From: Comamonadaceae bacterium ALPHA2B
GTDB taxonomy: Bacteria; Pseudomonadota; Gammaproteobacteria; Burkholderiales; Burkholderiaceae_C
Assembly: GCA_005503065.1 (NCBI GenBank)
Contig: SCOE01000018.1
Location: forward strand, 1-64,000
Length of the DNA stretch: 64,000 bases
Direction: 5' to 3'
In this document: one piece after another, positions 1-64,000 of the stretch
Layout: the number at the start of each line of letters is the position of its first letter
How positions within the stretch are numbered: position 1 is the stretch's first letter
Position numbers and translations under genes: made by a program
The notes under the pieces: model-generated
Databases searched by the model: none
Seen by the model: the letters and a program-made list of their open reading frames with translations, nothing else
What the model was told of the DNA's origin: nothing

Positions 1-56
1 GGGTGGGTTCAGCCATGGCGCGGGCAGCTTAACGCAGGCCGAGTGATGAACGAAAA

Positions 57-110
57 GTGCCTGCAGCGCCCGTCGGCTGGGCGCGGACCGCTATCACTTT
101 CATAGCAATC
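57..110. repeat. Double-hairpin dispersed repeat, copy 1
   Basis: Two adjacent hairpins: GCGCCCG-N5-TGGGCGC, then GCTAT-N7-ATAGC, preceded by CTGCA. The same arrangement recurs at 27598, 47489 and, in a variant form, 63669. It lies at the 3' end of the kdp-side genes and contains the stop codon of the small gene at 109-252. From memory, similar elements are common between genes in Comamonadaceae; that family assignment was not checked. Confidence 0.6.
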
Positions 111-252
111 ACCGGCGCGCACGCTGCGCACGCGTCGACGCACGCGGCCGCCGGTGGCGCCAGGCGCCGAAGCGCAGCGCCGCCCAGGCAAAGCCCAGCG
201 GAACGGCGAAGGCCGCCAGGGCGCACAGGGCATCGAGCCACTCAGCGGCCAT
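109..252 (-). CDS. Small hydrophobic protein (47 aa), unidentified
   Basis: A 47-residue frame whose ATG lies 9 bases inside the end of the upstream 114-aa gene, so the two overlap and translation is probably coupled. The N-terminal half, about residues 5-27, is a single hydrophobic segment (Ala, Leu, Phe and Trp rich) followed by a very basic tail of Arg, His and Lys-like residues. That layout suggests one membrane helix with its positive end in the cytoplasm. It is the last gene seen in the kdp transcription unit. I do not recognise a family. Its existence rests on the overlap, the amphipathic layout and the lack of any competing frame. Confidence 0.4.
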   Translation of the reverse strand: MAAEWLDALCALAAFAVPLGFAWAALRFGAWRHRRPRASTRAQRARR

Positions 253-586
253 GGCGCATCCCGCAGCGCGCGAGATGTTCGCGCCAGGTCAGCAGTCGCC
301 CGATCTCGCCTTGCGGCGCGCACAGGAGCATGGCGTGCAGCACCTGCGCATAGGCCGCCAGCGGCAGGCGGACCATCAGCCGCACGCGGAAGCCGTGGCC
401 GTCGCCCGTGGCGCCTTCGTGCAGCAGCGGCTCGCACCGCAGCACGCCTGCGCCCTCACAGCCGGCCAGGCAGCGGCGCACGGCGGCGGCATGGGCACAG
501 GGGACGATGACGTCGAGCACGGCGAAGACGGTGCGGTGCCCGGCGCGCGGAATGCCGGGATGTTCCCGGTAGGCGGCGTAGCCCAT
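242..586 (-). CDS. Hypothetical protein (114 aa) behind kdpC
   Basis: The ATG lies 6 bases after the kdpC stop, so it is almost certainly cotranscribed with the K+-ATPase genes. No signal peptide or membrane span is visible. The pattern of strands and helices (hydrophobic strand at about 20-28, helix 32-46, strands 48-56 and 66-74, helix 75-88) resembles a small ferredoxin-like or ACT-like alpha/beta fold, which is inference from pattern only. It has several Cys and His residues but no clear metal motif. A regulatory or accessory role in K+ uptake is suggested by position alone. Family not recognised. Confidence 0.6.
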   Translation of the reverse strand: MGYAAYREHPGIPRAGHRTVFAVLDVIVPCAHAAAVRRCLAGCEGAGVLRCEPLLHEGATGDGHGFRVRLMVRLPLAAYAQVLHAMLLCAPQGEIGRLLTWREHLARCGMRHGR

Positions 587-592
587 GGCGGA

Positions 593-1183
593 TCAGCGGG
601 GAGGCAGCGCGTCGAGGGCGAGGTTGAGTGCCAGCACGTTCACGCGCGGCTCACCGATGAGGCCGAACAGGCTGGCGCCTTCGGTGTGGCGCGCGATGAG
701 GCGCTCCACCTCGGCCTGCGGCAGCGCACGCAGGCGCGCGATGCGCGGCGCCTGCCAGCGCGCCGCCTCGGGGCTGATGTGCGGGTCGAGCCCGCTGGCC
801 GAGGTGGTCACCAGGTCGGCCGGCACCGGCGCAGTGTTGCCGGGGTCGGCGGCGCGCAGCGCCTCGATGCGGGCCTTCACCGCATCGGCCAGCGCCGGGT
901 TCAGCGGGCCCTGGTTGCTGCCGCCCGAGGCGGCGCCGTTGTAGGGCATCGGCGCAGTGGCCGAAGGGCGGCCCCAGAAGTGCCTCGGGTCGCTGAAGTT
1001 CTGGCCGATCAGCGTCGAGCCGACGGCCTGCCCGTCGCGCACCACGAGGCTGCCTGCGGCCTGCTCGGGAAAGGCGCCGCGGGCCACACCGGTCACCGCC
1101 AGCGGATAGACGATGCCGGTCAATGCACTGAGCAGCACGAAGACGGTGAGGGCGGGGCGCAGGAGGGGTTGCTTGTCGTTCAT
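593..1183 (-). CDS. kdpC: K+-transporting ATPase subunit KdpC
   Basis: Small single-span subunit of the high-affinity KdpFABC potassium pump; in the family it stabilises the KdpA-KdpB complex and affects ATP affinity. It has one N-terminal membrane helix (about residues 9-31) and a periplasmic domain with family motifs: [17 protein letters not shown] near residues 60-75, NPAL, and [12 protein letters not shown] near 130-140. The 196-residue length is normal. The ATG at 1183 is preferred because AGGAAGGA lies at good spacing; an ATG two codons earlier (1189) would sit almost on the Shine-Dalgarno sequence. It follows kdpB by 16 bases in the order F-A-B-C. Confidence 0.95.
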
Positions 1184-1199
1184 GGTCATTCCTTCCTGT

Positions 1200-3296
1200 T
1201 CAGACCCACCCGGCCACGGCCAGCAGCAGGTCGATGAGCTTGATGCCGACGAAGGGCACGACGAGGCCGCCGAGGCCGTAGACCAGCAGGTTGCGCCGCA
1301 GCAGCGCAGCCGCGCCCACGGGCCGGTAGCGCACGCCCTTGAGCGCCAGCGGGATCAGGAACACGATCACCAGCGCGTTGAAGATCACCGCGCTGAGGAT
1401 CGCCGACGACGGGCTGGCCAGGCGCATGACGTTGAGCGCCGCAAGCTGCGGGTAGGTGCTGACGAAGATCGCGGGAATGATCGCGAAGTACTTCGCCACG
1501 TCGTTCGCGATGCTGAAGGTGGTGAGCGAGCCGCGCGTCATCAGCAGCGCCTTGCCGGTCTCCACCACCTCGAGCAGCTTGGTCGGGTTGGAGTCCAGGT
1601 CGACCATGTTGCCCGCCTCCTTGGCGGCCTGCGTGCCGCTGCCCATGGCCACGGCGACGTCGGCCTGCGCGAGCGCCGGCGCGTCGTTGGTGCCGTCGCC
1701 GGTCATGGCGACCAGGTGGCCGTCGGCCTGGTGCTGGCGGATGAGCCGCAGCTTGTCCTCGGGCGTGGCCTCGGCCAGGAAATCGTCGACGCCGGCCTCG
1801 GCCGCGATGGCGGCGGCCGTGAGCCGGTTGTCGCCGGTGATCATCACGGTGCGGATGCCCATGCGGCGCAGCTCGGCGAAGCGCTCGCGGATGCCGGTCT
1901 TGACGATGTCCTTGAGCTCCACGATGCCCAGCACGCGCGCGCCTTCGGCCACCGCCAGCGGCGTGCTGCCGCGGCGCGCGACCTCGTCCGCGGCCTGGGC
2001 GACCTCCGGCGGCAGGCGGCCGCCCAGGGCTTCGACATGCCGGCGGACGGCTTCGACGGCGCCCTTGCGCAGCGGCACGGGCTGGCCCGCCAGGTCAAGT
2101 GCAGCGGCCGGCAGGTCGGCGCCGCTCATGCGGGTCTGCGCCGTGAACGGCACGAACACCGCGCCTTCGACCGGCTTGGGCTCGATGCCCTCGCGCTGCG
2201 CCAGCGCGACGATGCTGCGCCCCTCGGGCGTCTCGTCCGCCAGCGAGGCGAGCTGCGCCGCGTGCGCGAGCCGGGCCTTGTTGGCGCCGGGCGCCGGCAG
2301 GAAGGTCGCGGCCTGGCGGTTGCCGTGCGTGATGGTGCCGGTCTTGTCCAGCAGCAGCACGTCGACGTCGCCCGCGGCCTCCACCGCGCGGCCCGAGGTG
2401 GCGATGACGTTGGCCTGCATCATGCGGCTCATGCCGGCCACGCCCACCGCCGACAGCGGGCCGCCGATGGTGGTGGGGATGAGGCACACCAGCAGCGCGA
2501 TCAGCGCCGTGAGCGACACCACGGTGCCCGAGCCCGAGGCCTGCACGCTGAAGATGGAGAAGGGCAGCAGCGTGACGGTGACGACCAGGAACACGATCGT
2601 CAGCGCCACCAGCAGGATGGTCAGCGCGATCTCGTTGGGCGTGCGGCTGCGGCGCGCGGCCTCGACCATGCCGATCATCCGGTCGAGAAAGGACTCGCCG
2701 GGGTTCACGCCGATGCGCACCACGAGCCAATCGGACAGCACGCGCGTGCCGCCGGTGACCGAGGAGAAGTCGCCGCCGGACTCGCGCACCACGGGCGCGG
2801 ATTCGCCGGTGATGGCGCTCTCGTCCACCGAGGCCACGCCCTCGATCACCTCGCCGTCGAGCGGGATCATGTCGCCGGCATCGACCAGCACGATGTCGCC
2901 CTTGCGCAGGTCGGGCGCCTGCACCGGAAGGAAGCCACTGTCGCGGTGCTCGCCCTTGAGCTTCTTGGCCCAGGTGTCCTTGCGCAAGCCGCGCAGCGAC
3001 GCGGCCTGCGCCTTGCTGCGGCCTTCGGCCAGCGCCTCGGCAAAGTTGGCGAAGAGCACGGTGAACCACAGCCACACGGCGATCGCCAGGACGAACCCCG
3101 GGCGCATGCCGGTGTCGCCCGGGAAGCTCAGCGTGTGCGCCCACAGCACGGTGGTGAGGATGCTGCCGATGTAGACGACGAACATCACCGGGTTGCGCCA
3201 CTGCACGCGCGGGCTGAGCTTGGCCAACGCGCCCCAGAGGGCCGGCTTGAGCAGCGCCGAGTCGAAGAGGGAGAGGGAGCTTTTCATCGAGGTCAT
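1200..3296 (-). CDS. kdpB: K+-transporting ATPase ATP-binding subunit KdpB
   Basis: Catalytic P-type ATPase subunit of the Kdp pump in the inner membrane. The sequence shows the actuator motif TGES at residues 163-166, the membrane motif CLIPTTIGG at 271-279 typical of KdpB, the phosphorylation motif DKTGT with the acceptor Asp at about 317, and the hinge motif [12 protein letters not shown] near residue 525. The Pro-Thr-Thr of the M4-type helix and the short N-terminus without heavy-metal domains are as expected. At 698 residues it is slightly longer than the usual ~680. The start ATG has GAGG about 6 bases upstream and lies 7 bases after kdpA. Confidence 0.97.
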
Positions 3297-3303
3297 CGCG
3301 GCC

Positions 3304-5112
3304 TCACTTCCAGAGCATGAGGTGCTCGACGATCGGGCCCAGGGCCAGCGCCGGCACGTAGTTGAGCAGGCCCACCAGCAGCACCGTGCCGATGAGCAGC
3401 ACGACGAACAGCGGACCGTGGGTGGGCAGGGTGCCGCTGGTCACCGGCAGGCGCGGCTTGCGCGCCAGCGCACCCGCGATGGCCAGCACCGGCACGATCA
3501 CGCCGAAGCGGCCCAGCCACATCGCGAGGCCCAGCATGGCGTTGTAGAAGGGCGTGTTGGCCGACAGGCCCGCGAAGGCGCTGCCGTTGTTGTTGGCAGC
3601 CGAACTGAAGGCGTAGAGGATCTCGGAGAAGCCGTGCGCACCGGGGTTCGCGATGCCGGCCTTGCCCGCGGCGGCACTCACCGCCACCGCGGTGCCCAGC
3701 AGCACCAGCAGCGGCGTGACGAGGATGGCGATCGAGGTGAGCTTCATCTCGTGCACCTCGATCTTCTTGCCCAGGTACTCGGGCGTGCGGCCGATCATCA
3801 GCCCGGCGATGAAGACCGCGAGCACGGCGAAGACCAGCATGCCGTACAGGCCCGAGCCCACACCGCCGAAGACGACCTCGCCGAGTTGCATCATGACCAG
3901 CGTGACCAGGCCGCCCACGGGCGTGAGCGAATCGTGCATGGCGATCACGGCACCGCACGACGCGGCGGTGGTGACGACGGCGAAGAGCGACGACGCGGCG
4001 ATGCCGAAGCGCAGGTCCTTGCCCTCGAGGTTGCCGGCCGACGGGTCGACGCCGAGCGCCGTGAGCAGCGGGTTGCCGGCCTGCTCGGCCCAGGTGGCGA
4101 CGACCACGGCGGCGACGAACAGCACCGTCATCGCCGCGAGGATGGCCCAGCCCTGGCGGACGTCGCCGACGACGCGCCCGAAGGCGAAGCACAGCGCGGC
4201 CGGGACGAGGAAGATCGACAGCATCTGCGCGAAGTTGCTCAGCGGCGTGGGGTTCTCGTAGGGGTGCGCAGAGTTGGCGTTGAAGAAGCCACCGCCGTTG
4301 GTGCCGAGCATCTTGATGGCCTCCTGCGAGGCGACGGGGCCCATGGCGAGGGTCTGGGTCTGCGTGCGCGCCTCCTCGGTGACCGGCTGGCCCTTGGCGT
4401 CGGTCACCGGCTGGCCGTCGGCCCCGACCTTGGGCTGCACGTAGGCGATCGCCTCGACGGTGCGGACCTCGGCGTAGCGGTCGAAGTTCTGGATGACGCC
4501 CTGCCCGACCAGAAAGATCGCGAAGACGAAGGACAGCGGCAGCAGCACCCAGAGCGTGATGCGCACGAGGTCGGCCCAGAAGTTGCCGAGCAGCCCCTCG
4601 GCCGCCGGCGCGCCCTTCTCGGCCTTGGCCTGGCCGCGCGACGCGAAGCCGCGGATGAGGGCGAAGGCGATGGCGATGCCGGTGGCGGCGGAGACGAAGT
4701 TCTGCACCGTGAGGCCGAGCATCTGCGTGAGGTAGCTCATGGTGCTTTCGCCGGCGTAGCCCTGCCAGTTGGTGTTGGTGACGAAGCTGACGGCGGTGTT
4801 GAAGGCGGAGTCGGGCGAGATGGCAGGCAGCGCAGCCGGGTTGAGGGGCAGCAGGCCCTGAAGGCGTTGCAGTGCGTAGAGGGCCAGCGCGCCGATCGCG
4901 TTGAAGGCGAGCATGGCCAGCGCGTAATGGCGCCAGCCCATCGCGATGTCGGGCCGCACGCCGGCGAGCCGGTACAGCGGTGCCTCGACGCGCTGCATCC
5001 AGCGCGGCAGGCTGCCGTTGCACAGGGCCGCGAGCACCCGGCCGAGCGGCCAGGCGAGGAGGCCCAGCACGGCAAGAAAGAGGGCCAGCAGGCCCCATGC
5101 ATTGCCACTCAT
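3304..5112 (-). CDS. kdpA: K+-transporting ATPase potassium-binding subunit KdpA
   Basis: Membrane channel-like subunit that binds and conducts K+ in the Kdp complex; it belongs to the SKT superfamily with four pore loops. The sequence has about ten hydrophobic spans and the four filter-like loops: [11 protein letters not shown] near residue 115, [16 protein letters not shown] near 260-275, [15 protein letters not shown] near 400, and [15 protein letters not shown] near 505-520. The full length of 602 residues is normal. It starts 3 bases after the kdpF stop and is followed at once by kdpB, so the four Kdp subunits form one operon. Confidence 0.97.
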
Positions 5113-5115
5113 GGA

Positions 5116-5214
5116 TCAGAACTCCTCGGCGCAGATGAGCGCGAAGACGAGGTAGGCCAGCAGCAGCACGGCCAGCAGGCCGCCGAGGCCGTAGAGGGCT
5201 TCGAGCGCGATCAC
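5116..5214 (-). CDS. kdpF: K+-transporting ATPase small subunit KdpF
   Basis: A 32-residue, single-helix peptide (ALYGLGGLLAVLLLAYLVFAL core) that matches the size and composition of KdpF, a lipid-like stabilising subunit of the Kdp complex. It starts with GTG, which overlaps by four bases (GTGA) the stop of the small gene in front, and it ends 3 bases before kdpA. A much longer reading from further upstream is possible in the same frame but would be basic, non-membrane sequence, so the short GTG start is preferred. Confidence 0.85.
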   Translation of the reverse strand: MIALEALYGLGGLLAVLLLAYLVFALICAEEF

Positions 5215-5324
5215 GGGCGCTCTCCCGAAGGACGCGCCTGGCGGTCGAGCCGGTTCAATCCGACCACCATTTCCGCCACGACGATCCACAAGACGGCCAG
5301 GCCGCCGATCCAGACGATGTCCAT
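5211..5324 (-). CDS. Small membrane protein (37 aa) leading the kdp operon
   Basis: ATG with AGGAG 6 bases upstream, then 37 residues: one hydrophobic helix at about residues 3-21 (DIVWIGGLAVLWIVV) followed by a basic, Pro-containing tail. Its stop overlaps the kdpF GTG in a GTGA junction, so translation of kdpF is likely coupled to it. It is the first gene of the kdp unit. Similar tiny leader proteins in front of kdpF are, from memory, seen in related betaproteobacteria, but I know no name or function. It could be a second KdpF-like stabiliser or a small regulator of operon translation. Confidence 0.65.
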   Translation of the reverse strand: MDIVWIGGLAVLWIVVAEMVVGLNRLDRQARPSGERP

Positions 5325-5367
5325 GCATCACTCCTGCAAAACGATGCGGGCAGTCTCGGAGTCGGGG

Positions 5368-5420
5368 TGTCAAAACGGGGTAGAGAGTGGCGGGGGCGGT
5401 ATCAAAAAGCTGTCAAAACG
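5368..5420. promoter_or_regulatory. Direct repeat TGTCAAAACG upstream of kdp
   Basis: TGTCAAAACG occurs at 5368-5377 and again at 5411-5420, 43 bases apart, 44-96 bases upstream of the first kdp gene. Read on the minus strand each gives CGTTTTGACA, which contains a perfect -35 hexamer TTGACA, but no good -10 lies at 16-18 bases from either. They may be paired binding sites, for example for a KdpE-type activator; this is inference. Confidence 0.35.
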
Positions 5421-5447
5421 CAGGAGGGCGTTGGGGCCGCATCGGGA

Positions 5448-5472
5448 TCGTCACGTTTGTGACGAGTTTGGC
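5448..5472. promoter_or_regulatory. TCGTCACG..CGTGACGA-type palindromic motif, copy A
   Basis: TCGTCACGTTTGTGACGA followed by GTTTGGC. The first 18 bases form a near-perfect palindrome. Related copies are at 38272-38296 and 40342-40366, with a half-site at 8867-8886. Here it lies 124 bases in front of the kdp transcription unit. Function unknown. Confidence 0.45.
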
Positions 5473-5673
5473 TGCGGGGCCCGGCTGGCTTGGGCTGGCG
5501 GGCAATTGCACTTGAGGCTTTTTGCGCTGCTGGGTGGGTTCGCTGGGGCTCTTCGGCTGGTCGGCACGAGCGCTGGGGGCCTGGACCGGGCGCGCGATCG
5601 GCCGGCACTGCGCGGGCGCGTTCGGTTTGGTCGGTGCTCCTCTCGATCCCTACCCGCCGTGGGTCCTCCCCCA

Positions 5674-5735
5674 CCCGTTCGGGCTGAGCCTGTCGACACC
5701 CTGCGCAGCGCTTCGACAAGCTCAGCGCGAACGGG
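5674..5735. repeat. Imperfect palindrome (REP-like), CCGTTCGGGCTGAGC arms
   Basis: The left arm CCGTTCGGGCTGAGCCTGTCGA is matched about 12 bases later by an arm whose complement reads CCGTTCGCGCTGAGCTTGTCGA. It forms a long stem with few mismatches. The same core (TTCGACAAGCTCAGC) is, from memory, a widely dispersed extragenic palindrome in many proteobacteria. It sits in the kdp/nadM gap and has no coding overlap. Confidence 0.6.
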
Positions 5736-5832
5736 GATGGGCGCTCAAAGAGGGAAGCAAGACAGTGCAGCGCCACAGTCCGTCGTGCCAGCCGAACAAC
5801 CACAGCCGTCAGGTTCAGGCCATCGAACACAT

Positions 5833-5855
5833 TTAAGTTGTACACAGCAACTTAA
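5833..5855. promoter_or_regulatory. Candidate operator upstream of nadM
   Basis: A perfect 8-bp inverted repeat, TTAAGTTG-N7-CAACTTAA, in an otherwise GC-rich region. It ends directly next to the -35 box of the predicted nadM promoter, the right place for a repressor. NAD salvage genes are controlled by NrtR-type regulators in some proteobacteria, but the known NrtR core (GT-N7-AC) is not clearly present, so the regulator is unknown. Confidence 0.5.
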
Positions 5856-5885
5856 TTGGACAAACCCACGAATCCCCGCTATCGT
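5856..5885 (+). promoter_or_regulatory. Predicted sigma-70 promoter of nadM-nadV
   Basis: TTGGAC at 5856-5861 and TATCGT at 5880-5885, 18 bases apart. It would start transcription about 40 bases before the nadM ATG. The -35 box abuts the palindrome at 5833-5855. Confidence 0.4.
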
Positions 5886-5932
5886 CCACCCCACGGCACC
5901 CACGAAGGGCGCTCTTTTTGGGGGATTCCCAG

Positions 5933-7012
5933 ATGCAAACCGTCACCCACCGCAAGTTCGCCTACGCGGTCGTCATCGGCCGCTTCCAGCCGGTCCACTT
6001 CGGCCACCAGCGCCTCATCGAGGAGGCCTTGCGCGCCGCCCAGCGCGTCGTCGTGGTGGTCGGCTCCGACCGCCAGCCCCGCAGCGTCCGCAACCCCTTC
6101 ACCCTCGACGAGCGCGAACGCATGGTGCGCGCCTGCCTGCGCGGCAGCGAACAGATGCGCGTGAGCGTGGTGGGGGTGAGCGACTCGCCCTACAACGACC
6201 AGCTCTGGATCGCGTCCATCCAGTCCGCGGTCGACCGCCTCGTCCTTCAGGACGGTGCCGACCCCGCGAGCACGCGCATCGCCCTCGTCGGCCACCTCAA
6301 GGATTCGAGCAGCTACTACCTGCGGCTCTTCCCCAAGTGGGAGTTCGTGGCGCACGAGGCCGTCGAGAGCATCCATGCCACCGACGTGCGGCAGCTCTAC
6401 TTCGACCCCGAGCGCCGCGGCCAGATCCCGGCCGAGGCCCTGCCCGACGGCACGGCCGAATTCCTGCGCCAGTTCGCCGGCACGGCCGACTATGGCTCGC
6501 TGTGCGAGGAGCGCGCCTTTCTGGTCGACTACCGCGAGCGCTACCGCTACGCCGGCAGCGAGTTTCCGCCGATCTACACCACGGTCGATGCCGTGGTGGT
6601 CGAGGCCGGCCACATCCTGCTGGTGCAGCGCAAGTTCCATCCGGGCCGCGGCACCTGGGCGCTGCCGGGCGGCTTCGTCGGCCAGCAGGAGCGGCTGCTC
6701 GACGCCGCCATCCGCGAGCTGAAGGAGGAGACGCGCCTGAAGGTGCCGGTGCCGGTGCTGCAGGGCAGCGTCAAAGGCAGCCACGTGTTCGACGCGCCGG
6801 AGCGCTCGCAGCGCGGACGCACCATCACGCACGGCTTCTTCTTCGAGCTGGCGCACAACCAATGGACAGGCCTGTCGGAAGTTCGCGCCAACGACGATGC
6901 CGCACAGGCGCGCTGGGTGCCGATCTCGGACTTCCTCGGCATGCAGGCGCAGATGTACGAGGACCACTTCTTCATCGCCAATCATTTCCTGGGCGGACTC
7001 GGTCCTCGCTGA
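5933..7012 (+). CDS. nadM: Bifunctional NMN adenylyltransferase / Nudix hydrolase
   Basis: A fusion of two enzymes in NAD metabolism (359 aa). The N-terminal half is a NadM-type nucleotidyltransferase that joins NMN and ATP to make NAD, with the adenylyltransferase motif GRFQPVHFGH at residues 16-25. The C-terminal half is a Nudix domain with the box GFVGQQERLLDAAIREL... around residues 245-267, expected to cleave ADP-ribose or a similar NAD-derived pyrophosphate. The same fusion is known from cyanobacteria and Francisella. The ATG at 5933 is used; an in-frame TTG at 5918 has no better ribosome site. nadV follows 59 bases later, so the pair turns nicotinamide into NAD in two steps. Confidence 0.9.
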   Translation: MQTVTHRKFAYAVVIGRFQPVHFGHQRLIEEALRAAQRVVVVVGSDRQPRSVRNPFTLDERERMVRACLRGSEQMRVSVVGVSDSPYNDQLWIASIQSAVDRLVLQDGADPASTRIALVGHLKDSSSYYLRLFPKWEFVAHEAVESIHATDVRQLYFDPERRGQIPAEALPDGTAEFLRQFAGTADYGSLCEERAFLVDYRERYRYAGSEFPPIYTTVDAVVVEAGHILLVQRKFHPGRGTWALPGGFVGQQERLLDAAIRELKEETRLKVPVPVLQGSVKGSHVFDAPERSQRGRTITHGFFFELAHNQWTGLSEVRANDDAAQARWVPISDFLGMQAQMYEDHFFIANHFLGGLGPR

Positions 7013-7071
7013 CCGGGTCCTTGGCAAGCAACGATCCCGGTTGACGGGATCCACGTGAAAGGAGCTTTCAC

Positions 7072-8514
7072 ATGTCCGCACTCTCCCCCTCCCCCCTCGG
7101 CCGCAACCTGCTGCTGCGCACCGATTCGTACAAGGTGTCGCACTGGAAGCAGTACCCACCGGGCACGCAGACCGTGTTCAGCTACATCGAGTCGCGCGGC
7201 GGCGCATTCAGCCATGGCATTTTCTTCGGGCTGCAGGCCTGGCTGCGCGAATACCTGTCGACGCCGGTCACGCGTGATGACATCGATGAAGCCGAGGCGA
7301 TCTTCAAGCTCCACGGCGAGCCTTTCAACCGCGAGGGCTGGCTGCGCCTCGTCGACACCCACGGCGGGCGGCTGCCACTGCGCATCCGCGCCGTGCCCGA
7401 AGGCAGCGTGGTGCCGGCGCACCACGTGCTGGCCACGGTGGAGAACACCGACCCCGAATTCTTCTGGCTCACCAGCTATCTGGAGACCGAACTGCTGCGC
7501 GCCATCTGGTACCCCACCACGGTGGCGACCGTGTCGGCCGCCGCCAAGGCCACGCTGCTGCGCTACCTGGAGGCCAACAGCGACGACCCCGCCGGGCAGA
7601 TCGGCTTCAAGCTGCACGACTTCGGCGCACGCGGCGTGTCGAGCAACGAATCGGCCGCGCTCGGCGGCTTGGCGCACCTGGTCAACTTCCTGGGCACGGA
7701 CACGGTGATGGCGCTGGTGGCAGCACGCCGTTGGTACGACTGCGAGATGGCGGGCTTCTCGATTCCCGCGGCGGAACACAGCACGATCACCGGCTGGGGC
7801 GCCGCGCACGAGGCCGATGCGTACCGCAACATGGTCCGCCAGTTCGGCACGCCCGGCGCGATCTTCGCGGTGGTGAGCGACAGCTACGACATCTTCAATG
7901 CCTGCGACCGCATCTGGGGCACGGAGCTGAGGGAACTGGTCGAGCGCAGCGGGGCCACGCTGGTGGTGCGGCCCGACTCGGGCGACCCGGCGCAGACGGT
8001 GCTGAAGGTGGCGCAGATCCTGGCGGCGCGCTTCGGCACGACGACCAACGCCAAGGGCTTTCGCGTGCTCAAGACGGTGCGCATCATCCAGGGCGACGGC
8101 ATCGACCTGCGTTCGCTGCGGCTGTGCCTGTCGAACCTGCACCACAACGGCTTCGCGGCCGAGAACATCGCCTTCGGCATGGGGGGCGGCCTGTTGCAGC
8201 ACTGCAACCGCGACACCATGCAGTGGGCGATGAAGTGCTCGGCGATGCAGGTCGGCGGGCTGTGGCGCGAGGTCTACAAGCAGCCCGTGGGCGACCCGTC
8301 CAAGGCGTCGAAGAAGGGACGCCTGACGCTCGCGGGCAGCCAGGCGGACGGTTGGCGCACGGTGCGCATCGACGGGGCCGAGGGTGCGCCGGCCGACGAC
8401 GCGCTGCAGACGGTGTTCGAGAACGGTGAGATCGTGCGCAGCCAGTCCTTCGACGATGTGCGTGCGCGGGCCGCGGCCGGCGTGCAGCGGCTGGCGGACC
8501 GCTTCGCGCTGTAA
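7072..8514 (+). CDS. nadV: Nicotinamide phosphoribosyltransferase
   Basis: A NadV/NAMPT-family enzyme (480 aa) that makes NMN from nicotinamide and PRPP, feeding NadM directly upstream. Family signatures are visible: NLLLRTDSYKVSHWKQYPP at the N-terminus, KLHDFGARGVSSNESA near residues 178-193 (substrate loop), the Asp-containing stretch VVRPDSGDP near 300 (PRPP region) and GMGGGLLQHCNRDTM near 370. It has a good Shine-Dalgarno sequence (AAAGGAG) in front of the ATG. Together the two genes give a salvage route that bypasses deamidation of nicotinamide. Confidence 0.92.
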   Translation: MSALSPSPLGRNLLLRTDSYKVSHWKQYPPGTQTVFSYIESRGGAFSHGIFFGLQAWLREYLSTPVTRDDIDEAEAIFKLHGEPFNREGWLRLVDTHGGRLPLRIRAVPEGSVVPAHHVLATVENTDPEFFWLTSYLETELLRAIWYPTTVATVSAAAKATLLRYLEANSDDPAGQIGFKLHDFGARGVSSNESAALGGLAHLVNFLGTDTVMALVAARRWYDCEMAGFSIPAAEHSTITGWGAAHEADAYRNMVRQFGTPGAIFAVVSDSYDIFNACDRIWGTELRELVERSGATLVVRPDSGDPAQTVLKVAQILAARFGTTTNAKGFRVLKTVRIIQGDGIDLRSLRLCLSNLHHNGFAAENIAFGMGGGLLQHCNRDTMQWAMKCSAMQVGGLWREVYKQPVGDPSKASKKGRLTLAGSQADGWRTVRIDGAEGAPADDALQTVFENGEIVRSQSFDDVRARAAAGVQRLADRFAL

Positions 8515-8544
8515 GCGACGTGGCCGACGCGGAGGCCGTGCCGC

Positions 8545-8817
8545 TCAGGCCGCCATGGCCGAAGGCCGGAAGGCCGCCTGCCGCTCCTGCTTCTGGCGCT
8601 GCAGCAGCGCCTCGCGCAGGTTGCCCTGGCGTGTGCGCATTGCCGCGCTGCCGTAGAGCAGCGCCTCGGCGTAGGTCGGGTAGGGCTGCGGGGAGCTGTC
8701 CACCGGGCGGTAGCGCAGTTCGTCGTCGATGTCGGCGTCCACCGGCTCCATCAGGACCCAGTGGAACTGGCCTTCTTCGGCTTCGATCACGGTCAAGGCA
8801 AATTCGACGTAGTCCAT
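8545..8817 (-). CDS. Hypothetical protein (90 aa)
   Basis: A soluble, acidic N-terminal half (MDYVEFALTVIEAEEGQFHW) followed by a helical, basic, Gln/Arg-rich C-terminus. No signal peptide or membrane span. The ATG at 8817 is chosen over in-frame upstream starts because the AT-rich promoter-like stretch (8825-8880) lies immediately ahead and the upstream extension has no coding character. It converges on nadV. The N-terminal part looks like a small alpha/beta domain, but no family is recognised. Confidence 0.6.
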   Translation of the reverse strand: MDYVEFALTVIEAEEGQFHWVLMEPVDADIDDELRYRPVDSSPQPYPTYAEALLYGSAAMRTRQGNLREALLQRQKQERQAAFRPSAMAA

Positions 8818-8866
8818 GTGCGGCGTTTCCAATTGGCCACAATTGTTCACCTTTGTATTAATTTTT

Positions 8867-8886
8867 CCTAAATTCGTTACAACTTC
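8867..8886 (-). promoter_or_regulatory. GTAACGAATTT half-site motif, copy D
   Basis: On the minus strand GAAGTTGTAACGAATTTAGG resembles the right half plus tail of the TCGTCACG..CGTGACGA-TTTGGC motif seen at 40342 and 38272. It lies about 50 bases before the start of the 90-aa gene, in the same orientation as those copies have to their genes. An AT-rich stretch and a CAATTG-N4-CAATTG repeat follow toward the gene. Confidence 0.3.
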
Positions 8887-8944
8887 CCCACGTGAGTGAG
8901 CGCTCTTGGCCGAATCTGCGCGAGGAATCGCCGGTAACTGCTTG

Positions 8945-9532
8945 TCAGAGCACGTGATGATGCGCCGCAGTGCCAATTTGTCGCCGCCTCAGCCGGACGT
9001 GGAGCCAGCCGAGGCCCACGGCACTGGCGCCGCCCCACCAGTAGTCCACCGGCAGCCCGAACAGCCATCGCGGATGCCAGGGCACGTGCACCGGGTCGAA
9101 ACGGGCGACGCCGTAAGCGGGGTTGATGACGAACCAGAGAAAGTCCTCGACCACCCAGAAGGCGGCCAGGCCACCCAGCGCCAGCGCCACGTCGCTCCAG
9201 TGCCAGCGGCCGTTGAAGGCCAGCGGCGCAAAGAACACCAGCGCCATGAAGCTGAAGACCCAGGCGTGGTAGCCCGTCATCGCCCGGCCGCCCCAGAAGA
9301 TGTCGAGCGCCCAATGCTTCTCGATGCGCCAGGTGGGCAGCGTACTGGCCCAGCCGGCGCCGCCCTCGATCTGGATCTCGGCATTGGCGAAGAAGAAGGC
9401 CATGAGCATGACCCAGGCGAAATACATCAACGTGCGCGGCCAGTCGCCGACGCCCGGATCGGACCTCATCGGCCCGGCCTCGGCTTCGTCTGCGGCGCGA
9501 ACGCGCCTCGGGGCAGCGGGACGGCGGCTCAT
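8945..9532 (-). CDS. Multi-span membrane protein coupled to a glycosyltransferase
   Basis: A 195-residue protein with about four to five hydrophobic segments (near residues 36-54, 88-108, 114-140 and 160-182), many Trp residues and a short basic N-terminus. Its ATG overlaps the stop of the glycosyltransferase gene in an ATGA junction, so the two are translated together. A later start at the second Met (about residue 22) is possible. No family is recognised. A partner role in glycolipid synthesis or transport is inferred from the coupling only. Confidence 0.65.
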   Translation of the reverse strand: MSRRPAAPRRVRAADEAEAGPMRSDPGVGDWPRTLMYFAWVMLMAFFFANAEIQIEGGAGWASTLPTWRIEKHWALDIFWGGRAMTGYHAWVFSFMALVFFAPLAFNGRWHWSDVALALGGLAAFWVVEDFLWFVINPAYGVARFDPVHVPWHPRWLFGLPVDYWWGGASAVGLGWLHVRLRRRQIGTAAHHHVL

Positions 9533-10686
9533 GCGCCGCCCGTCCCAGCCATGCCCAGCACGCGCCCGATCACGTCGCGTGCCGCATGAGGTCGTCCGAG
9601 CGCACGGCTGCGCGCCGCCATCGCATCGACCTTGGCCGGCATTGCCATCAGCCGCGCGACCTTGTACTCGAGACCGATCGCGTCATAGGCCAGCCAGGCG
9701 GCCCCCTCCTCCATCAGGTAGCCGGCGTTGTGCTCCTCCTGGCCGGGAATGGGCGAGGCCAGCAGCATGGGCCGGCCCAGTGCCAGACATTCGGAAATCG
9801 TGAGTCCACCGGGCTTGGTGACAACCAGGTCGGCGGCGGCCATGAGCTTCTCCATCTCACCGGTGAAGCCGATGGCACGCAGCCGCGCGGGATGCGCGCG
9901 CTCCAGGTCCTGCAGCGCGGCGTGCGCGGCGGCATTGCGGCCGGCCACGGCGACGATCTGGAAGTCCAGGCCGTCCAAGGCCAGCACGCGGCGCACCATG
10001 CTCGGCAGGTCGCCCACGCCGGCACCGCCCGAGACCATGAGCAACACGCGCCGCGACGGGTCCAGCCCCAGCGCCGACACGCAGCCGTCGCGCGCCAGCA
10101 CCGGCGCGTCGGGCTGCGAGAAGGCGGGCATCACCGGGATGCCGGTGACATGCACCCTATCGGCCGGCAAGCCACGCGCACGCATGCGGAAGGCGACTTC
10201 CTCGGTGGCGGCGAAGTAGCCCGCCATGCCGGGGACGATCCACATGTTGTGCAGGTCGAAGTCGGTCACCTGCAGCCACACCGGGCAGCCGATGCGGCCG
10301 CGGTTCTGCTCGCGCATGAGCAGCTCGGCCGGCAGGAAATGCGTGCACACGATGGCATCGGGCTTGCGCCGGTGGATCTCGCGCATCAGCGCCGTGGTGC
10401 TCAGCCGCTCGATGCCGCGGCGCAGGCGCTGCGAGGTGGCGGTGTGCGGCGTGGTGTCGCTCTTCTGATGCAGGTAGGACCACACTTCCGGCGCGCGGTT
10501 GACAAGCTGGATGTACCAGTCGGTGTAGACCTTGCGAAAGCCCGGCGCCACATGGGCCATGGCGTCGACGTGCACGGCGCTGCCGCCGGGCCATTGCTGC
10601 TCGGCGGTCGCGACGAGCGCCTGGGCGGCGCGCACATGGCCGTTGCCGGCGCTCACGCTGAGGACGAGGATGCGGGAGGAACTCAT
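9529..10686 (-). CDS. GT28-type glycosyltransferase (MGDG synthase / UgtP-like)
   Basis: A two-domain GT-B glycosyltransferase (385 aa) of the diacylglycerol-sugar synthase type. The N-terminal domain carries the family start SRILVLSVSAGNGHVRAAQAL (glycine loop) and VHVDAMAHVAPGFRKVYTDWY. The C-terminal nucleotide-sugar half has VSGGAGVGDLP near residue 185 and the signature TKPGGLTISECLALGRPMLL near 285, followed by PGQEEHN. The family transfers Gal or Glc from UDP-sugar to diacylglycerol, or works on related lipids; the substrate here is unknown. The start at 10686 follows a GATAAT-like -10 about 30 bases upstream; an in-frame GTG at 10755 directly after the crp-like stop is the alternative. 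Confidence 0.8.
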   Translation of the reverse strand: MSSSRILVLSVSAGNGHVRAAQALVATAEQQWPGGSAVHVDAMAHVAPGFRKVYTDWYIQLVNRAPEVWSYLHQKSDTTPHTATSQRLRRGIERLSTTALMREIHRRKPDAIVCTHFLPAELLMREQNRGRIGCPVWLQVTDFDLHNMWIVPGMAGYFAATEEVAFRMRARGLPADRVHVTGIPVMPAFSQPDAPVLARDGCVSALGLDPSRRVLLMVSGGAGVGDLPSMVRRVLALDGLDFQIVAVAGRNAAAHAALQDLERAHPARLRAIGFTGEMEKLMAAADLVVTKPGGLTISECLALGRPMLLASPIPGQEEHNAGYLMEEGAAWLAYDAIGLEYKVARLMAMPAKVDAMAARSRALGRPHAARDVIGRVLGMAGTGGA

Positions 10687-10755
10687 TCGGATGGGTGGAG
10701 TGACAGCGCGGCGGATTATCCCGAGCGCTTGTGGCACCGCGTTGCCGCCGGGCAC

Positions 10756-11499
10756 TCAGGCACGCGAGCGCGGGCGAAAGCCCTGGCGCAACGCGTGCAG
10801 GTCGATCACGCGCAGGCCGCCGTACTCGATGCGGATCAGGCCCTCGGCCTGCAGCCGTGACAGCGCCTCGTTCACGCGCTGGCGCGACAGGCCCACGAGG
10901 TAGGCCAGTTCCTGCTGCGTGATGCGCAGCACTTCGCCCACACGGGGGAACAGCACCGGGTTAAACAGCGCCGCCAGGCTGCGGGCCACCCGCGCATCCG
11001 GATTGTTGAGGCGGTCGATTTCCAGTGCGGCGATGAACTGGCCCAGCCGCTCGTTGAGCTGGTTCATCACGAAGCGGTTGAAGCCGATCGAGTGATCGAG
11101 CAGCCAGTGGAAGGAATCGAGCGGCAGGCCCGCGACCACGCTGCGCCGCAGCGCGGTGATGCTGTAGCGGTAGGGCTCGCGCTTCATGGCCGTGCCCTCG
11201 CCGAACCAGCCGCCGGCCGACAGGCCGCTGTGCGTGACCGAGCTGCCATCGGCGTTGTCGTTGCTCATCTTGAGCAGGCCTTCGATCACGCCGAACCAGT
11301 AGGTCGGCGGGCGGCCGATGCGGCACACCACGTCACCCACCTCGGCCTCGCCCACGACGAGCGACGCCTCGGCCCTGCGCCGCTCCGTGGGCGTGAGCAG
11401 CGGCAGCCAGGGAATCGCCTCGAGCTCTTCCGCGGTCGGGGCCCGCACGCGGTCACGGATCGAGCTGCGGGCGGCCGGCGACGAAGACGGTGCAGCCAT
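10756..11499 (-). CDS. Crp/Fnr family transcriptional regulator
   Basis: A 247-residue regulator with an N-terminal cyclic-nucleotide-type beta barrel (about 45-150; WFGEG near residue 95) and a C-terminal winged helix with the recognition region TQQELAYLVGLSRQRVNEALSRLQ near 190-215. It lacks the cysteine set of Fnr, so it does not look like an iron-sulphur oxygen sensor. It is divergent from the acyl-CoA synthetase/Liv cluster, with an 18-bp palindrome between them, and is its likely regulator. An activator role and the effector are unknown. Confidence 0.85.
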   Translation of the reverse strand: MAAPSSSPAARSSIRDRVRAPTAEELEAIPWLPLLTPTERRRAEASLVVGEAEVGDVVCRIGRPPTYWFGVIEGLLKMSNDNADGSSVTHSGLSAGGWFGEGTAMKREPYRYSITALRRSVVAGLPLDSFHWLLDHSIGFNRFVMNQLNERLGQFIAALEIDRLNNPDARVARSLAALFNPVLFPRVGEVLRITQQELAYLVGLSRQRVNEALSRLQAEGLIRIEYGGLRVIDLHALRQGFRPRSRA

Positions 11500-11530
11500 C
11501 GGGAAAGTCCGGAGAGTGGTGTCCCTAGGA

Positions 11531-11548
11531 TTGTCGTCACAACGACAA
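11531..11548. promoter_or_regulatory. Candidate Crp/Fnr-type operator
   Basis: Inverted repeat TTGTCGT-N4-ACGACAA in the gap between the Crp-like gene and the acyl-CoA synthetase gene. The size and symmetry suit a Crp/Fnr dimer, and it ends 34 bases before the GTG start at 11583. An alternative TTG start at 11550 would lie right on this site and is rejected for that reason. Confidence 0.55.
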
Positions 11549-11582
11549 CTTGGCGTCAAAGCGCGACCGTACATTTCGCCGC

Positions 11583-13541
11583 GTGGACACCGCCGCCAAT
11601 ACCTTTCCCCGCCTGCTGCTCGCGCATGCGAAGCAGCAGCCCGACGCACCGGCCGTTCGCGAGAAAGACCTCGGCATCTGGCAGACCTGGAGCTGGACGC
11701 AGGCCGCCACCGAGGTGCGCGAGATCGCCTGCGGGCTTGCAAGCCTGGGCTTCGAGGCCGGTCACAACCTGGCGATCGTCGGCGCCAACCGGCCGCACCT
11801 GTACTTCGCGGTGATCGCGGCGCAATGCCTGCGCGGCGTACCGGTGCCGCTGTACCAGGACGCGGTCGCGTCCGAGATGGTCTTCATGCTCGACGACGCC
11901 GCGGTGGAGTTCGTGGTGGTCGAGGACCAGGAGCAGGTCGACAAGCTGCTCGAATGCCGCGACCTGCAGATGCAGGCCGGCCAGGCACGCATCCGCCACA
12001 TCGTCTACGACGACCCCCGCGGCCTGCGCAACTACGACCAGCCCGGTCTGCTGAGCTACGAGCAACTGCGCGAAATTGGCCGCACCTGGGACGCCGCCCA
12101 CCCCGGTGTCTTCGATGCCAGCGTGGCGGCCGGCCAGCCCGGCGACGTCGGCGTGATCCTCTACACCTCGGGCACAACGGGCCGCCCCAAGGGCGTGTGC
12201 CAGACCCATGCGAGCTTCATTGCGGCCGGCCATGGCGGGGTGGCGACCGACAAGCTCGGGCCGGGCGACAACATCATGAGCTACCTGCCCATGGCCTGGG
12301 TGGGCGACCACCTGTTCTCGGTGGCGCAGTGGCTGGTGGGCGGCTTCACGCTCAACTGCCCCGAGTCGGCCGAGACGGTGATGAACGACATGCGCGAGAT
12401 CGGGCCGAGCTACTACTTCGGCCCGCCGCGCACTTTCGAAGGGTTGCTCACCGCCGTGTCGATCCGCATGGAGGACGCCGCCGCACCCAAGCGCTGGATG
12501 TACGCGAAGCTCATGGCGCTGGCGCAGCGCGTGGGCGCCGACATCCTCAATGGCGTGCCCGTGTCCTTCGGGGACCGTGTGATGTACGCGCTGGGCAACC
12601 TGCTGGTGTATGGACCGTTGCGCAACGTGCTGGGCATGAGCCGCATCCGCGTGGCCTACACCGCGGGCGCCGCCATCGGCCCCGACCTGTTCCGCTTCTA
12701 CCGCTCGATCGGCGTCAACCTCAAGCAGTTCTACGGCCAGACGGAGACGTGCGCCTACGTGTGCCTGCAGCAGGACGGCAAGGTCAAGCTGCAGACCGTG
12801 GGCACGGCGGCACCCGGCATGGAACTCAAGATCGCCGACAACGGCGAGGTGCTGGTGCGCGGCGTGTCGGTGCTCAAGGAGTACTACAAGCGACCCGACG
12901 CCACCGCCGAGGTGCTCGACGCCGACGGCTACTTCCACACCGGCGACGCCGGCGTGCTCGACCACGAGGGCCACCTGCGCATCATCGACCGCGCCAAGGA
13001 CGTCGGAACCCTGGCGGGCGGCGCGCTTTTCGCGCCCAACTACATCGAGAACAAGCTGAAGTTCTTCCCGCAGATCAAGGAGGCTGTGTGCTTCGGCCAC
13101 GGCCGCGACGATGTCTGCGCCTTCGTCAACATCGACTACGAGGCCGTCGGCAACTGGGCGGAGCGCCGCGGCCTGGCCTACGGCGGCTACGTCGACCTGG
13201 CCGGCAAGGCGGACGTGCTGCAACTGGTCAAGGATTGCATCGAGAAGGTGAATGCCGACCTCGCGGCCGAGGAGGGCATGGCCCAGACGCAGATCGCACG
13301 CTTCCTGGTGCTGCACAAGGAGCTCGACCCGGACGACGACGAGCTGACGCGCACGCGCAAGGTGCGGCGCGGCTTCATCGCCGACAAGTACGCGGTGCTG
13401 GTCGATGCGCTCTACGCCGGCAAGGCCGAGCAGTTCATCGAGACCCAGGTCAAGTTCGAGGATGGCCGCACCGGCAAGGTCAGCGCCACGCTCAGGATCG
13501 TGGAAGCGAAGCGCTTTGCGGCGGTGAGGGCGGCGGCATGA
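11583..13541 (+). CDS. AMP-dependent long-chain-type acyl-CoA synthetase
   Basis: An adenylate-forming ligase (652 aa) that activates a carboxylic acid to its CoA thioester. Visible motifs: YTSGTTGRPKGVCQTH near residue 195 (phosphate loop), YGQTETCAYVC near 385, the hinge YFHTGDAGVLDHEGHLRIIDRAKD near 450-470, and a C-terminal catalytic-type Lys in RTRKVRRGF. It resembles the long-chain FadD15-like branch more than aryl ligases. It is the first gene of a run that continues into livG-H-M-K-F, so its substrate is probably what that importer brings in. The GTG start is chosen because of the operator just upstream. Confidence 0.88.
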   Translation: MDTAANTFPRLLLAHAKQQPDAPAVREKDLGIWQTWSWTQAATEVREIACGLASLGFEAGHNLAIVGANRPHLYFAVIAAQCLRGVPVPLYQDAVASEMVFMLDDAAVEFVVVEDQEQVDKLLECRDLQMQAGQARIRHIVYDDPRGLRNYDQPGLLSYEQLREIGRTWDAAHPGVFDASVAAGQPGDVGVILYTSGTTGRPKGVCQTHASFIAAGHGGVATDKLGPGDNIMSYLPMAWVGDHLFSVAQWLVGGFTLNCPESAETVMNDMREIGPSYYFGPPRTFEGLLTAVSIRMEDAAAPKRWMYAKLMALAQRVGADILNGVPVSFGDRVMYALGNLLVYGPLRNVLGMSRIRVAYTAGAAIGPDLFRFYRSIGVNLKQFYGQTETCAYVCLQQDGKVKLQTVGTAAPGMELKIADNGEVLVRGVSVLKEYYKRPDATAEVLDADGYFHTGDAGVLDHEGHLRIIDRAKDVGTLAGGALFAPNYIENKLKFFPQIKEAVCFGHGRDDVCAFVNIDYEAVGNWAERRGLAYGGYVDLAGKADVLQLVKDCIEKVNADLAAEEGMAQTQIARFLVLHKELDPDDDELTRTRKVRRGFIADKYAVLVDALYAGKAEQFIETQVKFEDGRTGKVSATLRIVEAKRFAAVRAAA

Positions 13542-13552
13542 AACACGGGATC

Positions 13553-13677
13553 GGACAGCCGAACGCAGAGGGCGCAGAGGTTGCGCAGAACACGCGAAAC
13601 AACAGCCATGAAGAATTCGCCTGGTACTCCTTCCGCGCCCCCTGCGAGACCTTTGCGCCCTCTGCGTTCGGCTGCCC
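13553..13677. repeat. Long palindrome between CoA ligase and livG, copy 1
   Basis: The 23-bp arm GGACAGCCGAACGCAGAGGG(CGC) is matched at the far end by GCGCCCTCTGCGTTCGGCTG(CCC), giving a 125-bp stem-loop with a variable centre. A second element with the same arms is at 15414-15534. Both begin about 10 bases after a stop codon inside the liv operon, so in RNA they would form strong hairpins between cotranscribed genes. Confidence 0.8.
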
Positions 13678-13694
13678 GCATTTGAGGCTTGGTC

Positions 13695-14477
13695 ATGGCT
13701 AGAAGGACCGGCGACGTCATCCTGGACGTGCAGAACATCTCGCTGTCCTTCGGCGGCGTGAAGGCGCTGACGGACATCAGCTTCAACGTGCGCGAGCACG
13801 AGGTGCGCGCCATCATCGGCCCCAACGGTGCGGGCAAGAGTTCGATGCTCAACTGCATCAACGGCGTGTACTGGCCGCAGCAGGGCCAGATCACCTTCCG
13901 CGGCCAGACCTTCAAGCACATGAACTCGCGCCAGGTGGCCGAGATGGGCGTGGCACGGACCTTCCAGAACCTGGCCCTGTTCAAGGGCATGAGCGTGCTG
14001 GACAACATCATGACGGGCCGCAACCTCAAGATGAAGAGCGGCATCCTGGCGCAGGCCTTCCGCTGGGGTCCGGCCGAGCGCGAGGAGTTGCAGCAGCGCG
14101 AGTTCGTCGAGCAGATCATCGATTTCCTCGAGATCCAGGCGTACCGCAAGACGCCCGTCGGCCGCCTGCCCTATGGCCTGCAGAAGCGCGTCGACCTCGG
14201 CCGCGCGCTGGCCATGGAGCCGCAGGTGCTGTTGCTGGACGAGCCCATGGCCGGCATGAACGTGGAGGAGAAGCAGGACATGAGCCGCTTCATCCTCGAC
14301 GTGAACGACGAGTTCGGCACCACCATCGTGCTGATCGAGCACGACATGGGCGTGGTGATGGACATCAGCGACCGCGTGGTGGTGCTCGACTACGGCAAGA
14401 AGATCGGCGACGGCACGCCCGACGAGGTGCGCAGCAACGAGGACGTGATCCGGGCTTACCTGGGAACGGAACACTGA
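13695..14477 (+). CDS. livG: Branched-chain-type ABC transporter ATPase LivG
   Basis: ATP-binding subunit (260 aa) of a LIV/HAAT-type importer. Walker A GPNGAGKSS near residue 40, Q-loop at ARTFQNLALF, signature LPYGLQKRVDLGRAL near 160, Walker B VLLLDEP near 180 and the switch His in IEHDMGVVM. The long insert between Q-loop and signature is typical of LivG. The ATG at 13695 is used; an in-frame TTG two codons earlier is less likely. livH follows after one base. Confidence 0.93.
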   Translation: MARRTGDVILDVQNISLSFGGVKALTDISFNVREHEVRAIIGPNGAGKSSMLNCINGVYWPQQGQITFRGQTFKHMNSRQVAEMGVARTFQNLALFKGMSVLDNIMTGRNLKMKSGILAQAFRWGPAEREELQQREFVEQIIDFLEIQAYRKTPVGRLPYGLQKRVDLGRALAMEPQVLLLDEPMAGMNVEEKQDMSRFILDVNDEFGTTIVLIEHDMGVVMDISDRVVVLDYGKKIGDGTPDEVRSNEDVIRAYLGTEH

Positions 14478-14478
14478 C

Positions 14479-15408
14479 ATGGGCTTCTTCCTCGAAACCC
14501 TCTTCGGCGGCCTGATGGTGGGCATGCTGTATTCGCTGATCGCGCTGGGCTTCGTGCTCATCTACAAGGCCAGCGGCGTCTTCAACTTCGCGCAGGGCGC
14601 GATGGTGCTGTTCGCGGCACTGGCGATGGCGCGCTTCTCGGAATGGTTTCCCAGGTGGTTCGGCTTCGAGAGCCTGCTGCTGGCCAACGTGCTCGCCTTC
14701 GTCGCGGCCATGGCGGTGATGGTGGTGGTGGCCTGGCTGATCGAACGGCTGGCGCTGTCCAAGCTGGTGAACCAGGAAGGCATCACGCTGCTGATGGCCA
14801 CGCTGGGCATCGCCTACTTCCTCGACGGCCTGGGCCAGACGCTGTTCGGCAACGACATCTACAAGATCGACGTCGGCATGCCCAAGGACCCGATGATGGT
14901 GCTGGAGGGCACCTTCCAGGGCGGCCTGCTGGTGTCGAAGGAAGACCTGATCGCCGCCGCCGTCGCTGCCGCGCTGGTGGTGGTGCTGGCGCTCTTCTTC
15001 CAGAAGACGGCCACGGGCCGCGCGCTGCGCGCGGTGGCCGACGACCACCAGGCCGCCCAGTCGATCGGCATCCCGCTCAACCGCATCTGGGTCATCGTGT
15101 GGTCGGTGGCGGGCTTCGCGGCGCTGGTGGCCGGGATCATCTGGGGCTCCAAGCTCGGCGTGCAATTCTCGCTCTCGCTGGTGGCGCTCAAGGCCCTGCC
15201 GGTGGTGATCCTGGGCGGCCTCACCTCGGTGCCCGGCGCGATCATCGGCGGACTGCTCATCGGCGTGGGCGAGAAGCTGTCGGAGATCTACCTGGGGCCC
15301 ATGCTCGGCGGCGGCATCGAGATCTGGTTCGCCTACGTGCTGGCGCTCGTGTTCCTGCTGGTGCGGCCGCAGGGGCTGTTCGGCGAAAAGATCATCGACC
15401 GGGTATGA
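14479..15408 (+). CDS. livH: Branched-chain-type ABC transporter permease LivH
   Basis: Inner-membrane permease (309 aa) of the LIV/HAAT family with about eight hydrophobic spans. Family features: GGLMVGMLYSLIALGFVLIYKA at the N-terminus, FNFAQGAMVLF, and near the end GGLTSVPGAIIGGLLIGVGE, which carries the coupling-helix type loop. It starts one base after livG and pairs with LivM to form the channel. A long palindrome, not a gene, follows its stop. Confidence 0.93.
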   Translation: MGFFLETLFGGLMVGMLYSLIALGFVLIYKASGVFNFAQGAMVLFAALAMARFSEWFPRWFGFESLLLANVLAFVAAMAVMVVVAWLIERLALSKLVNQEGITLLMATLGIAYFLDGLGQTLFGNDIYKIDVGMPKDPMMVLEGTFQGGLLVSKEDLIAAAVAAALVVVLALFFQKTATGRALRAVADDHQAAQSIGIPLNRIWVIVWSVAGFAALVAGIIWGSKLGVQFSLSLVALKALPVVILGGLTSVPGAIIGGLLIGVGEKLSEIYLGPMLGGGIEIWFAYVLALVFLLVRPQGLFGEKIIDRV

Positions 15409-15413
15409 AATTC

Positions 15414-15534
15414 GGACAGCCGAACGCAGAGGGCGCGGAAGCGACGCAGAGGCCGCAAAAGTGAATACCCAAATTTCGGAATTTCTTTTCTGCGCCCTTT
15501 GCGCAACCTTTGCGCCCTCTGCGTTCGGCTGCCC
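15414..15534. repeat. Long palindrome between livH and livM, copy 2
   Basis: Same terminal arms as the element at 13553-13677 (GGACAGCCGAACGCAGAGGG and its complement), but a different centre that contains an AT-rich segment. It starts a few bases after the livH stop. The two copies bracket livG-livH exactly. The arms are conserved and the centres are not, as expected for a mobile or recombining palindrome. Confidence 0.8.
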
Positions 15535-15560
15535 GATCCCGTCTTCCTTCACACACTGAC

Positions 15561-16625
15561 ATGCTGTACAGAGAAAACGGGCAGTTCAAGTCCACCTACC
15601 GCGCCGACCAGCAGATCTTCCCGATCGTGCAGGACCGGGCCGCGATCCTCGCGCTGCTGGTGGTGGCCTTCGCCGTCGTGCCGGCCTTCGCGTCGGAATA
15701 CTGGCTGCGCGCCATCCTCGTGCCCTTCCTGATCCTGTCGCTCGCGGCGCTGGGGCTGAACATCCTGGTGGGCTACTGCGGACAGATCTCGCTGGGCACG
15801 GGCGCCTTCATGGCGGTGGGCGCCTATGCGGCCTACAACTTCCACGTGCGCATCGAGGGGATGCCGCTCATCCTTTCGCTGCTGCTCGGCGGGCTGTGCG
15901 CCACCGTGGTGGGCGTGTTCTTCGGCATCCCCAGCCTGCGCATCAAGGGGCTGTACCTGGCGGTGGCGACGCTGGCTGCGCAGTTCTTCGTCGACTGGGC
16001 CTTTCTCCGCATCCCCTTCTTCACCAACAACTCCACCTCGGGCTCGGTGAGCGTGGCCGGCCTGAACGTCTTCGGACTGCCGGTGGAATCGCCGGCGCAG
16101 AAGTACCTGCTGTGCCTCACGCTGGTGGTGGTGTTCGCGCTGCTGGCCAAGAACCTGGTGCGCAGCGCCATCGGTCGCGAATGGATGGCCATGCGTGACA
16201 TGGACGTGGCGGCGGCCGTGATCGGCATCCGGCCGGTCTACGCCAAGCTCTCGGCCTTCGCGGTGAGCAGCTTCATCGTCGGCGTGGCCGGCGCGCTTTG
16301 GGGCTTCGTGCATCTGGGCGCGTGGGAGCCCGCGGCTTTCAGCATCGACCGCTCGTTCCAACTGCTCTTCATGGTCATCATCGGCGGGCTGGGCTCGATC
16401 ATGGGCAGCTTCTTCGGCGCAGCCTTCATCGTGCTGCTGCCGATCCTGCTCAACCAACTGCCGGGCTGGTTCGGCGTGTCGATGTCCACCGCGCTGGCCT
16501 CGCACCTCGAATTCATGATCTTCGGCGCGCTGATCGTGTTCTTCCTGATCGTCGAACCACATGGCCTCGCACGCCTGTGGTCCACGGCCAAGGAAAAGCT
16601 GCGTCTGTGGCCCTTCCCCCATTGA
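15561..16625 (+). CDS. livM: Branched-chain-type ABC transporter permease LivM
   Basis: Second permease (354 aa) of the LIV-type importer, about ten hydrophobic spans. It shows the LivM core ALGLNILVGYCGQISLGTGAFMAVGAYAA near residues 60-90, GLYLAVATLAAQFF near 130, and GGLGSIMGSFFGAAFIVLLP near 275. The N-terminus MLYRENGQFKSTYRADQ is the form common to aromatic or acyl-acid importers of betaproteobacteria. The ATG at 15561 lies after the long palindrome. Confidence 0.92.
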   Translation: MLYRENGQFKSTYRADQQIFPIVQDRAAILALLVVAFAVVPAFASEYWLRAILVPFLILSLAALGLNILVGYCGQISLGTGAFMAVGAYAAYNFHVRIEGMPLILSLLLGGLCATVVGVFFGIPSLRIKGLYLAVATLAAQFFVDWAFLRIPFFTNNSTSGSVSVAGLNVFGLPVESPAQKYLLCLTLVVVFALLAKNLVRSAIGREWMAMRDMDVAAAVIGIRPVYAKLSAFAVSSFIVGVAGALWGFVHLGAWEPAAFSIDRSFQLLFMVIIGGLGSIMGSFFGAAFIVLLPILLNQLPGWFGVSMSTALASHLEFMIFGALIVFFLIVEPHGLARLWSTAKEKLRLWPFPH

Positions 16626-16682
16626 TATGCCCACCCCCGACTCTCGCGCACTGCGTGTGGCTCGCATCCCCCTCAAGGGCGC

Positions 16683-16719
16683 AACACCAGCGGCCCGGCA
16701 AAGCCGGTTCCGCGGTGTT
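16683..16719. other. Imperfect hairpin between livM and livK
   Basis: AACACCAGCGGCCCGG pairs with the downstream CCGGTTCCGCGGTGTT around an AAAG-type loop. No T-run follows, so it is not a classical terminator. It lies in the 166-base gap before the binding-protein gene, where a hairpin may stabilise or separate the highly expressed livK part of the message. Confidence 0.35.
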
Positions 16720-16791
16720 CCTGAATCCGGCGCGCTGCGCGCACCATCCAGTCCTTTCGCCGTGTTCTTGCCAACCCACTAGGAGACAACC

Positions 16792-18117
16792 ATGTTGAAG
16801 CTGAAAACCCTCACACTGGCCGTCGCCGCGGTCGCGGCCCTGGCGGGTACCGCCGGCACGGCCTTCGCGCAGGCCAAGGAGCAGTTCTTCCCGCTGCTGG
16901 TGTACCGCACCGGCCCCTATGCGCCCAACGGCACGCCGTGGGCCAACGGCAAGCAGGACTACATCAAGCTGGTCAATGCGCAGGGCGGCATCAACGGCGT
17001 GAAGATCGCGTACGAGGAATGCGAGACCGGCTACGCCACCGACAAGGGCGTGGAGTGCTATGAGCGCCTGAAGGGCCGCCCGGGCGTGGCCCTCTTCGAC
17101 CCGCAGGCCACGGGCATCACCTTCGCGCTGACGGACAAGGTGCCGACGGACAAGATCCCGCTGATCACCCTGGGCTACGGGCTGTCGGCCTCGCAGGACG
17201 GCAACGTGTTCAAGTGGAATTTTCCGCTGATGGGCAGCTACTGGACGGCGGCCGACATCCTGATCCAGCACATCGGCAAGAAGGAAGGCGGGCTGGACAA
17301 GCTCAAGGGCAAGAAGATCGCGCTGGTCTACCACGACTCGCCCTTCGGGAAGGAGCCGATCCCGCTGCTGCAGGAGCGCGCCAAGCTGCACGGCTTCGAG
17401 CTGTCGCTCATCCCCGTGACGGCGCCCGGCGTGGAACAGAAGTCGGCCTGGCTGCAGGTGCGCCAGCAGCGGCCCGACTTCGTGATGCTCTGGGGCTGGG
17501 GGGTAATGAACTCCACCGCGCTCAAGGAGGCCGTGGCCACCGGCTACCCCCGCGAGAAGATGTACGGCGTGTGGTGGGCCGGCGCCGAGCCCGACGTGAA
17601 GGACGTGGGTGCCAACGCCAAGGGCTACAACGCGCTGGCGCTCAACACCTCGGGCACCGAGCCCAAGGTCATCCAGGACATCCTCAAGCAGGTGCACGAC
17701 AAGGGCCAGGGCACGGGACCGAAGGACGAGGTCGGCTCGGTGCTCTACACGCGCGGCGTGATCATCCAGATGCTGAGCGTCGAGGCCGTCAAACGCGCGC
17801 AGGAGCGCTTCGGCAAGGGCAAGGTCATGACCGGCGAGCAGGTGCGCTGGGGCTTCGAGAACCTGGCGCTGGACCAGAAGAAGCTCGACGCGCTGGGCTT
17901 CGCGGGCGTGATGCGGCCGGTGAGCACCTCGTGCCAGGACCACATGGGGTCGACCTGGGCCCGCGTCCACACCTGGGACGGCGCCAGGTGGGGCGGCATG
18001 TCGGACTGGTACCAGGCCGACGAGTCCATCCTGAAGCCGATGGTGAAGGCGGCCGGCGACAAGTACGCGACGGAGAAGAAGCTCACGCGCCGGGACGCTG
18101 CGGACTGCGGCGCCTGA
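16792..18117 (+). CDS. ABC transporter substrate-binding protein (LivK/HAAT type)
   Basis: Periplasmic binding protein (441 aa) with a signal peptide ending at about residue 24 (AGTAFAQA). The mature part begins KEQFFPLLVYRTGPYAPNG, shows the two-lobe fold typical of peripla_BP_6, and carries GGINGVKIAYEECETGYATDKGVECYERLK near residues 60-90. It is longer than leucine-binding proteins and belongs to the subgroup found next to CoA ligases rather than to true amino-acid carriers (inference). The ATG is preceded by AGGAGA. It supplies substrate to LivHM powered by LivG and LivF. Confidence 0.9.
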   Translation: MLKLKTLTLAVAAVAALAGTAGTAFAQAKEQFFPLLVYRTGPYAPNGTPWANGKQDYIKLVNAQGGINGVKIAYEECETGYATDKGVECYERLKGRPGVALFDPQATGITFALTDKVPTDKIPLITLGYGLSASQDGNVFKWNFPLMGSYWTAADILIQHIGKKEGGLDKLKGKKIALVYHDSPFGKEPIPLLQERAKLHGFELSLIPVTAPGVEQKSAWLQVRQQRPDFVMLWGWGVMNSTALKEAVATGYPREKMYGVWWAGAEPDVKDVGANAKGYNALALNTSGTEPKVIQDILKQVHDKGQGTGPKDEVGSVLYTRGVIIQMLSVEAVKRAQERFGKGKVMTGEQVRWGFENLALDQKKLDALGFAGVMRPVSTSCQDHMGSTWARVHTWDGARWGGMSDWYQADESILKPMVKAAGDKYATEKKLTRRDAADCGA

Positions 18118-18177
18118 CAGACGCGCCTGGACGGCGCGGCTGCAGGCGCAGGGCGCCGTCACTGGCACCCTCCCCTG

Positions 18178-18256
18178 CCCCTCCCGCCGAGCGGGAGGGG
18201 TGCCTGCCTCCGATCGAGGCGGCATCTGCAAGCACACCCCGTGCGCTTGCAGATGC
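18178..18256. repeat. Pair of strong hairpins between livK and livF
   Basis: Hairpin one: CCCCTCCCGC-CGA-GCGGGAGGGG (18178-18200). Hairpin two: GCATCTGCAAGC and its complement GCTTGCAGATGC enclose CAC-CCC-GTG, one mismatch in a 35-base stem-loop (18222-18256). Neither has a T-run. They fill most of the gap before livF and lie about 14 bases before its ATG. Confidence 0.6.
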
Positions 18257-18269
18257 TCGAAGGAACTTC

Positions 18270-19082
18270 ATGAGCCAAGGCAACACACTTCTCGACGTCA
18301 ATGGCATCGAGGTCATCTACAACCACGTGATCCTGGTGCTCAAGGGCGTTTCGCTCACGGTGCCGGAAGGCGGCATCGTGGCGCTGCTGGGCGGCAACGG
18401 CGCGGGCAAGACCACCACGCTGCGCGCGGTGTCGAACCTGCTGGCCGGCGAGCGCGGTGCGGTGACCAAGGGCAGCATCACGCTGCGCGGCGAGCGCATC
18501 GAGGCGCTGACGCCGGCCGAACTGGTCAAGCGCGGGCTGGTGCAGGTGATGGAGGGCCGCCACTGCTTCGCCCACCTCACCATCGAGGAGAACCTCATGA
18601 CCGGCGCCTACACTCGCGCCGACGGCAAGGCCGCCGTCGCCGAAACGCTGGAGAAGGTGTATGCCTATTTCCCGCGGCTGAAGACGCGCCGCACCAGCCA
18701 GGCCGCCTACACCTCGGGCGGCGAGCAGCAGATGTGCGCCATCGGGCGCGCGCTCATGGCCAACCCCAACATGGTGCTGCTCGACGAGCCCTCGATGGGC
18801 CTCGCGCCGCAGATCGTCGAGGAGGTCTTCGCGATCGTGAAGGACCTCAACGCCAAGGAGCGCGTGACCTTCCTGCTCGCGGAGCAGAACACCAACATGG
18901 CGCTGCGCTTCGCCGACTACGGCTACATCCTCGAGAGTGGCCGCATCGTGATGGACGGGCCGGCGGCGGGCCTGCGCGAGAACGAGGACGTCAAGGAGTT
19001 CTACCTCGGCGTCGGCGGCGCGGACCGCAAGAGCTTCCGCGACGTGAAGAGCTACAAGCGGCGCAAGAGGTGGCTGGCATGA
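18270..19082 (+). CDS. livF: Branched-chain-type ABC transporter ATPase LivF
   Basis: Second ATP-binding subunit (270 aa). Walker A GGNGAGKTT near residue 40, signature YTSGGEQQMCAIGRALM near 150, Walker B MVLLDEPSMGL near 172 and LLAEQNTNMALRF for the switch region. The C-terminus has a basic extension (YKRRKRWLA) not present in typical LivF. The ATG has AGGAA 5 bases upstream. Its TGA overlaps the next gene's ATG (ATGA), so the PaaK-like ligase is translationally coupled. Confidence 0.92.
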   Translation: MSQGNTLLDVNGIEVIYNHVILVLKGVSLTVPEGGIVALLGGNGAGKTTTLRAVSNLLAGERGAVTKGSITLRGERIEALTPAELVKRGLVQVMEGRHCFAHLTIEENLMTGAYTRADGKAAVAETLEKVYAYFPRLKTRRTSQAAYTSGGEQQMCAIGRALMANPNMVLLDEPSMGLAPQIVEEVFAIVKDLNAKERVTFLLAEQNTNMALRFADYGYILESGRIVMDGPAAGLRENEDVKEFYLGVGGADRKSFRDVKSYKRRKRWLA

Positions 19083-20329
19083 CGGATTTCTACGACGCAC
19101 TCGAGACCCGCGACCCCGCCGAGCGGGAACGCGACCTGCTCGCGGCACTGCCCCGGCAGATCATTCAGGCACAGACCGCGGCACCGGCCTTCGCCACGAT
19201 CCTCGCGAACGTGAAGCCGGCGGAGGTGAGCAGCCGGGCGGCGCTGGCGGCGCTGCCGGTCACGCGCAAGTCCGAGCTGCTTGCGCTGCAGAAGGAACGG
19301 CGCGCGAGCGATGCCTTCGGCGGCTTCGCGGCCATCGCGCGCGGGGCGCGCATGCCGCGGGTGTTCGCCAGCCCCGGCCCCATCTACGAGCCCGAGGGCA
19401 CCGCGCGCGACTACTGGCGCACCGCACGCGCGCTGTATGCGGCCGGCTTTCGCGCCGGCGAGCTGATCCACAACAGCTTCAGCTACCACCTGACGCCCGC
19501 CGGCTCGATCATGGAGACGGGCGCGCACGCACTCGGATGCACCGTTTTCGCCGGCGGCACCGGGCAGACCGAGCAGCAGATCGACGCCATCGCCGACCTC
19601 CGGCCCGATGGCTACGCCGGCACGCCGAGCTTCCTGAAGATCCTGCTCGAAAAGGCCGCCGAGCGCGGCACGCCCTTGCAATCGATGACCAAGGCCCTGG
19701 TCTCGGGCGAGGCCTTCCCGCCCAGCCTGCGCGATGCCATTGCTGCGCTGGGGGTACAGGGCACGCAGTGCTACGCCACGGCCGATCTGGGCCTGATCGC
19801 CTACGAGACGGCGGCGCGCGAAGGGCTGGTCCTTGACGAGGGCGTGATCGTGGAGATTGTCCGGCCGGGCACGGGCGACCCGGTACCCGAGGGCGAGGTG
19901 GGCGAGATCGTCGTGACGACGCTCAACCCCGACCACCCGCTGATCCGCTTCGGCACTGGCGACCTCTCGGCCGTGCTGCCGGGCCCCTGCCCCACGGGCC
20001 GCACCAACACGCGCATCAAGGGCTGGATGGGACGCGCCGATCAGACCGCGAAGGTGCGCGGCATGTTCGTCCACCCCTCGCAGGTGGCGGAGATCGCGCG
20101 CCGGTTTCCCGAAGTGCGCAAGGCGCGCCTGGTGGTCGAGGGCGAGACCGGCGAGGACCGCATGACGCTGCGGCTCGAATGCGACGAGAACGCACCGGTA
20201 GGCCTGGCCGTGCGCGTGGCCGAAGCCATCCGGGAGGTCACCAAGCTGCGCGGCGACGTGACTGTCGGCGCCATCGGCAGCCTGCCCAACGACGGCAAGG
20301 TGATCGAGGACGCGCGCAGCTACAAGTAG
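19079..20329 (+). CDS. PaaK-like AMP-forming ligase with altered phosphate loop
   Basis: A phenylacetate-CoA ligase-like protein (416 aa) coupled to livF. Family features: NSFSYHLTPAG near 140, DGYAGTPSFLKILLE near 180, the ATADLGLIAYE region near 235, the RFGTGDLS hinge near 285, MGRADQTAKVRGMFVHP near 320 and a terminal DGK Lys. The usual SSGTTGxP phosphate loop is absent; at that place there is RVFASPGPIYEPEG. The protein may use another loop, bind rather than activate, or belong to a distinct subfamily. It probably acts on the acid imported by the Liv system. Confidence 0.8.
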   Translation: MTDFYDALETRDPAERERDLLAALPRQIIQAQTAAPAFATILANVKPAEVSSRAALAALPVTRKSELLALQKERRASDAFGGFAAIARGARMPRVFASPGPIYEPEGTARDYWRTARALYAAGFRAGELIHNSFSYHLTPAGSIMETGAHALGCTVFAGGTGQTEQQIDAIADLRPDGYAGTPSFLKILLEKAAERGTPLQSMTKALVSGEAFPPSLRDAIAALGVQGTQCYATADLGLIAYETAAREGLVLDEGVIVEIVRPGTGDPVPEGEVGEIVVTTLNPDHPLIRFGTGDLSAVLPGPCPTGRTNTRIKGWMGRADQTAKVRGMFVHPSQVAEIARRFPEVRKARLVVEGETGEDRMTLRLECDENAPVGLAVRVAEAIREVTKLRGDVTVGAIGSLPNDGKVIEDARSYK

Positions 20330-20351
20330 CCACCGCGCGTTGCGCCTCTTC

Positions 20352-20570
20352 TCAGTAGTGTGGAGGCAACTCGTCGCGCAGGCTGCGTGGGCCACCCGGA
20401 CCGGCCTCCGGCAACTGCTGCTTGAGTTCGGCCAACTGGCGCAGCAGGCCGTCGATCTGCTGCTGTTGCCGGAAGACGGCGAGGTTCAACTGCTCGACCA
20501 GGTCCTCGGTGTAGCTGGCCTTGATCTCGAGTTCGGTGAGGCGGTGGTCGGTCGCTTGGGCGGGGTCCAT
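20352..20570 (-). CDS. slyX: SlyX family protein
   Basis: A 72-residue protein made mostly of one coiled coil (ELEIKASYTEDLVEQLNLAVFRQQQQID...) with the C-terminal Pro-Pro-His-Tyr ending that marks SlyX. The role in the family is unknown. It converges with the PaaK-like gene and precedes nothing in an obvious operon; the Rrf2 gene upstream is separated by 34 bases. Confidence 0.85.
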   Translation of the reverse strand: MDPAQATDHRLTELEIKASYTEDLVEQLNLAVFRQQQQIDGLLRQLAELKQQLPEAGPGGPRSLRDELPPHY

Positions 20571-20604
20571 GCGGCCGATTGTCGCGGCCGCCGCGGTCGA
20601 CGGT

Positions 20605-21144
20605 TCAGCCCGCCGACACCATGCGGCCGAGCTGGAACACCGAGTTCGGCGCGTTCGGCAGCAGAGGCTTCACGGGGCCCGGCAGCGGCTTCTTCACCGG
20701 CTTGGCGGCTTCGGCATGCAGTTGCACGCCCGCGGCCACCTGGTCGTCCACCAGCTTCTGCAGCGTCACCGAATCAAGGAACTCCACCACCTTCTGGCTG
20801 AGCGAGGCCCACAGCTCGGGCGCCGCGCAGCGCATGGGGTCGTCGCTCTGGTGCCCGGCGGGCAGTGGCGGCACGCCGGTGGTCTCGAGCGCATCGACGG
20901 CGTACAGGATGTCGGCCACCGTGATGTCCTTGGCAGCGCGGGCCAGCGAGTAGCCGCCGCCCGGGCCGCGCGTGGAAGCCACCAGGCCGTGCCGGCGCAG
21001 GTTGGTGAACATCTGCTCCAGGTACGACAGCGAGATGTGCTGCCGGCGGCTCAGCACCGCCAGCGACAGCGGCCCCGTCTTGCGGTGCAGCGCCACGTCG
21101 ATCATGGCCACGACGGCCTGGCGGCCCTTGGTACTCAGTCGCAT
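20605..21144 (-). CDS. Rrf2 family transcriptional regulator (IscR-like, one Cys)
   Basis: A 179-residue Rrf2 regulator: MRLSTKGRQAVVAMIDVA, then a winged helix with LSRRQHISLSYLEQMFTNLRRHGLV and the wing TRGPGGGYSLARAAKDITVADI, strongly IscR-like. The iron-sulphur ligand region differs: only one Cys remains (MRCAAPELW near residue 105) where IscR has three. The C-terminus carries a Lys/Pro-rich tail. It is not next to isc genes here. It may sense something else or bind DNA without a cluster. Confidence 0.85.
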   Translation of the reverse strand: MRLSTKGRQAVVAMIDVALHRKTGPLSLAVLSRRQHISLSYLEQMFTNLRRHGLVASTRGPGGGYSLARAAKDITVADILYAVDALETTGVPPLPAGHQSDDPMRCAAPELWASLSQKVVEFLDSVTLQKLVDDQVAAGVQLHAEAAKPVKKPLPGPVKPLLPNAPNSVFQLGRMVSAG

Positions 21145-21198
21145 GGGATCTCCTGTGTCGTTGTTCGCGTGTGGATGGGAGGACGAGGGGACAACCGC

Positions 21199-21891
21199 TT
21201 ATTCGTCGCGGCCGCCGCCCAGGCCCAGGAGCATCAGGATCGACTGGAAGACGTTGTACAGGCTCAGGTACACGCCCAGCGTGGCGCTGATGTAGTTGTC
21301 TTCGTAGCCGTCCTTGACGCGCTTGAGGTCGTGCAGGATGAAGGCCGAGAAGATGCCGATGGCCATCACCGAGAGCGTGATCATCAGCGCGCCCGACTGG
21401 ATGAAGAAGTTGGCGATGCCGGCCACGAGCAGCAGGATGGCGCCGATGAAGAGCCATTTGCCCATGGCGGAGAGGTCGCGCTTGATCACCGAGGCCAGCG
21501 AGGCCATGCCCAGGAACACCGCGCCGGTGCCGGCGAAGGCGGTCATCACCAGGCTGGCGCCGTTGGCCATGCCCAGCACCGTGCCCACCAGGCGCGAGAG
21601 CATCACGCCCATGAAGAAGGTGAAGGCCAGCAGCACCGGCACACCGGCAGCGGAGTTCTTCGTCTTCTCGATGGCGAACATGAAACCGAAGGCACCCGCG
21701 AGGAAGACCACCAGGCCGATGCCCGGCGACAGGGCGCGCGCGATGCCGGTCTCCACGCCGATCCAGGCGCCCAGCACGGTGGGAACCATCGACAGTGCAA
21801 GCAGCCAGTAGGTGTTGCGCAGCACGCGGTTGCGCTCGGCGCCGCTGGAAAGCGTGCCGGAATGGTTGAAGGTGGGCAGCGTCTGGTTCAT
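21199..21891 (-). CDS. Bax inhibitor-1 / YccA family membrane protein
   Basis: A 230-residue protein with seven hydrophobic segments and a C-terminal charged tail (GGGRDE), the layout of the Bax-inhibitor-1/YccA family. Typical pieces are NTYWLLALSMVPTVLGA near residue 27, GIFSAFILHDLKRVKDG near 180 and a final SLYNVFQSILMLLGL. In E. coli YccA modulates the FtsH protease; here the role is only inferred from family. The ATG at 21891 follows an AAGGAC-type site. Confidence 0.9.
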   Translation of the reverse strand: MNQTLPTFNHSGTLSSGAERNRVLRNTYWLLALSMVPTVLGAWIGVETGIARALSPGIGLVVFLAGAFGFMFAIEKTKNSAAGVPVLLAFTFFMGVMLSRLVGTVLGMANGASLVMTAFAGTGAVFLGMASLASVIKRDLSAMGKWLFIGAILLLVAGIANFFIQSGALMITLSVMAIGIFSAFILHDLKRVKDGYEDNYISATLGVYLSLYNVFQSILMLLGLGGGRDE

Positions 21892-22123
21892 GGAAGTCCT
21901 TGAGAGACCGTGGACCGGTCCGAGAGTTCCGGCCGAGGCGGCCGGACAAAAGAGAAAGCCTCGGGTTGGAATGTAGGGACGATGATGCTTCGACAAAAGT
22001 CGTTTTTTTGGCATCATTCATTCGTCTTTTATTGACCTTTGACCACTCCTTCCCTGTGGAGAGCTTGCGGGTTTCCCCTGATCCACGGGCGAGCGGCGTT
22101 CTTGCCTACAGCATGGCGGCACC

Positions 22124-23023
22124 ATGAACTACAAGCATCTGCACTACTTCTGGGCGGCCGCGAAGGCGGGCGGCATCGTGCGCGCCGGCGAGCAGCTGCA
22201 CATCACCCCGCAGACCCTGTCGGCCCAGATCAAGCTGCTGGAGGAATCGCTGGGCTGCCAACTGTTCCGCAAGACCGGCCGCAACGTCGAGCTCACTGCG
22301 GAGGGCCGCACGGCGCTGGTCTACGCCGACCAGATCTTCGCCCTCGGCGCCGAGCTGGAGGCCGCCGTGGGCAGCAAGCGCGGCGAGGCCCGCACCCTGA
22401 ACTTCCGCGTCGGCATCGCCGATGCCGTGCCCAAGGCGATCGCCTACCGGCTGCTGGAACCTGCACTCGGCATCGACGAGCAGGTACACCTGATCTGCCA
22501 CGAGGGGCATTTCCGCGACCTGCTGGGCCAGTTGTCGGTCCACCGGCTCGACCTGGTCATCGCCAACGAGCCGATGGGCCGGCAAACCAGCGTCAAGGCC
22601 TTCAACCACCCCCTGGGCACCACCGGCATGGCCTTCTTCGCCGCGCCGGTGCTGCGACTCGAGCTGCAAGGCGGCTTTCCTGCCTGCCTCGACGGCATGC
22701 CCATGCTGATGCAGGGCTCCGCCTCGGCGATGCGCCAGCGCCTGGATGTCTGGCTGGCCGAGCAGAGCCTGCGGCCGCAGCTGATCGGCGAATTCGACGA
22801 TGCGGCGCTGCTCAAGGCCTTCGGCGGCGAGGGCCGCGGCGTGTTCATGTCGCCTGCCGTGCTGGAGGACGAGACCTGCTCGCAGTACGGCGTCGAGGTG
22901 ATCGGCCGCGCACCGGAGCTCGAGGAGGAGTTCTTCGCCATTTCCGTCGAGCGGCGCATCACCCACCCCTGCGTGGCGGCCATCACGCGCGCGGCGCGAG
23001 GGCACTTCCTGCAGGTGGGTTGA
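22124..23023 (+). CDS. nhaR: LysR-type regulator NhaR
   Basis: A LysR-family regulator (299 aa) with the NhaR-specific start MNYKHLHYFWAAAKAGG and HTH region LHITPQTLSAQIKLLEESLG. The effector domain holds LICHEGHFRDLLGQLSVHRLDLVI. In E. coli NhaR activates the Na+/H+ antiporter nhaA in response to Na+. No nhaA gene lies next to it in this window, so its targets are elsewhere or differ. Confidence 0.88.
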   Translation: MNYKHLHYFWAAAKAGGIVRAGEQLHITPQTLSAQIKLLEESLGCQLFRKTGRNVELTAEGRTALVYADQIFALGAELEAAVGSKRGEARTLNFRVGIADAVPKAIAYRLLEPALGIDEQVHLICHEGHFRDLLGQLSVHRLDLVIANEPMGRQTSVKAFNHPLGTTGMAFFAAPVLRLELQGGFPACLDGMPMLMQGSASAMRQRLDVWLAEQSLRPQLIGEFDDAALLKAFGGEGRGVFMSPAVLEDETCSQYGVEVIGRAPELEEEFFAISVERRITHPCVAAITRAARGHFLQVG

Positions 23024-23041
23024 GCGCCCGGGGGCCGGGGG

Positions 23042-23473
23042 TCAGTAGCCGTTCTCGATCAGGCGGGCGCGCAAGGCCTGAAGCGACTTGCGCACACGCA
23101 CGATCTCGGTCGGAGAGCAGACCGAGAGGACGTCCTTGGTGAGCGCATCCACCGCAGCCTCGGCCTTCTCGTAGATCCTGCGTCCCTTGGCAGCCAGGCG
23201 CACCACCACGGAGCGCCCGTCCTGGTCGGAGCCGGTGCGCTCGACCCAGCCGCGCTCCTCCATGCTGTGCAGCATGCGGGTGAGGCGGGTGCGCTCGTAG
23301 GCCGTCCACTGCGCCAGCTCCTGCATCGTGAGCGGACCCTTGCGCAGCAGCGTGCCGAGCGTGCGCCACTCGGTGTTGAGCAACCCGAGCGGCTTGAGTG
23401 CATCGCCGATGGCGCGGTCGCGCCGGTACACCACCTGGGTGCACAGGAAAAAGATGTGGTCTTCCAGCTCCAT
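23042..23473 (-). CDS. MarR family regulator (divergent from FAD oxidase cluster)
   Basis: A 143-residue MarR protein: helix bundle then winged helix with LTMQELAQWTAYERTRLTRMLHSMEERGWVER and the wing GSDQDGRSVVVRLAAKG. The ATG at 23473 has AGGAGG about 9 bases upstream; a longer reading from further upstream is rejected. It is divergent from the FAD oxidase, binding protein and amidohydrolase genes and is their likely repressor. Confidence 0.85.
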   Translation of the reverse strand: MELEDHIFFLCTQVVYRRDRAIGDALKPLGLLNTEWRTLGTLLRKGPLTMQELAQWTAYERTRLTRMLHSMEERGWVERTGSDQDGRSVVVRLAAKGRRIYEKAEAAVDALTKDVLSVCSPTEIVRVRKSLQALRARLIENGY

Positions 23474-23549
23474 CGCGGCCCCTCCTGCCTCCAAATGCGC
23501 CCGAGTGTCGCCTGCGCCGCAAGCACCATGCCAATGCACGGCGCGCTGA

Positions 23550-23567
23550 TGCGTGCATTTTCACGCA
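23550..23567. promoter_or_regulatory. Candidate MarR operator
   Basis: TGCGTG-N6-CACGCA, overlapping a second inverted pair AATGCAC...GTGCATT that starts about 18 bases earlier. Both lie in the divergent gap between the MarR gene and the FAD oxidase gene. Confidence 0.35.
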
Positions 23568-23708
23568 CAGGCATGCTCCTTGCAACGCAACGCCGGACGA
23601 CGTGACGAGCCCAGGGTTCGTGCACGGCGGCGGTGCTCATGGCCGCCCCGCGCACGACGTCCGCCCCGCAGCGACGGCGCCACAACCCCTCTTGTGGAGA
23701 ACCTGCGC

Positions 23709-25136
23709 ATGAACGACACCGCTGCCTTCCTCGCCGCGCTGGGCGACGTCCCGGCCATCGCCGACCCCGACATCGTCCGTCGCAAGAGCCGCGACATGAC
23801 GGCCAGCTTCAGCCCCGTGATGAAGGACGACGCGCTCGGCCACGTCGCCGACCTGATCGTGCAGCCGCGCGACAAGGCCGACGTGCTGCGCATCGCCTCG
23901 GCCGCCGCACGCACCCGCATGCCGCTGGTGATGCGCGGCGCCGGCACCTGCAACTTCGGCCAGGGCATCCCGCTGGCCGGCGGCGCGATGGTCGACATGA
24001 CCGGGCTGGACCGGGTGCTGCACACCGGCGCCGGCCGGGTGCGCGCCGAGGCCGGCGCCCGGCTCGCGGCCATCGACGAGGCCACGCGGCCCACCGGCTG
24101 GGAGCTGCGCATCCACTCGTCCACGAAGAAGGTCGCCACGCTGGGCGGCTTCGTGGGCGGCGGGCATGCGGGCGTGGGCAGCTGCGCCTGGGGCATCCTG
24201 CGCGACCGCGGCAACATCCTCGGCCTGGAGGTGGTGAGCGTGGAGGAAACGCCGCGCGTGGTGCAACTCACCGGCGACCGCGTCAACCTTGTGCACCACG
24301 CCTACGGCAGCAACGGCATCATCACCGAGCTGGAGATGCCGCTGGCACCCGCCTGGGACTGGCGCGAGGCGATCATCGTCTTTCCCGAGTTCATGACCTC
24401 GGTCGAGTTCGCGCACGCGCTGGCCACGTCCGACGGCATCGAGAAGAAGCTGGTGTCGGTGATCGGCGGGCCGATCTGGCGCCTGATGCGCGTGCTGCGC
24501 CCCTATGGACGGGACGGCACCGAGGGCATGGTGCTGGCGATGGTGGCCGAGCCCTTCCTCGAATCCTTCCACGCCCTGGTGCGCGAATTCGGCGGCACCG
24601 TGACCTCCGAGGCGCCCGAAGGCCGCGGCCCCTACCGCATCCCGCTGTACGAGATGTCCTGGGGCCACACGCGCATGCACGTGAACCGGGAGCACCCCGA
24701 GATCGTCAGCAACGTGGGGCTTTACCTCGACCCCGACCTGGTGGGCGCCATCCGGCGCAGCCACCGCCGCTTCGCACACCTTTGCGGCATGCACTTCGAA
24801 GCCAAGCGCTTCGACGGGCGCCTGAGTTTCCAGGGCTCGCCCTTCTTCCGCTACGAGGACGACGCGCAGCTGGCCGAGATCATGCGGGGCATGGCCGAGG
24901 ACGGCGCGATGGTGGCCAACAACCACACCTTCCTGGTCAAGGAAGGCGGCATGAAGTCCGTCGACGGCGAGGACGCCGCCTTCAAGCACGCGATGGACCC
25001 GCACGGCCTGATGAACCCCGGCAAGCTGCGCTTCGACGCCGCGGCGCCGAAGGAGAGCACGGGCGGCGACCTGCCCAGCGCCGGCTGGCGCTTCCGCGAC
25101 GCCGGCACCCGCGACACCACCGAAGCCACCGCCTGA
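23709..25136 (+). CDS. FAD-binding oxidase (VAO/GlcD type)
   Basis: A 475-residue flavoprotein of the FAD_binding_4 (VAO) family. The flavin-binding half shows VMRGAGTCNFGQGIPLAGG near residue 80 and TLGGFVGGGHAGVGSCAWG near 145. The C-terminal part ends with the family motif MDPHGLMNPGKLRF. No signal peptide, so cytoplasmic. Glycolate, lactate and many heterocycle oxidases share this fold, and the substrate cannot be read from sequence. The ATG has GGAG about 9 bases upstream. It is the first of three genes ending in an amidohydrolase. Confidence 0.82.
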   Translation: MNDTAAFLAALGDVPAIADPDIVRRKSRDMTASFSPVMKDDALGHVADLIVQPRDKADVLRIASAAARTRMPLVMRGAGTCNFGQGIPLAGGAMVDMTGLDRVLHTGAGRVRAEAGARLAAIDEATRPTGWELRIHSSTKKVATLGGFVGGGHAGVGSCAWGILRDRGNILGLEVVSVEETPRVVQLTGDRVNLVHHAYGSNGIITELEMPLAPAWDWREAIIVFPEFMTSVEFAHALATSDGIEKKLVSVIGGPIWRLMRVLRPYGRDGTEGMVLAMVAEPFLESFHALVREFGGTVTSEAPEGRGPYRIPLYEMSWGHTRMHVNREHPEIVSNVGLYLDPDLVGAIRRSHRRFAHLCGMHFEAKRFDGRLSFQGSPFFRYEDDAQLAEIMRGMAEDGAMVANNHTFLVKEGGMKSVDGEDAAFKHAMDPHGLMNPGKLRFDAAAPKESTGGDLPSAGWRFRDAGTRDTTEATA

Positions 25137-25163
25137 CCCGCCCCACCTCCGAAAGGACCCGCC

Positions 25164-26195
25164 ATGACCGACGTCTCCGCGCCTCGCCCCGCCGCCCTCA
25201 CCCGCCGCAAGGCCCTCGCCGCCCTTGGCGGTGCCGCGGTCGTCTCGCACATGCCCGCCTTCCTGCCCCGCGCCACGGCGCAGGGCCTCACCAAGGTCAG
25301 CGTCCAGACGGGCTGGCTGGCCCAGGCCGAGCACGGCGGCCTGTACCAGGCGCTGGCCACCGGCATCTACAAGGAGCACGGCCTGGAGGTCGAGATCCGC
25401 CCCGGCGGTCCGCAGGTCAACGTGGTGCAGCTCTTCCTGGCCGGCACCTGCGATTTCGCCGACGCCGACAGCTTCCGCGCCTTCGCCTTCGCGCAGGACA
25501 AGCTGCCCGCGATCGCCGTGGCCTCCTTCTTCCAGAAAGACCCGCGCGTGCTCATGTCGCACCCCGGCACCGGCAACGACACGCTGGCCGCCCTCAAGGG
25601 CAAGCCGCTGATGGTCGCGACCACCGGGCGGCAGACCTACTGGCTGTGGCTCAAGGCCAAGTACGGCATGACCGACGACCAGCTGCGCCCCTATGCCTTC
25701 AGCCTCGCGCCGTGGCTGGTCGACAAGCAGGTCACCGTGCAGGGCTACCTCACCAGCGAGCCCTTCAACGCCCGCAAGTCGGGCGTCGAGCCCGTGGTGC
25801 ACCTGCTGGCCGACCAGGGCTTCGACAACTACGCCAACGTGACCATCGCCAGCCCGAAGCTGGTCAAGGAGAAGCCCGAGCTGGTGCAGCATTTCGTCGA
25901 CGCCACCGCCAAGGGCTGGTCCAGCTACCTCAACGGCGACGCCTCGGCAGCCAACGCCATGATCCAGAAGCACAACCCGCAGATGGCCAGCGACACCATC
26001 GCCTACGCCATCGACGCGATGAAGAAGAACAACATCGTCGAAACCGCCGAGACGAAGGCCAAGGGCATCGGCACGATGAGCGAGGCGCGCTGGAAGAACT
26101 TCTACGATGCGATGGTGGCCGCCGGCGCGCAGGCGCCGGGCCTGGACGTGAAGCAGGTCTACACCCTGCAGTTCCTCGGCCGCAAGACGGCCTGA
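25164..26195 (+). CDS. Tat-exported ABC substrate-binding protein (NMT1/SsuA-like)
   Basis: A 343-residue periplasmic binding protein. The N-terminus has a twin-arginine signal (TRRKALAALGGAAVVS) ending near residue 42. The mature part has the NMT1/THI5-like pattern: GWLAQAEHGGLYQALATGIYKEHGLEVEIRPGGP near 50-85 and GTCDFADADSF near 110. Members bind sulphonates, nitrate, taurine or pyrimidine precursors. No permease or ATPase genes lie beside it, so it must use subunits encoded elsewhere. Its neighbours suggest a nitrogen heterocycle as ligand (inference). Confidence 0.85.
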   Translation: MTDVSAPRPAALTRRKALAALGGAAVVSHMPAFLPRATAQGLTKVSVQTGWLAQAEHGGLYQALATGIYKEHGLEVEIRPGGPQVNVVQLFLAGTCDFADADSFRAFAFAQDKLPAIAVASFFQKDPRVLMSHPGTGNDTLAALKGKPLMVATTGRQTYWLWLKAKYGMTDDQLRPYAFSLAPWLVDKQVTVQGYLTSEPFNARKSGVEPVVHLLADQGFDNYANVTIASPKLVKEKPELVQHFVDATAKGWSSYLNGDASAANAMIQKHNPQMASDTIAYAIDAMKKNNIVETAETKAKGIGTMSEARWKNFYDAMVAAGAQAPGLDVKQVYTLQFLGRKTA

Positions 26196-26216
26196 GACCC
26201 ACCCGAACACACCCCG

Positions 26217-27572
26217 ATGACCCACGCCTTCTTCGCCCCGCCCGACAGCGGCCGCTACGTCTTGCGCAACGCCCGCGCGCCGCGCAGCCTGATCGACAGC
26301 CCTGACGCCGGGACACTGGCGCCCGCGGGCGATGGCGACCTGGTGGCCATCGACCTGCAGGTCGCCGACGGCCGCGTCCAGGCCATCGCGCCGGGCGGCA
26401 GTTTCGCGGCCGACCGCGGCCCCGACCTCGACGCATCGCTGGTGCTGCCCGGCTTCGTCGACGTGCACACCCACCTCGACAAGGGCCACATCTGGCCGCG
26501 GCAGGCCAACGCCACGGGCGACGGGGCCGGTGCCGCGGCCGCGACGCAGCGCGACCGCACCGCGAACTGGCATGCCGAGGATGTGCGCCGCCGGATGGAC
26601 TTCGCGCTGCGCACCGCGTACGCCAAGGGCGTGGTGGCCATCCGTACGCACCTCGACTCGCTGGCGCCGCAGGCCTCGATCTCGTTCCCCGTGTTCCGCG
26701 AGATGCGCGCACGGTGGGCCGGGCGCATCGACCTGCAGGTGTCCTCCATCGCGCCGCTGGACATCTTCCTGGGCGACGAGGGCGTGCAGCTGGCCGACAT
26801 CGTGGCCGAAAGCGGCGGCAACCTCGGCTGCGTGACCAAGTCGCAGCGCTTCCCCGGCGACCCGATGCCACCCGACCTGGACGACGCGCTGGCGCGGGTC
26901 TTCCAGCTCGCGACCGAGCGCGGGCTGGACGTGGACCTGCACGTGGACGAATCGACCGATCCGCGGGCGCGCTCGCTGATCCGCGTGGCACGCACCGCCA
27001 TCGCGCAGAAGTTCAAGGGCCGCATCCTCTGCGGCCACTGCACCTCGCTGGCGCTGCAGACCGACGAATTCATCGAGGAGACCATCGCCGCCTGCCGCGA
27101 GGCCGGCATCGCGATCGTCAGCCTGCCCACCGTCAACATGTACCTGCAGGACCGCAGCACCGACGCCGCGCGCACCCCGCGCTGGCGCGGCGTGACGGTG
27201 CTGCACGAGCTGAAGGCGCGCGGCGTGCAGGTGGCGGTGGCCGGCGACAACTGCCGCGACCCGTTCTACGCCTACGGCGACCACGACATGCTGGACACCT
27301 ACACCCAGGCCGTGAAGATCCTGCACCTGGACCACCCCTTCGGCGACTGGATCCGCGCGGCCAGCGCCACGCCCGCCGCCATCATGGGCCTGCCCGAACG
27401 CGGCGTGCTGCGCGTGGGCACACCGGCCGACCTGATGGTGCTGCGCGCCCGCAGCTATTCGGAGATGCTGGCGCGCCACCAGTTCGACCGCACGGTGCTG
27501 CGCGCGGGCCGCGCCGTCGACGCGACGCTGCCCGACTACCGAGAGCTGGACGACCTCGTGCTGGGACGCTGA
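26217..27572 (+). CDS. Cytosine-deaminase-like amidohydrolase
   Basis: A 451-residue metal-dependent hydrolase of the amidohydrolase superfamily, CodA-like branch. Metal and catalytic motifs: DVHTHLDKGHIW near residue 82, a His in DVDLHVDESTD near 242, GHCTSLALQ near 272, and GDNCRDPFYAYGDHDML near 343 with the final Asp. Deamination or ring opening of a cytosine-like or other N-heterocyclic substrate is likely. The gene follows the binding protein by 21 bases. An uptake, oxidation and hydrolysis route for a heterocycle is inferred. Confidence 0.82.
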   Translation: MTHAFFAPPDSGRYVLRNARAPRSLIDSPDAGTLAPAGDGDLVAIDLQVADGRVQAIAPGGSFAADRGPDLDASLVLPGFVDVHTHLDKGHIWPRQANATGDGAGAAAATQRDRTANWHAEDVRRRMDFALRTAYAKGVVAIRTHLDSLAPQASISFPVFREMRARWAGRIDLQVSSIAPLDIFLGDEGVQLADIVAESGGNLGCVTKSQRFPGDPMPPDLDDALARVFQLATERGLDVDLHVDESTDPRARSLIRVARTAIAQKFKGRILCGHCTSLALQTDEFIEETIAACREAGIAIVSLPTVNMYLQDRSTDAARTPRWRGVTVLHELKARGVQVAVAGDNCRDPFYAYGDHDMLDTYTQAVKILHLDHPFGDWIRAASATPAAIMGLPERGVLRVGTPADLMVLRARSYSEMLARHQFDRTVLRAGRAVDATLPDYRELDDLVLGR

Positions 27573-27597
27573 GCGCCTCGGCGTTTCAAGCCAAATC

Positions 27598-27650
27598 GGC
27601 CTGCAGCGCCCGCGGGACGGGCGCGAGCAGCTATCAATTCAGTAGCAAAT
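27598..27650. repeat. Double-hairpin dispersed repeat, copy 2
   Basis: CTGCA then GCGCCCG-N5-CGGGCGC, then GCTA-N8-TAGC (GCTATCAATTCAGTAGC). It has the same order as copy 1 at 57-110. It lies between the convergent ends of the amidohydrolase and nitrobindin-like genes and may act as a bidirectional terminator or message stabiliser. Confidence 0.65.
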
Positions 27651-27654
27651 CGAT

Positions 27655-28296
27655 TCAGCCGCGCGCCAGCGGGTTGGGCGTGGGCTCGGCCACCTTGCGC
27701 AGCAGGTTGCGGTCGGTGTGATGGAAGGGCTCGGCCTGGCCGAGGATCTGCATCACCGTGTCTTCCTCGTAGCCCCAGGTGCCGTCGTCGTTGATCGTCA
27801 CGGTGATGCGGAACTCGGTGGTGCGGAAGGCCTCGTGCAGGAAGGCGGCCGAGCAGATGCCGTAGGTGTCGGCGCCCTGCGTGGCGACCAGTTCGAAGCG
27901 CTTCGCATCGGGTGCCACCACACCGGCCGCCATCGCGATCTGCGCCCGCGGGATGGTGAGCGTGTGGATCACCGTCGAGGTGGCGGGCTCCCACAGCCAG
28001 AAGCCGACCTGCTCGTGGTAGGTCTTCACCTGGTCGGGTTTGGTGATGTGCGTGTGGTAGCGCAGACCGTAGAGCAGCTGCGGGCCGTTGGTGGTCGGGT
28101 CGATCGGCTGCAGCTCGATGCGTTCCACGTAGGCCTGCTTCTTCGGCCCTTCGGCCTTGGGCTTGACGTCCAGGCCGCGCTCGCCCTGCCAGATGCCGGC
28201 CATGCCGGTGAGCGGGCCGAGATTGGCGAGGGTGTTGTAGTCGACGTCCTTGGGCTCGGTGTAGATGTCGCGTGTGGGGGCCGGGCTGCTGCTCAT
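27655..28296 (-). CDS. Nitrobindin-like heme-binding beta-barrel protein
   Basis: A 213-residue protein of the FABP-like/nitrobindin type: NLGPLTGMAGIWQGERGLD near residue 20 (the GxWxGxG-like start of the barrel), LRYHTHITKPDQVKTYHEQVGFWLWEP near 70-95, and DGTWGYEEDTVMQI near 175. The family forms a ten-stranded barrel that can bind ferric haem or fatty acids. A haem-ligating His cannot be fixed by eye. The start at 28296 is chosen over an in-frame upstream ATG ten codons earlier. Confidence 0.7.
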   Translation of the reverse strand: MSSSPAPTRDIYTEPKDVDYNTLANLGPLTGMAGIWQGERGLDVKPKAEGPKKQAYVERIELQPIDPTTNGPQLLYGLRYHTHITKPDQVKTYHEQVGFWLWEPATSTVIHTLTIPRAQIAMAAGVVAPDAKRFELVATQGADTYGICSAAFLHEAFRTTEFRITVTINDDGTWGYEEDTVMQILGQAEPFHHTDRNLLRKVAEPTPNPLARG

Positions 28297-28372
28297 GGTG
28301 GTGCGTGGAAGTGGGGGCGGCGGCACTGTAGCGCGCGCCGTGCCAGCCCCCCGCTGGCACTGCGGCCCCCGG

Positions 28373-29374
28373 TCAGATCGCCGCCACGCTCCCCGTCACC
28401 GGCAGCACGATGCCGGTGATGTAGCCGGCACACACCGGCGAGGCCAGGAACACGTAGGCGGGCGACAGCTCCTCCGGCTGCGCCACGCGCTTGAAGTCGG
28501 TTTCCTTGCCGAATTTGCGCACGTCGGCCGGCTTCTTGTCGGCCGGGTTCAGCGGCGTCCACACCGGGCCGGGCGCCACCGCGTTGACGCGGATGCCGCG
28601 GTCGATCACGTTCAGCGCCAGCGCCTTGGTGAAGGCGTGGATCGCGCCCTTGGTCGCCGAGTAGTCGATCAGGTTCTTGCTGCCCTGCAGCCCCGTGCGC
28701 GAGCCCGTGTTGATGATCGACGCGCCGGCCTGCATGTGCGGCAGCGCCGCGCGCGCCATGCGCAGGTAGCCGCCGATGTTGGTCTGCAGCGTGAGGTCGA
28801 TGCGCTCGTCGTCGATGTCCTCCAGCCGGTCGGCATGCAGCTGGAAGGCCGCGTTGTTCACCAGGATGTCGAGCCGGCCGAAGGCCTTCACCGTCTGCTG
28901 CACCGCCTTCTCGCAGAAGGCGCGCTTGCGCACGTCGCCCTTGATGAGCAGGCAGCGCCGGCCCTCGGCCTCGACGTGCGCGCGCGTTTCTTCCGCGTCG
29001 GCGGTCTCGCTCAGGTAGACGATCGCCACGTCGGCGCCCTCGCGCGCGAACAGCACGGCCACGGCGCGGCCGATGCCGGAGTCGCCGCCGGTGACGATCG
29101 CCGCCATGCCGGCCAGCTTGCCGCTGCCGACATAGCCCGGCGCGGTGAAGCGCGGGCGCAGGCTCAGGTCCTTCTCGCGCCCGGGCTTGGCAAGTTGCTG
29201 GCCCGGCAACGTTTCGGGCTGGCGCCGTCCCGATACCTGCACGGCGCCTCCGGAGGCGGGCGCCTTCGGGGCCTGCGCCTCGCGCGACTTCTGGCGGCGC
29301 TGGGCCGCGCGGTGGCGCTCGGGGAGCGAATCCGTGGTGTTCTTGCGGGAGGCGGATGCGGGCGTCTTGGCCAT
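28373..29374 (-). CDS. SDR family oxidoreductase (YghA / stress-protein type)
   Basis: A short-chain dehydrogenase (333 aa) with a long basic, Ala/Arg-rich N-terminal extension and the YghA-like linker LRPRFTAPGYVGSGKLAGM. Rossmann motif VTGGDSGIGRAVAV near residue 95, NNAA at LVNNAAFQLH near 170, catalytic Ser in INTGSRTG near 225, and YSATKGA (Tyr/Lys) near 240. The C-terminus carries VTGSVAAI in place of the common VTGG ending. Family members accept sugars or aldehydes with NAD(P); the substrate is unknown. The promoter region is shared with the divergent Bug gene. Confidence 0.85.
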   Translation of the reverse strand: MAKTPASASRKNTTDSLPERHRAAQRRQKSREAQAPKAPASGGAVQVSGRRQPETLPGQQLAKPGREKDLSLRPRFTAPGYVGSGKLAGMAAIVTGGDSGIGRAVAVLFAREGADVAIVYLSETADAEETRAHVEAEGRRCLLIKGDVRKRAFCEKAVQQTVKAFGRLDILVNNAAFQLHADRLEDIDDERIDLTLQTNIGGYLRMARAALPHMQAGASIINTGSRTGLQGSKNLIDYSATKGAIHAFTKALALNVIDRGIRVNAVAPGPVWTPLNPADKKPADVRKFGKETDFKRVAQPEELSPAYVFLASPVCAGYITGIVLPVTGSVAAI

Positions 29375-29714
29375 GTCAAATCCTGGTCTTGCGTAAGGGA
29401 ATGCAGCCTCTTTGCAACAGGCGCGGAGCGTTTGGCTGCGTCGTGTGCATCCACTGTGCGTTTCCGAGTGAGCGGGGACTGTCGTCCGGCGCCGCATGGC
29501 GGGCGACGGGCAGACCGACGATCGACTCCTGCCCCTCGCTGCCGAAAACCTCTCAGGGCAATCCGCTATGGGTCAGCACGCTGTCAGCCGATAAGATCGC
29601 GCACCCTTTTTGGCCACCCGGTTGCTCCGGCGCCAGAGGCCACCCCTCGAGGCCGGCCCGCGTCCGGCGGCCGGCCGGGGGCCTTTCACCATGACCTGCA
29701 CTCGCGGAGAGACC
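29375..29714. other. Divergent intergenic region SDR / Bug protein (340 bp)
   Basis: No gene seen. A GATAAGAT box at 29590 could be a -10 for the Bug gene but has no good -35. A GC-rich stem (CCGGCC..GGCCGG) lies near 29655-29680. The Bug gene's ATG has GGAGAGA upstream. Confidence 0.5.
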
Positions 29715-30689
29715 ATGAAGAAACTGTTCGCCCTCGCGGCGATCGCCGTTGCCGCCACCGGCGTCCAAGCCCAGGATTTCCCGGCGGGCAAGCCCGTCAC
29801 CCTGGTGGTGCCCTTCGCCGCTGGCGGCCCGACCGACAAGGTTGCGCGCGACCTGGCCGAGGCGCTGCAGAAGCCCCTGGGCACCACGGTGATCGTCGAC
29901 AACACCGCCGGCGCCGGCAGCACCATCGGCAACGCCAAGGTGGCTCGCGCCCGCAACGACGGCTACACCCTGCTGCTCACCCATGTGGGCATGGCCACCA
30001 CGCCGGTGCTGTATCGCAAGCTGCCCTACAACTGGGAAACCGACTTCGAGTACCTGGGCATGATCAACGACGTGCCGATGACGCTCATCGGCAAGCCGCA
30101 GCTGGAAGCGAAGAACTTCAAGGAACTGCGCGACTGGATCAGCAAGGCCGGCGGCAAGGTGAACCTGGGCAACGCCGGCATCGGCTCGGCCTCGCACCTG
30201 TGCGGCCTGCTCTTCCAGAGCGAGCTGAAGGCCGAAATGACCACCGTGCCCTACAAGGGCACCGCGCCGGCCATCGCCGACCTGATGGGCGGCCAGATCG
30301 ACCTGCTGTGCGACCAGACCACCAACACCACCAGCCAGATCGAGGCCGGCAAGGTGAAGGCCTACGGCGTGACCACGATGAAGCGCCTGACCACGCCCGC
30401 GCTGAAGAACATCCCGACCCTGGACGAGTCGGGCCTGAAGAACTTCCAGGTCACGATCTGGCACGGCCTGTACGCGCCCAAGGGCACGCCCGCGCCCGTG
30501 CTCAAGAAGATCAACGACGCGCTCAAGGTGGCGCTGAAGGACCCGGACTTCATCAAGCGTGAAGAGGCGCTGGGCGCGGTGGTAATCAACGACAAGCGCG
30601 TCGAGCCGGCGGAGCACAAGAAGTTCGTGCAGGCCGAGGTGGCGCGGTTCGGGCCGGTGATCAAGGCGGCGGGGGTGTACGCCGACTGA
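29715..30689 (+). CDS. Bug/TctC-type tripartite tricarboxylate binding protein
   Basis: Periplasmic solute-binding protein (324 aa) of the Bug family. A signal peptide of about 19 residues ends VQAQ. The mature part starts DFPAGKPVTLVVPFAAGGPTD and has the family stretch IVDNTAGAGSTIGNAKVARARNDGYTLL near 55-85, plus VPYKGTAPAIADLMGGQIDLLCDQ near 180. No TctA/TctB membrane genes lie beside it; orphan Bug genes are numerous in betaproteobacteria. It ends at a strong terminator 27 bases downstream. Confidence 0.9.
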   Translation: MKKLFALAAIAVAATGVQAQDFPAGKPVTLVVPFAAGGPTDKVARDLAEALQKPLGTTVIVDNTAGAGSTIGNAKVARARNDGYTLLLTHVGMATTPVLYRKLPYNWETDFEYLGMINDVPMTLIGKPQLEAKNFKELRDWISKAGGKVNLGNAGIGSASHLCGLLFQSELKAEMTTVPYKGTAPAIADLMGGQIDLLCDQTTNTTSQIEAGKVKAYGVTTMKRLTTPALKNIPTLDESGLKNFQVTIWHGLYAPKGTPAPVLKKINDALKVALKDPDFIKREEALGAVVINDKRVEPAEHKKFVQAEVARFGPVIKAAGVYAD

Positions 30690-30716
30690 TTCTTTTCGCA
30701 GCATTCCTGTTGCGCG

Positions 30717-30752
30717 GGCCGTTGCCTCTTTGGGGGGCAACGGCCTTTTTTT
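30717..30752 (+). terminator. Rho-independent terminator after Bug gene
   Basis: Perfect 10-bp stem GGCCGTTGCC / GGCAACGGCC with a 9-base loop, followed by seven T. It ends transcription of the Bug gene at 29715-30689. Confidence 0.92.
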
Positions 30753-30817
30753 GGTTTGTTTTTGGCCTTGCTGCTCAGCTGATGCAGGAGCCGGGATGTG
30801 CGCCCGGCGGCGCAGTC

Positions 30818-30845
30818 ACTTTCTCTTGTCTCGCCAAGAGAAAGT
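30818..30845. other. Arm hairpin, left (C-G form)
   Basis: ACTTTCTCTTG-N6-CAAGAGAAAGT, 11 paired bases. It is the left-arm counterpart of the hairpin at 31309-31340. At one stem position this copy has C-G where the other has T-A. Confidence 0.8.
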
Positions 30846-31308
30846 AACCAAAGAGAAGGCGACCCCACTGTCTGCGTCCCTCCGCTTCGCTGCGGGCAAC
30901 CTGCGGTGCTCGCGGCTGGCGGGGTCCGCGCAAACTCGCTTCGCTCAAACATGCGCGGCCCTTGATCCGCCAGCCGCTGCGCTCCTCGGCGCAGACAGAG
31001 GGGACCCGGCCCCGGGTCAACAAGGCTGCTGCGCAGCCTTGTCCTTCTGCGGTATTCCTCCCAGGGCCGAGCGAAGCGATGGCCCGTCCTGAAGGGTCCC
31101 TTCTGGATGCGCCTGCGACGTGGCGATGGCGGGGTGGCCGCTGTGCCGCGTGCGGCAACAGCGGCTTCGTGATCTGACTCGCTGCAGCTGTCTGAGCGCA
31201 GCGCGTAGCGCGTAGCGAGTTCTGCAGCGCACCCCGCCAGCGCCGCGGCGCAGGTTGCCCCGCAGCGAAGCGAAGGGGTCGCAGCCAGCAGGGTCGCCTT
31301 TTCTTTGC

Positions 31309-31340
31309 CTACTTTCTTTTGGCGAAGCAAAAGAAAGTAG
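31309..31340. other. Arm hairpin, right (T-A form)
   Basis: CTACTTTCTTTTG-N6-CAAAAGAAAGTAG, 13 paired bases. The stem is kept despite base changes relative to the left arm, which points to selection for pairing. Confidence 0.8.
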
Positions 31341-31403
31341 GTCGCCCGCCGGGGCGACATCCCGGCCCCTGCCGCCAATCACCTGCAAGGTGAAAAAACA
31401 AAC

Positions 31404-33521
31404 CTACTTCGGCCTGACGGCATCCGCCGTCCCCTGAATGAACGCCTTGATCGCCTCGATGTCCTCCATCGACAACTTCCCCGTGAAGTCCGGCATCCCC
31501 CGCGCCATCGCCGGCCCCTTCAGAACGAACTTGTCCAGGTTCTCGATGAAGGCCGAGTTCATGTAGCCCAGGTTCGGGATGTTCCCACCGCGGTCCACAC
31601 CCGGCACGCCGTGGCAGAACACGCAGTTGGCCACGTACAGGCCGGTGCCCCTCTCCACCTTGGCCGGGTCGTACTTCACGCCCTGCACCAGCCTGTCCAT
31701 GCGGTACTGGACGAACTCGGGCATCCTGGCGGTGCCGCCCACGGCGAAGGTGTAGACCGTGCCCGGGCCCTGGCGCTCGGTGGCACGCTGGGCCAGGCCG
31801 TAGACGCCGCCCCACCCCACGGCCACCGACACGTACTGCTTGCCGTCGACCATGTAGGTGGCGGGCGCCGCCACCACGCCGGTGCCGGTGGGCGTCTCCC
31901 ACACCTTCTCGCCGCTCTTCGCGTTGTACGCGACCATGCGCCCGTCAGCCGTGCCCTGGAACACCAGGTTGCCTGCGGTGGTCAGCGTGCCGCCGTTCCA
32001 CGGCGACACATGCTCGACGCCCCAGGCTTCCTTTTGCGCCACCGGGTCCCAGGCCACCAGCCGGCCCATGGGCTTGCTCTTGGGCGGCTCGGCGTTGACG
32101 AACTTGGCGGTGTTCCAGCCCATGTCCGAGTGCGGACGCAGCGGCGCGCTCTCGTTGAACTTCCAGTCCTTGTCGTCCATCAGGTTCAGCGGCACATGCT
32201 GCGCGGGCAGGTAGACCAGCCCGGTCTGCGGATTGAAGGACATCGGGTGCCAGTTGTGCGCGCCGAAGGGACCGGGGATGGCGTCGTAGGGCTTGGTGAC
32301 GTCGCGCGCAGCGGCGATCTCGATCGGCCGGCCCTTGCTGTCGTAGCCACTCGCCCAGTTGACCTCGACGAAGTTCTTGGCCGAGATGAACTGGCCGTTG
32401 GTGCGGTCGATGACGAAGAAGAAGCCGTTCTTGGGCGCGTGCAGGATCACCTTGCGCGCCTTGCCGCCGATCTTCACGTCGGCCAGGATCATCGGCTGCG
32501 TCGAGGTGTAGTCCCAGTTGTCGCCCGGCGTCTCCTGGTAGTGCCACTTGTACTTGCCGGTGTCGGGGTCGAGCGCGACGATCGACGCCAGGTACAGGTT
32601 GTCGCCGCCCTTGGGGCTGCGCTTGCGGTGCGACCAGGGCGAGCCGTTGCCGGTGCCGACGTACATGGTGTTGAGCTCGGGGTCGAAGGCCATCGTGTCC
32701 CACACGGTGCCGCCGCCGCCGGCCTGCCACCACTTGCCGTCGGGGTCCCAGGTCTTCGCGGCCTTCTCCATCGACGCGTCCTCGAAGGGCTTGGACGGGT
32801 CGCCCGGCACGGTGAACCAGCGCCACTTCTGCTCGCCGGTGGCCGCGTCGTAGGCCGTGATGTAGCCGCGCACGCCGTACTCGGCGCCGCCGTTGCCGAT
32901 GATGACCTTGCCCTTGAACACGCGCGGCGCGCCGGTGATGGTGTAGCTGCCGCTCTGGCCCTCGATGGTGTCCTTCTCCCAGACCTTCTGCCCGGTGGCG
33001 GCATCGAGCGCGATCAGGCGGCCGTCGTAGGCGCCCACGTACACCTTGCCCTGCCACAGCGCCACGCCGCGGTTGACGACGTCGCAGCAGCCACGGAAGC
33101 CCTTGGACCGGTCCACCTGCGGGTCGAAGGTCCAGATCTTCTGCCCGGTGCGCGCGTCGATCGCGTGCACCACGCTCCACGAGGCCGTGACGTACATCAC
33201 GCCGTCCACCACCAGCGGCGTGGCCTCCACACCGCGCGTCGATTCCAGGCTGTACGACCACACCAGGCCGAGCTGCTTCACGTTGCCGGTGTCGATCTGG
33301 TTGAGGCGGCTGTAGCGCGTCTCTGCATAGTCCAGGCCGACGCTGGGCCAGTCCGGCGTCTTCGCGGCGTTGCTGCGGATGAAGTTGCCGTCGACCTTCT
33401 TCACGGCGGCGGCCGCGCGGGCGGCGGCATCGCCCTGGGCATGCACATCGAATGCGCCGCCGCCCACCCCGAGGACCATCCCCACGCCGAGCGCGAGGCC
33501 GGCGAGCCATTGAGCTTTCAT
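31404..33521 (-). CDS. PQQ-dependent quinohaemoprotein alcohol dehydrogenase
   Basis: A 705-residue periplasmic enzyme with a signal peptide (cleaved near AFDVHAQG, residue ~29). The first ~580 residues form the PQQ propeller: TPLVVDGVMYV blades, the vicinal Cys pair GCCDVVNRG near 145, the TxGNGSPW motif near 290 and repeated Trp docking motifs. The last ~100 residues are a cytochrome c domain with CxxCH at about 633-637 (CVFCHG) and a Met in GMPDF as possible sixth ligand. It is a type II alcohol dehydrogenase that passes electrons from alcohols to the respiratory chain. AGGAGA precedes the ATG. The AcoR-like gene is divergent. No PQQ synthesis genes are present. Confidence 0.93.
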   Translation of the reverse strand: MKAQWLAGLALGVGMVLGVGGGAFDVHAQGDAAARAAAAVKKVDGNFIRSNAAKTPDWPSVGLDYAETRYSRLNQIDTGNVKQLGLVWSYSLESTRGVEATPLVVDGVMYVTASWSVVHAIDARTGQKIWTFDPQVDRSKGFRGCCDVVNRGVALWQGKVYVGAYDGRLIALDAATGQKVWEKDTIEGQSGSYTITGAPRVFKGKVIIGNGGAEYGVRGYITAYDAATGEQKWRWFTVPGDPSKPFEDASMEKAAKTWDPDGKWWQAGGGGTVWDTMAFDPELNTMYVGTGNGSPWSHRKRSPKGGDNLYLASIVALDPDTGKYKWHYQETPGDNWDYTSTQPMILADVKIGGKARKVILHAPKNGFFFVIDRTNGQFISAKNFVEVNWASGYDSKGRPIEIAAARDVTKPYDAIPGPFGAHNWHPMSFNPQTGLVYLPAQHVPLNLMDDKDWKFNESAPLRPHSDMGWNTAKFVNAEPPKSKPMGRLVAWDPVAQKEAWGVEHVSPWNGGTLTTAGNLVFQGTADGRMVAYNAKSGEKVWETPTGTGVVAAPATYMVDGKQYVSVAVGWGGVYGLAQRATERQGPGTVYTFAVGGTARMPEFVQYRMDRLVQGVKYDPAKVERGTGLYVANCVFCHGVPGVDRGGNIPNLGYMNSAFIENLDKFVLKGPAMARGMPDFTGKLSMEDIEAIKAFIQGTADAVRPK

Positions 33522-33603
33522 CGCGATGTCTCCTGTCGTTGTGGGCCGAAGGATCGGCCGTGTGGCGCCGCCGATCACCCTCGGGATTTCCCCAGTGGGG
33601 GCC

Positions 33604-33620
33604 TGTTCCATTGCGGAACA
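33604..33620. promoter_or_regulatory. Candidate operator between PQQ-ADH and AcoR-like gene
   Basis: Perfect palindrome TGTTCC-N5-GGAACA. It lies midway in the 137-base gap shared by the two divergent genes. The symmetry fits the Fis-type dimeric HTH of the neighbouring regulator. Confidence 0.55.
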
Positions 33621-33658
33621 CATTCGGCGCACCTGTCCGGCGCCCGGAGCACTGCCCG

Positions 33659-34909
33659 ATGACCCACGCCTTGCGCAGCGGCGCCCATGCACCGCGCCAA
33701 CTGTTCGCCACCACGCCGGCCGAGCGCGTGGCGCTGGCACGCCGGCAGTTCTTCGAGGAAGGCCTGCGGCCCTCGGGCCTCGTGGGCGAAGCGGTCATCC
33801 AGTCGTGGATGCGCTGTAGCCGCACGCATACCGACACGCGGCAGCCCGTGGCCTTCGACCCCGTGACGCCCAGCAGGCTGCATTCGGCGCTGGGCCGCAA
33901 CCGCGAGCTGCTGGCCGCGGCACAGGCCGACCTGCTGGCGATGGAAGCGGCCCTGGCCGGCACTGGCTGCCGCGTGCTGCTGACCGCCTGCGACGGGGTG
34001 ATGCTGCACGTGACGCACCACCCCATGGCCCCGCGGCAACCCGTGCTGCACCGCACGGCGCGCGTGGGGGTGAACATCGCGGAACAGGTGGTGGGCACCA
34101 CGGCGCCGGGCATCGTCGCCAGCACCGGGCAGGCCTGCACCGTGAGCGGTGCCGAGCACTATTTCGAGCTCCTGCGCGAGGTGCACTGCGCCGCCGCACC
34201 GATCCGCGATGTGCACGGACGTCTGGCTGGCGTGCTGGACCTGTCGGTGGAGGGCCAGCGCTTCGGCTTCGATGCAGGTTCGATGGTCGGCCTGTACGCC
34301 ACCACGATCGAGAACCGGCTCCTGCAGGCCCAGTCGGGCGCGCACCTCGTCCTTCGCTTCCAGGCCAGCCCCGCACTGCTGGGCACGCCGCTGGAGGCGC
34401 TGGCCGGCATCGCGGCAGACGGCACGGTGGCCTGGCTCAACGACGCCGGTGCGCGCCTGATCGGCCGGCTGCCTGCGCAGGCCGGTGAACGCCGTGTGGA
34501 CGAACTGCTCGGCCACGACCTGCCCAGCCTGCTGCGCCTGGGTCGCCGCGAGGCCGCGCAGCCGATGCGGCTGGCCAGTGGACTGGGGGTGTGGATGCAG
34601 GCCCGCCTGCGCGCGGCCGACGGCATCGACTTCCGGCATGCGGTGGCGACGGCACCAGTGGCGAACGCCGCCCGCGACGAGCAGGTGCATGGTGCGGACG
34701 CTCCCTCGGGACGTGCACCCCAGGCCGCAATGGACGCCGCCCACCTTGCCGAAGACCATCGCGCGGGTTGGACGCTGCGCCAGCAGGAACACTTGCTCGT
34801 GCGGCAGACTCTGGCCGCTCACGACGGCAATGTCTCGCGCGCGGCACGCGCGCTCGGCGTATCGCGCGGCACGCTGTATCGGCGGCTGCGTGACGGCAAC
34901 GAGCCCTGA
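33659..34909 (+). CDS. AcoR-like regulator (GAF + Fis HTH, no AAA+ domain)
   Basis: A 416-residue regulator. The N-terminal part matches AcoR-type activators (VIQSWMRCSRTHTD near 50-60), followed by a GAF sensor domain at about 100-225 (TARVGVNIAEQVVGTTAPGIV, HCAAAPIRDVHGRLAGVLDLSV) and a PAS-like segment near 235-330. The C-terminus is a Fis-type HTH (NVSRAARALGVSRGTLYRRLRD). The central sigma-54 ATPase domain (GAFTGA, Walker A) is absent. It probably regulates the divergent PQQ dehydrogenase through the palindrome between them, without sigma-54. Confidence 0.82.
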   Translation: MTHALRSGAHAPRQLFATTPAERVALARRQFFEEGLRPSGLVGEAVIQSWMRCSRTHTDTRQPVAFDPVTPSRLHSALGRNRELLAAAQADLLAMEAALAGTGCRVLLTACDGVMLHVTHHPMAPRQPVLHRTARVGVNIAEQVVGTTAPGIVASTGQACTVSGAEHYFELLREVHCAAAPIRDVHGRLAGVLDLSVEGQRFGFDAGSMVGLYATTIENRLLQAQSGAHLVLRFQASPALLGTPLEALAGIAADGTVAWLNDAGARLIGRLPAQAGERRVDELLGHDLPSLLRLGRREAAQPMRLASGLGVWMQARLRAADGIDFRHAVATAPVANAARDEQVHGADAPSGRAPQAAMDAAHLAEDHRAGWTLRQQEHLLVRQTLAAHDGNVSRAARALGVSRGTLYRRLRDGNEP

Positions 34910-34970
34910 GCGCCGCCGTGCGCGCGCGGCCTGGCCCCTTGCCCATCGATGCGGCTGCCGACGGCTGGTG

Positions 34971-35480
34971 CTACAGCACCTCGTGAACACCCAGTCGATG
35001 GAAGCGCTGATCGTGGTAGACCATCGGCGGACACGCCTGCGTGCCCAGCCGGACCGCCCGGACTTCGCCAAGGAAGATGGTGTGCGTGCGGTACGGGATG
35101 CGATGGACCACGGCGCAATCGAAGGCAACCGCGGCCGAGCGGAGGATGGGCGCGCCCGTCGCAGCGCTGTCCCAATCACCCTGCTGGAACCGCTCGCCGC
35201 GGCGAGCCGGGTCACCGAATGCATGGACCAGGTCCTGGTCGGCAAAGGCCATGACGTTGACGGCCAGGATGCCGGCGGCGTCGATGGCGTCATGCGCGGA
35301 CGCGCCCTTGTTGATGCACACGAGCAGCGTGGGCGGATCGGCCGCCACGGAGCTCACCGCGGTGGCGACCAGGCCGACGCGCGTGTCGCCGAACCGGCTC
35401 GTGATCAGCGACACCCCGGCGGCCAGGCGACGCATGCCGGCCTTGTAGGCATCCGGCACCGGACATTCATCTGCGGCCAT
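34971..35480 (-). CDS. Flavin reductase domain protein
   Basis: A 169-residue flavin reductase-like (HpaC-type) protein: RLAAGVSLITSRFGDTRVGLVATAVSSVAADPPTLLVCIN near residues 15-55 and the FMN-binding domain's usual ILAVNVMA and HTIFLGEV strands. It is expected to supply reduced FMN to the monooxygenase encoded 46 bases upstream. The ATG at 35480 has AGGAGG ahead of it (minus strand GGAGGCCCGC). The two genes together form a two-component flavin monooxygenase. Confidence 0.87.
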   Translation of the reverse strand: MAADECPVPDAYKAGMRRLAAGVSLITSRFGDTRVGLVATAVSSVAADPPTLLVCINKGASAHDAIDAAGILAVNVMAFADQDLVHAFGDPARRGERFQQGDWDSAATGAPILRSAAVAFDCAVVHRIPYRTHTIFLGEVRAVRLGTQACPPMVYHDQRFHRLGVHEVL

Positions 35481-35526
35481 GCGGGCCTCCTGCAAACGAT
35501 GGGAAAGATGACGCGGGCGCCACGGC

Positions 35527-36951
35527 TCAGGCCGCGGCCGGCTCGCGCTGCCAGCTGACGCCGGTGCCGCCGGCACTTTTTTCCGCCGTGCCCTTGAAGG
35601 CGCCGCGGTAGCGCGCCGCCGCGTGGCGCTGGGGCAGCCGGCCGCCGGATTCCGGAAACATCTTCTGGCGCAGCGAGCCTGGCGCGTACTCGCGCTGCGC
35701 AAGGCCGCGGTCCTGCAGCACCGGGATGACGTGCTCGATGAAGTCGCGGTAGGAGTCCGGGAAGAACTGGGCAATCATGTTCACGCCGTCGATGCCCGCG
35801 TCCTGCCACTTCTCCAGTTCGTCGGCGATGCTCTCGGGCGTGCCGACGATGCGCCCGCTGTACGACAGCGCCTTGACCAGGTCGGACACCTTGGCCTTCT
35901 TGCCGTTGTGCGAATCCTCGTACATGCGCGCATAGCCCTGCACGCCGGACATGTTGGACTGCTCGAGCGTCATGTTCGGGTCCAGGCCGCCCAGGTCGAT
36001 GCCCATGTCGCGGCTGATGTGCGCCGCCATGCCGTCATAGCTCACCCACTGGTCGATCTCCTCGGACTTGCGCCACGCCTCCTCCATGGTGCTGCCGACC
36101 ACGAACGAAAAGCCCTGGATGAACTTGAGGTCCTCGGCACGCCGGCCGGCGTTCACCACGACCTGGCGCGACTCCGCGATCGCCTTGCGCGCACCTTCGA
36201 GCGTGGGATACAGGACGAAGGTGCCTTCGGCATGCCGGGCGGCGAACTCGCGCCCCACCTTGGACGAACCGGCCTGGTAGAGCACCGGCACGCGCTGCGC
36301 GGAGGGCGAGCACATGTGCGGCCCCAGGACCCGGTAGCGCTCGCTGCTGTGATAGATGCGGTGGATCTTGTCCGCGTCGGCATAGACACCGTTGAGCCTG
36401 TCGCCGAGCACGGCACCTTCGTCCCACGAGCCCTCCCAGAGCTTGTAGACCACGTCCATGTATTCCTCGGCCCAGCGATAGCGCTCGTCGTGCTCCACGA
36501 TCTGGTCGAAGCCGAAGTTCTGCGCCGCATTGTGGGTGGCGCTGGTGACGATGTTCCAGCCGATGCGGCCCTTGCTCAGGTGGTCGAGCGTGGACATGCG
36601 GCGTGCGAAGCTGAACGGGTGCTCGGACATGATCGAGCTGGTGAAGGTCAGCCCCAGGTGCTCCGTCACGCCGATCAGTGCGGCACACAGCGCCCCGGTG
36701 TCGTTGCAGGGGATCTGCATGCCTTCCCTGATGTACGTGTCCCACGAGCCGTTGTAGGCGGGATCGATGCCCAGCACGTCGGCCAGGAACAGGGCGTCGA
36801 ACTTGCCCTTTTCCAGCAGGACCACCAGCTCCTTCCAGGTCTCCAGGTTGTCGAAGTTCATCTGCGTGCTGCGCGGGTGGCGCCAGGTGCCGTGGTAGAT
36901 GTGGGAGACGACGTTCATCGAGAAGCAGTTGAAGATGAGGCGTGGGCGCAT
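35527..36951 (-). CDS. NtaA/SnaA/DszA-type FMNH2-dependent monooxygenase
   Basis: A luciferase-like monooxygenase (474 aa) of the NtaA/DszA branch, starting LIFNCFSMNVVSHIYHGTWRHP. Typical parts: FDALFLADVLG near 52, GLTFTSSIMSEHPFSFARRMSTLDHLSKGRIGWNIVTS near 100-137, and VLYQAGSSKVGREFAARHAEGTF near 225. Family members oxidise chelators, pristinamycin or organosulphur compounds with FMNH2. The substrate is unknown. The C-terminus past residue 440 is a basic tail not needed by the fold. It works with the reductase next to it; the AraC gene further upstream, same strand, is a likely regulator. Confidence 0.88.
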   Translation of the reverse strand: MRPRLIFNCFSMNVVSHIYHGTWRHPRSTQMNFDNLETWKELVVLLEKGKFDALFLADVLGIDPAYNGSWDTYIREGMQIPCNDTGALCAALIGVTEHLGLTFTSSIMSEHPFSFARRMSTLDHLSKGRIGWNIVTSATHNAAQNFGFDQIVEHDERYRWAEEYMDVVYKLWEGSWDEGAVLGDRLNGVYADADKIHRIYHSSERYRVLGPHMCSPSAQRVPVLYQAGSSKVGREFAARHAEGTFVLYPTLEGARKAIAESRQVVVNAGRRAEDLKFIQGFSFVVGSTMEEAWRKSEEIDQWVSYDGMAAHISRDMGIDLGGLDPNMTLEQSNMSGVQGYARMYEDSHNGKKAKVSDLVKALSYSGRIVGTPESIADELEKWQDAGIDGVNMIAQFFPDSYRDFIEHVIPVLQDRGLAQREYAPGSLRQKMFPESGGRLPQRHAAARYRGAFKGTAEKSAGGTGVSWQREPAAA

Positions 36952-37185
36952 GGTCGGCTTTCAGGTGGAGAGAAGTTGAAGGTCCGGCGGTGGTTGCCGC
37001 GTGAAAGCCCAGTCTAGGAACGGCCCCGCACCGGGTCTTGGCGCAGAGCGCACGCGTTCTTTGCTGCCAGCGAACAGCGGCATCGCGAGCAAAGCGCGCA
37101 GCCGGCTGCATGCCGGCGTGCGGCGCCCGGTCGTTGCAGGAAACGCTTGAAGGGAAGGTGCGCAGCCGGCCTGCGCGGCCGGCGC

Positions 37186-38142
37186 TCAGCCGCTCGGGGC
37201 GGCGGCGCTGCGGAACTCGCGCGCCGTCTGGCCGTAGCGCGCGCGAAAACTGCGGCTGAAGTGCGAGAGGTCGTTGAAACCCCAGCGGTAGGCGATCTGC
37301 GAGATGGAGACATCCGCCGGGCTGCCCGCGAGGTCCTCCGCGCAACGGGCGAGCCGGCTGTCCAGCAGGATGCGGCCGAAGGACCGGCCGCCCTCCTCCA
37401 GGACCTTGTGGAGGTAGCGCGGAGAGATTCGGAAGTGCTGCGCGACCGTCACGGGTGACAGCGACGGATCCGCCGCATTCAATTCGACGTGGTGCCTGAT
37501 GGTGTCGCACAGGCTGCGCCTGACGTTGTCCCGTGCGGATTCGGTGGCAGCCGCGGTGGCACCCAGGGACAGCGCGACGAGATCGACCAGACTTTCACCG
37601 AGTTGCGCGGCTGCGCCATCAGGCACCGAGTCGGCCCGCGCCGCGATCGACTTCAGCAGGTTGATGGCGATGGTGCCGAGCCCGCCGTCCTCGCTCACGC
37701 GCGTGGCGGTCCGGTGTTCAGGATGCCTCAGGAGCGGACGCAGCAGGTGATGCGGGATCCGGAACGAATGCTGCTCCCAGTCGTCGCTGCAGTAGTCGTT
37801 GAGGTAAGGCTGCGTGGAGTCGACGATGGCGAAGTCGCCCGGCTGCAGCAGCACATCGCGGCCGCCCTGACACATGCGGCATTGGCCGCGCACCTGCAGG
37901 TTGAGGAAATAGACCTCGACCGGCATGCGGCGGATCTCCGCCGGCCCGCGGTGGACCGCCTGGCGCGAGGACGCGATCGTGGTGACGTTGATGGTGGACA
38001 GCAGGTGCGCCGCGACGCGGCCCGAGAAGCCCTGCTCGCCCATGGGGCGCGGATCGAGTGCCACATACGCCTGGCACAGCACCTCACGCCAATAGCTGAA
38101 CTTCTCCTTGGCCGGAAGGGCGTCGGTGGTCCAAGTCTGCAC
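37186..38142 (-). CDS. AraC family transcriptional regulator
   Basis: A 318-residue AraC-type regulator. The N-terminal half is an AraC-binding-like beta domain (WTTDALPAKEKFSYWREVLCQAYV at the start, FSGRVAAHLLSTINVTTI, LQPGDFAIVDSTQPY near 105). The C-terminal half is the double HTH, with LSPVTVAQHFRISPRYLHKVLEEGG and ISQIAYRWGFNDLSHFSRSFRARYGQTAREFR near 280-312. This is the FeaR/NahR-like group often linked to aromatic metabolism. It lies upstream of the monooxygenase pair on the same strand (234-base gap) and divergent from the E1 genes; either may be the target. Confidence 0.85.
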   Translation of the reverse strand: MQTWTTDALPAKEKFSYWREVLCQAYVALDPRPMGEQGFSGRVAAHLLSTINVTTIASSRQAVHRGPAEIRRMPVEVYFLNLQVRGQCRMCQGGRDVLLQPGDFAIVDSTQPYLNDYCSDDWEQHSFRIPHHLLRPLLRHPEHRTATRVSEDGGLGTIAINLLKSIAARADSVPDGAAAQLGESLVDLVALSLGATAAATESARDNVRRSLCDTIRHHVELNAADPSLSPVTVAQHFRISPRYLHKVLEEGGRSFGRILLDSRLARCAEDLAGSPADVSISQIAYRWGFNDLSHFSRSFRARYGQTAREFRSAAAPSG

Positions 38143-38271
38143 GATGGTGGTTCCAGGACGTTGAGCGCGGTCCTGGATGACGCAACAACCGTGCCGAACC
38201 GTCGCCCGTACGGATCGCGCCCAACCACCGCACGGCGCGGTTCGCCAAGGGTTAGCCCCCTCGCCCCGAAT

Positions 38272-38296
38272 TAGTCACGTTCGTTACGATTTTGGC
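38272..38296 (+). promoter_or_regulatory. TCGTCACG..CGTGACGA-type motif, copy B
   Basis: TAGTCACGTTCGTTACGA followed by TTTTGGC. It matches the copies at 5448 and 40342 with a few changes. It ends 33 bases before the E1-alpha ATG, a promoter-like position. Confidence 0.45.
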
Positions 38297-38329
38297 CGAA
38301 ACGCACGCTGCACGTGCGCTGGAGACAAG

Positions 38330-39349
38330 ATGCATTCCGCGCTTTCGGGGCCGCAGGCCCTGGATCTTTACCGCACGATGGTGCGCATCCGCGCCTTCGA
38401 GAACGCCGCCGAGGCGGCCAGCCAGGGCGGCGTCAGCGCCTATGGTCAGCAGGCGGCCGGCACCGCCAAGGTGCGCGGGCCGCTGCACCTGTCGACCGGC
38501 CAGGAGGCCGTGCCTGCCGGCGTCTGCGCGCACCTGAACCCGAACGATTACCTCACGTCCACGCACCGCGGCCACGGCCACACGCTGGCCAAGGGCGCCG
38601 ACCTGGGCCGCATGATGGCCGAGCTGTTCGGCAAGGCCACCGGCTTCAACGGCGGCAAGGGCGGCTCGATGCACATTGCCGACTTCTCCGTGGGCATGCT
38701 CGGGGCCAATGGGGTCGTGGCCGCGGGCCTGCCGATCGCCGTCGGCGCAGCGCATGCACAGAAGATCCAGCAGAGAAGCGCCATCACCGTCTGCTTCTTC
38801 GGCGACGGCGCCATCAACCGCGGGCCGTTTCTCGAATCGCTGAACTGGGCGCGCGTGTATGCGCTGCCGGTGCTCTTCGTGTGCGAGGACAACCGCTGGA
38901 GCGCCACCACCGCCAGCGGCCCGATGACCGCGGGCGACGGCGCCTCCGCCCGCGCCGGGTCCATGGACATCCCTGCGACGCAGGTCGACGGCAACGACGT
39001 CTTCGCCGTGCACGAGGCCGCGCAGCGACTGGTGGCCCAGGTGCGGGCCGGCGAGGGCCCGCGCCTGCTGCACGCGCTCACCTACCGCGTGAAGGGACAT
39101 GTCTCGGTCGACCCCGCGGCCTACCGTGATCCGGCCGAACTTCAGGCCGCGCTGCAGACCGACCCGATCGCGCGGGCGCGCAACCGCCTCCTGGCCGGTG
39201 GCGTGGACGCGGCGGCGCTGGCCGCCGTCGAGAACGAAGCGCACGCCGAGGTCCACGCCGCGCTGGCTGCCGCCGACGCCGCGCCCTGGCCGGAGGCCGC
39301 CGCCGCTTTCACCGACGTGCAGACCCTCGGCGAGGGCCAATGGAGATGA
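38330..39349 (+). CDS. 2-oxoacid/acetoin dehydrogenase E1 component, alpha subunit
   Basis: TPP-dependent dehydrogenase alpha chain (339 aa). Features: YRTMVRIRAFE near the N-terminus, HGHTLAKGAD near 85, GGKGGSMHIAD near 110, and the TPP motif GDGAINRGPFLESLNWARVY...VCEDN near 158-190. It forms a heterotetramer with the beta chain encoded next. Substrate classes are acetoin, pyruvate or branched 2-oxoacids; AcoA-like features favour an acetoin-type enzyme. No E2 or E3 gene follows, which is odd. The ATG at 38330 has GGAGA 6 bases ahead. Confidence 0.88.
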   Translation: MHSALSGPQALDLYRTMVRIRAFENAAEAASQGGVSAYGQQAAGTAKVRGPLHLSTGQEAVPAGVCAHLNPNDYLTSTHRGHGHTLAKGADLGRMMAELFGKATGFNGGKGGSMHIADFSVGMLGANGVVAAGLPIAVGAAHAQKIQQRSAITVCFFGDGAINRGPFLESLNWARVYALPVLFVCEDNRWSATTASGPMTAGDGASARAGSMDIPATQVDGNDVFAVHEAAQRLVAQVRAGEGPRLLHALTYRVKGHVSVDPAAYRDPAELQAALQTDPIARARNRLLAGGVDAAALAAVENEAHAEVHAALAAADAAPWPEAAAAFTDVQTLGEGQWR

Positions 39350-40308
39350 ACGAACAAAAAACCACCTACGCCGATGCCGCCGTGCGCGCCGTCGCGCACG
39401 AGATGGACGCCGACCCGCGCGTGGTGGTGCTCGGCGAGGACGTCGGCCGCGGCGGGATCTTCGGCCAGTACAAGGGGCTGCAGTCGCGTTTCGGCAGCGA
39501 CCGCGTCATCGACACGCCGATCAGCGAGGCGGCCATCATGGGCGCGGGCGTGGGCATGGCGCTGGCGGGCCTGAAGCCGGTGGTGGAGATGCGCGTGGTC
39601 GACTTCGCGCTGTGCGGCATGGACGAGTTGGTCAACCAGGCCGCGAAGAACCGCTTCATGTTCGGCGGCCAGGGCCGCGTGCCGCTGGTGGCGCGCCTGC
39701 CCGGCGGCATCTGGGACGCGTCGGCGGCTCAGCACTCGCAGTCGCTCGAAGCCTGGTTCGCCCATCTGCCGGGCGTGGTGGTGGTGTGCCCTTCCACGCC
39801 GCAGGACAACTTCAGCCTGCTGCGCGCGGCCATCGCCTGCGAGGACCCGGTGGTCTACATCGAGCACAAGGCGCTGTGGGGCACGGCCGGGCCGGTGGAC
39901 GAATCGCTGGTTGTGCCGCTCGGTCGTGCGGCGCACCTGCGCAGCGGCGATGCGCTCACGATGGTCAGCTGGAGCCGGCAGGTGCAGGTGTGCGCCGCAG
40001 CCTGCGAAGCTCTGGCAGAGGAAGACATCGCGGTCGACCTGATCGACCTGCGCACGCTCTGGCCCTGGGACCGCGAGGCCGTGCTCGACAGCTGCGGCCG
40101 CACCGGCCGGCTGCTGGTGGTGCACGAGGCGGTGCAGGCCGCGGGCTTCGGCGCCGAGGTCGCGGCCACTGCGGCCGAGGCCACGGGCTGCCGCGTCGCG
40201 CGCCTCGGGGCGCCGCGCATTCCGGTGGGCTACGCGCCGGTGCTGGAAGCGCAATCGCGGGTCACCGCGGAGGCGATCGCAGCAGCGGCGCGCCGGCTCG
40301 TGGGCTGA
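39340..40308 (+). CDS. 2-oxoacid/acetoin dehydrogenase E1 component, beta subunit
   Basis: Beta chain of the TPP enzyme (322 aa): VVVLGEDVGRGGIFGQYKGL near 30-48, DTPISEAAIMGAGVGMALAG near 65, RLPGGIWDASAAQHSQSLEAWFAHLPGVVVVCPSTPQDN near 125-165, and DLRTLWPWDREAV near 235. The reading start overlaps the alpha gene by 10 bases; a second ATG at 39346 overlaps by four (ATGA) and is an equally good choice. Either way translation is coupled. After it comes a MarR gene rather than an acetyltransferase. Confidence 0.88.
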   Translation: MEMNEQKTTYADAAVRAVAHEMDADPRVVVLGEDVGRGGIFGQYKGLQSRFGSDRVIDTPISEAAIMGAGVGMALAGLKPVVEMRVVDFALCGMDELVNQAAKNRFMFGGQGRVPLVARLPGGIWDASAAQHSQSLEAWFAHLPGVVVVCPSTPQDNFSLLRAAIACEDPVVYIEHKALWGTAGPVDESLVVPLGRAAHLRSGDALTMVSWSRQVQVCAAACEALAEEDIAVDLIDLRTLWPWDREAVLDSCGRTGRLLVVHEAVQAAGFGAEVAATAAEATGCRVARLGAPRIPVGYAPVLEAQSRVTAEAIAAAARRLVG

Positions 40309-40341
40309 GCGGGGCGCGCGCGATCCATCCGGAGAAGAAGA

Positions 40342-40366
40342 TCGTCACGATCGTGACGAATTTGGC
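40342..40366 (+). promoter_or_regulatory. TCGTCACG..CGTGACGA-type motif, copy C
   Basis: TCGTCACGATCGTGACGA is a perfect 18-bp palindrome, followed by ATTTGGC. It is the best copy of the motif. It lies in the 145-base gap between the E1-beta gene and the MarR gene, 87 bases before the latter. Confidence 0.5.
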
Positions 40367-40453
40367 GCCATCGCCCGTCTGGCGGGCGCTGGCGGCCGAT
40401 TGCACTTTCGCGATTTCGCTTCCCTTTGACGCGCGGCATGCCCACAATGGCGC

Positions 40454-40888
40454 ATGGACCCGCTCTTCTTCAAGCTCGCGCGTGTGGTCAACCTCACGGC
40501 CCGCCCGTTCCAGGAATCGATCGGCCAGCAGCATCAGCTGACGCTGAACGAATGGCGCGTGATGTCGCTGCTCGGCGCCGAGCCGGGCCTGACGGCGACG
40601 CAGGTGGCCGAGCTCACGGGCCTGGACAAGATGAGCACAAGCCGCGCCATCGCGGGCCTGTCGCGCCGGCGCCGGCTGCAGCGCCACGACGACCCGGCCG
40701 ACCAGCGGCGCAGCCGGCTCTACCTCACGGGTGCGGGCAAGACGCTGTGCAACACGGTGGGTGCACTGGCCCAGGCGCGCGAGGCGGCGCTCTTCGCCAA
40801 GGTCAAGCCGGCCGACCTGAGCCGGCTCGACGGCATCCTCGACACCCTGCTGGCCAGCGTGGCCGCCGACGCCCAGGCCGGCGGCTGA
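40454..40888 (+). CDS. MarR family regulator (after E1 genes)
   Basis: A 144-residue MarR protein: LTLNEWRVMSLLGAEPGLTATQVAELTGLDKMSTSRAIAGLSRRRRLQRHDDPADQRRSRLYLTGAGK covers helices and wing. It is cotranscribed or closely follows the E1 pair and converges with the aldo/keto reductase gene (6-base gap between stops). Probable autoregulator; the target may be the preceding genes. Confidence 0.85.
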   Translation: MDPLFFKLARVVNLTARPFQESIGQQHQLTLNEWRVMSLLGAEPGLTATQVAELTGLDKMSTSRAIAGLSRRRRLQRHDDPADQRRSRLYLTGAGKTLCNTVGALAQAREAALFAKVKPADLSRLDGILDTLLASVAADAQAGG

Positions 40889-40894
40889 AGGCCT

Positions 40895-41950
40895 TCAGCG
40901 ACCCGGCGCCGCGGCGGCGATCTGCGCCCGCCGGGCATCGCCCTGGCGCGACAGCATCCAGCCCGGGTACTCGGACGGCAACGCGCTCACGGCATCGAGC
41001 GTCTGCAGGTCCTCCGCGCTCAGGCGCACCTGCGTGGCGGCGATGTTGTCCTCGAGCTGCTCGATGCGCTTGGCACCCACGATCACCGAGGTCACCACCG
41101 GCTGGTGCAGCAGCCAGGCCAGCGCGATCTGCGCCACCGACACGCCCTTGGCCTCGGCGATGCCGCGCATGGCATCGACGCAGTCCCAGGCGCGCTCCTT
41201 GTTGACGGGAGGGAAGTCGAAGGCGGTGCGGCGGCTGCCGGCTTCGGCCTGCTGGGCGCGGCCGTACTTGCCGCTGAGCAGGCCACCGGCCAGCGGGCTC
41301 CACACCATCAGGCCGACGCCTTCGCTGCGCATCATCGGCACCAGCTCGCGCTCCAGGTCGCGGCCGGCGATGGTGTAGTAGGCCTGCAGCGACTGGAAGC
41401 GCGCGAGGCCCAGCCGCTCCGAGGTGCCCAGTGCCTTCGCGATCTGCCAGGCGGCCCAGTTCGACACGCCGATGTAGCGCACGTGGCCGTGCCGCACCAG
41501 CGTGTCCAGTGCCTCCAGCGACTCCTCCACCGGCGTGGCCGGATCGAAGCCGTGCACCTGGTAGAGGTCGATGTGGTCGAGCTGCAGGCGCTTCAGGCTG
41601 GCCTTGCACGCCTCCAGGACGTGGTAGCGCGAGAGGCCGCGCGAGTTGGGTCCCTTGGTGCCCGTCTCGGCCAACACCTTGGTGGCGACGACGACGTTCT
41701 CGCGCGGCACCTTCAGGTTCTTCAAGGCCTGGCCGGTGATGACCTCGGAGTTGCCGTCGGCATACACGTTGGCCGTGTCGATGAAGTTGATGCCGGCCTC
41801 GAGCGCACGGCCCACCAGGCCGTCGGCCTCGGCCTGGTCGAGCCGGCCGATCTGGCCCCAGATGCCGGCGTCGCCGCCGCCGAAGGTCATGGTGCCGAGG
41901 CACAGCTCGGAGACGAAAAGGCCGGTGCGGCCCAGGGGGATGTAGCGCAT
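40895..41950 (-). CDS. Aldo/keto reductase
   Basis: A 351-residue AKR with the catalytic set: Asp and Tyr in [12 protein letters not shown] near 58-64, Lys in VVVATKV near 90, and His in [10 protein letters not shown] near 130. The NADPH-binding end shows [18 protein letters not shown] near 290-305. It resembles the YajO/Gcy-like group that reduces aldehydes, ketones or sugars. Single gene, convergent with the MarR gene. Confidence 0.9.
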
Positions 41951-42348
41951 GCGATGAAGCTCCTTGCAGTCGTCGACAGCGACGACGGCGTGCAGGGTGC
42001 ATCAGCAGTGCATCCCGCGTCGCGCACGCGGGTATCGCCACACCTGGAGCAGGATCCAGGTGCAGGACGACGTGGGCTCGGGCCGCGAAGCCCGTCGATG
42101 TCGAGGATGGCACCGGTCACGACACCGCTCCTCGGCAGCCACCGAATCAACCATGCACAGCGTCCGCTGCCAGCCGTTGGCCGACGGGCCGGCGGCGACA
42201 CCGTCTGCCCCGGGGTTTTCACCCGCGGCGGATCGACGGCCTGCCGCTACAAACGACGCCACGCCGGTGTGCCTGCGCGTCGCCGACCCGATCGCCGGAC
42301 GGCGCCATCGATGCCGGCCGAGTCCGTGATTCCCGAGGAGACCCCCTG
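41951..42348. other. Intergenic region AKR / Bug protein (398 bp)
   Basis: Divergent promoters of the aldo/keto reductase (-) and the second Bug gene (+) are expected here. I see no gene, no strong hairpin and no clean promoter; short open frames are Arg/Pro rich without ribosome sites. GAGGAG lies about 12 bases before the Bug ATG. Confidence 0.5.
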
Positions 42349-43356
42349 ATGACTTTCAAGCCCAATCGGCGCTCTGCGCTCGCTGCATCCGCGGCGACCG
42401 CTCTCCTTTTGATAGCAAGCCAGGCGAGCGCCGACACCTGGCCGAGCAAGCCGGTGAAGATCGTCGTGCCCTTCGCGCCCGGCGGCACCACCGACATCCT
42501 GGCGCGCGCGGTGGCGCCCGAGCTGTCGAAGGCCTTCGGCCAGCAGTTCATCGTCGACAACCGCGCCGGCGCCGGCGGCAACATCGGCGCCGAGCTGGTG
42601 GCCAAGGCGCCCAACGACGGCTACACCCTGCTCATGGGCACGGTGGGCACGCACGGCATCAACCGCGCGCTGTACAAGTCGCTGCCCTTCGACCCGATCA
42701 AGGACTTCGTGCCCATCACGCTGGTGGCGGCGGTGCCGAACGTGATGGAGATGAATGCCGAGAAGGCCAAGCAGTTGGGCATCGCCAATGTGCAGGACTT
42801 CGTGAAGTACCTCAAGGCGAACCCGAACCGGCTCAACATGGCCTCCAGCGGCAGCGGCACCTCGATCCATCTTTCGGGCGAACTGTTCAAGAGCATGACC
42901 GGCACGCAGATGACGCACGTTCCCTACAAGGGCTCCGGCCCGGCCCTCATGGACATGGTGGCGGGCAACGCCGACGTGATGTTCGACAACCTGCCCTCAT
43001 CGATGCAGCAGATCAAGGGCGGCAAGCTGGTGGCGCTGGCGGTGACCAGTTCGCAGCGCTCGACCGCGCTGCCCGACGTGCCCACGGTCGAGGAAGCCGG
43101 CGGTCCCGCCCTCAAGGGCTACGAGGCGAGTTCGTGGTTCGGCCTGCTTGCACCTGCGGGGACCTCGCCCGAGATCGTGAACAAGGTCCAGCAGGCGGTG
43201 GCGAAGTCGCTGGGTACGCCCGAGGTGAAGGAGAAGATGCAGGCCCAGGGCGCCATTCCCAGCGGCAACACGCCGGCGCAGTTCACCAAGCTCATCGCCG
43301 ACGAGCACGTGAAGTGGGCCAAGGTGGTCAAGGATTCGGGCGCGACGGTCGACTGA
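42349..43356 (+). CDS. Bug/TctC-type tripartite tricarboxylate binding protein
   Basis: A 335-residue Bug-family periplasmic binding protein. Signal peptide of about 28 residues ending SQASA. Mature part [24 protein letters not shown], then [29 protein letters not shown] near 65-95 and [28 protein letters not shown] near 190-215. It is a second, distinct copy from the one at 29715. No transporter membrane genes next to it. A terminator follows its stop. Confidence 0.9.
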
Positions 43357-43377
43357 ACTTGCACCCTTTCCAATGAC

Positions 43378-43406
43378 AAAGGCCGCGCCCCATGGGCGCG
43401 GCCTTT
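43378..43406. terminator. Bidirectional terminator between Bug and DUF1840 genes
   Basis: AAAGGCCGCGCCC-N3-GGCGCGGCCTTT with A-run on one side and T-run on the other. It serves the Bug gene (+) and possibly the DUF1840 gene (-), which converge here. Confidence 0.88.
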
Positions 43407-43426
43407 GTCTTTCTAACGGGGGTGGG

Positions 43427-43753
43427 TCATGCTCCCCAGACGATGTCCTTCTGTTCCCCCAAAGACTCCTTGAGCATGTGCAGCAGCGGCGTGGCGCGCT
43501 GGTGCAAGCCCACGTGCTGCACCTCGGAGGCGGCGTCGTGGTCTTCGGCGGCATGCGCATCGTGGTTGTGCTTGCCGTTCTGGGCCTCATGGGCCACGGC
43601 GGCCTCCAGCGCGGAGATCGCACCGGGCATCTGGTCGACGGTGATGACGCCGGAGGCCCCGGAGGACTTGCCGATGATGTCCAGCAGTTGCCGCGCGTTG
43701 GCTTCCAGCATGACGACGTCGGCGCTGGCCTGGGACTTGAAGCGATAGAGCAT
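43427..43753 (-). CDS. DUF1840 domain-containing protein
   Basis: A 108-residue protein that begins MLYRFKSQASADVVMLEANARQLLDIIGKS and ends with PLLHMLKESLGEQKDIVWG, the pattern of DUF1840. The middle is His/Asp/Glu rich (KHNHDAHAAEDHD), which could bind metal. No function is known to me. It lies 15 bases after the methyltransferase gene, probably one operon. Confidence 0.85.
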   Translation of the reverse strand: MLYRFKSQASADVVMLEANARQLLDIIGKSSGASGVITVDQMPGAISALEAAVAHEAQNGKHNHDAHAAEDHDAASEVQHVGLHQRATPLLHMLKESLGEQKDIVWGA

Positions 43754-43768
43754 GGGCGATCCCCTTTC

Positions 43769-45031
43769 TTACTTGTAGATGTAATCGCGGGCGAAAGGGT
43801 ACACCGACTGGGCCCCGCGCATCGAGTGGGACGCCACCGCGCCGTCGGGTCGGGCCGAGAGCATCTGGTGCAGGGCGATCCAGCCCTGCTCGAAGCTCAT
43901 CGCCGAGCCGGCCAGGTACAGCCGGTAGGCGCGCAGGATGCGCTCGCCCTTCTCGGGGCCGGCGGTGCGCAGCAGCACGGCACGCGCCTCGTCCAGCCGC
44001 GCTTCCAGCGCATCGGACCAGGCCCACAGCGTGCGCGCGTAGTGCGGGCGCAGGTTCTCGGTGTCGACCATCTCCAGGCCGGCGGCGGCCGTCTCCGTGA
44101 GGATGCGCGTGACGTGCAGGATCTCGCCGCCGGGGAAGATGTACTTCTCGATGAAGTCGCCCATGCCGGCGCCCATCTGCTTGTGGTCGAGGTGGCCCGA
44201 GGTGATGCCGTGCTGCAGCGTGAGGCCGCCCGGGCGCAGCAGCGCATGCACGTCGCGGAAGTACTCGCCCATGTTCGCGCTGCCCACGTGCTCGAACATG
44301 CCGACCGACGAGATCTTGTCGAAGGGCTGGTCGGCCTTGAGCTCGCGGTAATCCATGAGCCTGACGCGCACCCGACCGGCAAGGCCTTTTTCTTCGATCA
44401 GCCGCGTGACGTGCGCGTGCTGGTTCTTCGACAGCGTGATGCCGGTCGCGTCCACGCCGTAGTGCTCGGCCGCCCACAGCAGCAGGCCGCCCCAGCCGGA
44501 GCCGATGTCCAGGTAGCGCTCGCCCGGCTGCAGCATGAGCTTCCTGCAGATGTGGTCGAGCTTGGCTTCCTGCGCGCCGGCCAGGTCGAGCTCGGGCGTG
44601 CGGAAGTAGGCGCAGGAGTAGACGCGCCGCGGGTCCAGCCACAGGGCGTAGAAGTCGTCCGAGACGTCGTAGTGGAACTGGATCTGCTCGGCGTCCTTGC
44701 GCTGGGTATGAGTCCCGCGCGACTTGGCGTTGTGCAGGAGCCGTGTCCACCAGCCGCTGTTGCTCTCGATGGGCTTGCCGGGTACCAGCGCGGCCGCCAG
44801 CGCCATCAGGTCGCGCATCGCGCCCTCGATGCCGACGCGGCCCTCGACGTAGTCCTCGCCGATGCCGCCCACCTGCTGTTGCGCCAGCTTGGCGAGCGAC
44901 GTCCAGGACGAGAAGCTCAGCCGCACGCGCGCACCGGGCAGGTCGATGCGCGCGCCGTCGGGCAGCTGGAGTGAAACGGGAACCGGAAGCGAGGCGAGTT
45001 GGGATTCGATCTTGGGAACCAGGCTCAACAT
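43769..45031 (-). CDS. Cyclopropane-fatty-acyl-phospholipid synthase-type methyltransferase
   Basis: A 420-residue SAM-dependent enzyme of the CfaS family, which adds a methylene to double bonds of membrane lipid acyl chains. Motifs: FHYDVSDDFYALWLDP at 119-134, YSCAYF at 138-143, SAM loop LDIGSGWGG at 174-182, and the Cfa-type TLQHGIT and MGDFIEKYIFPGGEI near 280-305. The N-terminal ~110 residues form the lipid-binding helical domain. It is longer than short Cfa-like homologues and complete. Whether it makes cyclopropane or a methyl branch cannot be told. Confidence 0.87.
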   Translation of the reverse strand: MLSLVPKIESQLASLPVPVSLQLPDGARIDLPGARVRLSFSSWTSLAKLAQQQVGGIGEDYVEGRVGIEGAMRDLMALAAALVPGKPIESNSGWWTRLLHNAKSRGTHTQRKDAEQIQFHYDVSDDFYALWLDPRRVYSCAYFRTPELDLAGAQEAKLDHICRKLMLQPGERYLDIGSGWGGLLLWAAEHYGVDATGITLSKNQHAHVTRLIEEKGLAGRVRVRLMDYRELKADQPFDKISSVGMFEHVGSANMGEYFRDVHALLRPGGLTLQHGITSGHLDHKQMGAGMGDFIEKYIFPGGEILHVTRILTETAAAGLEMVDTENLRPHYARTLWAWSDALEARLDEARAVLLRTAGPEKGERILRAYRLYLAGSAMSFEQGWIALHQMLSARPDGAVASHSMRGAQSVYPFARDYIYK

Positions 45032-45136
45032 GGCAATGAATTTTCACAACGGCATCGGCACGTTGCAAATGGTGGCACAAGCCGCGCGACTTTGCAGCGA
45101 TGGCGCTCGCCCGCCCGCCCGCCGGGGCGACACCCC

Positions 45137-45145
45137 GGGGGGGGG
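45137..45145. repeat. Nine-G tract upstream of the 2-aminobenzoate operon promoter
   Basis: A run of nine G directly after CACCCC, nine bases upstream of the -35 box at 45154. Such runs can change length by slippage. There is no direct evidence of variation. Confidence 0.6.
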
Positions 45146-45153
45146 CAGCCCCA

Positions 45154-45181
45154 TTGACAGCCAATACTTGAAGCTTAAACT
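45154..45181 (+). promoter_or_regulatory. Predicted promoter of the 2-aminobenzoate operon
   Basis: Perfect -35 TTGACA (45154-45159), 16-base spacer, -10 TAAACT (45176-45181). It would start transcription at about 45188, only a couple of bases before the ATG at 45190, so the message may be leaderless or use the ATG at 45211. Confidence 0.65.
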
Positions 45182-45183
45182 AT
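45164..45183. promoter_or_regulatory. Candidate MarR operator
   Basis: A 20-bp two-fold symmetric site of form ATAnTTnAAGCTTnAAnTAT. It covers the spacer and the -10 box of the promoter, where binding would block transcription. The MarR gene inside the operon (47604-48113) is the likely ligand-responsive repressor. Confidence 0.6.
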
Positions 45184-45189
45184 TCATCC

Positions 45190-47556
45190 ATGAACAGCCC
45201 GACCTCTGCCATGAAACGCGTGCTCTGCATCGGCGGCGGGCCCGCCGGCCTGTACTTCGCCCTGTTGATGAAGGCGCGCCAACCCGCGCTGGAGATCACG
45301 GTGGTGGAACGCAACCGGCCCTTCGACACCTTCGGCTGGGGCGTCGTGCTGTCGGACCAGACACTGGACAACCTGCGCGAGGCCGACCCGCCGAGCGCCG
45401 CCGAGATCGGCCGCGACTTCCATCACTGGGACGACATCGAGGTCTTCTTCAAGGGCCGCAGCGTGCGCTCGGGGGGCCACGGCTTCTCGGGCATCGGCCG
45501 CAAGCGGCTGCTCAACATCCTGCAGGAACGCTGCCTGGCCCTGGGTGTGAAACTCGTCTTCGAGTGCGACGTGACCGACGACCAGGCCCTGGCACGCGAG
45601 TACGGCGCCGACCTGGTGATCGCCAGCGACGGCCTGAACAGCCGCATCCGCCAGCGCTATGCCGACGCCTTCCAGCCCGACATCGACACCCGCCAGTGCC
45701 GCTTCGTGTGGCTGGGCACGAAGAAGTGCTTCGACGCCTTCACCTTCGCCTTCGAGAAGACCGAGCACGGCTGGTTCCAGGCGCATGCCTACCAGTTCGA
45801 CGCCGACACCTCCACCTTCATCGTCGAGACGCCGGAGGACGTGTGGCGCGCGCACGGGCTCGACCGCATGGAGCAGCCCGAGGCGGTGGCCTTCTGCGAG
45901 AAGCTTTTCGCGAAGTACCTCGATGGCAACGCGCTGATCAGCAACGCGGCGCACCTGCGCGGATCGGCGATCTGGATCCGCTTCCCGCGCGTGGTGTGCG
46001 GCCGCTGGACGCACCGCATCGACATCGACGGCCGGGCCGTGCCCGTGGTGCTGATGGGCGATGCAGCGCACACCGCGCACTTCTCCATCGGCTCGGGCAC
46101 CAAGCTCGCCCTGGAGGACGCGATCGACCTGGCGCGCGAATTCGACCGCGACGAGCCGCTGGACGAGGTGCTCCAGGCCTACGAGGCGCGCCGCAGCGTC
46201 GAGGTGCTGAAGATCCAGAACGCCGCGCGCAACAGCACCGAGTGGTTCGAGAACGTGCAGCGCTACAGCGGCATGGAGATCGAGCAGTTCGCGTATTCGC
46301 TGCTCACCCGCAGCCAGCGCATCAGCCACGAGAACCTGCGCCTGCGCGACGCGGCCTGGCTCGGCGGCTACGAGCAGTGGCTGGCGGGTGGCCAGGCGCG
46401 CATGCCCATGCTCATGCCGCTGAAGGTGCGCGAGCTGACGCTGAAGAACCGCATCGTCGTCTCGCCCATGGCGACCTACAGCGCCATCGACGGCGTGCCG
46501 CAGGACTTCCACCTCGTGCACCTGGGTGCCCGCGCGCTGGGCGGCGCGGCGCTGGTCTTCGTCGAGATGACGAGCCCGACGCCCGAGGGCCGCATCACGC
46601 CCGGTTGCCCGGGGCTCTACAACGATGCGCAAACCTCGGCCTTCCGCCGTGTCGTCGACTTCGTCCACACCCAGACCAGCGCACGCATCGGCCTGCAGCT
46701 GGGCCACAGCGGCCCCAAGGGCTCGACGCGCGTCGGCTGGGAGGGCACGGACGAGCCGCTGCCCGACGGCAACTGGCCGCTGCTGGCCGCCAGCGCCCTG
46801 GCCTACGGCGAGCAAAACCAGGTGCCGGCCGCCATGACGCGTGCGCAGATGGAACTGCTGCGTGACCAGTTCGTCGCCTCCACGCGGCGGGCGGCCGAGC
46901 TGGGCTTCGACTGGCTCGAACTGCACTGCGCGCACGGCTACCTGCTGGCATCCTTCCTGAGCCCGCTGACCAACCAGCGCACCGACGAGTTCGGCGGCAG
47001 CCTGGAGAACCGCTGCCGCTATCCGCTGGAGGTCTTCGCCGCGATGCGGGCGGCCTGGCCGGCCGAGCGGCCGATGAGCGTGCGCGTCTCGGCGCACGAC
47101 TGGGCGCCAGGCGGCAACACGCCCGACGACGCGGTGGCGATGGCGCGCCTGTTCAAGGACGCGGGCTGCGATTTCATCGACGTCTCCTCGGGCCAGACCA
47201 CGCGTGCCGCGCGGCCGGTGTATGGCCGCATGTACCAGACGCCTTTTGCCGACCGCATCCGCAACGAGGTCGGCATCGGCGCCATCGCCGTGGGCGCCAT
47301 CACCGACGCCGACCAAGCCAACAGCATCGTCGCCGCCGGCCGTGCCGACCTGTGCGCGGTGGCGCGACCGCACCTCGCGGACCCGGCCTGGACGCTGCAT
47401 CAGGCAGCACAGCTGGAGAGCCGCGATGTCGACTGGCCGGTGCAGTACCTGGCGGGCCGCGATCAGCTGTACCGCGAGATTTCCAAGCAAAAAACGGCTG
47501 CAGCGCCCGCCGTTACTGCGCAAACAGCTATGAAAAATATAGCAAACGAGGAGTAG
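45190..47556 (+). CDS. 2-Aminobenzoyl-CoA monooxygenase/reductase-type fusion
   Basis: A 788-residue fusion of a flavin monooxygenase and an old-yellow-enzyme reductase. N-terminal domain: FAD loop GGGPAG at 15-20, the [14 protein letters not shown] motif near 290. C-terminal domain from about 403: [27 protein letters not shown], then [31 protein letters not shown] near 575-605. This architecture is that of the aerobic 2-aminobenzoyl-CoA monooxygenase/reductase, which hydroxylates and dearomatises the ring; databases also call it salicylyl-CoA 5-hydroxylase. The start could instead be the ATG at 45211. The last ~24 residues are encoded by a dispersed repeat. Confidence 0.87.
47489..47545. repeat. 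Double-hairpin dispersed repeat, copy 3, inside a coding end
   Basis: CTGCAGCGCCCG then a weak first stem, then GCTAT-N7-ATAGC. The frame of the upstream gene runs through it and stops just after it, so the repeat supplies the C-terminal residues ([14 protein letters not shown]... IANEE). Confidence 0.65.
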
Positions 47557-47603
47557 GAGCTGCCCATGTCATCCCCGTCCCTTTCCCGTGGAGCGCGCCG
47601 CTG

Positions 47604-48113
47604 ATGGACCTCGAAGCCCGCGCCCACAGCGAACACCCCGAGGCGTTGCGCCTGTGGCTGCGCCTGTTGACCTGCACGCAGCTGATCGAGAAGCAGGTCC
47701 GCGCCGGCCTGCGCGAGCGCTTCGACACCACGCTGCCGCGCTTCGACCTGATGTCCCAGCTCGAGCGTGCGCCCGAGGGCATGAAGATGAGCGAGCTCTC
47801 GCGCCGCATGATGGTGACCGGCGGCAACGTCACCGGCATCACCGACCAGCTGGTGACCGAAGGGCTGGTAGAGCGCGTGCAGGTCTCGGGCGACCGGCGC
47901 GCCTGGCGCGTTCGCCTCACCGCGCGCGGTCGCAGGGCCTTCCAGGACATGGCCCGGCAGCATGAAGGCTGGATCGTCGAGGCCTTCTCCGCGCTGAGCG
48001 ACAAGGAGATCGCCCAGCTCCACAAGCTGCTCGGCAAGGTGAAGGCCGATGTCCAGCATCGCCAGCACCCCGCATCCATCACCGGCCAGCAGGCCACCCC
48101 GGAGATCGCATGA
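47604..48113 (+). CDS. MarR family regulator of the 2-aminobenzoate operon
   Basis: A 169-residue MarR protein: [66 protein letters not shown] covers the recognition helix and wing. It lies between the monooxygenase/reductase and the enoyl-CoA hydratase and overlaps the latter by ATGA. Relatives such as BadR or HpaR respond to aromatic acids or their CoA esters; a CoA thioester effector is inferred here. The palindrome at the operon promoter is the likely target. Confidence 0.87.
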
Positions 48114-48964
48114 AGCACTACATCGGCGCAGGCAATCCCATGCGCGCCCAGTTCGAGGCCAAGGCGCCCTATGTCGCGAAGCATTTCGCCTGGCACTTCG
48201 AAGACGGCGTGGGCACCGTCACGCTCGACCGGCCCGAGCGCAAGAACCCGCTGACCTTCGACTCCTACGCCGAACTGCGCGACCTCTTCCGCGCGCTGGT
48301 CTACGCCACCGACGTCAAGGCCATCGTGGTCACCGGCGCGGGCGGCAACTTCTGCTCGGGCGGCGACGTGCACGAGATCATCGGCCCGCTCACGCAGATG
48401 CGCATGCCCGAACTGCTGGAGTTCACGCGCATGACGGGCGACCTGGTGAAGGCCATCCGGCAGTGCCCGCAGCCGATCGTCGGCGCGATCGACGGCGTGT
48501 GTGCCGGAGCGGGCGCGATGATCGCCCTCGCCTGCGACCTGCGCTACGGCACGCCGGCGACGAAGACCGCGTTCCTGTTCACGCGCGTGGGCCTCGCGGG
48601 CGCCGACATGGGCGCCTGCGCGCTGCTGCCGCGCGTGATCGGCCAGGGCCGGGCATCGGAGCTGCTCTTCACCGGCCGCGCCATGAAGGCCGACGAAGGC
48701 CTGGCCTGGGGCTTCTTCAATGCGCTGCACGAGAGCGGCGCCCTGCTCGAGGCCGCCACGGCGATGGCGCGCGAGCTGGCCCGCGGCCCGACCTTCGCGC
48801 ACGGCATGACCAAGACCATGCTGTCGCAGGAATGGGCCATGACGATCGAGCAGGCCATCGAGGCCGAGGCGCAGGCGCAGGCCATCTGCATGCAGACCGA
48901 GGACTTCCGCCGCGCCTACGAAGCCTTCGCGGCCAAGCGGCAGCCCGAGTTCGGCGGCGACTGA
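48110..48964 (+). CDS. Enoyl-CoA hydratase/isomerase family protein
   Basis: A crotonase-fold enzyme (284 aa). The oxyanion-hole stretches are [15 protein letters not shown] near residue 83 and [17 protein letters not shown] near 130. The N-terminal ~25 residues precede the usual start of the fold. In CoA-dependent aromatic breakdown such an enzyme hydrates or opens the ring product. Its ATG overlaps the MarR stop, so the gene is part of the same coupled operon. Confidence 0.9.
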
Positions 48965-49032
48965 GCCATGCACGCCGCACCGCGCCGTCCCCACACCCTG
49001 CGCCCCGCCACCTGCCGCACGGAGGTTTTCCG

Positions 49033-50237
<1,205 letters not shown>

Positions 50238-50241
<4 letters not shown>

Positions 50242-51884
50242 CCCATCCGAGCGCACAGACCGACCGCTTCGTGCACGACCGGCTGCCGCCGCCGGAGCAG
50301 TTGCCCATCTTCCGCTACGACCTGCCGGAGCTGCAGTTGCCCGACCAGCTCAACCTGGTGGAAGAGCTGCTGGACAAGGCAGTGAGCGCGAAGGGCTGGG
50401 GCGACCGGCCGATGCTGCGCGAAGCAGGCCACACCTGGACCTACCGCGACGCCGCGGCCGAGGTCAGCCGCATCGCGCAGGTGCTGACCGGCGACCTGGG
50501 CCTGGTGCCGGGCAACCGCGTGCTGCTGCGTGGGGGCAACTCGGCGTCGATGGCGCTGGCCTGGCTGGCGGTGGTGAAGGCCGGTCTGATCGCGGTCGCG
50601 ACGATGCCGCTGCTGCGTGCCAAGGAACTGGGCGACATCATCGAGAAGTCGCAGCCTACCGTGGCGCTGTGCGATGCGCGGCTGCTGGACGAGCTGCTGG
50701 CCGCGCAGAAGTCGCAGCCGGTGCTTGCGCGCGTCGTCGCCTTCCATGCGCCGGACGCCGGCGATTCGCTCGAGGCGATGGCAAGGGGCAAGGCCGACCA
50801 CGTGCCGGCCTGCCCCACCGCGGCCGACGACATCGCGCTGCTGGCCTTCACCTCGGGCACCACGGGCAAGCCCAAGGCGCCGGTGACGACGCACCGCGAC
50901 GTGCTGGCCATGTGCCAGACCTGGCCGCGCCACATCCTCAAGGCGACGCCGGACGACATCGTCATCGGCTCGCCGCCACTGGCCTTCACCTTCGGGCTGG
51001 GCGGGCTGCTGATCTTCCCGATGTGGGCCGGTGCCTCCGTGTACTTCCACGACCGGGGCTACACGCCCGAGTCGATGGTGCAGGCGATTCGCGAGGTGGG
51101 GGCCACGATCAGCTACACGGCGCCCACCTTCTACCGCCAGATGGCGCCGATCGCGCAACGGCTGGGCGTGCCCAGCCTGCGCATCAGCGTGAGCGCCGGC
51201 GAGGCGCTGCCCGATGCCACGCGGCAGCTGTGGAAGGAGGCAACCGGCATCGAGATGCTCGACGGCATCGGCGGCACGGAGGTCTTCCACATCTACATCT
51301 CGGCCGCCGGCGACGAGGTCCGGCGCGGCGCGGTCGGCAAGGCCGTGCCGGGCTTCACTGCGCGGGTGGTCGACGACGAGGGCCGGGAGGTGCCGCACGG
51401 CACGGTCGGCAAGCTCGCGATCATCGGGCCGGTCGGCTGCCGCTACCTGGACGACCCGCGGCAGGCGAACTACGTGAAGAACGGCTGGAACTACCCCGGC
51501 GACGCCTTCGTGCAGGACGCCGACGGCTACTTCTTCTACCAGTCGCGCGCCGACGACATGATCATCAGTGCGGGCTACAACATCGGCGGCCCCGAGGTCG
51601 AGGACGCGCTGCTGCAGCATCCCGCCGTGGCCGAATGCGCCGTCGTCGGCAAGCCCGACGAGGAGCGCGGGATGGTCGTGAAGGCCTTCTGCGTGCTCAG
51701 GCCCGGCCACGTGGGCGACGACGCGCTGGTCAAGGCGCTGCAGGACCACGTCAAGGCGACCATCGCCCCCTACAAGTACCCGCGGGAGGTGGCCTTCGTG
51801 ACGGCGCTCCCGCGCACCGAGACGGGCAAGCTGCAGCGATTCAAGCTGCGCCAGCCCAACGACACACCGACGACAACACCATGA
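50238..51884 (+). CDS. 2-Aminobenzoate-CoA ligase (benzoate-CoA ligase family)
   Basis: An AMP-forming aryl-CoA ligase (548 aa). Phosphate loop [16 protein letters not shown] near 205, the aryl pocket stretch [21 protein letters not shown] near 250, [12 protein letters not shown] near 345, hinge [25 protein letters not shown] near 440, and catalytic Lys in [13 protein letters not shown] near 535. The benzoate-CoA ligase family resemblance and the ring-oxygenase partner point to 2-aminobenzoate as substrate, the first step of the pathway. Substrate assignment is inference. Confidence 0.85.
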
Positions 51885-52279
51885 TGAACCGACTTCTCCA
51901 ACCGCCCGGATGGGCGGCCCCCAAGGGCTACGCCAACGGCGTAGCGGCACGCGGCACGATGATCTTCGTCGGCGGCCAGATCGGCTGGAACGCCGAACAG
52001 CAGTTCGAAAGCGACGACTTCATCGCACAGACCGCTCAGGCGCTGCGCAACGTCGCGGCGGTGCTGGAGCAAGGCGGCGCCGGTCCGCAGCACATGGTGC
52101 GCATGACCTGGTACGTGACGGACCGCGACGAGTACGTGCGGCGCCTGTCCGAACTGGGCCCGGTCTATCGCGAGGTGATGGGACGCAACTTCCCGGCCAT
52201 GACCTGCGTGCAGGTGGCTGCGCTGGTCGAGGCGCAGGCCAAGATCGAGATCGAGGTGACGGCGGTCGTTCCGGACTGA
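51881..52279 (+). CDS. RidA/YjgF family protein
   Basis: A 132-residue RidA-fold protein: RGTMIFVGGQIGWNAEQQFESDDFIAQTAQALRNVAAVLEQGG near 24-66, and NFPAMTCVQVAALVEAQAKIEIEVTAVVP at the end, with the family Arg replaced by other residues at TCVQV. RidA proteins hydrolyse reactive enamines and imines. In an amino-aromatic pathway such an intermediate is expected, so this gene is a plausible deaminase for the dearomatised product. It overlaps the ligase stop by ATGA and is the last gene of the operon. Confidence 0.85.
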   Translation: MMNRLLQPPGWAAPKGYANGVAARGTMIFVGGQIGWNAEQQFESDDFIAQTAQALRNVAAVLEQGGAGPQHMVRMTWYVTDRDEYVRRLSELGPVYREVMGRNFPAMTCVQVAALVEAQAKIEIEVTAVVPD

Positions 52280-52377
52280 GGTGGCTCTGCACGACGCTGC
52301 GGCAGCGATGCGCGCGTCGTGCTCGCTTTGGCAGATCTCCCGAAGCGCGTGGCCACACAGCGCGATCGCACAAAAGA

Positions 52378-52401
52378 AAAGGCCCTCTTTCGAGGGCCTT
52401 T
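52378..52401. terminator. Terminator between RidA and tRNA-fMet
   Basis: AAAGGCCCTC-N4-GAGGGCCTTT; T-rich tail on both strands, longer on the minus strand (TTTTCTTTTG). It can end the abm-type operon (+) and the ribosomal/tRNA transcript (-). Confidence 0.88.
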
Positions 52402-52415
52402 GAACTTCTGGGATT

Positions 52416-52492
<77 letters not shown>

Positions 52493-52494
52493 TC

Positions 52495-52534
52495 AGAAGG
52501 GAAAGTATAGCTTAAGAAGGGAAAGTATAGCTTA
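52495..52534. repeat. 20-bp perfect tandem duplication at the rplQ end
   Basis: The unit AGAAGGGAAAGTATAGCTTA occurs twice with no gap. The second unit contains the rplQ stop codon. On the minus strand each unit carries TATACT, a good -10 sequence; the nearer one is 12 bases from the mature tRNA 5' end. Confidence 0.9.
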
Positions 52535-52930
52535 TTCTGCGTCGCTTTGCTCGTCGGCGGCGTCAGAAATTTCGGGACGGTCCACCAATTCGACGAGGGC
52601 CATGGGCGCGTTGTCGCCGACGCGGAAACCCATCTTCAGGATGCGGGTGTAGCCGCCAGGACGCGTCTGGTAACGCGGGCCGAGCTCGTTGAAGAGCTTC
52701 ACGACGCTGTCGCGGTCGCGCAGGCGGTCGAAGGCCAGGCGCTTGTTGGCGACGGTGGGGCTCTTGGCCAGCGTGATCATCGGTTCGACGACGCGGCGAA
52801 GTTCCTTGGCCTTGGGGACCGTGGTCTTGATGGCCTCGTGCTCGATGAGCGAGTTCATCATGTTGCGCAGCATCGCGAGGCGGTGCGAGCTGGTGCGGTT
52901 GAGTTTGCGGAGTCCGAGTCCGTGACGCAT
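52532..52930 (-). CDS. rplQ: 50S ribosomal protein L17
   Basis: A 132-residue L17: [20 protein letters not shown] at the start, [20 protein letters not shown] near 40-60 and [22 protein letters not shown] in the middle. It has a short acidic C-terminal tail ([11 protein letters not shown]) beyond the core fold. It is the last gene of the alpha operon, 57 bases after rpoA, and ends inside a tandem duplication. Confidence 0.97.
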
Positions 52931-52987
52931 GGTGATTCCTTTGACTTTGTTGTCAGGGCAGCCGTATCAGGTACTGCCCCGTGCGGT

Positions 52988-53977
52988 TTAACGCTTGTCG
53001 AGGCCGGCCGGCGGCCAGCTTTCGAGCTTCATGCCCAAGGTCAGGCCGCGCGAGGCGAGCACTTCCTTGATTTCGTTGAGCGACTTGCGACCCAGGTTCG
53101 GGGTCTTCAGCAGCTCGTTCTCGGTGCGCTGGATCAGGTCACCGATGTAGTAGATGTTCTCGGCCTTCAGGCAGTTGGCCGAGCGCACGGTGAGTTCCAG
53201 TTCGTCCACGGGGCGCAGCAGGATCGGGTCGAACTGCTGGGCGCTGCGCGGCGCAGGTGCATCGAACGCAGCGAGTTCGCCGCCCTCGAGCTGCGCGAAC
53301 ACGGCGAGCTGCTCGACCAGGATCTTGGCCGAGGCGCGCACGGCGTCTTCGGCGCTGATGGCCCCGTTGGTCTCGATCTCGACCAGCAGCTTGTCCAGGT
53401 CGGTGCGCTGCTCGACGCGGGCGCTCTCGACCGTGTAGCTCACGCGCTTGACGGGCGAGAACGAAGCGTCGAGGACGATGCGGCCGATCGACTTGGTCGG
53501 CTCGTCGGCGTAGCGGCGCATCGTGCCGGGCACGTAACCACGGCCCTTCTCGACCTTGATCTGCATGTCCAGCTTGCCGCCTTGCGACAGGTGGGCGATG
53601 ACGTGCTCGGGGTTGATGATCTCGACGTCGTGCGGCGTCTGGATGTCGGCGGCGGTGACCGGGCCTTCGCCATCCTTGCGCAGCGACAGCGTGACCTCGT
53701 CGCGGTTGTGCAGCTTGAACACCACGCCCTTGAGGTTGAGCAAGATGTTGACGACGTCTTCCTGCACGCCGTCGATGGACGAGTACTCGTGGAGTACGCC
53801 GGCGATCGTGACTTCGGTCGCTGCATAGCCGACCATCGACGACAGCAGCACGCGGCGCAGTGCGTTGCCGAGCGTGTGGCCGTAGCCGCGCTCGAAGGGC
53901 TCGAGCGTCACCTTCGCCTTGTTGGCGGCCAGTTGCTCGACCTGGATGGTCTTGGGTTTCAGCAGGGTGGTTTGCAT
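52988..53977 (-). CDS. rpoA: RNA polymerase alpha subunit
   Basis: A 329-residue alpha chain. The N-terminal domain (1-230) has [29 protein letters not shown], which forms the dimer interface. The C-terminal domain (250-329) has [19 protein letters not shown] and [28 protein letters not shown], which contacts UP elements and activators. The length is as usual for betaproteobacteria. It lies between rpsD and rplQ as in the classical alpha operon. Confidence 0.98.
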
Positions 53978-54114
53978 GCAGACTTCCTCTCAATACCCCC
54001 GGCTCGTTACACCGGTAAGGCTGGTGAAGCGCCCGCCCCGGATGCCTCCAGGGGGGAACAAAAACTTCAAGGACGAGGCAGCGCGGCCGCCTCGTTTTCT
54101 CCTCATGTACTCGC

Positions 54115-54738
54115 TTAGCGCGAGTACAGTTCCACGATCAGCGATTCGTTGATGTCCGCGCCGAATTCGTCGCGGTCCGGCACCTTCTTGAAGGTGCCTT
54201 CGGCCTTGTCGATGTTGACCTCGACCCAGGCCGGGATGCCGACCTGCTGGGCCAGTTGCAGTGCCTCGACGATGCGGTTCTGCTTCTTCGACTTGTCGCG
54301 CACGGCGATGATGTCGCCGGTCTTGACCATGTACGAGGGGATGTTGACCGACTGGCCGTTCACCGTGATCGCCTTGTGCGACACCAGTTGGCGCGCTTCG
54401 GCACGGGTCGAGCCGAAGCCCATGCGGTAGACGACGTTGTCCAGGCGCGATTCGAGGATGAACAGCAAATTGGCGCCGGTGTTGCCGCGGCGGCGATCGG
54501 CTTCTTCGAAGTAGCGGCGGAACTGCTTCTCCAGTACGCCGTACATGCGCTTGACCTTCTGCTTCTCGCGCAGCTGCAGGCCGAAGTCGGAGGTGCGCTG
54601 GCCCGAGGTGCGGCCGTGCTGGCCGGGCTTGGAGTCGAACTTGGCCTTGTCCGCGATCGAGCGGCGGGCGCTCTTCAGGAACAGGTCGGTGCCTTCACGG
54701 CGGGAAAGTTTGGCCTTGGGGCCGAGGTAACGTGCCAC
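54115..54738 (-). CDS. rpsD: 30S ribosomal protein S4
   Basis: A 207-residue S4: start [21 protein letters not shown], then the S4 RNA-binding domain [31 protein letters not shown] near 95-125. It lacks the N-terminal zinc Cys cluster, so it is the C-minus form. In E. coli S4 represses its own alpha operon; a matching leader was not searched here. Confidence 0.97.
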
Positions 54739-54868
54739 GGTGTTTTCCTTGTGTCATCTGCCGCAGTCGCCTGCGGGAGCCATCAGTCGTTCGGTCGATG
54801 GCGGTGGGCTTGGATAAAAGCAAAATGCGCAGCCACCCGAAGGCGGACTGCGCCAGTCGCCGACGCCT

Positions 54869-55273
54869 TTAGATGCGGCGGCGCTTCTGCGGACGGCAGC
54901 CGTTGTGCGGCACCGGCGTCACGTCGGAAATGGACGTGATGCGAATGCCGAGCGCGGCCAGCGCGCGCACCGACGACTCGCGACCCGGGCCGGGGCCCTT
55001 GATCTCGACGTCGAGGTTCTTGATGCCTTGTTCCACTGCAGCACGGCCGGCGACTTCCGACGCCACCTGGGCGGCGAAAGGGGTCGACTTGCGCGAGCCC
55101 TTGAAGCCCTGGCCGCCCGACGAAGCCCACGACAGGGCATTGCCCTGGCGGTCGGTGATCGTGATGATGGTGTTGTTGAACGAGGCGTGCACGTGCGCGA
55201 TGCCGTCCGCAACGTTCTTGCGGACCTTCTTGCGAACGCGTTGTGCAGCGTTATTGGCAGGAGCTTTGGCCAT
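54869..55273 (-). CDS. rpsK: 30S ribosomal protein S11
   Basis: A 134-residue S11: [49 protein letters not shown], ending [13 protein letters not shown], with the Asn-Gly of the conserved isoaspartate-prone site. A basic N-terminus ([19 protein letters not shown]). It binds the platform of the 30S subunit next to S6/S18. 12 bases after rpsM. Confidence 0.97.
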
Positions 55274-55285
55274 GCTGTTCTCTCT

Positions 55286-55651
55286 TTACTTCTTCAGGGC
55301 CTGAGCGGCCTTGCGCGGACCCTTGCGGGTGCGAGCGTTGGTGCGCGTGCGCTGGCCGCGCATCGGCAGGCCGCGGCGATGACGGAAGCCGCGGTAGCAG
55401 CCGATGTCCATCAGGCGCTTGATGTTCATCGTCGTCTCGCGACGCAGGTCGCCTTCGATCGTGAACTGGGCGATCTGGTCGCGGATCTTCTCGAGGTCGG
55501 CGTCGGTCAGGTCCTTGACCTTCTTCGCGTAGTCGATGCCGCAGGCTTCGCAGATCTTGCGAGCGCGGGTGCGGCCGATGCCAAAGATCGCCGTCAGGCC
55601 GATCTCGGCGTGCTTGTGCGGCGGAATGTTGATGCCAGCGATACGTGCCAT
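55286..55651 (-). CDS. rpsM: 30S ribosomal protein S13
   Basis: A 121-residue S13: [40 protein letters not shown], and the C-terminal tail [21 protein letters not shown] that reaches the P-site tRNA. It begins the S13-S11-S4-alpha-L17 run. It follows rpmJ by 22 bases. Confidence 0.97.
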
Positions 55652-55673
55652 GTGCGTCCTCTAGAACTCTCGA

Positions 55674-55787
55674 TCAACCCTGGCGCTGCTTGTGGCGCGG
55701 GTCGGTGCAGATCACGCGCACAACACCCTTGCGGCGGATGATCTTGCAATTGCGGCAGATGGTTTTGACCGAAGCCGAAACTCTCAT
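55674..55787 (-). CDS. rpmJ: 50S ribosomal protein L36
   Basis: A 37-residue L36 of the zinc-binding C-plus form: CRNCK near residue 11-15, then [11 protein letters not shown] with the last Cys and His. The start is the ATG at 55787 after AGGAG; an upstream in-frame reading is rejected. In many proteobacteria infA lies just upstream; here only 118 bases separate it from secY, so infA is absent from this position. Confidence 0.97.
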
Positions 55788-55905
55788 TTGATTTCTCCTG
55801 AAACTCTCTCTTGGCGACCTACTTCGCCCGAAACACATGTTGCGCCCGGGCCGAGCCGCAGGGCGTCGATTCAATGCTGACCTGTCGCTCAGCGTCCCTT
55901 GGAAC

Positions 55906-57237
55906 TCAGCCGTTCAAGGACGTCTTGAAATTCGCCTTCTTGAGCAACGACTCGTACTGCTGCGACATCAGGTAGTTCTGCACCTGGGCCATGAAGTCCA
56001 TGGTGACGACCACGATGATCATCAGCGACGTCCCTCCGAAATAGAAGGGCACGTTGTATTTCAGGATCAGGAATTCGGGCAGCAGGCAGACGAAGGTGAT
56101 GTACACCGCGCCGGCCAGCGTGAGCCGAACCAGGATCTTGTCGATGTAGCGGGCGGTCTGGTCGCCAGGACGGATCCCGGGGATGAACGCACCGCTCTTC
56201 TTCAGGTTGTCGGCGGTCTCGCGGCTGTTGAACACGAGCGCCGTGTAGAAGAAGCAGAAGAACACGATCGCACCCGCGTACAGCAGGGTGTAGATCGGCT
56301 GGCCCGGCGCCAGCGCACCGGCGATGTCCTTGAGCCAGCGCATGCTGTCGCCCGAACTGAACCAGCCCACGATCGTGGCCGGCAGCAGGATGATCGACGA
56401 CGCGAAGATCGGCGGAATCACCCCGGCCATGTTCAGCTTGAGCGGCAGGTGCGAAGCCTGGCCGCCGTACACCTTGTTGCCCACCTGGCGCCGCGCATAG
56501 TTCACGAGGATCTTGCGCTGGCCGCGTTCGACGAACACCACGAACCAAGTCACCAGCGCCACGACCACCACGATGAACAGCGCCACGATCACGCTCATCG
56601 CGCCGGTACGCACCAGTTCGAGCAGGCCACCGATGGCGGTGGGCAGGCCCGCGGCGATGCCCGCGAAGATGATGATCGAGATGCCGTTGCCCAGGCCCCG
56701 CTCGGTGATCTGCTCGCCCAGCCACATCAGGAACATCGAGCCCGCCGTGAGGCTGACCATGGCCGTGATGCGGAAGCCGAAGCCCGGCGACACCACCAGC
56801 CCGGGCGACGACTCGAGCGCCACTGCGATGCTGAAGGACTGGAACAGCGCCAGGCCCAGCGCGCCGTAGCGCGTGTACTGGGTGATCTTGCGACGCCCCG
56901 CCTCGCCTTCCTTCTTGAGCTGCTCGAACTGCGGCAGCACGTAGGTCATGAGCTGGATGATGATCGACGCCGAGATGTACGGCATGATCCCCAACGCGAA
57001 CACGGTGAAGCGCGAGAGCGCCCCGCCCGAGAACATGTTGAACAGGCTCAGGATCCCGCCCTGCTGGCCCTGGAACAGCTGCGCGAGCTGGTCGGGGTTG
57101 ATGCCGGGCACGGGAATGTGCGCGCCGATGCGGTAGACCACGAGCGCGAGCAGCAAGAAGACAAGCCGGCGACGCAGGTCGCCGAACTTGCCGGTCTTGG
57201 CCAGCCCTTGCTGCTTGGTCAGCGCGTTGGTTGCCAC
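55906..57237 (-). CDS. secY: Protein translocase subunit SecY
   Basis: The central channel of the Sec translocase in the inner membrane (443 aa, ten hydrophobic spans). Family features: [20 protein letters not shown] near 38-57, [29 protein letters not shown] near 68-96, and [36 protein letters not shown] near 225-260. Placed between rplO and rpmJ, its usual site in the spc operon. Confidence 0.97.
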
Positions 57238-57272
57238 GTTCAGGTGCTTCCTATGGGTTTGCTGTCAGCCGC

Positions 57273-57704
57273 TCAGGCCACGCTGCCGCCGGCCGCCTCG
57301 ATGGCAGCCTTGGCACCCGCGGTGGCACCGATGCCGGTCAACTTGACCGACTTGGTCAGTTCGCCCGACTTCACGACCTTCACGACCTTGGCCAGTTGGC
57401 CAACCAGGCCGGCTTGCTTCAGCGCGAGCACGTCGACTTCGGCCAGGCCCAGCTTTTCCAGCGCGGCCAGCGTCACTTCGGCGTTGTACTTCAGCGATTG
57501 CGACTTGAAGCCACGCTTGGGCAGGCGACGCTGCAGCGGCATCTGGCCGCCTTCGAAGCCCACTTTGTGGAAACCGCCGGCGCGCGACTTCTGGCCCTTG
57601 TGACCGCGGCCCGCGGTCTTGCCCAGGCCGGAGCCGATGCCACGGCCGACGCGACGCTTGGCGTGCTTGGCGCCCGCTGCGGGCTTGATGCCATTGAGTT
57701 CCAT
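57273..57704 (-). CDS. rplO: 50S ribosomal protein L15
   Basis: A 143-residue L15: basic, glycine-rich N-terminus ([25 protein letters not shown]) and [20 protein letters not shown] near 55-75. It starts one base after rpmD ends. The C-terminus contains a long Lys/Val/Leu helix typical of the family. Confidence 0.96.
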
Positions 57705-57705
57705 G

Positions 57706-57891
57706 TCAGAGCACCTTCACCAGATAGGCGATCTTGTTGATCATGCCGCGCACGGCGGGCGTGTCCTGCAGTTCGCTCACGCTGTTGAGCTTGCGCAGGC
57801 CCAGGCCACGCACGGTGGCGCGGTGCGACTGCTTCGTGCCGATGGGGCTGCGAACCAGTTGGACCTTGACGGTCTGTTGTTGGGTGGTCAT
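57706..57891 (-). CDS. rpmD: 50S ribosomal protein L30
   Basis: A 61-residue L30: [30 protein letters not shown], then [19 protein letters not shown] small ferredoxin-like fold protein of the large subunit. One base separates its stop from the rplO start, and it follows rpsE by 14 bases. Confidence 0.96.
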
Positions 57892-57905
57892 AGCGTTTCT
57901 CGCAA

Positions 57906-58424
57906 TCAGGCGAAGATTTCTTCGACCGTGAGACCGCGCTTGGCCGCCACTTCGGCGGGCGTGGTCGAGTTCTTGAGCGCGTCGAGCGTGGCGCGAACCA
58001 TGTTGTACGGGTTCGACGAACCATGGCTCTTGGCCACGATGTCGGTGATGCCCATCACTTCGAACACGGCACGCATCGGGCCGCCGGCGATGATGCCGGT
58101 GCCCTTGGGGGCCGGCGACATCATCACGGTGGAGGCGCCGTGGTGGCCCGTCACCTGGTGGTGCAGGGTCCCGTTCTTGATCGACACCTTCATGAGGTTG
58201 CGACGCGCTTCTTCCATCGCCTTCTGCACGGCGGCGGGCACTTCCTTGGACTTGCCCTTGCCCATGCCGACGCGGCCATCGCCGTCACCGACCACGGTCA
58301 GTGCTGCGAAACCCAGGATCCGACCACCCTTCACCACCTTGGTGACGCGGTTGATCGAGATCATCTTCTCGCGCAGACCGTCCTCGGGACCTTCGTTCTG
58401 CGTTCTTGCCTGAATCTTTGCCAT
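57906..58424 (-). CDS. rpsE: 30S ribosomal protein S5
   Basis: A 172-residue S5: the N-terminal RNA-binding part [52 protein letters not shown], then the C-terminal fold with [25 protein letters not shown]. The Lys/Gly loop near residue 30-35 is the site where spectinomycin-resistance changes are known. Standard length and place. Confidence 0.97.
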
Positions 58425-58449
58425 CTTGAATTCCTGAACTCAGCTGCGC

Positions 58450-58815
58450 TTAGAACTGCAGACCGGCTTCGCGGGCCGCTTCGGCGAGGGCCTTCACGCG
58501 GCCGTGGTAGGCGAAGCCTGCACGGTCGAAAGCCACCTTCTCGACACCGGCCGCCTTGGCCTTCTCGGCGATGCGCTTGCCGATGATCTGCGCGGCGGCG
58601 GCATTGCCACCCTTGCCGGCACCACCGAGCGAGCTGCGCACCTCGGCTTCCGCGGTGGAGGCCGAGGCCAGCACCTTGGTGCCGTCGCCGGAGACGACGG
58701 CGGCGTAGATGTGCAGGTTGGTGCGGTTCACCATCAGACGCGCGACGCCTTGCGTAGCAATGCGGATGCGGGTCTGGCGGGCACGGCGCAGCCGCTGTTC
58801 CTTCTTGGTCAACAT
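58450..58815 (-). CDS. rplR: 50S ribosomal protein L18
   Basis: A 121-residue L18 starting [19 protein letters not shown], with [52 protein letters not shown] as the conserved C-terminal half. It binds 5S rRNA with L5. A second ATG one codon earlier (58818) is possible. Confidence 0.96.
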
Positions 58816-58826
58816 CATGCTGCCCC

Positions 58827-59360
58827 TTACTTCTTCTTGGTCTCTTTGATCACGATCTTCTCGTCCGAATAACGGATCCCCTTGCCCTTGTAGGGCTCGG
58901 GCGGACGAATCGCACGGATCTCAGCGGCCACCTGGCCGACGCGCTGGCGGTCGGCACCCTTGATGACGATTTCGGTCGGGGCCGGCGTGGCCACCGTGAT
59001 GCCCGCAGGCATGTCCTTGTTGACCGGGTGCGAGAAGCCGACCGACAGGTTCAGCTTGGCGCCCTGGGCCTGGGCCTTGAAGCCCACGCCGACGAGGTTC
59101 AGCTTCTTTTCGAAGCCCTTGCTCACGCCGACGACCATGTTGTTGACCAGCTGGCGCACCGTGCCGCTCATCGCGTTGGCTTCACGCGATTCATCGGCCG
59201 GCTCGAAGCTCAGCTTGCCATCCTTGTTCGACACCTTGACCAACGCGTTGGCAGGGATCGACAGCTGACCACCCGCGCCCTTGACGCTGATCTGGTTCTC
59301 CTGGATCGACACATCCACGCCTTGCGGGATGGCGACCGGCATTTTTCCGACTCGGGACAT
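58827..59360 (-). CDS. rplF: 50S ribosomal protein L6
   Basis: A 177-residue L6 with two similar alpha/beta domains: start [20 protein letters not shown], mid-part [22 protein letters not shown], and the signature [19 protein letters not shown] near 150-168. It lies near the GTPase-associated centre of the 50S subunit. 11 bases from rplR. Confidence 0.97.
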
Positions 59361-59377
59361 TGTTCAGTTACCTCCGG

Positions 59378-59773
59378 TCAGGCGACGTAGCACAGCACTT
59401 CGCCGCCGACGCCATCGGCGCGCGCCTTGCGGTCGGTCATCACGCCCTTGGGGGTGGTGACGATCGCCACACCCAGGCCGTTCTGGACCTGGGGGATGGC
59501 GCTCGAACCCTTGTAGACGCGCAGGCCGGGGCGGCTCACGCGCTCGATGCGCTCGATCACCGGGCGGCCGGCGTAGTACTTCAGCGAGATCTCGAGGTTG
59601 CTCTTGCCGGCTTCGGTCTTGACCTGGAAGCCGTCGATGTAGCCCTCGTCCTTCAGCACCTGGGCGATCGCGATCTTCACCTTGGAAGACGGGACCGACA
59701 CGGTGGGCTTCGCGACCATCTGCGCATTGCGGATGCGCGTCAGCAGGTCGGCGATGGGATCACTCATGCTCAT
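59378..59773 (-). CDS. rpsH: 30S ribosomal protein S8
   Basis: A 131-residue S8: [20 protein letters not shown], ending KAIPQVQN-like and [22 protein letters not shown]. The first ATG is kept since AGGAG lies 8 bases ahead. S8 is the autogenous repressor of the spc operon in E. coli, through a site near the rplE start; I did not identify such a fold here. Confidence 0.97.
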
Positions 59774-59794
59774 GTTTCTTGCTCCTGCCTGCGC

Positions 59795-60100
59795 TTACCA
59801 GCTGGCCTTGGTGACACCGGGGATGTCACCGGCGAAGGCCAGTTCACGGATCTTGGCGCGGGCCAGACCGAACTGACGGAAGGTGCCGCGCGGACGGCCG
59901 GTGATTTCGCAGCGGTTGCGCTGGCGGGTCGGGTTCGCGTTGCGCGGCAGCTTCTGCAGCGCCAGGCGTGCAGCGGCACGCTCTTCGTCGCTCTTCTTCG
60001 CGTCGCCGGCGATCGCCTTCAGCTCTTCGTGCTTCTTGGCGTACTTGGCGACCAGTTTTTCTCGCTTGAGCTCGCGCTCGATCAAAGCTACTTTAGCCAC
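59795..60100 (-). CDS. rpsN: 30S ribosomal protein S14
   Basis: A 101-residue S14 of the long, zinc-free form: [20 protein letters not shown] at the start, [39 protein letters not shown] near 52-90. Only one Cys remains, so no Zn ribbon. Lies between rplE and rpsH as usual. Confidence 0.97.
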
Positions 60101-60109
60101 AAGTCCACC

Positions 60110-60649
60110 TCAGTTCTTGAACGGGAAACGGAAACCGGCGAGAAGCGCCTTGGCTTCTTCGTCCGACTTGGCCGTCGTCGTGATGCTGATGTTGAGGCCG
60201 CGCAGGGCATCAACCTTGTCGTACTCGATCTCGGGGAAGATGATCTGTTCCTTGACCCCGATGTTGTAGTTGCCACGGCCGTCGAATGCGCGACCGGAGA
60301 TACCACGGAAGTCGCGCACGCGGGGCAGGGCCACGGTGACGAAGCGATCCAGGAATTCGTACATCTTCACGCCACGCAGCGTGACCATGCAGCCGATGGC
60401 CTGGCCTTCGCGGATCTTGAAGCCGGCGATGGCCTTCTTGGCCTTCGTCACGACGGGCTTCTGGCCGGCGATCTTGGTCAGGTCGGCGACGGCGTTGTCC
60501 ATCACCTTCTTGTCGGCCACGGCCTCGCTCACGCCCATGTTCAGCGTGATCTTGGTCAGGCGCGGGACCTGCATCGGCGACTTGTAGCCGAACTTCTCGG
60601 TCAGGTCCTTCGCGATCTTCTCGCGGTAGTGTTGTTGCAGTCGTGCCAT
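60110..60649 (-). CDS. rplE: 50S ribosomal protein L5
   Basis: A 179-residue L5 starting [16 protein letters not shown]. It has [22 protein letters not shown] near 28-50 and the signature region [28 protein letters not shown] near 120-147. The start at 60649 is preferred: it has GGTGG at good spacing, while the ATG at 60655 overlaps the rplX stop. Confidence 0.96.
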
Positions 60650-60651
60650 GG

Positions 60652-60969
60652 TCATGCCACCTTGATTTCTTCGCCGCTGGACTTGAAGACGCGCACGCGC
60701 TTGCCGTCCACGAGCTTGATGCCCACGCGGTCGGCCTTGCCGGTCGCCGCGTTGAAGATCGCCACATTGGATTGGTGGATCGGCATGGCCTTCTCGACGA
60801 TGCCGCCGGTCGTGCCCTTCATCGGGTTCGGCTTGGTGTGCTTCTTGACCAGGTTGATGCCGTCGATGACGACGTGCGAGTCGTCGGCGCGCAGCGACAC
60901 GGTGCCGCGCTTGCCCTTGTCGCGGCCGGCCAACACGATGACCTGGTCGCCCTTGCGAATCTTGTTCAT
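60652..60969 (-). CDS. rplX: 50S ribosomal protein L24
   Basis: A 105-residue L24: KOW motif region [21 protein letters not shown] near 6-26, then [37 protein letters not shown]. One of the first proteins to bind 23S rRNA in assembly. 10 bases from rplN. Confidence 0.97.
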
Positions 60970-60979
60970 GGCGTTGTCC

Positions 60980-61348
60980 TTACAGAACTTCGGGAGCCAG
61001 CGAGACGATCTTCATGAACTTCTCGGTACGCAGTTCGCGCGTCACGGGTCCGAAGATGCGGGTGCCGATCGGCTCCAGCTTGGCGTTGAGCAGCACGGCG
61101 GCGTTGCCGTCGAACTTGACGAGCGAACCGTCGCCACGACGGATGCCCTTGGCGGTGCGCACGACCACGGCGTTGTAGATCTCGCCCTTCTTGACGCGAC
61201 CACGCGGCGCGGCTTCCTTGACGCTGACCTTGATCACGTCGCCGACGCTGGCGTAGCGACGCTTGGAGCCACCGAGCACCTTGATGCACAGGACGGATTT
61301 CGCGCCCGTGTTGTCGGCCACTTCGAGCCGGGATTCAGTCTGGATCAT
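60980..61348 (-). CDS. rplN: 50S ribosomal protein L14
   Basis: A 122-residue L14 starting [28 protein letters not shown], with [28 protein letters not shown] near 63-90. It is the first gene of the spc group here. rpsQ and rpmC, which often stand just ahead, are missing; instead a consensus promoter and an unrelated gene lie upstream. The frame stays open upstream of the ATG, but that part is leader. Confidence 0.97.
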
Positions 61349-61660
61349 TGCTAGTAGTTCCCAACTTGTACCGTTGCGCCTTGCAGAGCCTGCAGGGGCG
61401 ACACCGGTCAGTCTTGGGCCCGTCGTCGGAGCGCCGAAACCACATCGGCACGCCTTCGTCTGGGCGGAAGTCCTCGCTTTTTGAAAGCGAAGCCCGCGAT
61501 TGTGGCATCTGGCGTGAGCCTTGTCAAACGCCGGAGACCGTGTTTTTTGGCAATGCAGCAAATCAACAACCCGGCCGGCCGCCGCCGGAGCTCGAGGCCA
61601 CCACGGGCGCCCCGGGTCGCCGTGCCAAGCCGGCAGCTCGACCGAGCCCGCCTAGACTCC
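61349..61660. other. Divergent intergenic region rplN / lipoprotein (312 bp)
   Basis: It holds the rplN leader of about 145 bases, including a small hairpin TCGCTTT..AAAGCGA near the transcript start (61475-61493), and the rplN promoter at 61499-61527. Nothing that looks like rpsQ, rpmC or another gene. The lipoprotein promoter was not identified. Confidence 0.7.
61499..61527 (-). promoter_or_regulatory. Promoter of the rplN (spc-alpha) operon
   Basis: On the minus strand: TTGACA, 17-base spacer, CACAAT. A near-consensus sigma-70 promoter giving a start at about 61492 and a leader of about 145 bases to rplN. Its strength fits a ribosomal operon separated from the S10 genes. Confidence 0.85.
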
Positions 61661-62826
61661 ATGGCCATGAGCCCGTCAGCCACGCCGACCACCGACGCCA
61701 CCCGGCGCGCCCTGTTGCAGGGCCTGGGCGCGCTTGCGCTGGTGGGCTGCGGCCCGCGCCGGCCACCGGCCGCGCCGGGTGGCGGCGCGCTGGAGCGCAT
61801 CGCCGAGGCCCGCTGGGCGCACGGGCTGGACGTGGGCGGCACCCCGGCCGACGGACTCTCGGGCATCGACTACGACAGCCGGCGGGGCGAGTACCTGCTC
61901 CTGAGCGACGACCGCTCGGACAAGGCGCCGGCCCGCTATTACGCCGCCCGCTGGGACCATCCCGCCGACGACTCGGTGCCGGTGCCGCTGCGCATGCAGC
62001 CCCTGTTGCAGGCCGACGGCAGCCCCTGGCCGCCGCGCGCGCGGGCGGTCGCCGGGGTGCCGGTCCCCGACCCCGAAGCGCTGCGCCTGCGGCCCGACAC
62101 CGACACCCTGCTGTGGACCAGCGAGGGCGACGTGCCGCGCAATTTCGGCCCCGCGCTGTATGAAAGCAGCCGCGACGGTCGCCTGCTGCGGACCTTCCGG
62201 CTGCCGGCGATGTTCGACACCGACCCGGCCGGCCGCCGCGGCCCGCGCGACAACCTGAGCTTCGAGGGCCTGGCACTCACGCCCGACGCCCGGCAGGCCT
62301 GGGTCGCGATGGAGAACGCCCTGATCGAGGACGGGCCCATTCCCACGCTCGACGCACCCGGTGGCCCCTGCCGCTTCACCTGCGTCGACCTCGCCCGCGG
62401 CACGGCCATGCGGCAGATCGCCTACGTGCCCGACGCCATCCCGCTGCGGCCGCTGGTGCCCGGCAGCTACGCCGACAACGGGGTGAGCGAGATCCTCATG
62501 CTCGACGCCCATCGCCTGCTGGTGCTCGAACGCGCCTACGCGGCCGGCCGCGGCAATTCGCTGCGCCTGTATGCGATCGACACGCGCGAGGCAAGCGACA
62601 CCCTGGACGTCGACGCGCTGCGCCCCGGCAACCACCGCCCCGCCCCCAAGACCCTGATCGCCGACTTCGCCACCCTGGGCCTCGCGCGCCTGGACAACAG
62701 CGAGGGCATGTGCTGGGGCCCGCCCCTGCCCGACGGCCGCCGCCTGCTGATGGTGGTGAGCGACGACAACTTCAATCCGCTGCAGATCACCCAGTTTGCC
62801 GCCTTCGCCTTCAAGGACCCGACCGC

Positions 62827-62830
<4 letters not shown>
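61661..62830 (+). CDS. Lipoprotein, esterase-like activity of phytase family
   Basis: A 389-residue exported protein with a lipobox (LALVGC) near residue 28 after a basic RR-containing start. The body matches the phytase-like/esterase beta-propeller family: LSGIDYDSRRGEYLLLSDDRSD near 65-87, DNLSFEGLALTPDARQAWVAMEN near 205-227, and DNSEGMCWGPPLPDGRRLLMVVSDDNFNPLQITQF near the end. The family has been linked to esterase or phosphoesterase activity; no substrate is known. Its stop overlaps the proC start (ATGA). A start two codons later is equally possible. Confidence 0.8.
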
Positions 62831-63663
<833 letters not shown>

Positions 63664-63668
63664 TCCAG

Positions 63669-63760
63669 TTTGCTCACTTTTCAGGAGCAACTGGCGCCCG
63701 ATCGACGGGCGCTACAGGCACTTTTCTTTTGAAGATTTGCTAAGCCTGTTCTTAGCAAAT
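63669..63760. repeat. Hairpin array between proC and ubiA (repeat copy 4)
   Basis: Three stems in a row: TTGCTC..GAGCAA, GCGCCCG-N5-CGGGCGC, and a perfect ATTTGCTAAG-N6-CTTAGCAAAT (63735-63760). The middle stem matches that of the other double-hairpin repeats; the third stem is a variant. It lies between convergent genes, so it probably acts as a two-way terminator. Confidence 0.6.
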
Positions 63761-63770
63761 ACAGGGCCAC

Positions 63771-64000
63771 TCAGCGCAGCAGCGCGTCGGCCGCCACCCC
63801 TGCGAACACCGCAAAGCCGACCCAGTGGTTGAGCCTGAAGGCGGTGAAGCAGCCCTCGCGCGTGCGCCGGTGGATCAGCGTCCAGTGCCACAGCGCCTGC
63901 GCCGCCGCCGCCGCGAGCCCGGCGTAGAACAGCGGCCCCAGCCCCAGCCGCGCACCCGCCCAGCCCCACATCGCGATGAAGAGCGCGTAGCTCGCCATCA
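63771..64000 (-). CDS. ubiA: 4-Hydroxybenzoate polyprenyltransferase UbiA, C-terminal part
   Basis: Partial gene that runs off the window end; about 76 C-terminal residues are visible. Two hydrophobic helices (ALFIAMWGWAGARLGLGPLFYAGLAAAAA and the last one) and the ending RLNHWVGFAVFAGVAADALLR are typical of UbiA, the membrane enzyme that prenylates 4-hydroxybenzoate in ubiquinone synthesis. The catalytic Asp motifs lie in the missing part. Its place next to proC fits the Comamonadaceae order. Confidence 0.8.
   Translation of the reverse strand, partial: MASYALFIAMWGWAGARLGLGPLFYAGLAAAAAQALWHWTLIHRRTREGCFTAFRLNHWVGFAVFAGVAADALLR

Follow-up and report, generated by a model that had tools for sequence, protein, structure and literature searches.

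Among the known systems closest to the element described here, along with MITEs and the Rfam family TwoAYGGAY, are the potential intrastrand triplex (PIT), BoxC and TM-ECO repeats, which lie between genes in many copies and in which a pyrimidine strand, a purine strand and a purine mirror third strand succeed one another (Class II; PMC4666352). The BoxC motif, as characterized in that paper, is G/C-rich and 34-37 nt long, and inverted BoxC pairs in E. coli always join a motif of type A to a motif of type B (PMC4666352, Holder et al. 2015). The present element is likewise intergenic and repeated, its arms follow the same Class II order, and it has in common with E. coli BoxC the inverted pairing of an A with a B (PMC4666352). 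Unlike BoxC, its stem is A/T-rich, its loop pairs with its tail, and a covarying domain of 130-200 nt and a set of overlapping stems are attached to it. Nor do the letters of its arms fit the BoxC/TM-ECO consensus, CCCTCNCCC-GGGNGAGGG-GGGNGAGGG (PMC4666352), and the words "pseudoknot" and "Acidovorax" do not occur in the main text of that paper.

Three other systems invite comparison. Like MITEs, the element is short and non-coding, has terminal inverted repeats, lies in many intergenic copies, carries no transposase and is present at some sites and absent from the same sites in relatives. Unlike MITEs, it shows no target-site duplication in the seven copies of its own genome, its ends keep their shape rather than their letters, and no parent transposon was seen in the cores examined. 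REP, BIME and REPIN sequences, with their RAYT, are also folded, intergenic and arranged as inverted pairs, but the present element is about ten times larger and the presence of its arm does not depend on Y1 (RAYT) transposase genes. Finally, integron attC sites are recognized by the shape of a folded strand whose letters diverge, and single genes lie between them; both features recur here, whereas the present sites are outward pairs at scattered places.

Two outward-facing modules between convergent genes

The window, that is, the whole 64,000-nucleotide stretch that was analyzed, contains a 590-bp element (30784-31373) composed of two inverted structured ends and a core. As the first-pass annotation had recognized, it lies between two convergent genes, whose ORFs end toward it at 30689 (+) and 31404 (-). 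The left neighbor (29718-30689, +; its start was picked by eye in the ORF 29610-30689) encodes a TctC-family receptor (PF03401, 3.9e-61). The right neighbor (31404-33740, -, the longest ORF, of which 31407-33521 was scanned for domains) encodes a PQQ-dependent dehydrogenase type with a cytochrome domain (PF01011, 1.7e-83; PF13442, 6.1e-12). In another genome (G003, locus L073) a different inverted repeat, ATACGGTTTTGC ... GCAAAACCGTAT, is found just beyond the end of the dehydrogenase-type gene.

The absence of a transposase and of any credible protein was also borne out: Pfam gave no match at E<=1 for five ORFs translated from the element (one translation was incomplete), and no transposase was seen inside it. 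Rfam, at the gathering threshold, placed no family on the element; its only match in the window was a tRNA gene (52419-52492, -). Sub-threshold Rfam matches at 30700-31450 (E 0.46-4.1) were regarded as chance. The suggestion of a two-way terminator found no support. A terminator-like hairpin (30717-30745) with a T-run (30746-30752) lies outside the element, in the gap that separates it from the left gene; a stem with a T-run was found on neither strand at the module ends, and no T-tract follows the module hairpins. Nor do the third strand and the loop-tail pairing described below have a place in a plain terminator.

The arms had been read as inverted copies of a single repeat of about 170 bases. 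The element is instead made of two diverged modules, each facing outward: module A, of the short type (about 220 nt; 30784-31003), whose conserved strand (-) reads leftwards, and module B, of the long type (about 276 nt; 31098-31373), whose conserved strand (+) reads rightwards. The inverted arms themselves (30759-30880 and 31276-31397) are 122 nt long and 75% complementary, with shorter inverted blocks further inside. The core between the modules (31004-31097) contains a hairpin, ACAAGGCTGCTGCGCAGCCTTGT and GGCCGAGCGAAGCGATGGCC, and varies among copies.

Read inward, each arm has the same order: overlapping stems, a hairpin, a third strand after 4-5 nt and a tail complementary to the loop. 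On the left (-), the overlapping stems occupy 30790-30814 (S1, 30790-30795 with 30803-30808; S2, 30799-30803 with 30810-30814), and the hairpin 30818-30845 (30818-30828 with 30835-30845; loop 30829-30834). The third strand (30850-30857, within 30850-30862) is the mirror of 30836-30843, and the tail GCGA (30859-30862) pairs with 30831-30834 in the loop. On the right (+), the tail TCGCC (31294-31298, within 31294-31306) pairs with GGCGA (31321-31325), the third strand TTTTCTTT occupies 31299-31306, the hairpin 31308-31341 (31308-31321 with 31328-31341; loop 31322-31327), and the overlapping stems 31342-31366 (31342-31347 with 31352-31357; 31348-31353 with 31361-31366). Both sets of overlapping stems covary. 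Counted over 14 nt, pairing is 93% in the left hairpin (30815-30828 with 30835-30848) and 100% in the right one (31308-31321 with 31328-31341), and a C-G pair of the left hairpin is replaced by T-A in the right; coordinates and pairing thus confirm the inverted hairpin arms and the base-pair exchange first noticed by inspection.

Behind the tail follows the inner domain, in which CCCC or CCC pairs with GGGG or GGG 130-200 nt further on, a closing-stem test that was passed by 78 of 141 arms. In module A this domain (30863-31003, -) is closed by CCCC (30863-30866) and GGGG (31000-31003) and contains CGAGNANCGCAG and the motif TGTYTGAGC..GCGAGTT; in module B it (31098-31293, +) is closed by CCC (31098-31100) and GGG (31291-31293). 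Two models were built, a covariance model (R1; 82 positions, from 37 arms) for the arm and a second one (R2) for the inner domain. Module A has an R2 match at 30896-30990 (-, 95.8 bits), and module B has an R1 match at 31290-31371 (105.5 bits) and an R2 match at 31145-31258 (+, 32.6 bits). Outside the modules lie a candidate box, GGCCTTGC (30764-30771, on the left, separated from module A by a variable spacer of about 12-14 nt), and a candidate inverted box, GCAAGG (31385-31390, on the right); visual inspection showed them in several of the copies, though not in every one.

Stems, third strand and loop-tail pairing

The overlapping stems combine GCCGGG/CCCGGC with a second stem that takes the form TGCGC/GCGCA, TCGCC/GGCGA or GCCGC/GCGGC. 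Since the connecting loops are so short, they could form either a tight pseudoknot or two alternative hairpins. The arm hairpin has the consensus ACTTTCTTTTG-loop-CAAAAGAAAGT. In 37 arms, stems and hairpin together gave 109 cells changed on both sides, against 32.4 +/- 4.1 after shuffling, and a covariation score of 0.331, against 0.101 for shuffled and at most 0.091 for slid versions; further pair types did not exceed the shuffles (20 versus 19.0). These figures are not probabilities, as the sequences are related and were partly chosen by pattern. The covariation that the first-pass annotation had called for is thus present, and so is the kept structure. Template-switch correction of imperfect palindromes, however, can restore the pairing of a hairpin. 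Since it could also yield such covariation, the covarying hairpin alone is no proof of structural selection, the part of the earlier claim that did not stand.

Two further relations, neither of which is encoded in R1 (whose consensus letters favor the common form), are stronger evidence for selection on structure, because we see no way for template switching to make them. The first is the Class II mirror. Wherever the hairpin was clear (112 distinct arms), we looked for a perfect 8-nt mirror of the arm's own purine core, and 86 arms had one; re-dealing the cores gave 27.9 on average and never more than 39. Arms with the core AAAAGAAA have the third strand AAAGAAAA in 41 of 44 cases and AAAAGAAA in none of the 44; arms with the core AAAGAAAA have the third strand AAAAGAAA in all 27. 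The same rule is obeyed by arms of the types AAGAGAAA, AGAAGAAA and AAGAAAAA. The AAAGAAAA arms come from Xenophilus and from the family and class samples, with none among the order loci inspected. Two arms (L182 and L183) have a pyrimidine interruption in the purine strand, and at that place their third strand has C or G, not the mirror letter.

The second relation is the loop-tail pairing. The tail complements the last four letters of the loop in 96 of the 114 arms with a 6-nt loop (shuffled, 46.2, at most 57). When the loop departs from the consensus, the tail carries its complement in 30 of 46 arms (shuffled, 6.6, at most 13); the other 16 do not fit the pairing, and 3 of the 46 keep the consensus tail.

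The inner domain, in which two copies of CGAGNANCGCAG flank a variable helix and the motif TGTYTGAGC...GCGAGTT recurs, behaves similarly. Among 27 sequences, double changes were found in 12 of 17 predicted pairs, one of them with four Watson-Crick types, and the letters of internal loops are conserved. Judging from these comparisons, the modules are conserved in shape, not in letters, as knotted hairpins with a likely three-stranded helix.

Copies, sites and enclosed genes

The genome to which the window belongs (genus Xenophilus) holds seven full copies, the window copy included, as well as fragments. The other six are 90-94% identical to the window copy, which excludes a single-copy chance repeat. 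R1 detected the arm in at least 67 of 150 genomes of the family, at least 113 of 300 of the order and at least 93 of 369 of the class, lower bounds from overlapping samples with strict filters and few candidates scored per genome; relatives are indeed scattered over the proteobacteria, as had been surmised. The exact hairpin pattern proved too narrow as a search, finding 7 of 398 genomes of the phylum. Partial DNA matches occur on a Variovorax megaplasmid and a Comamonas plasmid. Pasteurella multocida has an inverted arm pair between dapF and the next gene, with one arm in swapped register. A phage collection gave no match to the element, on which ground a phage origin was rejected; two stretches of viral contigs match the exact 24-nt arm pattern. 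In a literature search made mostly outside subscription journals, we found no description of the element.

R2 matched all 15 Xenophilus genomes compared. Among the 150 genus matches listed, neighboring R2 matches within 1.5 kb faced outward in 35 of 35 pairs, counting two genomes, G010 and G014, that are the same strain and hence not independent. All seven full copies in the window's own genome join one A to one B; in each, R2 finds both modules in outward orientation, A at 93.7-95.8 bits and B at a weak 27.8-32.6 bits. In some pairs a long closing helix replaces the third-strand arm. Three loci of the own genome (L024, L025 and L028) form a second family of this sort: their domains face outward and are of the same kind, and the sequence of their long closing helix is free. 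What pairs with and without the third-strand arm have in common is two inner domains that face outward.

The A-core-B units look as though they had been multiplied as wholes, since modules on the same side of different elements are more alike than the two sides of one element, and there is one A per B. In a genome with four elements (G374), left-right identity was 0.56-0.71 and identity with the same-side module of another element 0.80-0.97; in one with two (G558) the values were 0.65-0.67 versus 0.79-0.95; a third (G554) gave a mixed picture. In this comparison one module of G262 was mis-parsed; in the separate comparison that showed one A per B in the own copies, the mis-anchored site-5 right modules of G010 and G014 were left out.

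Empty sites, which the first-pass annotation had proposed to look for, were found in relatives: at the window site and four other sites of the own genome, 13 of 14 relative loci had no R1 or R2 match (window site, G001, G006, G007, G011 and G012; site 3, G001, G004 and G012; site 4, G004; site 5, G012; site 6, G001, G004 and G012). At site 5, where the own genome has a full element, G004 has an outward R2 pair without third-strand arms (L235:429-808), and the arms may therefore change in place. Other Xenophilus genomes carry the element where the own genome does (at sites 3, 4 and 5 their flanks stand 743-893 bp apart), so that recent movement cannot be claimed. No target-site duplication appeared: among the own copies (seven, six of them correctly anchored) the best product of copies and length was 8, within the 7-10 of 40 shuffled controls. 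In G013 an element (L229; C153:33000-34200) has the left-hand flank of own-genome site 6 on one side and the right-hand flank of the window site on the other, flanks that stand apart in the own genome; the junction could reflect either recombination of one copy with another or a misassembly.

Inverted pairs were counted up to a length of 1.7 kb, and of these 51 only 7 exceed 960 bp; cargo is therefore the exception and could consist of chance neighbors. In one genome (G934), inverted arms surround a 306-aa DpnII/MboI-type restriction protein (L206:2585-4070; PF18742, 5.8e-41; PADLOC, Aga helical REase), and another pair there and a pair in G841 contain proteins of 237 and 261 aa, respectively; the genes beside these pairs look, by eye, like housekeeping genes. 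In G1152 (L207:3876-8122) three repeats of 300 nt, all carrying a (-) arm, are spaced at 2 kb around a Tae4/Tai4 T6SS effector-immunity pair. Of the seven ORFs scanned first, one gave a weak Pfam match and one was a peptidase M90; the other five stayed without a match at E<=0.1. A locus of G1059 (L204) that had been read as a cassette array was rejected as such, its neighbors being GGDEF/EAL, glycine cleavage and multicopper oxidase genes with partial duplications.

No transposase-bearing parent was seen in the cores examined, a non-exhaustive set. Y1_Tnp was present in 27 of 33 R1-positive and 14 of 20 R1-negative genomes (missing from six of each), with no association, and RAYT/IS200 mobilization as the driver was rejected accordingly. 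A simple pattern look beside the Y1 gene of the own genome revealed no arm letters.

Mobile unit or RNA module

On balance we lean, at slightly less than even confidence, toward a MITE-like non-autonomous mobile element whose outward A and B structured ends would be recognized in folded form. This reading draws on the likeness of whole units, the outward orientation of the pairs, the sites found empty, the genes found between arms and the DNA-type loops. A MITE had been among the options first offered, and it fits best, in that whole units are multiplied and relatives have empty sites, but the defining target-site duplication is missing. We propose that single strands exposed in replication, repair or transcription would fold, the outward strand of each module forming in succession its multi-helix inner domain, an H-type pseudoknot (TCGCC ... 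GGCGA) and the two overlapping stems. The long pseudoknot loop would lie on the hairpin stem as a third strand, in T.A-T and C.G-C triples. A putative trans-acting recombinase or nuclease would recognize the folded strands, and the complete A-core-B unit, which in some bacteria includes a gene, would be copied or moved into gaps downstream of genes.

The main rival, which takes up the RNA of unknown role among the options first offered, is a structured RNA module for the 3' ends of transcripts, which would shield the end, stop transcription or bind a regulator such as CsrA; we regard it as a real contender, though on the improbable side. With modules facing outward, read-through from either neighbor would give one correctly oriented module on the 3' side. 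This alternative is carried by gene-end placement, wobble bias and matches to the Rfam family TwoAYGGAY. As to placement, the 41 inverted pairs with a callable gene on each side (10 of 51 were dropped) had 23 convergent, 15 tandem and 3 divergent neighbors, raw counts from our own ORF heuristic without a background; the sites are mostly downstream of genes. The A+B pairing and the enclosed genes would, however, be unnecessary for a 3' module.

Both readings must account for the strand. Read outward, TCGCC, TTTTCTTT and the hairpin with GGCGA in its loop spell an H-type pseudoknot, whose pyrimidine-rich loop can, by its letters, run alongside the purine strand in parallel orientation and form T.A-T and C.G-C triples; read inward, the same arm is a purine-motif triplex. 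A purine-motif triplex cannot form in RNA, according to PMC4666352, but a pyrimidine third strand can, which suits the RNA module. Hairpin mismatches in 135 arms, read inward, comprised 56 A.C and 3 G.T, that is, 56 G.U versus 3 A.C outward, with 44 of the 56 at one position. The bias is weaker over a 51-sequence alignment (outward, 84 G.U, 53 A.C and 191 other mismatches), and there is none in PK1 S2 or in the loop-tail pairing (A.C versus G.T, 12 versus 11 and 7 versus 4, respectively), which tells against RNA. Predicted energy was lower for the outward strand in 36 of 39 cases with RNA parameters and in 33 of 39 with DNA parameters, and for the consensus of a plain MAFFT alignment (-86.8 versus -80.2). 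The outward strand is thus probably the acting one, and its G.U excess would fit RNA too.

The loops, meanwhile, point toward DNA. GCGAAGC, an extraordinarily stable DNA mini-hairpin (PMC4686876), occurs outward 50 times, in 36 of 78 inner domains, and never inward (shuffled, 5.1). RNA-type loops are not enriched outward in the 78 domains (cUUCGg, 0 versus 0.8; GNRA, 11 versus 23.3 shuffled), and the inward strand has 9 cUUCGg versus 0.8 shuffled. Counts of GNA triloops (92 versus 12.5; 216 versus 48.7) were dropped, being inflated by the conserved GCGCAG and CCGCAGG, which the consensus places in internal loops; for that reason only GCGAAGC is taken as loop evidence. From these letters the acting folded strand could be either single-stranded DNA or RNA.

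TwoAYGGAY (RF01731) matched the three 300-nt repeats of L207 at 45.0, 40.8 and 38.4 bits, one above and two below the gathering threshold of 43, on the same strand as the outward arm and at its inner side. It matched neither the window (nor, at E<=5, 30700-31450) nor any of the 7 other sources in one scan and the 10 others in a second. Hairpins with a GGA loop accompany 22 of 46 class-level arms (9.1 expected), again in favor of RNA. Arms with two or more numbered 7 among these 46 but 0 among the 95 that Xenophilus, family and order supplied, which speaks against it.

A decayed or parasitized transposon, with plain terminal inverted repeats of a known transposase and with covariation arising from template-switch correction of quasi-palindromes and no structural selection, would explain the inverted ends, the lack of an own gene and the copies at many sites, as well as restored hairpin pairing. 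We nevertheless consider it very unlikely: template switching does not generate a mirror third strand or a loop-tail pairing, the inner domains keep conserved internal-loop letters, and neither a target-site duplication nor, in the cores examined, a transposase-bearing parent was found. Scarcely probable at all is an intrastrand-triplex hotspot (PIT/BoxC type) for recombination or fork stalling, kept because it raises genome plasticity, for although it would have the mirror class and A+B pairing of E. coli BoxC (PMC4666352) and the G013 junction on its side, it leaves the inner domain, the loop-tail pairing and the unit-wise likeness unexplained, and any repeat can be expected to undergo such an exchange, while the junction might also be an assembly artifact.

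The mobile-element reading can be widened to class-wide units that are able to carry defense and competition genes and whose ends, tertiary folds of single-stranded DNA (two pseudoknots plus a triple helix), would be recognized by a putative enzyme. That would be a new kind of transposable end, with its shape conserved across Beta- and Gammaproteobacteria; in this full form we think it rather unlikely to be right. If the account of the element given here is true, about a quarter of the sampled class genomes would carry a repeat, left unnamed by Rfam scans outside one genome, that keeps its shape, base triples and loop-tail pseudoknot while its letters change. Why bacteria keep triplex-forming repeats would become testable, and a natural DNA (or RNA) triplex pseudoknot would be at hand in many covarying versions. 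There would also be a handle on the putative enzyme that may read the folded ends, and possibly a way for the genes of restriction enzymes and T6SS effectors to reach housekeeping neighborhoods.

Many contigs of G002, G008, G010, G013 and G014 end inside copies of the element, and draft assemblies therefore under-count complete elements. The element may account for some of the contig ends in these assemblies and for some of their spurious Arg/Lys-rich ORFs.
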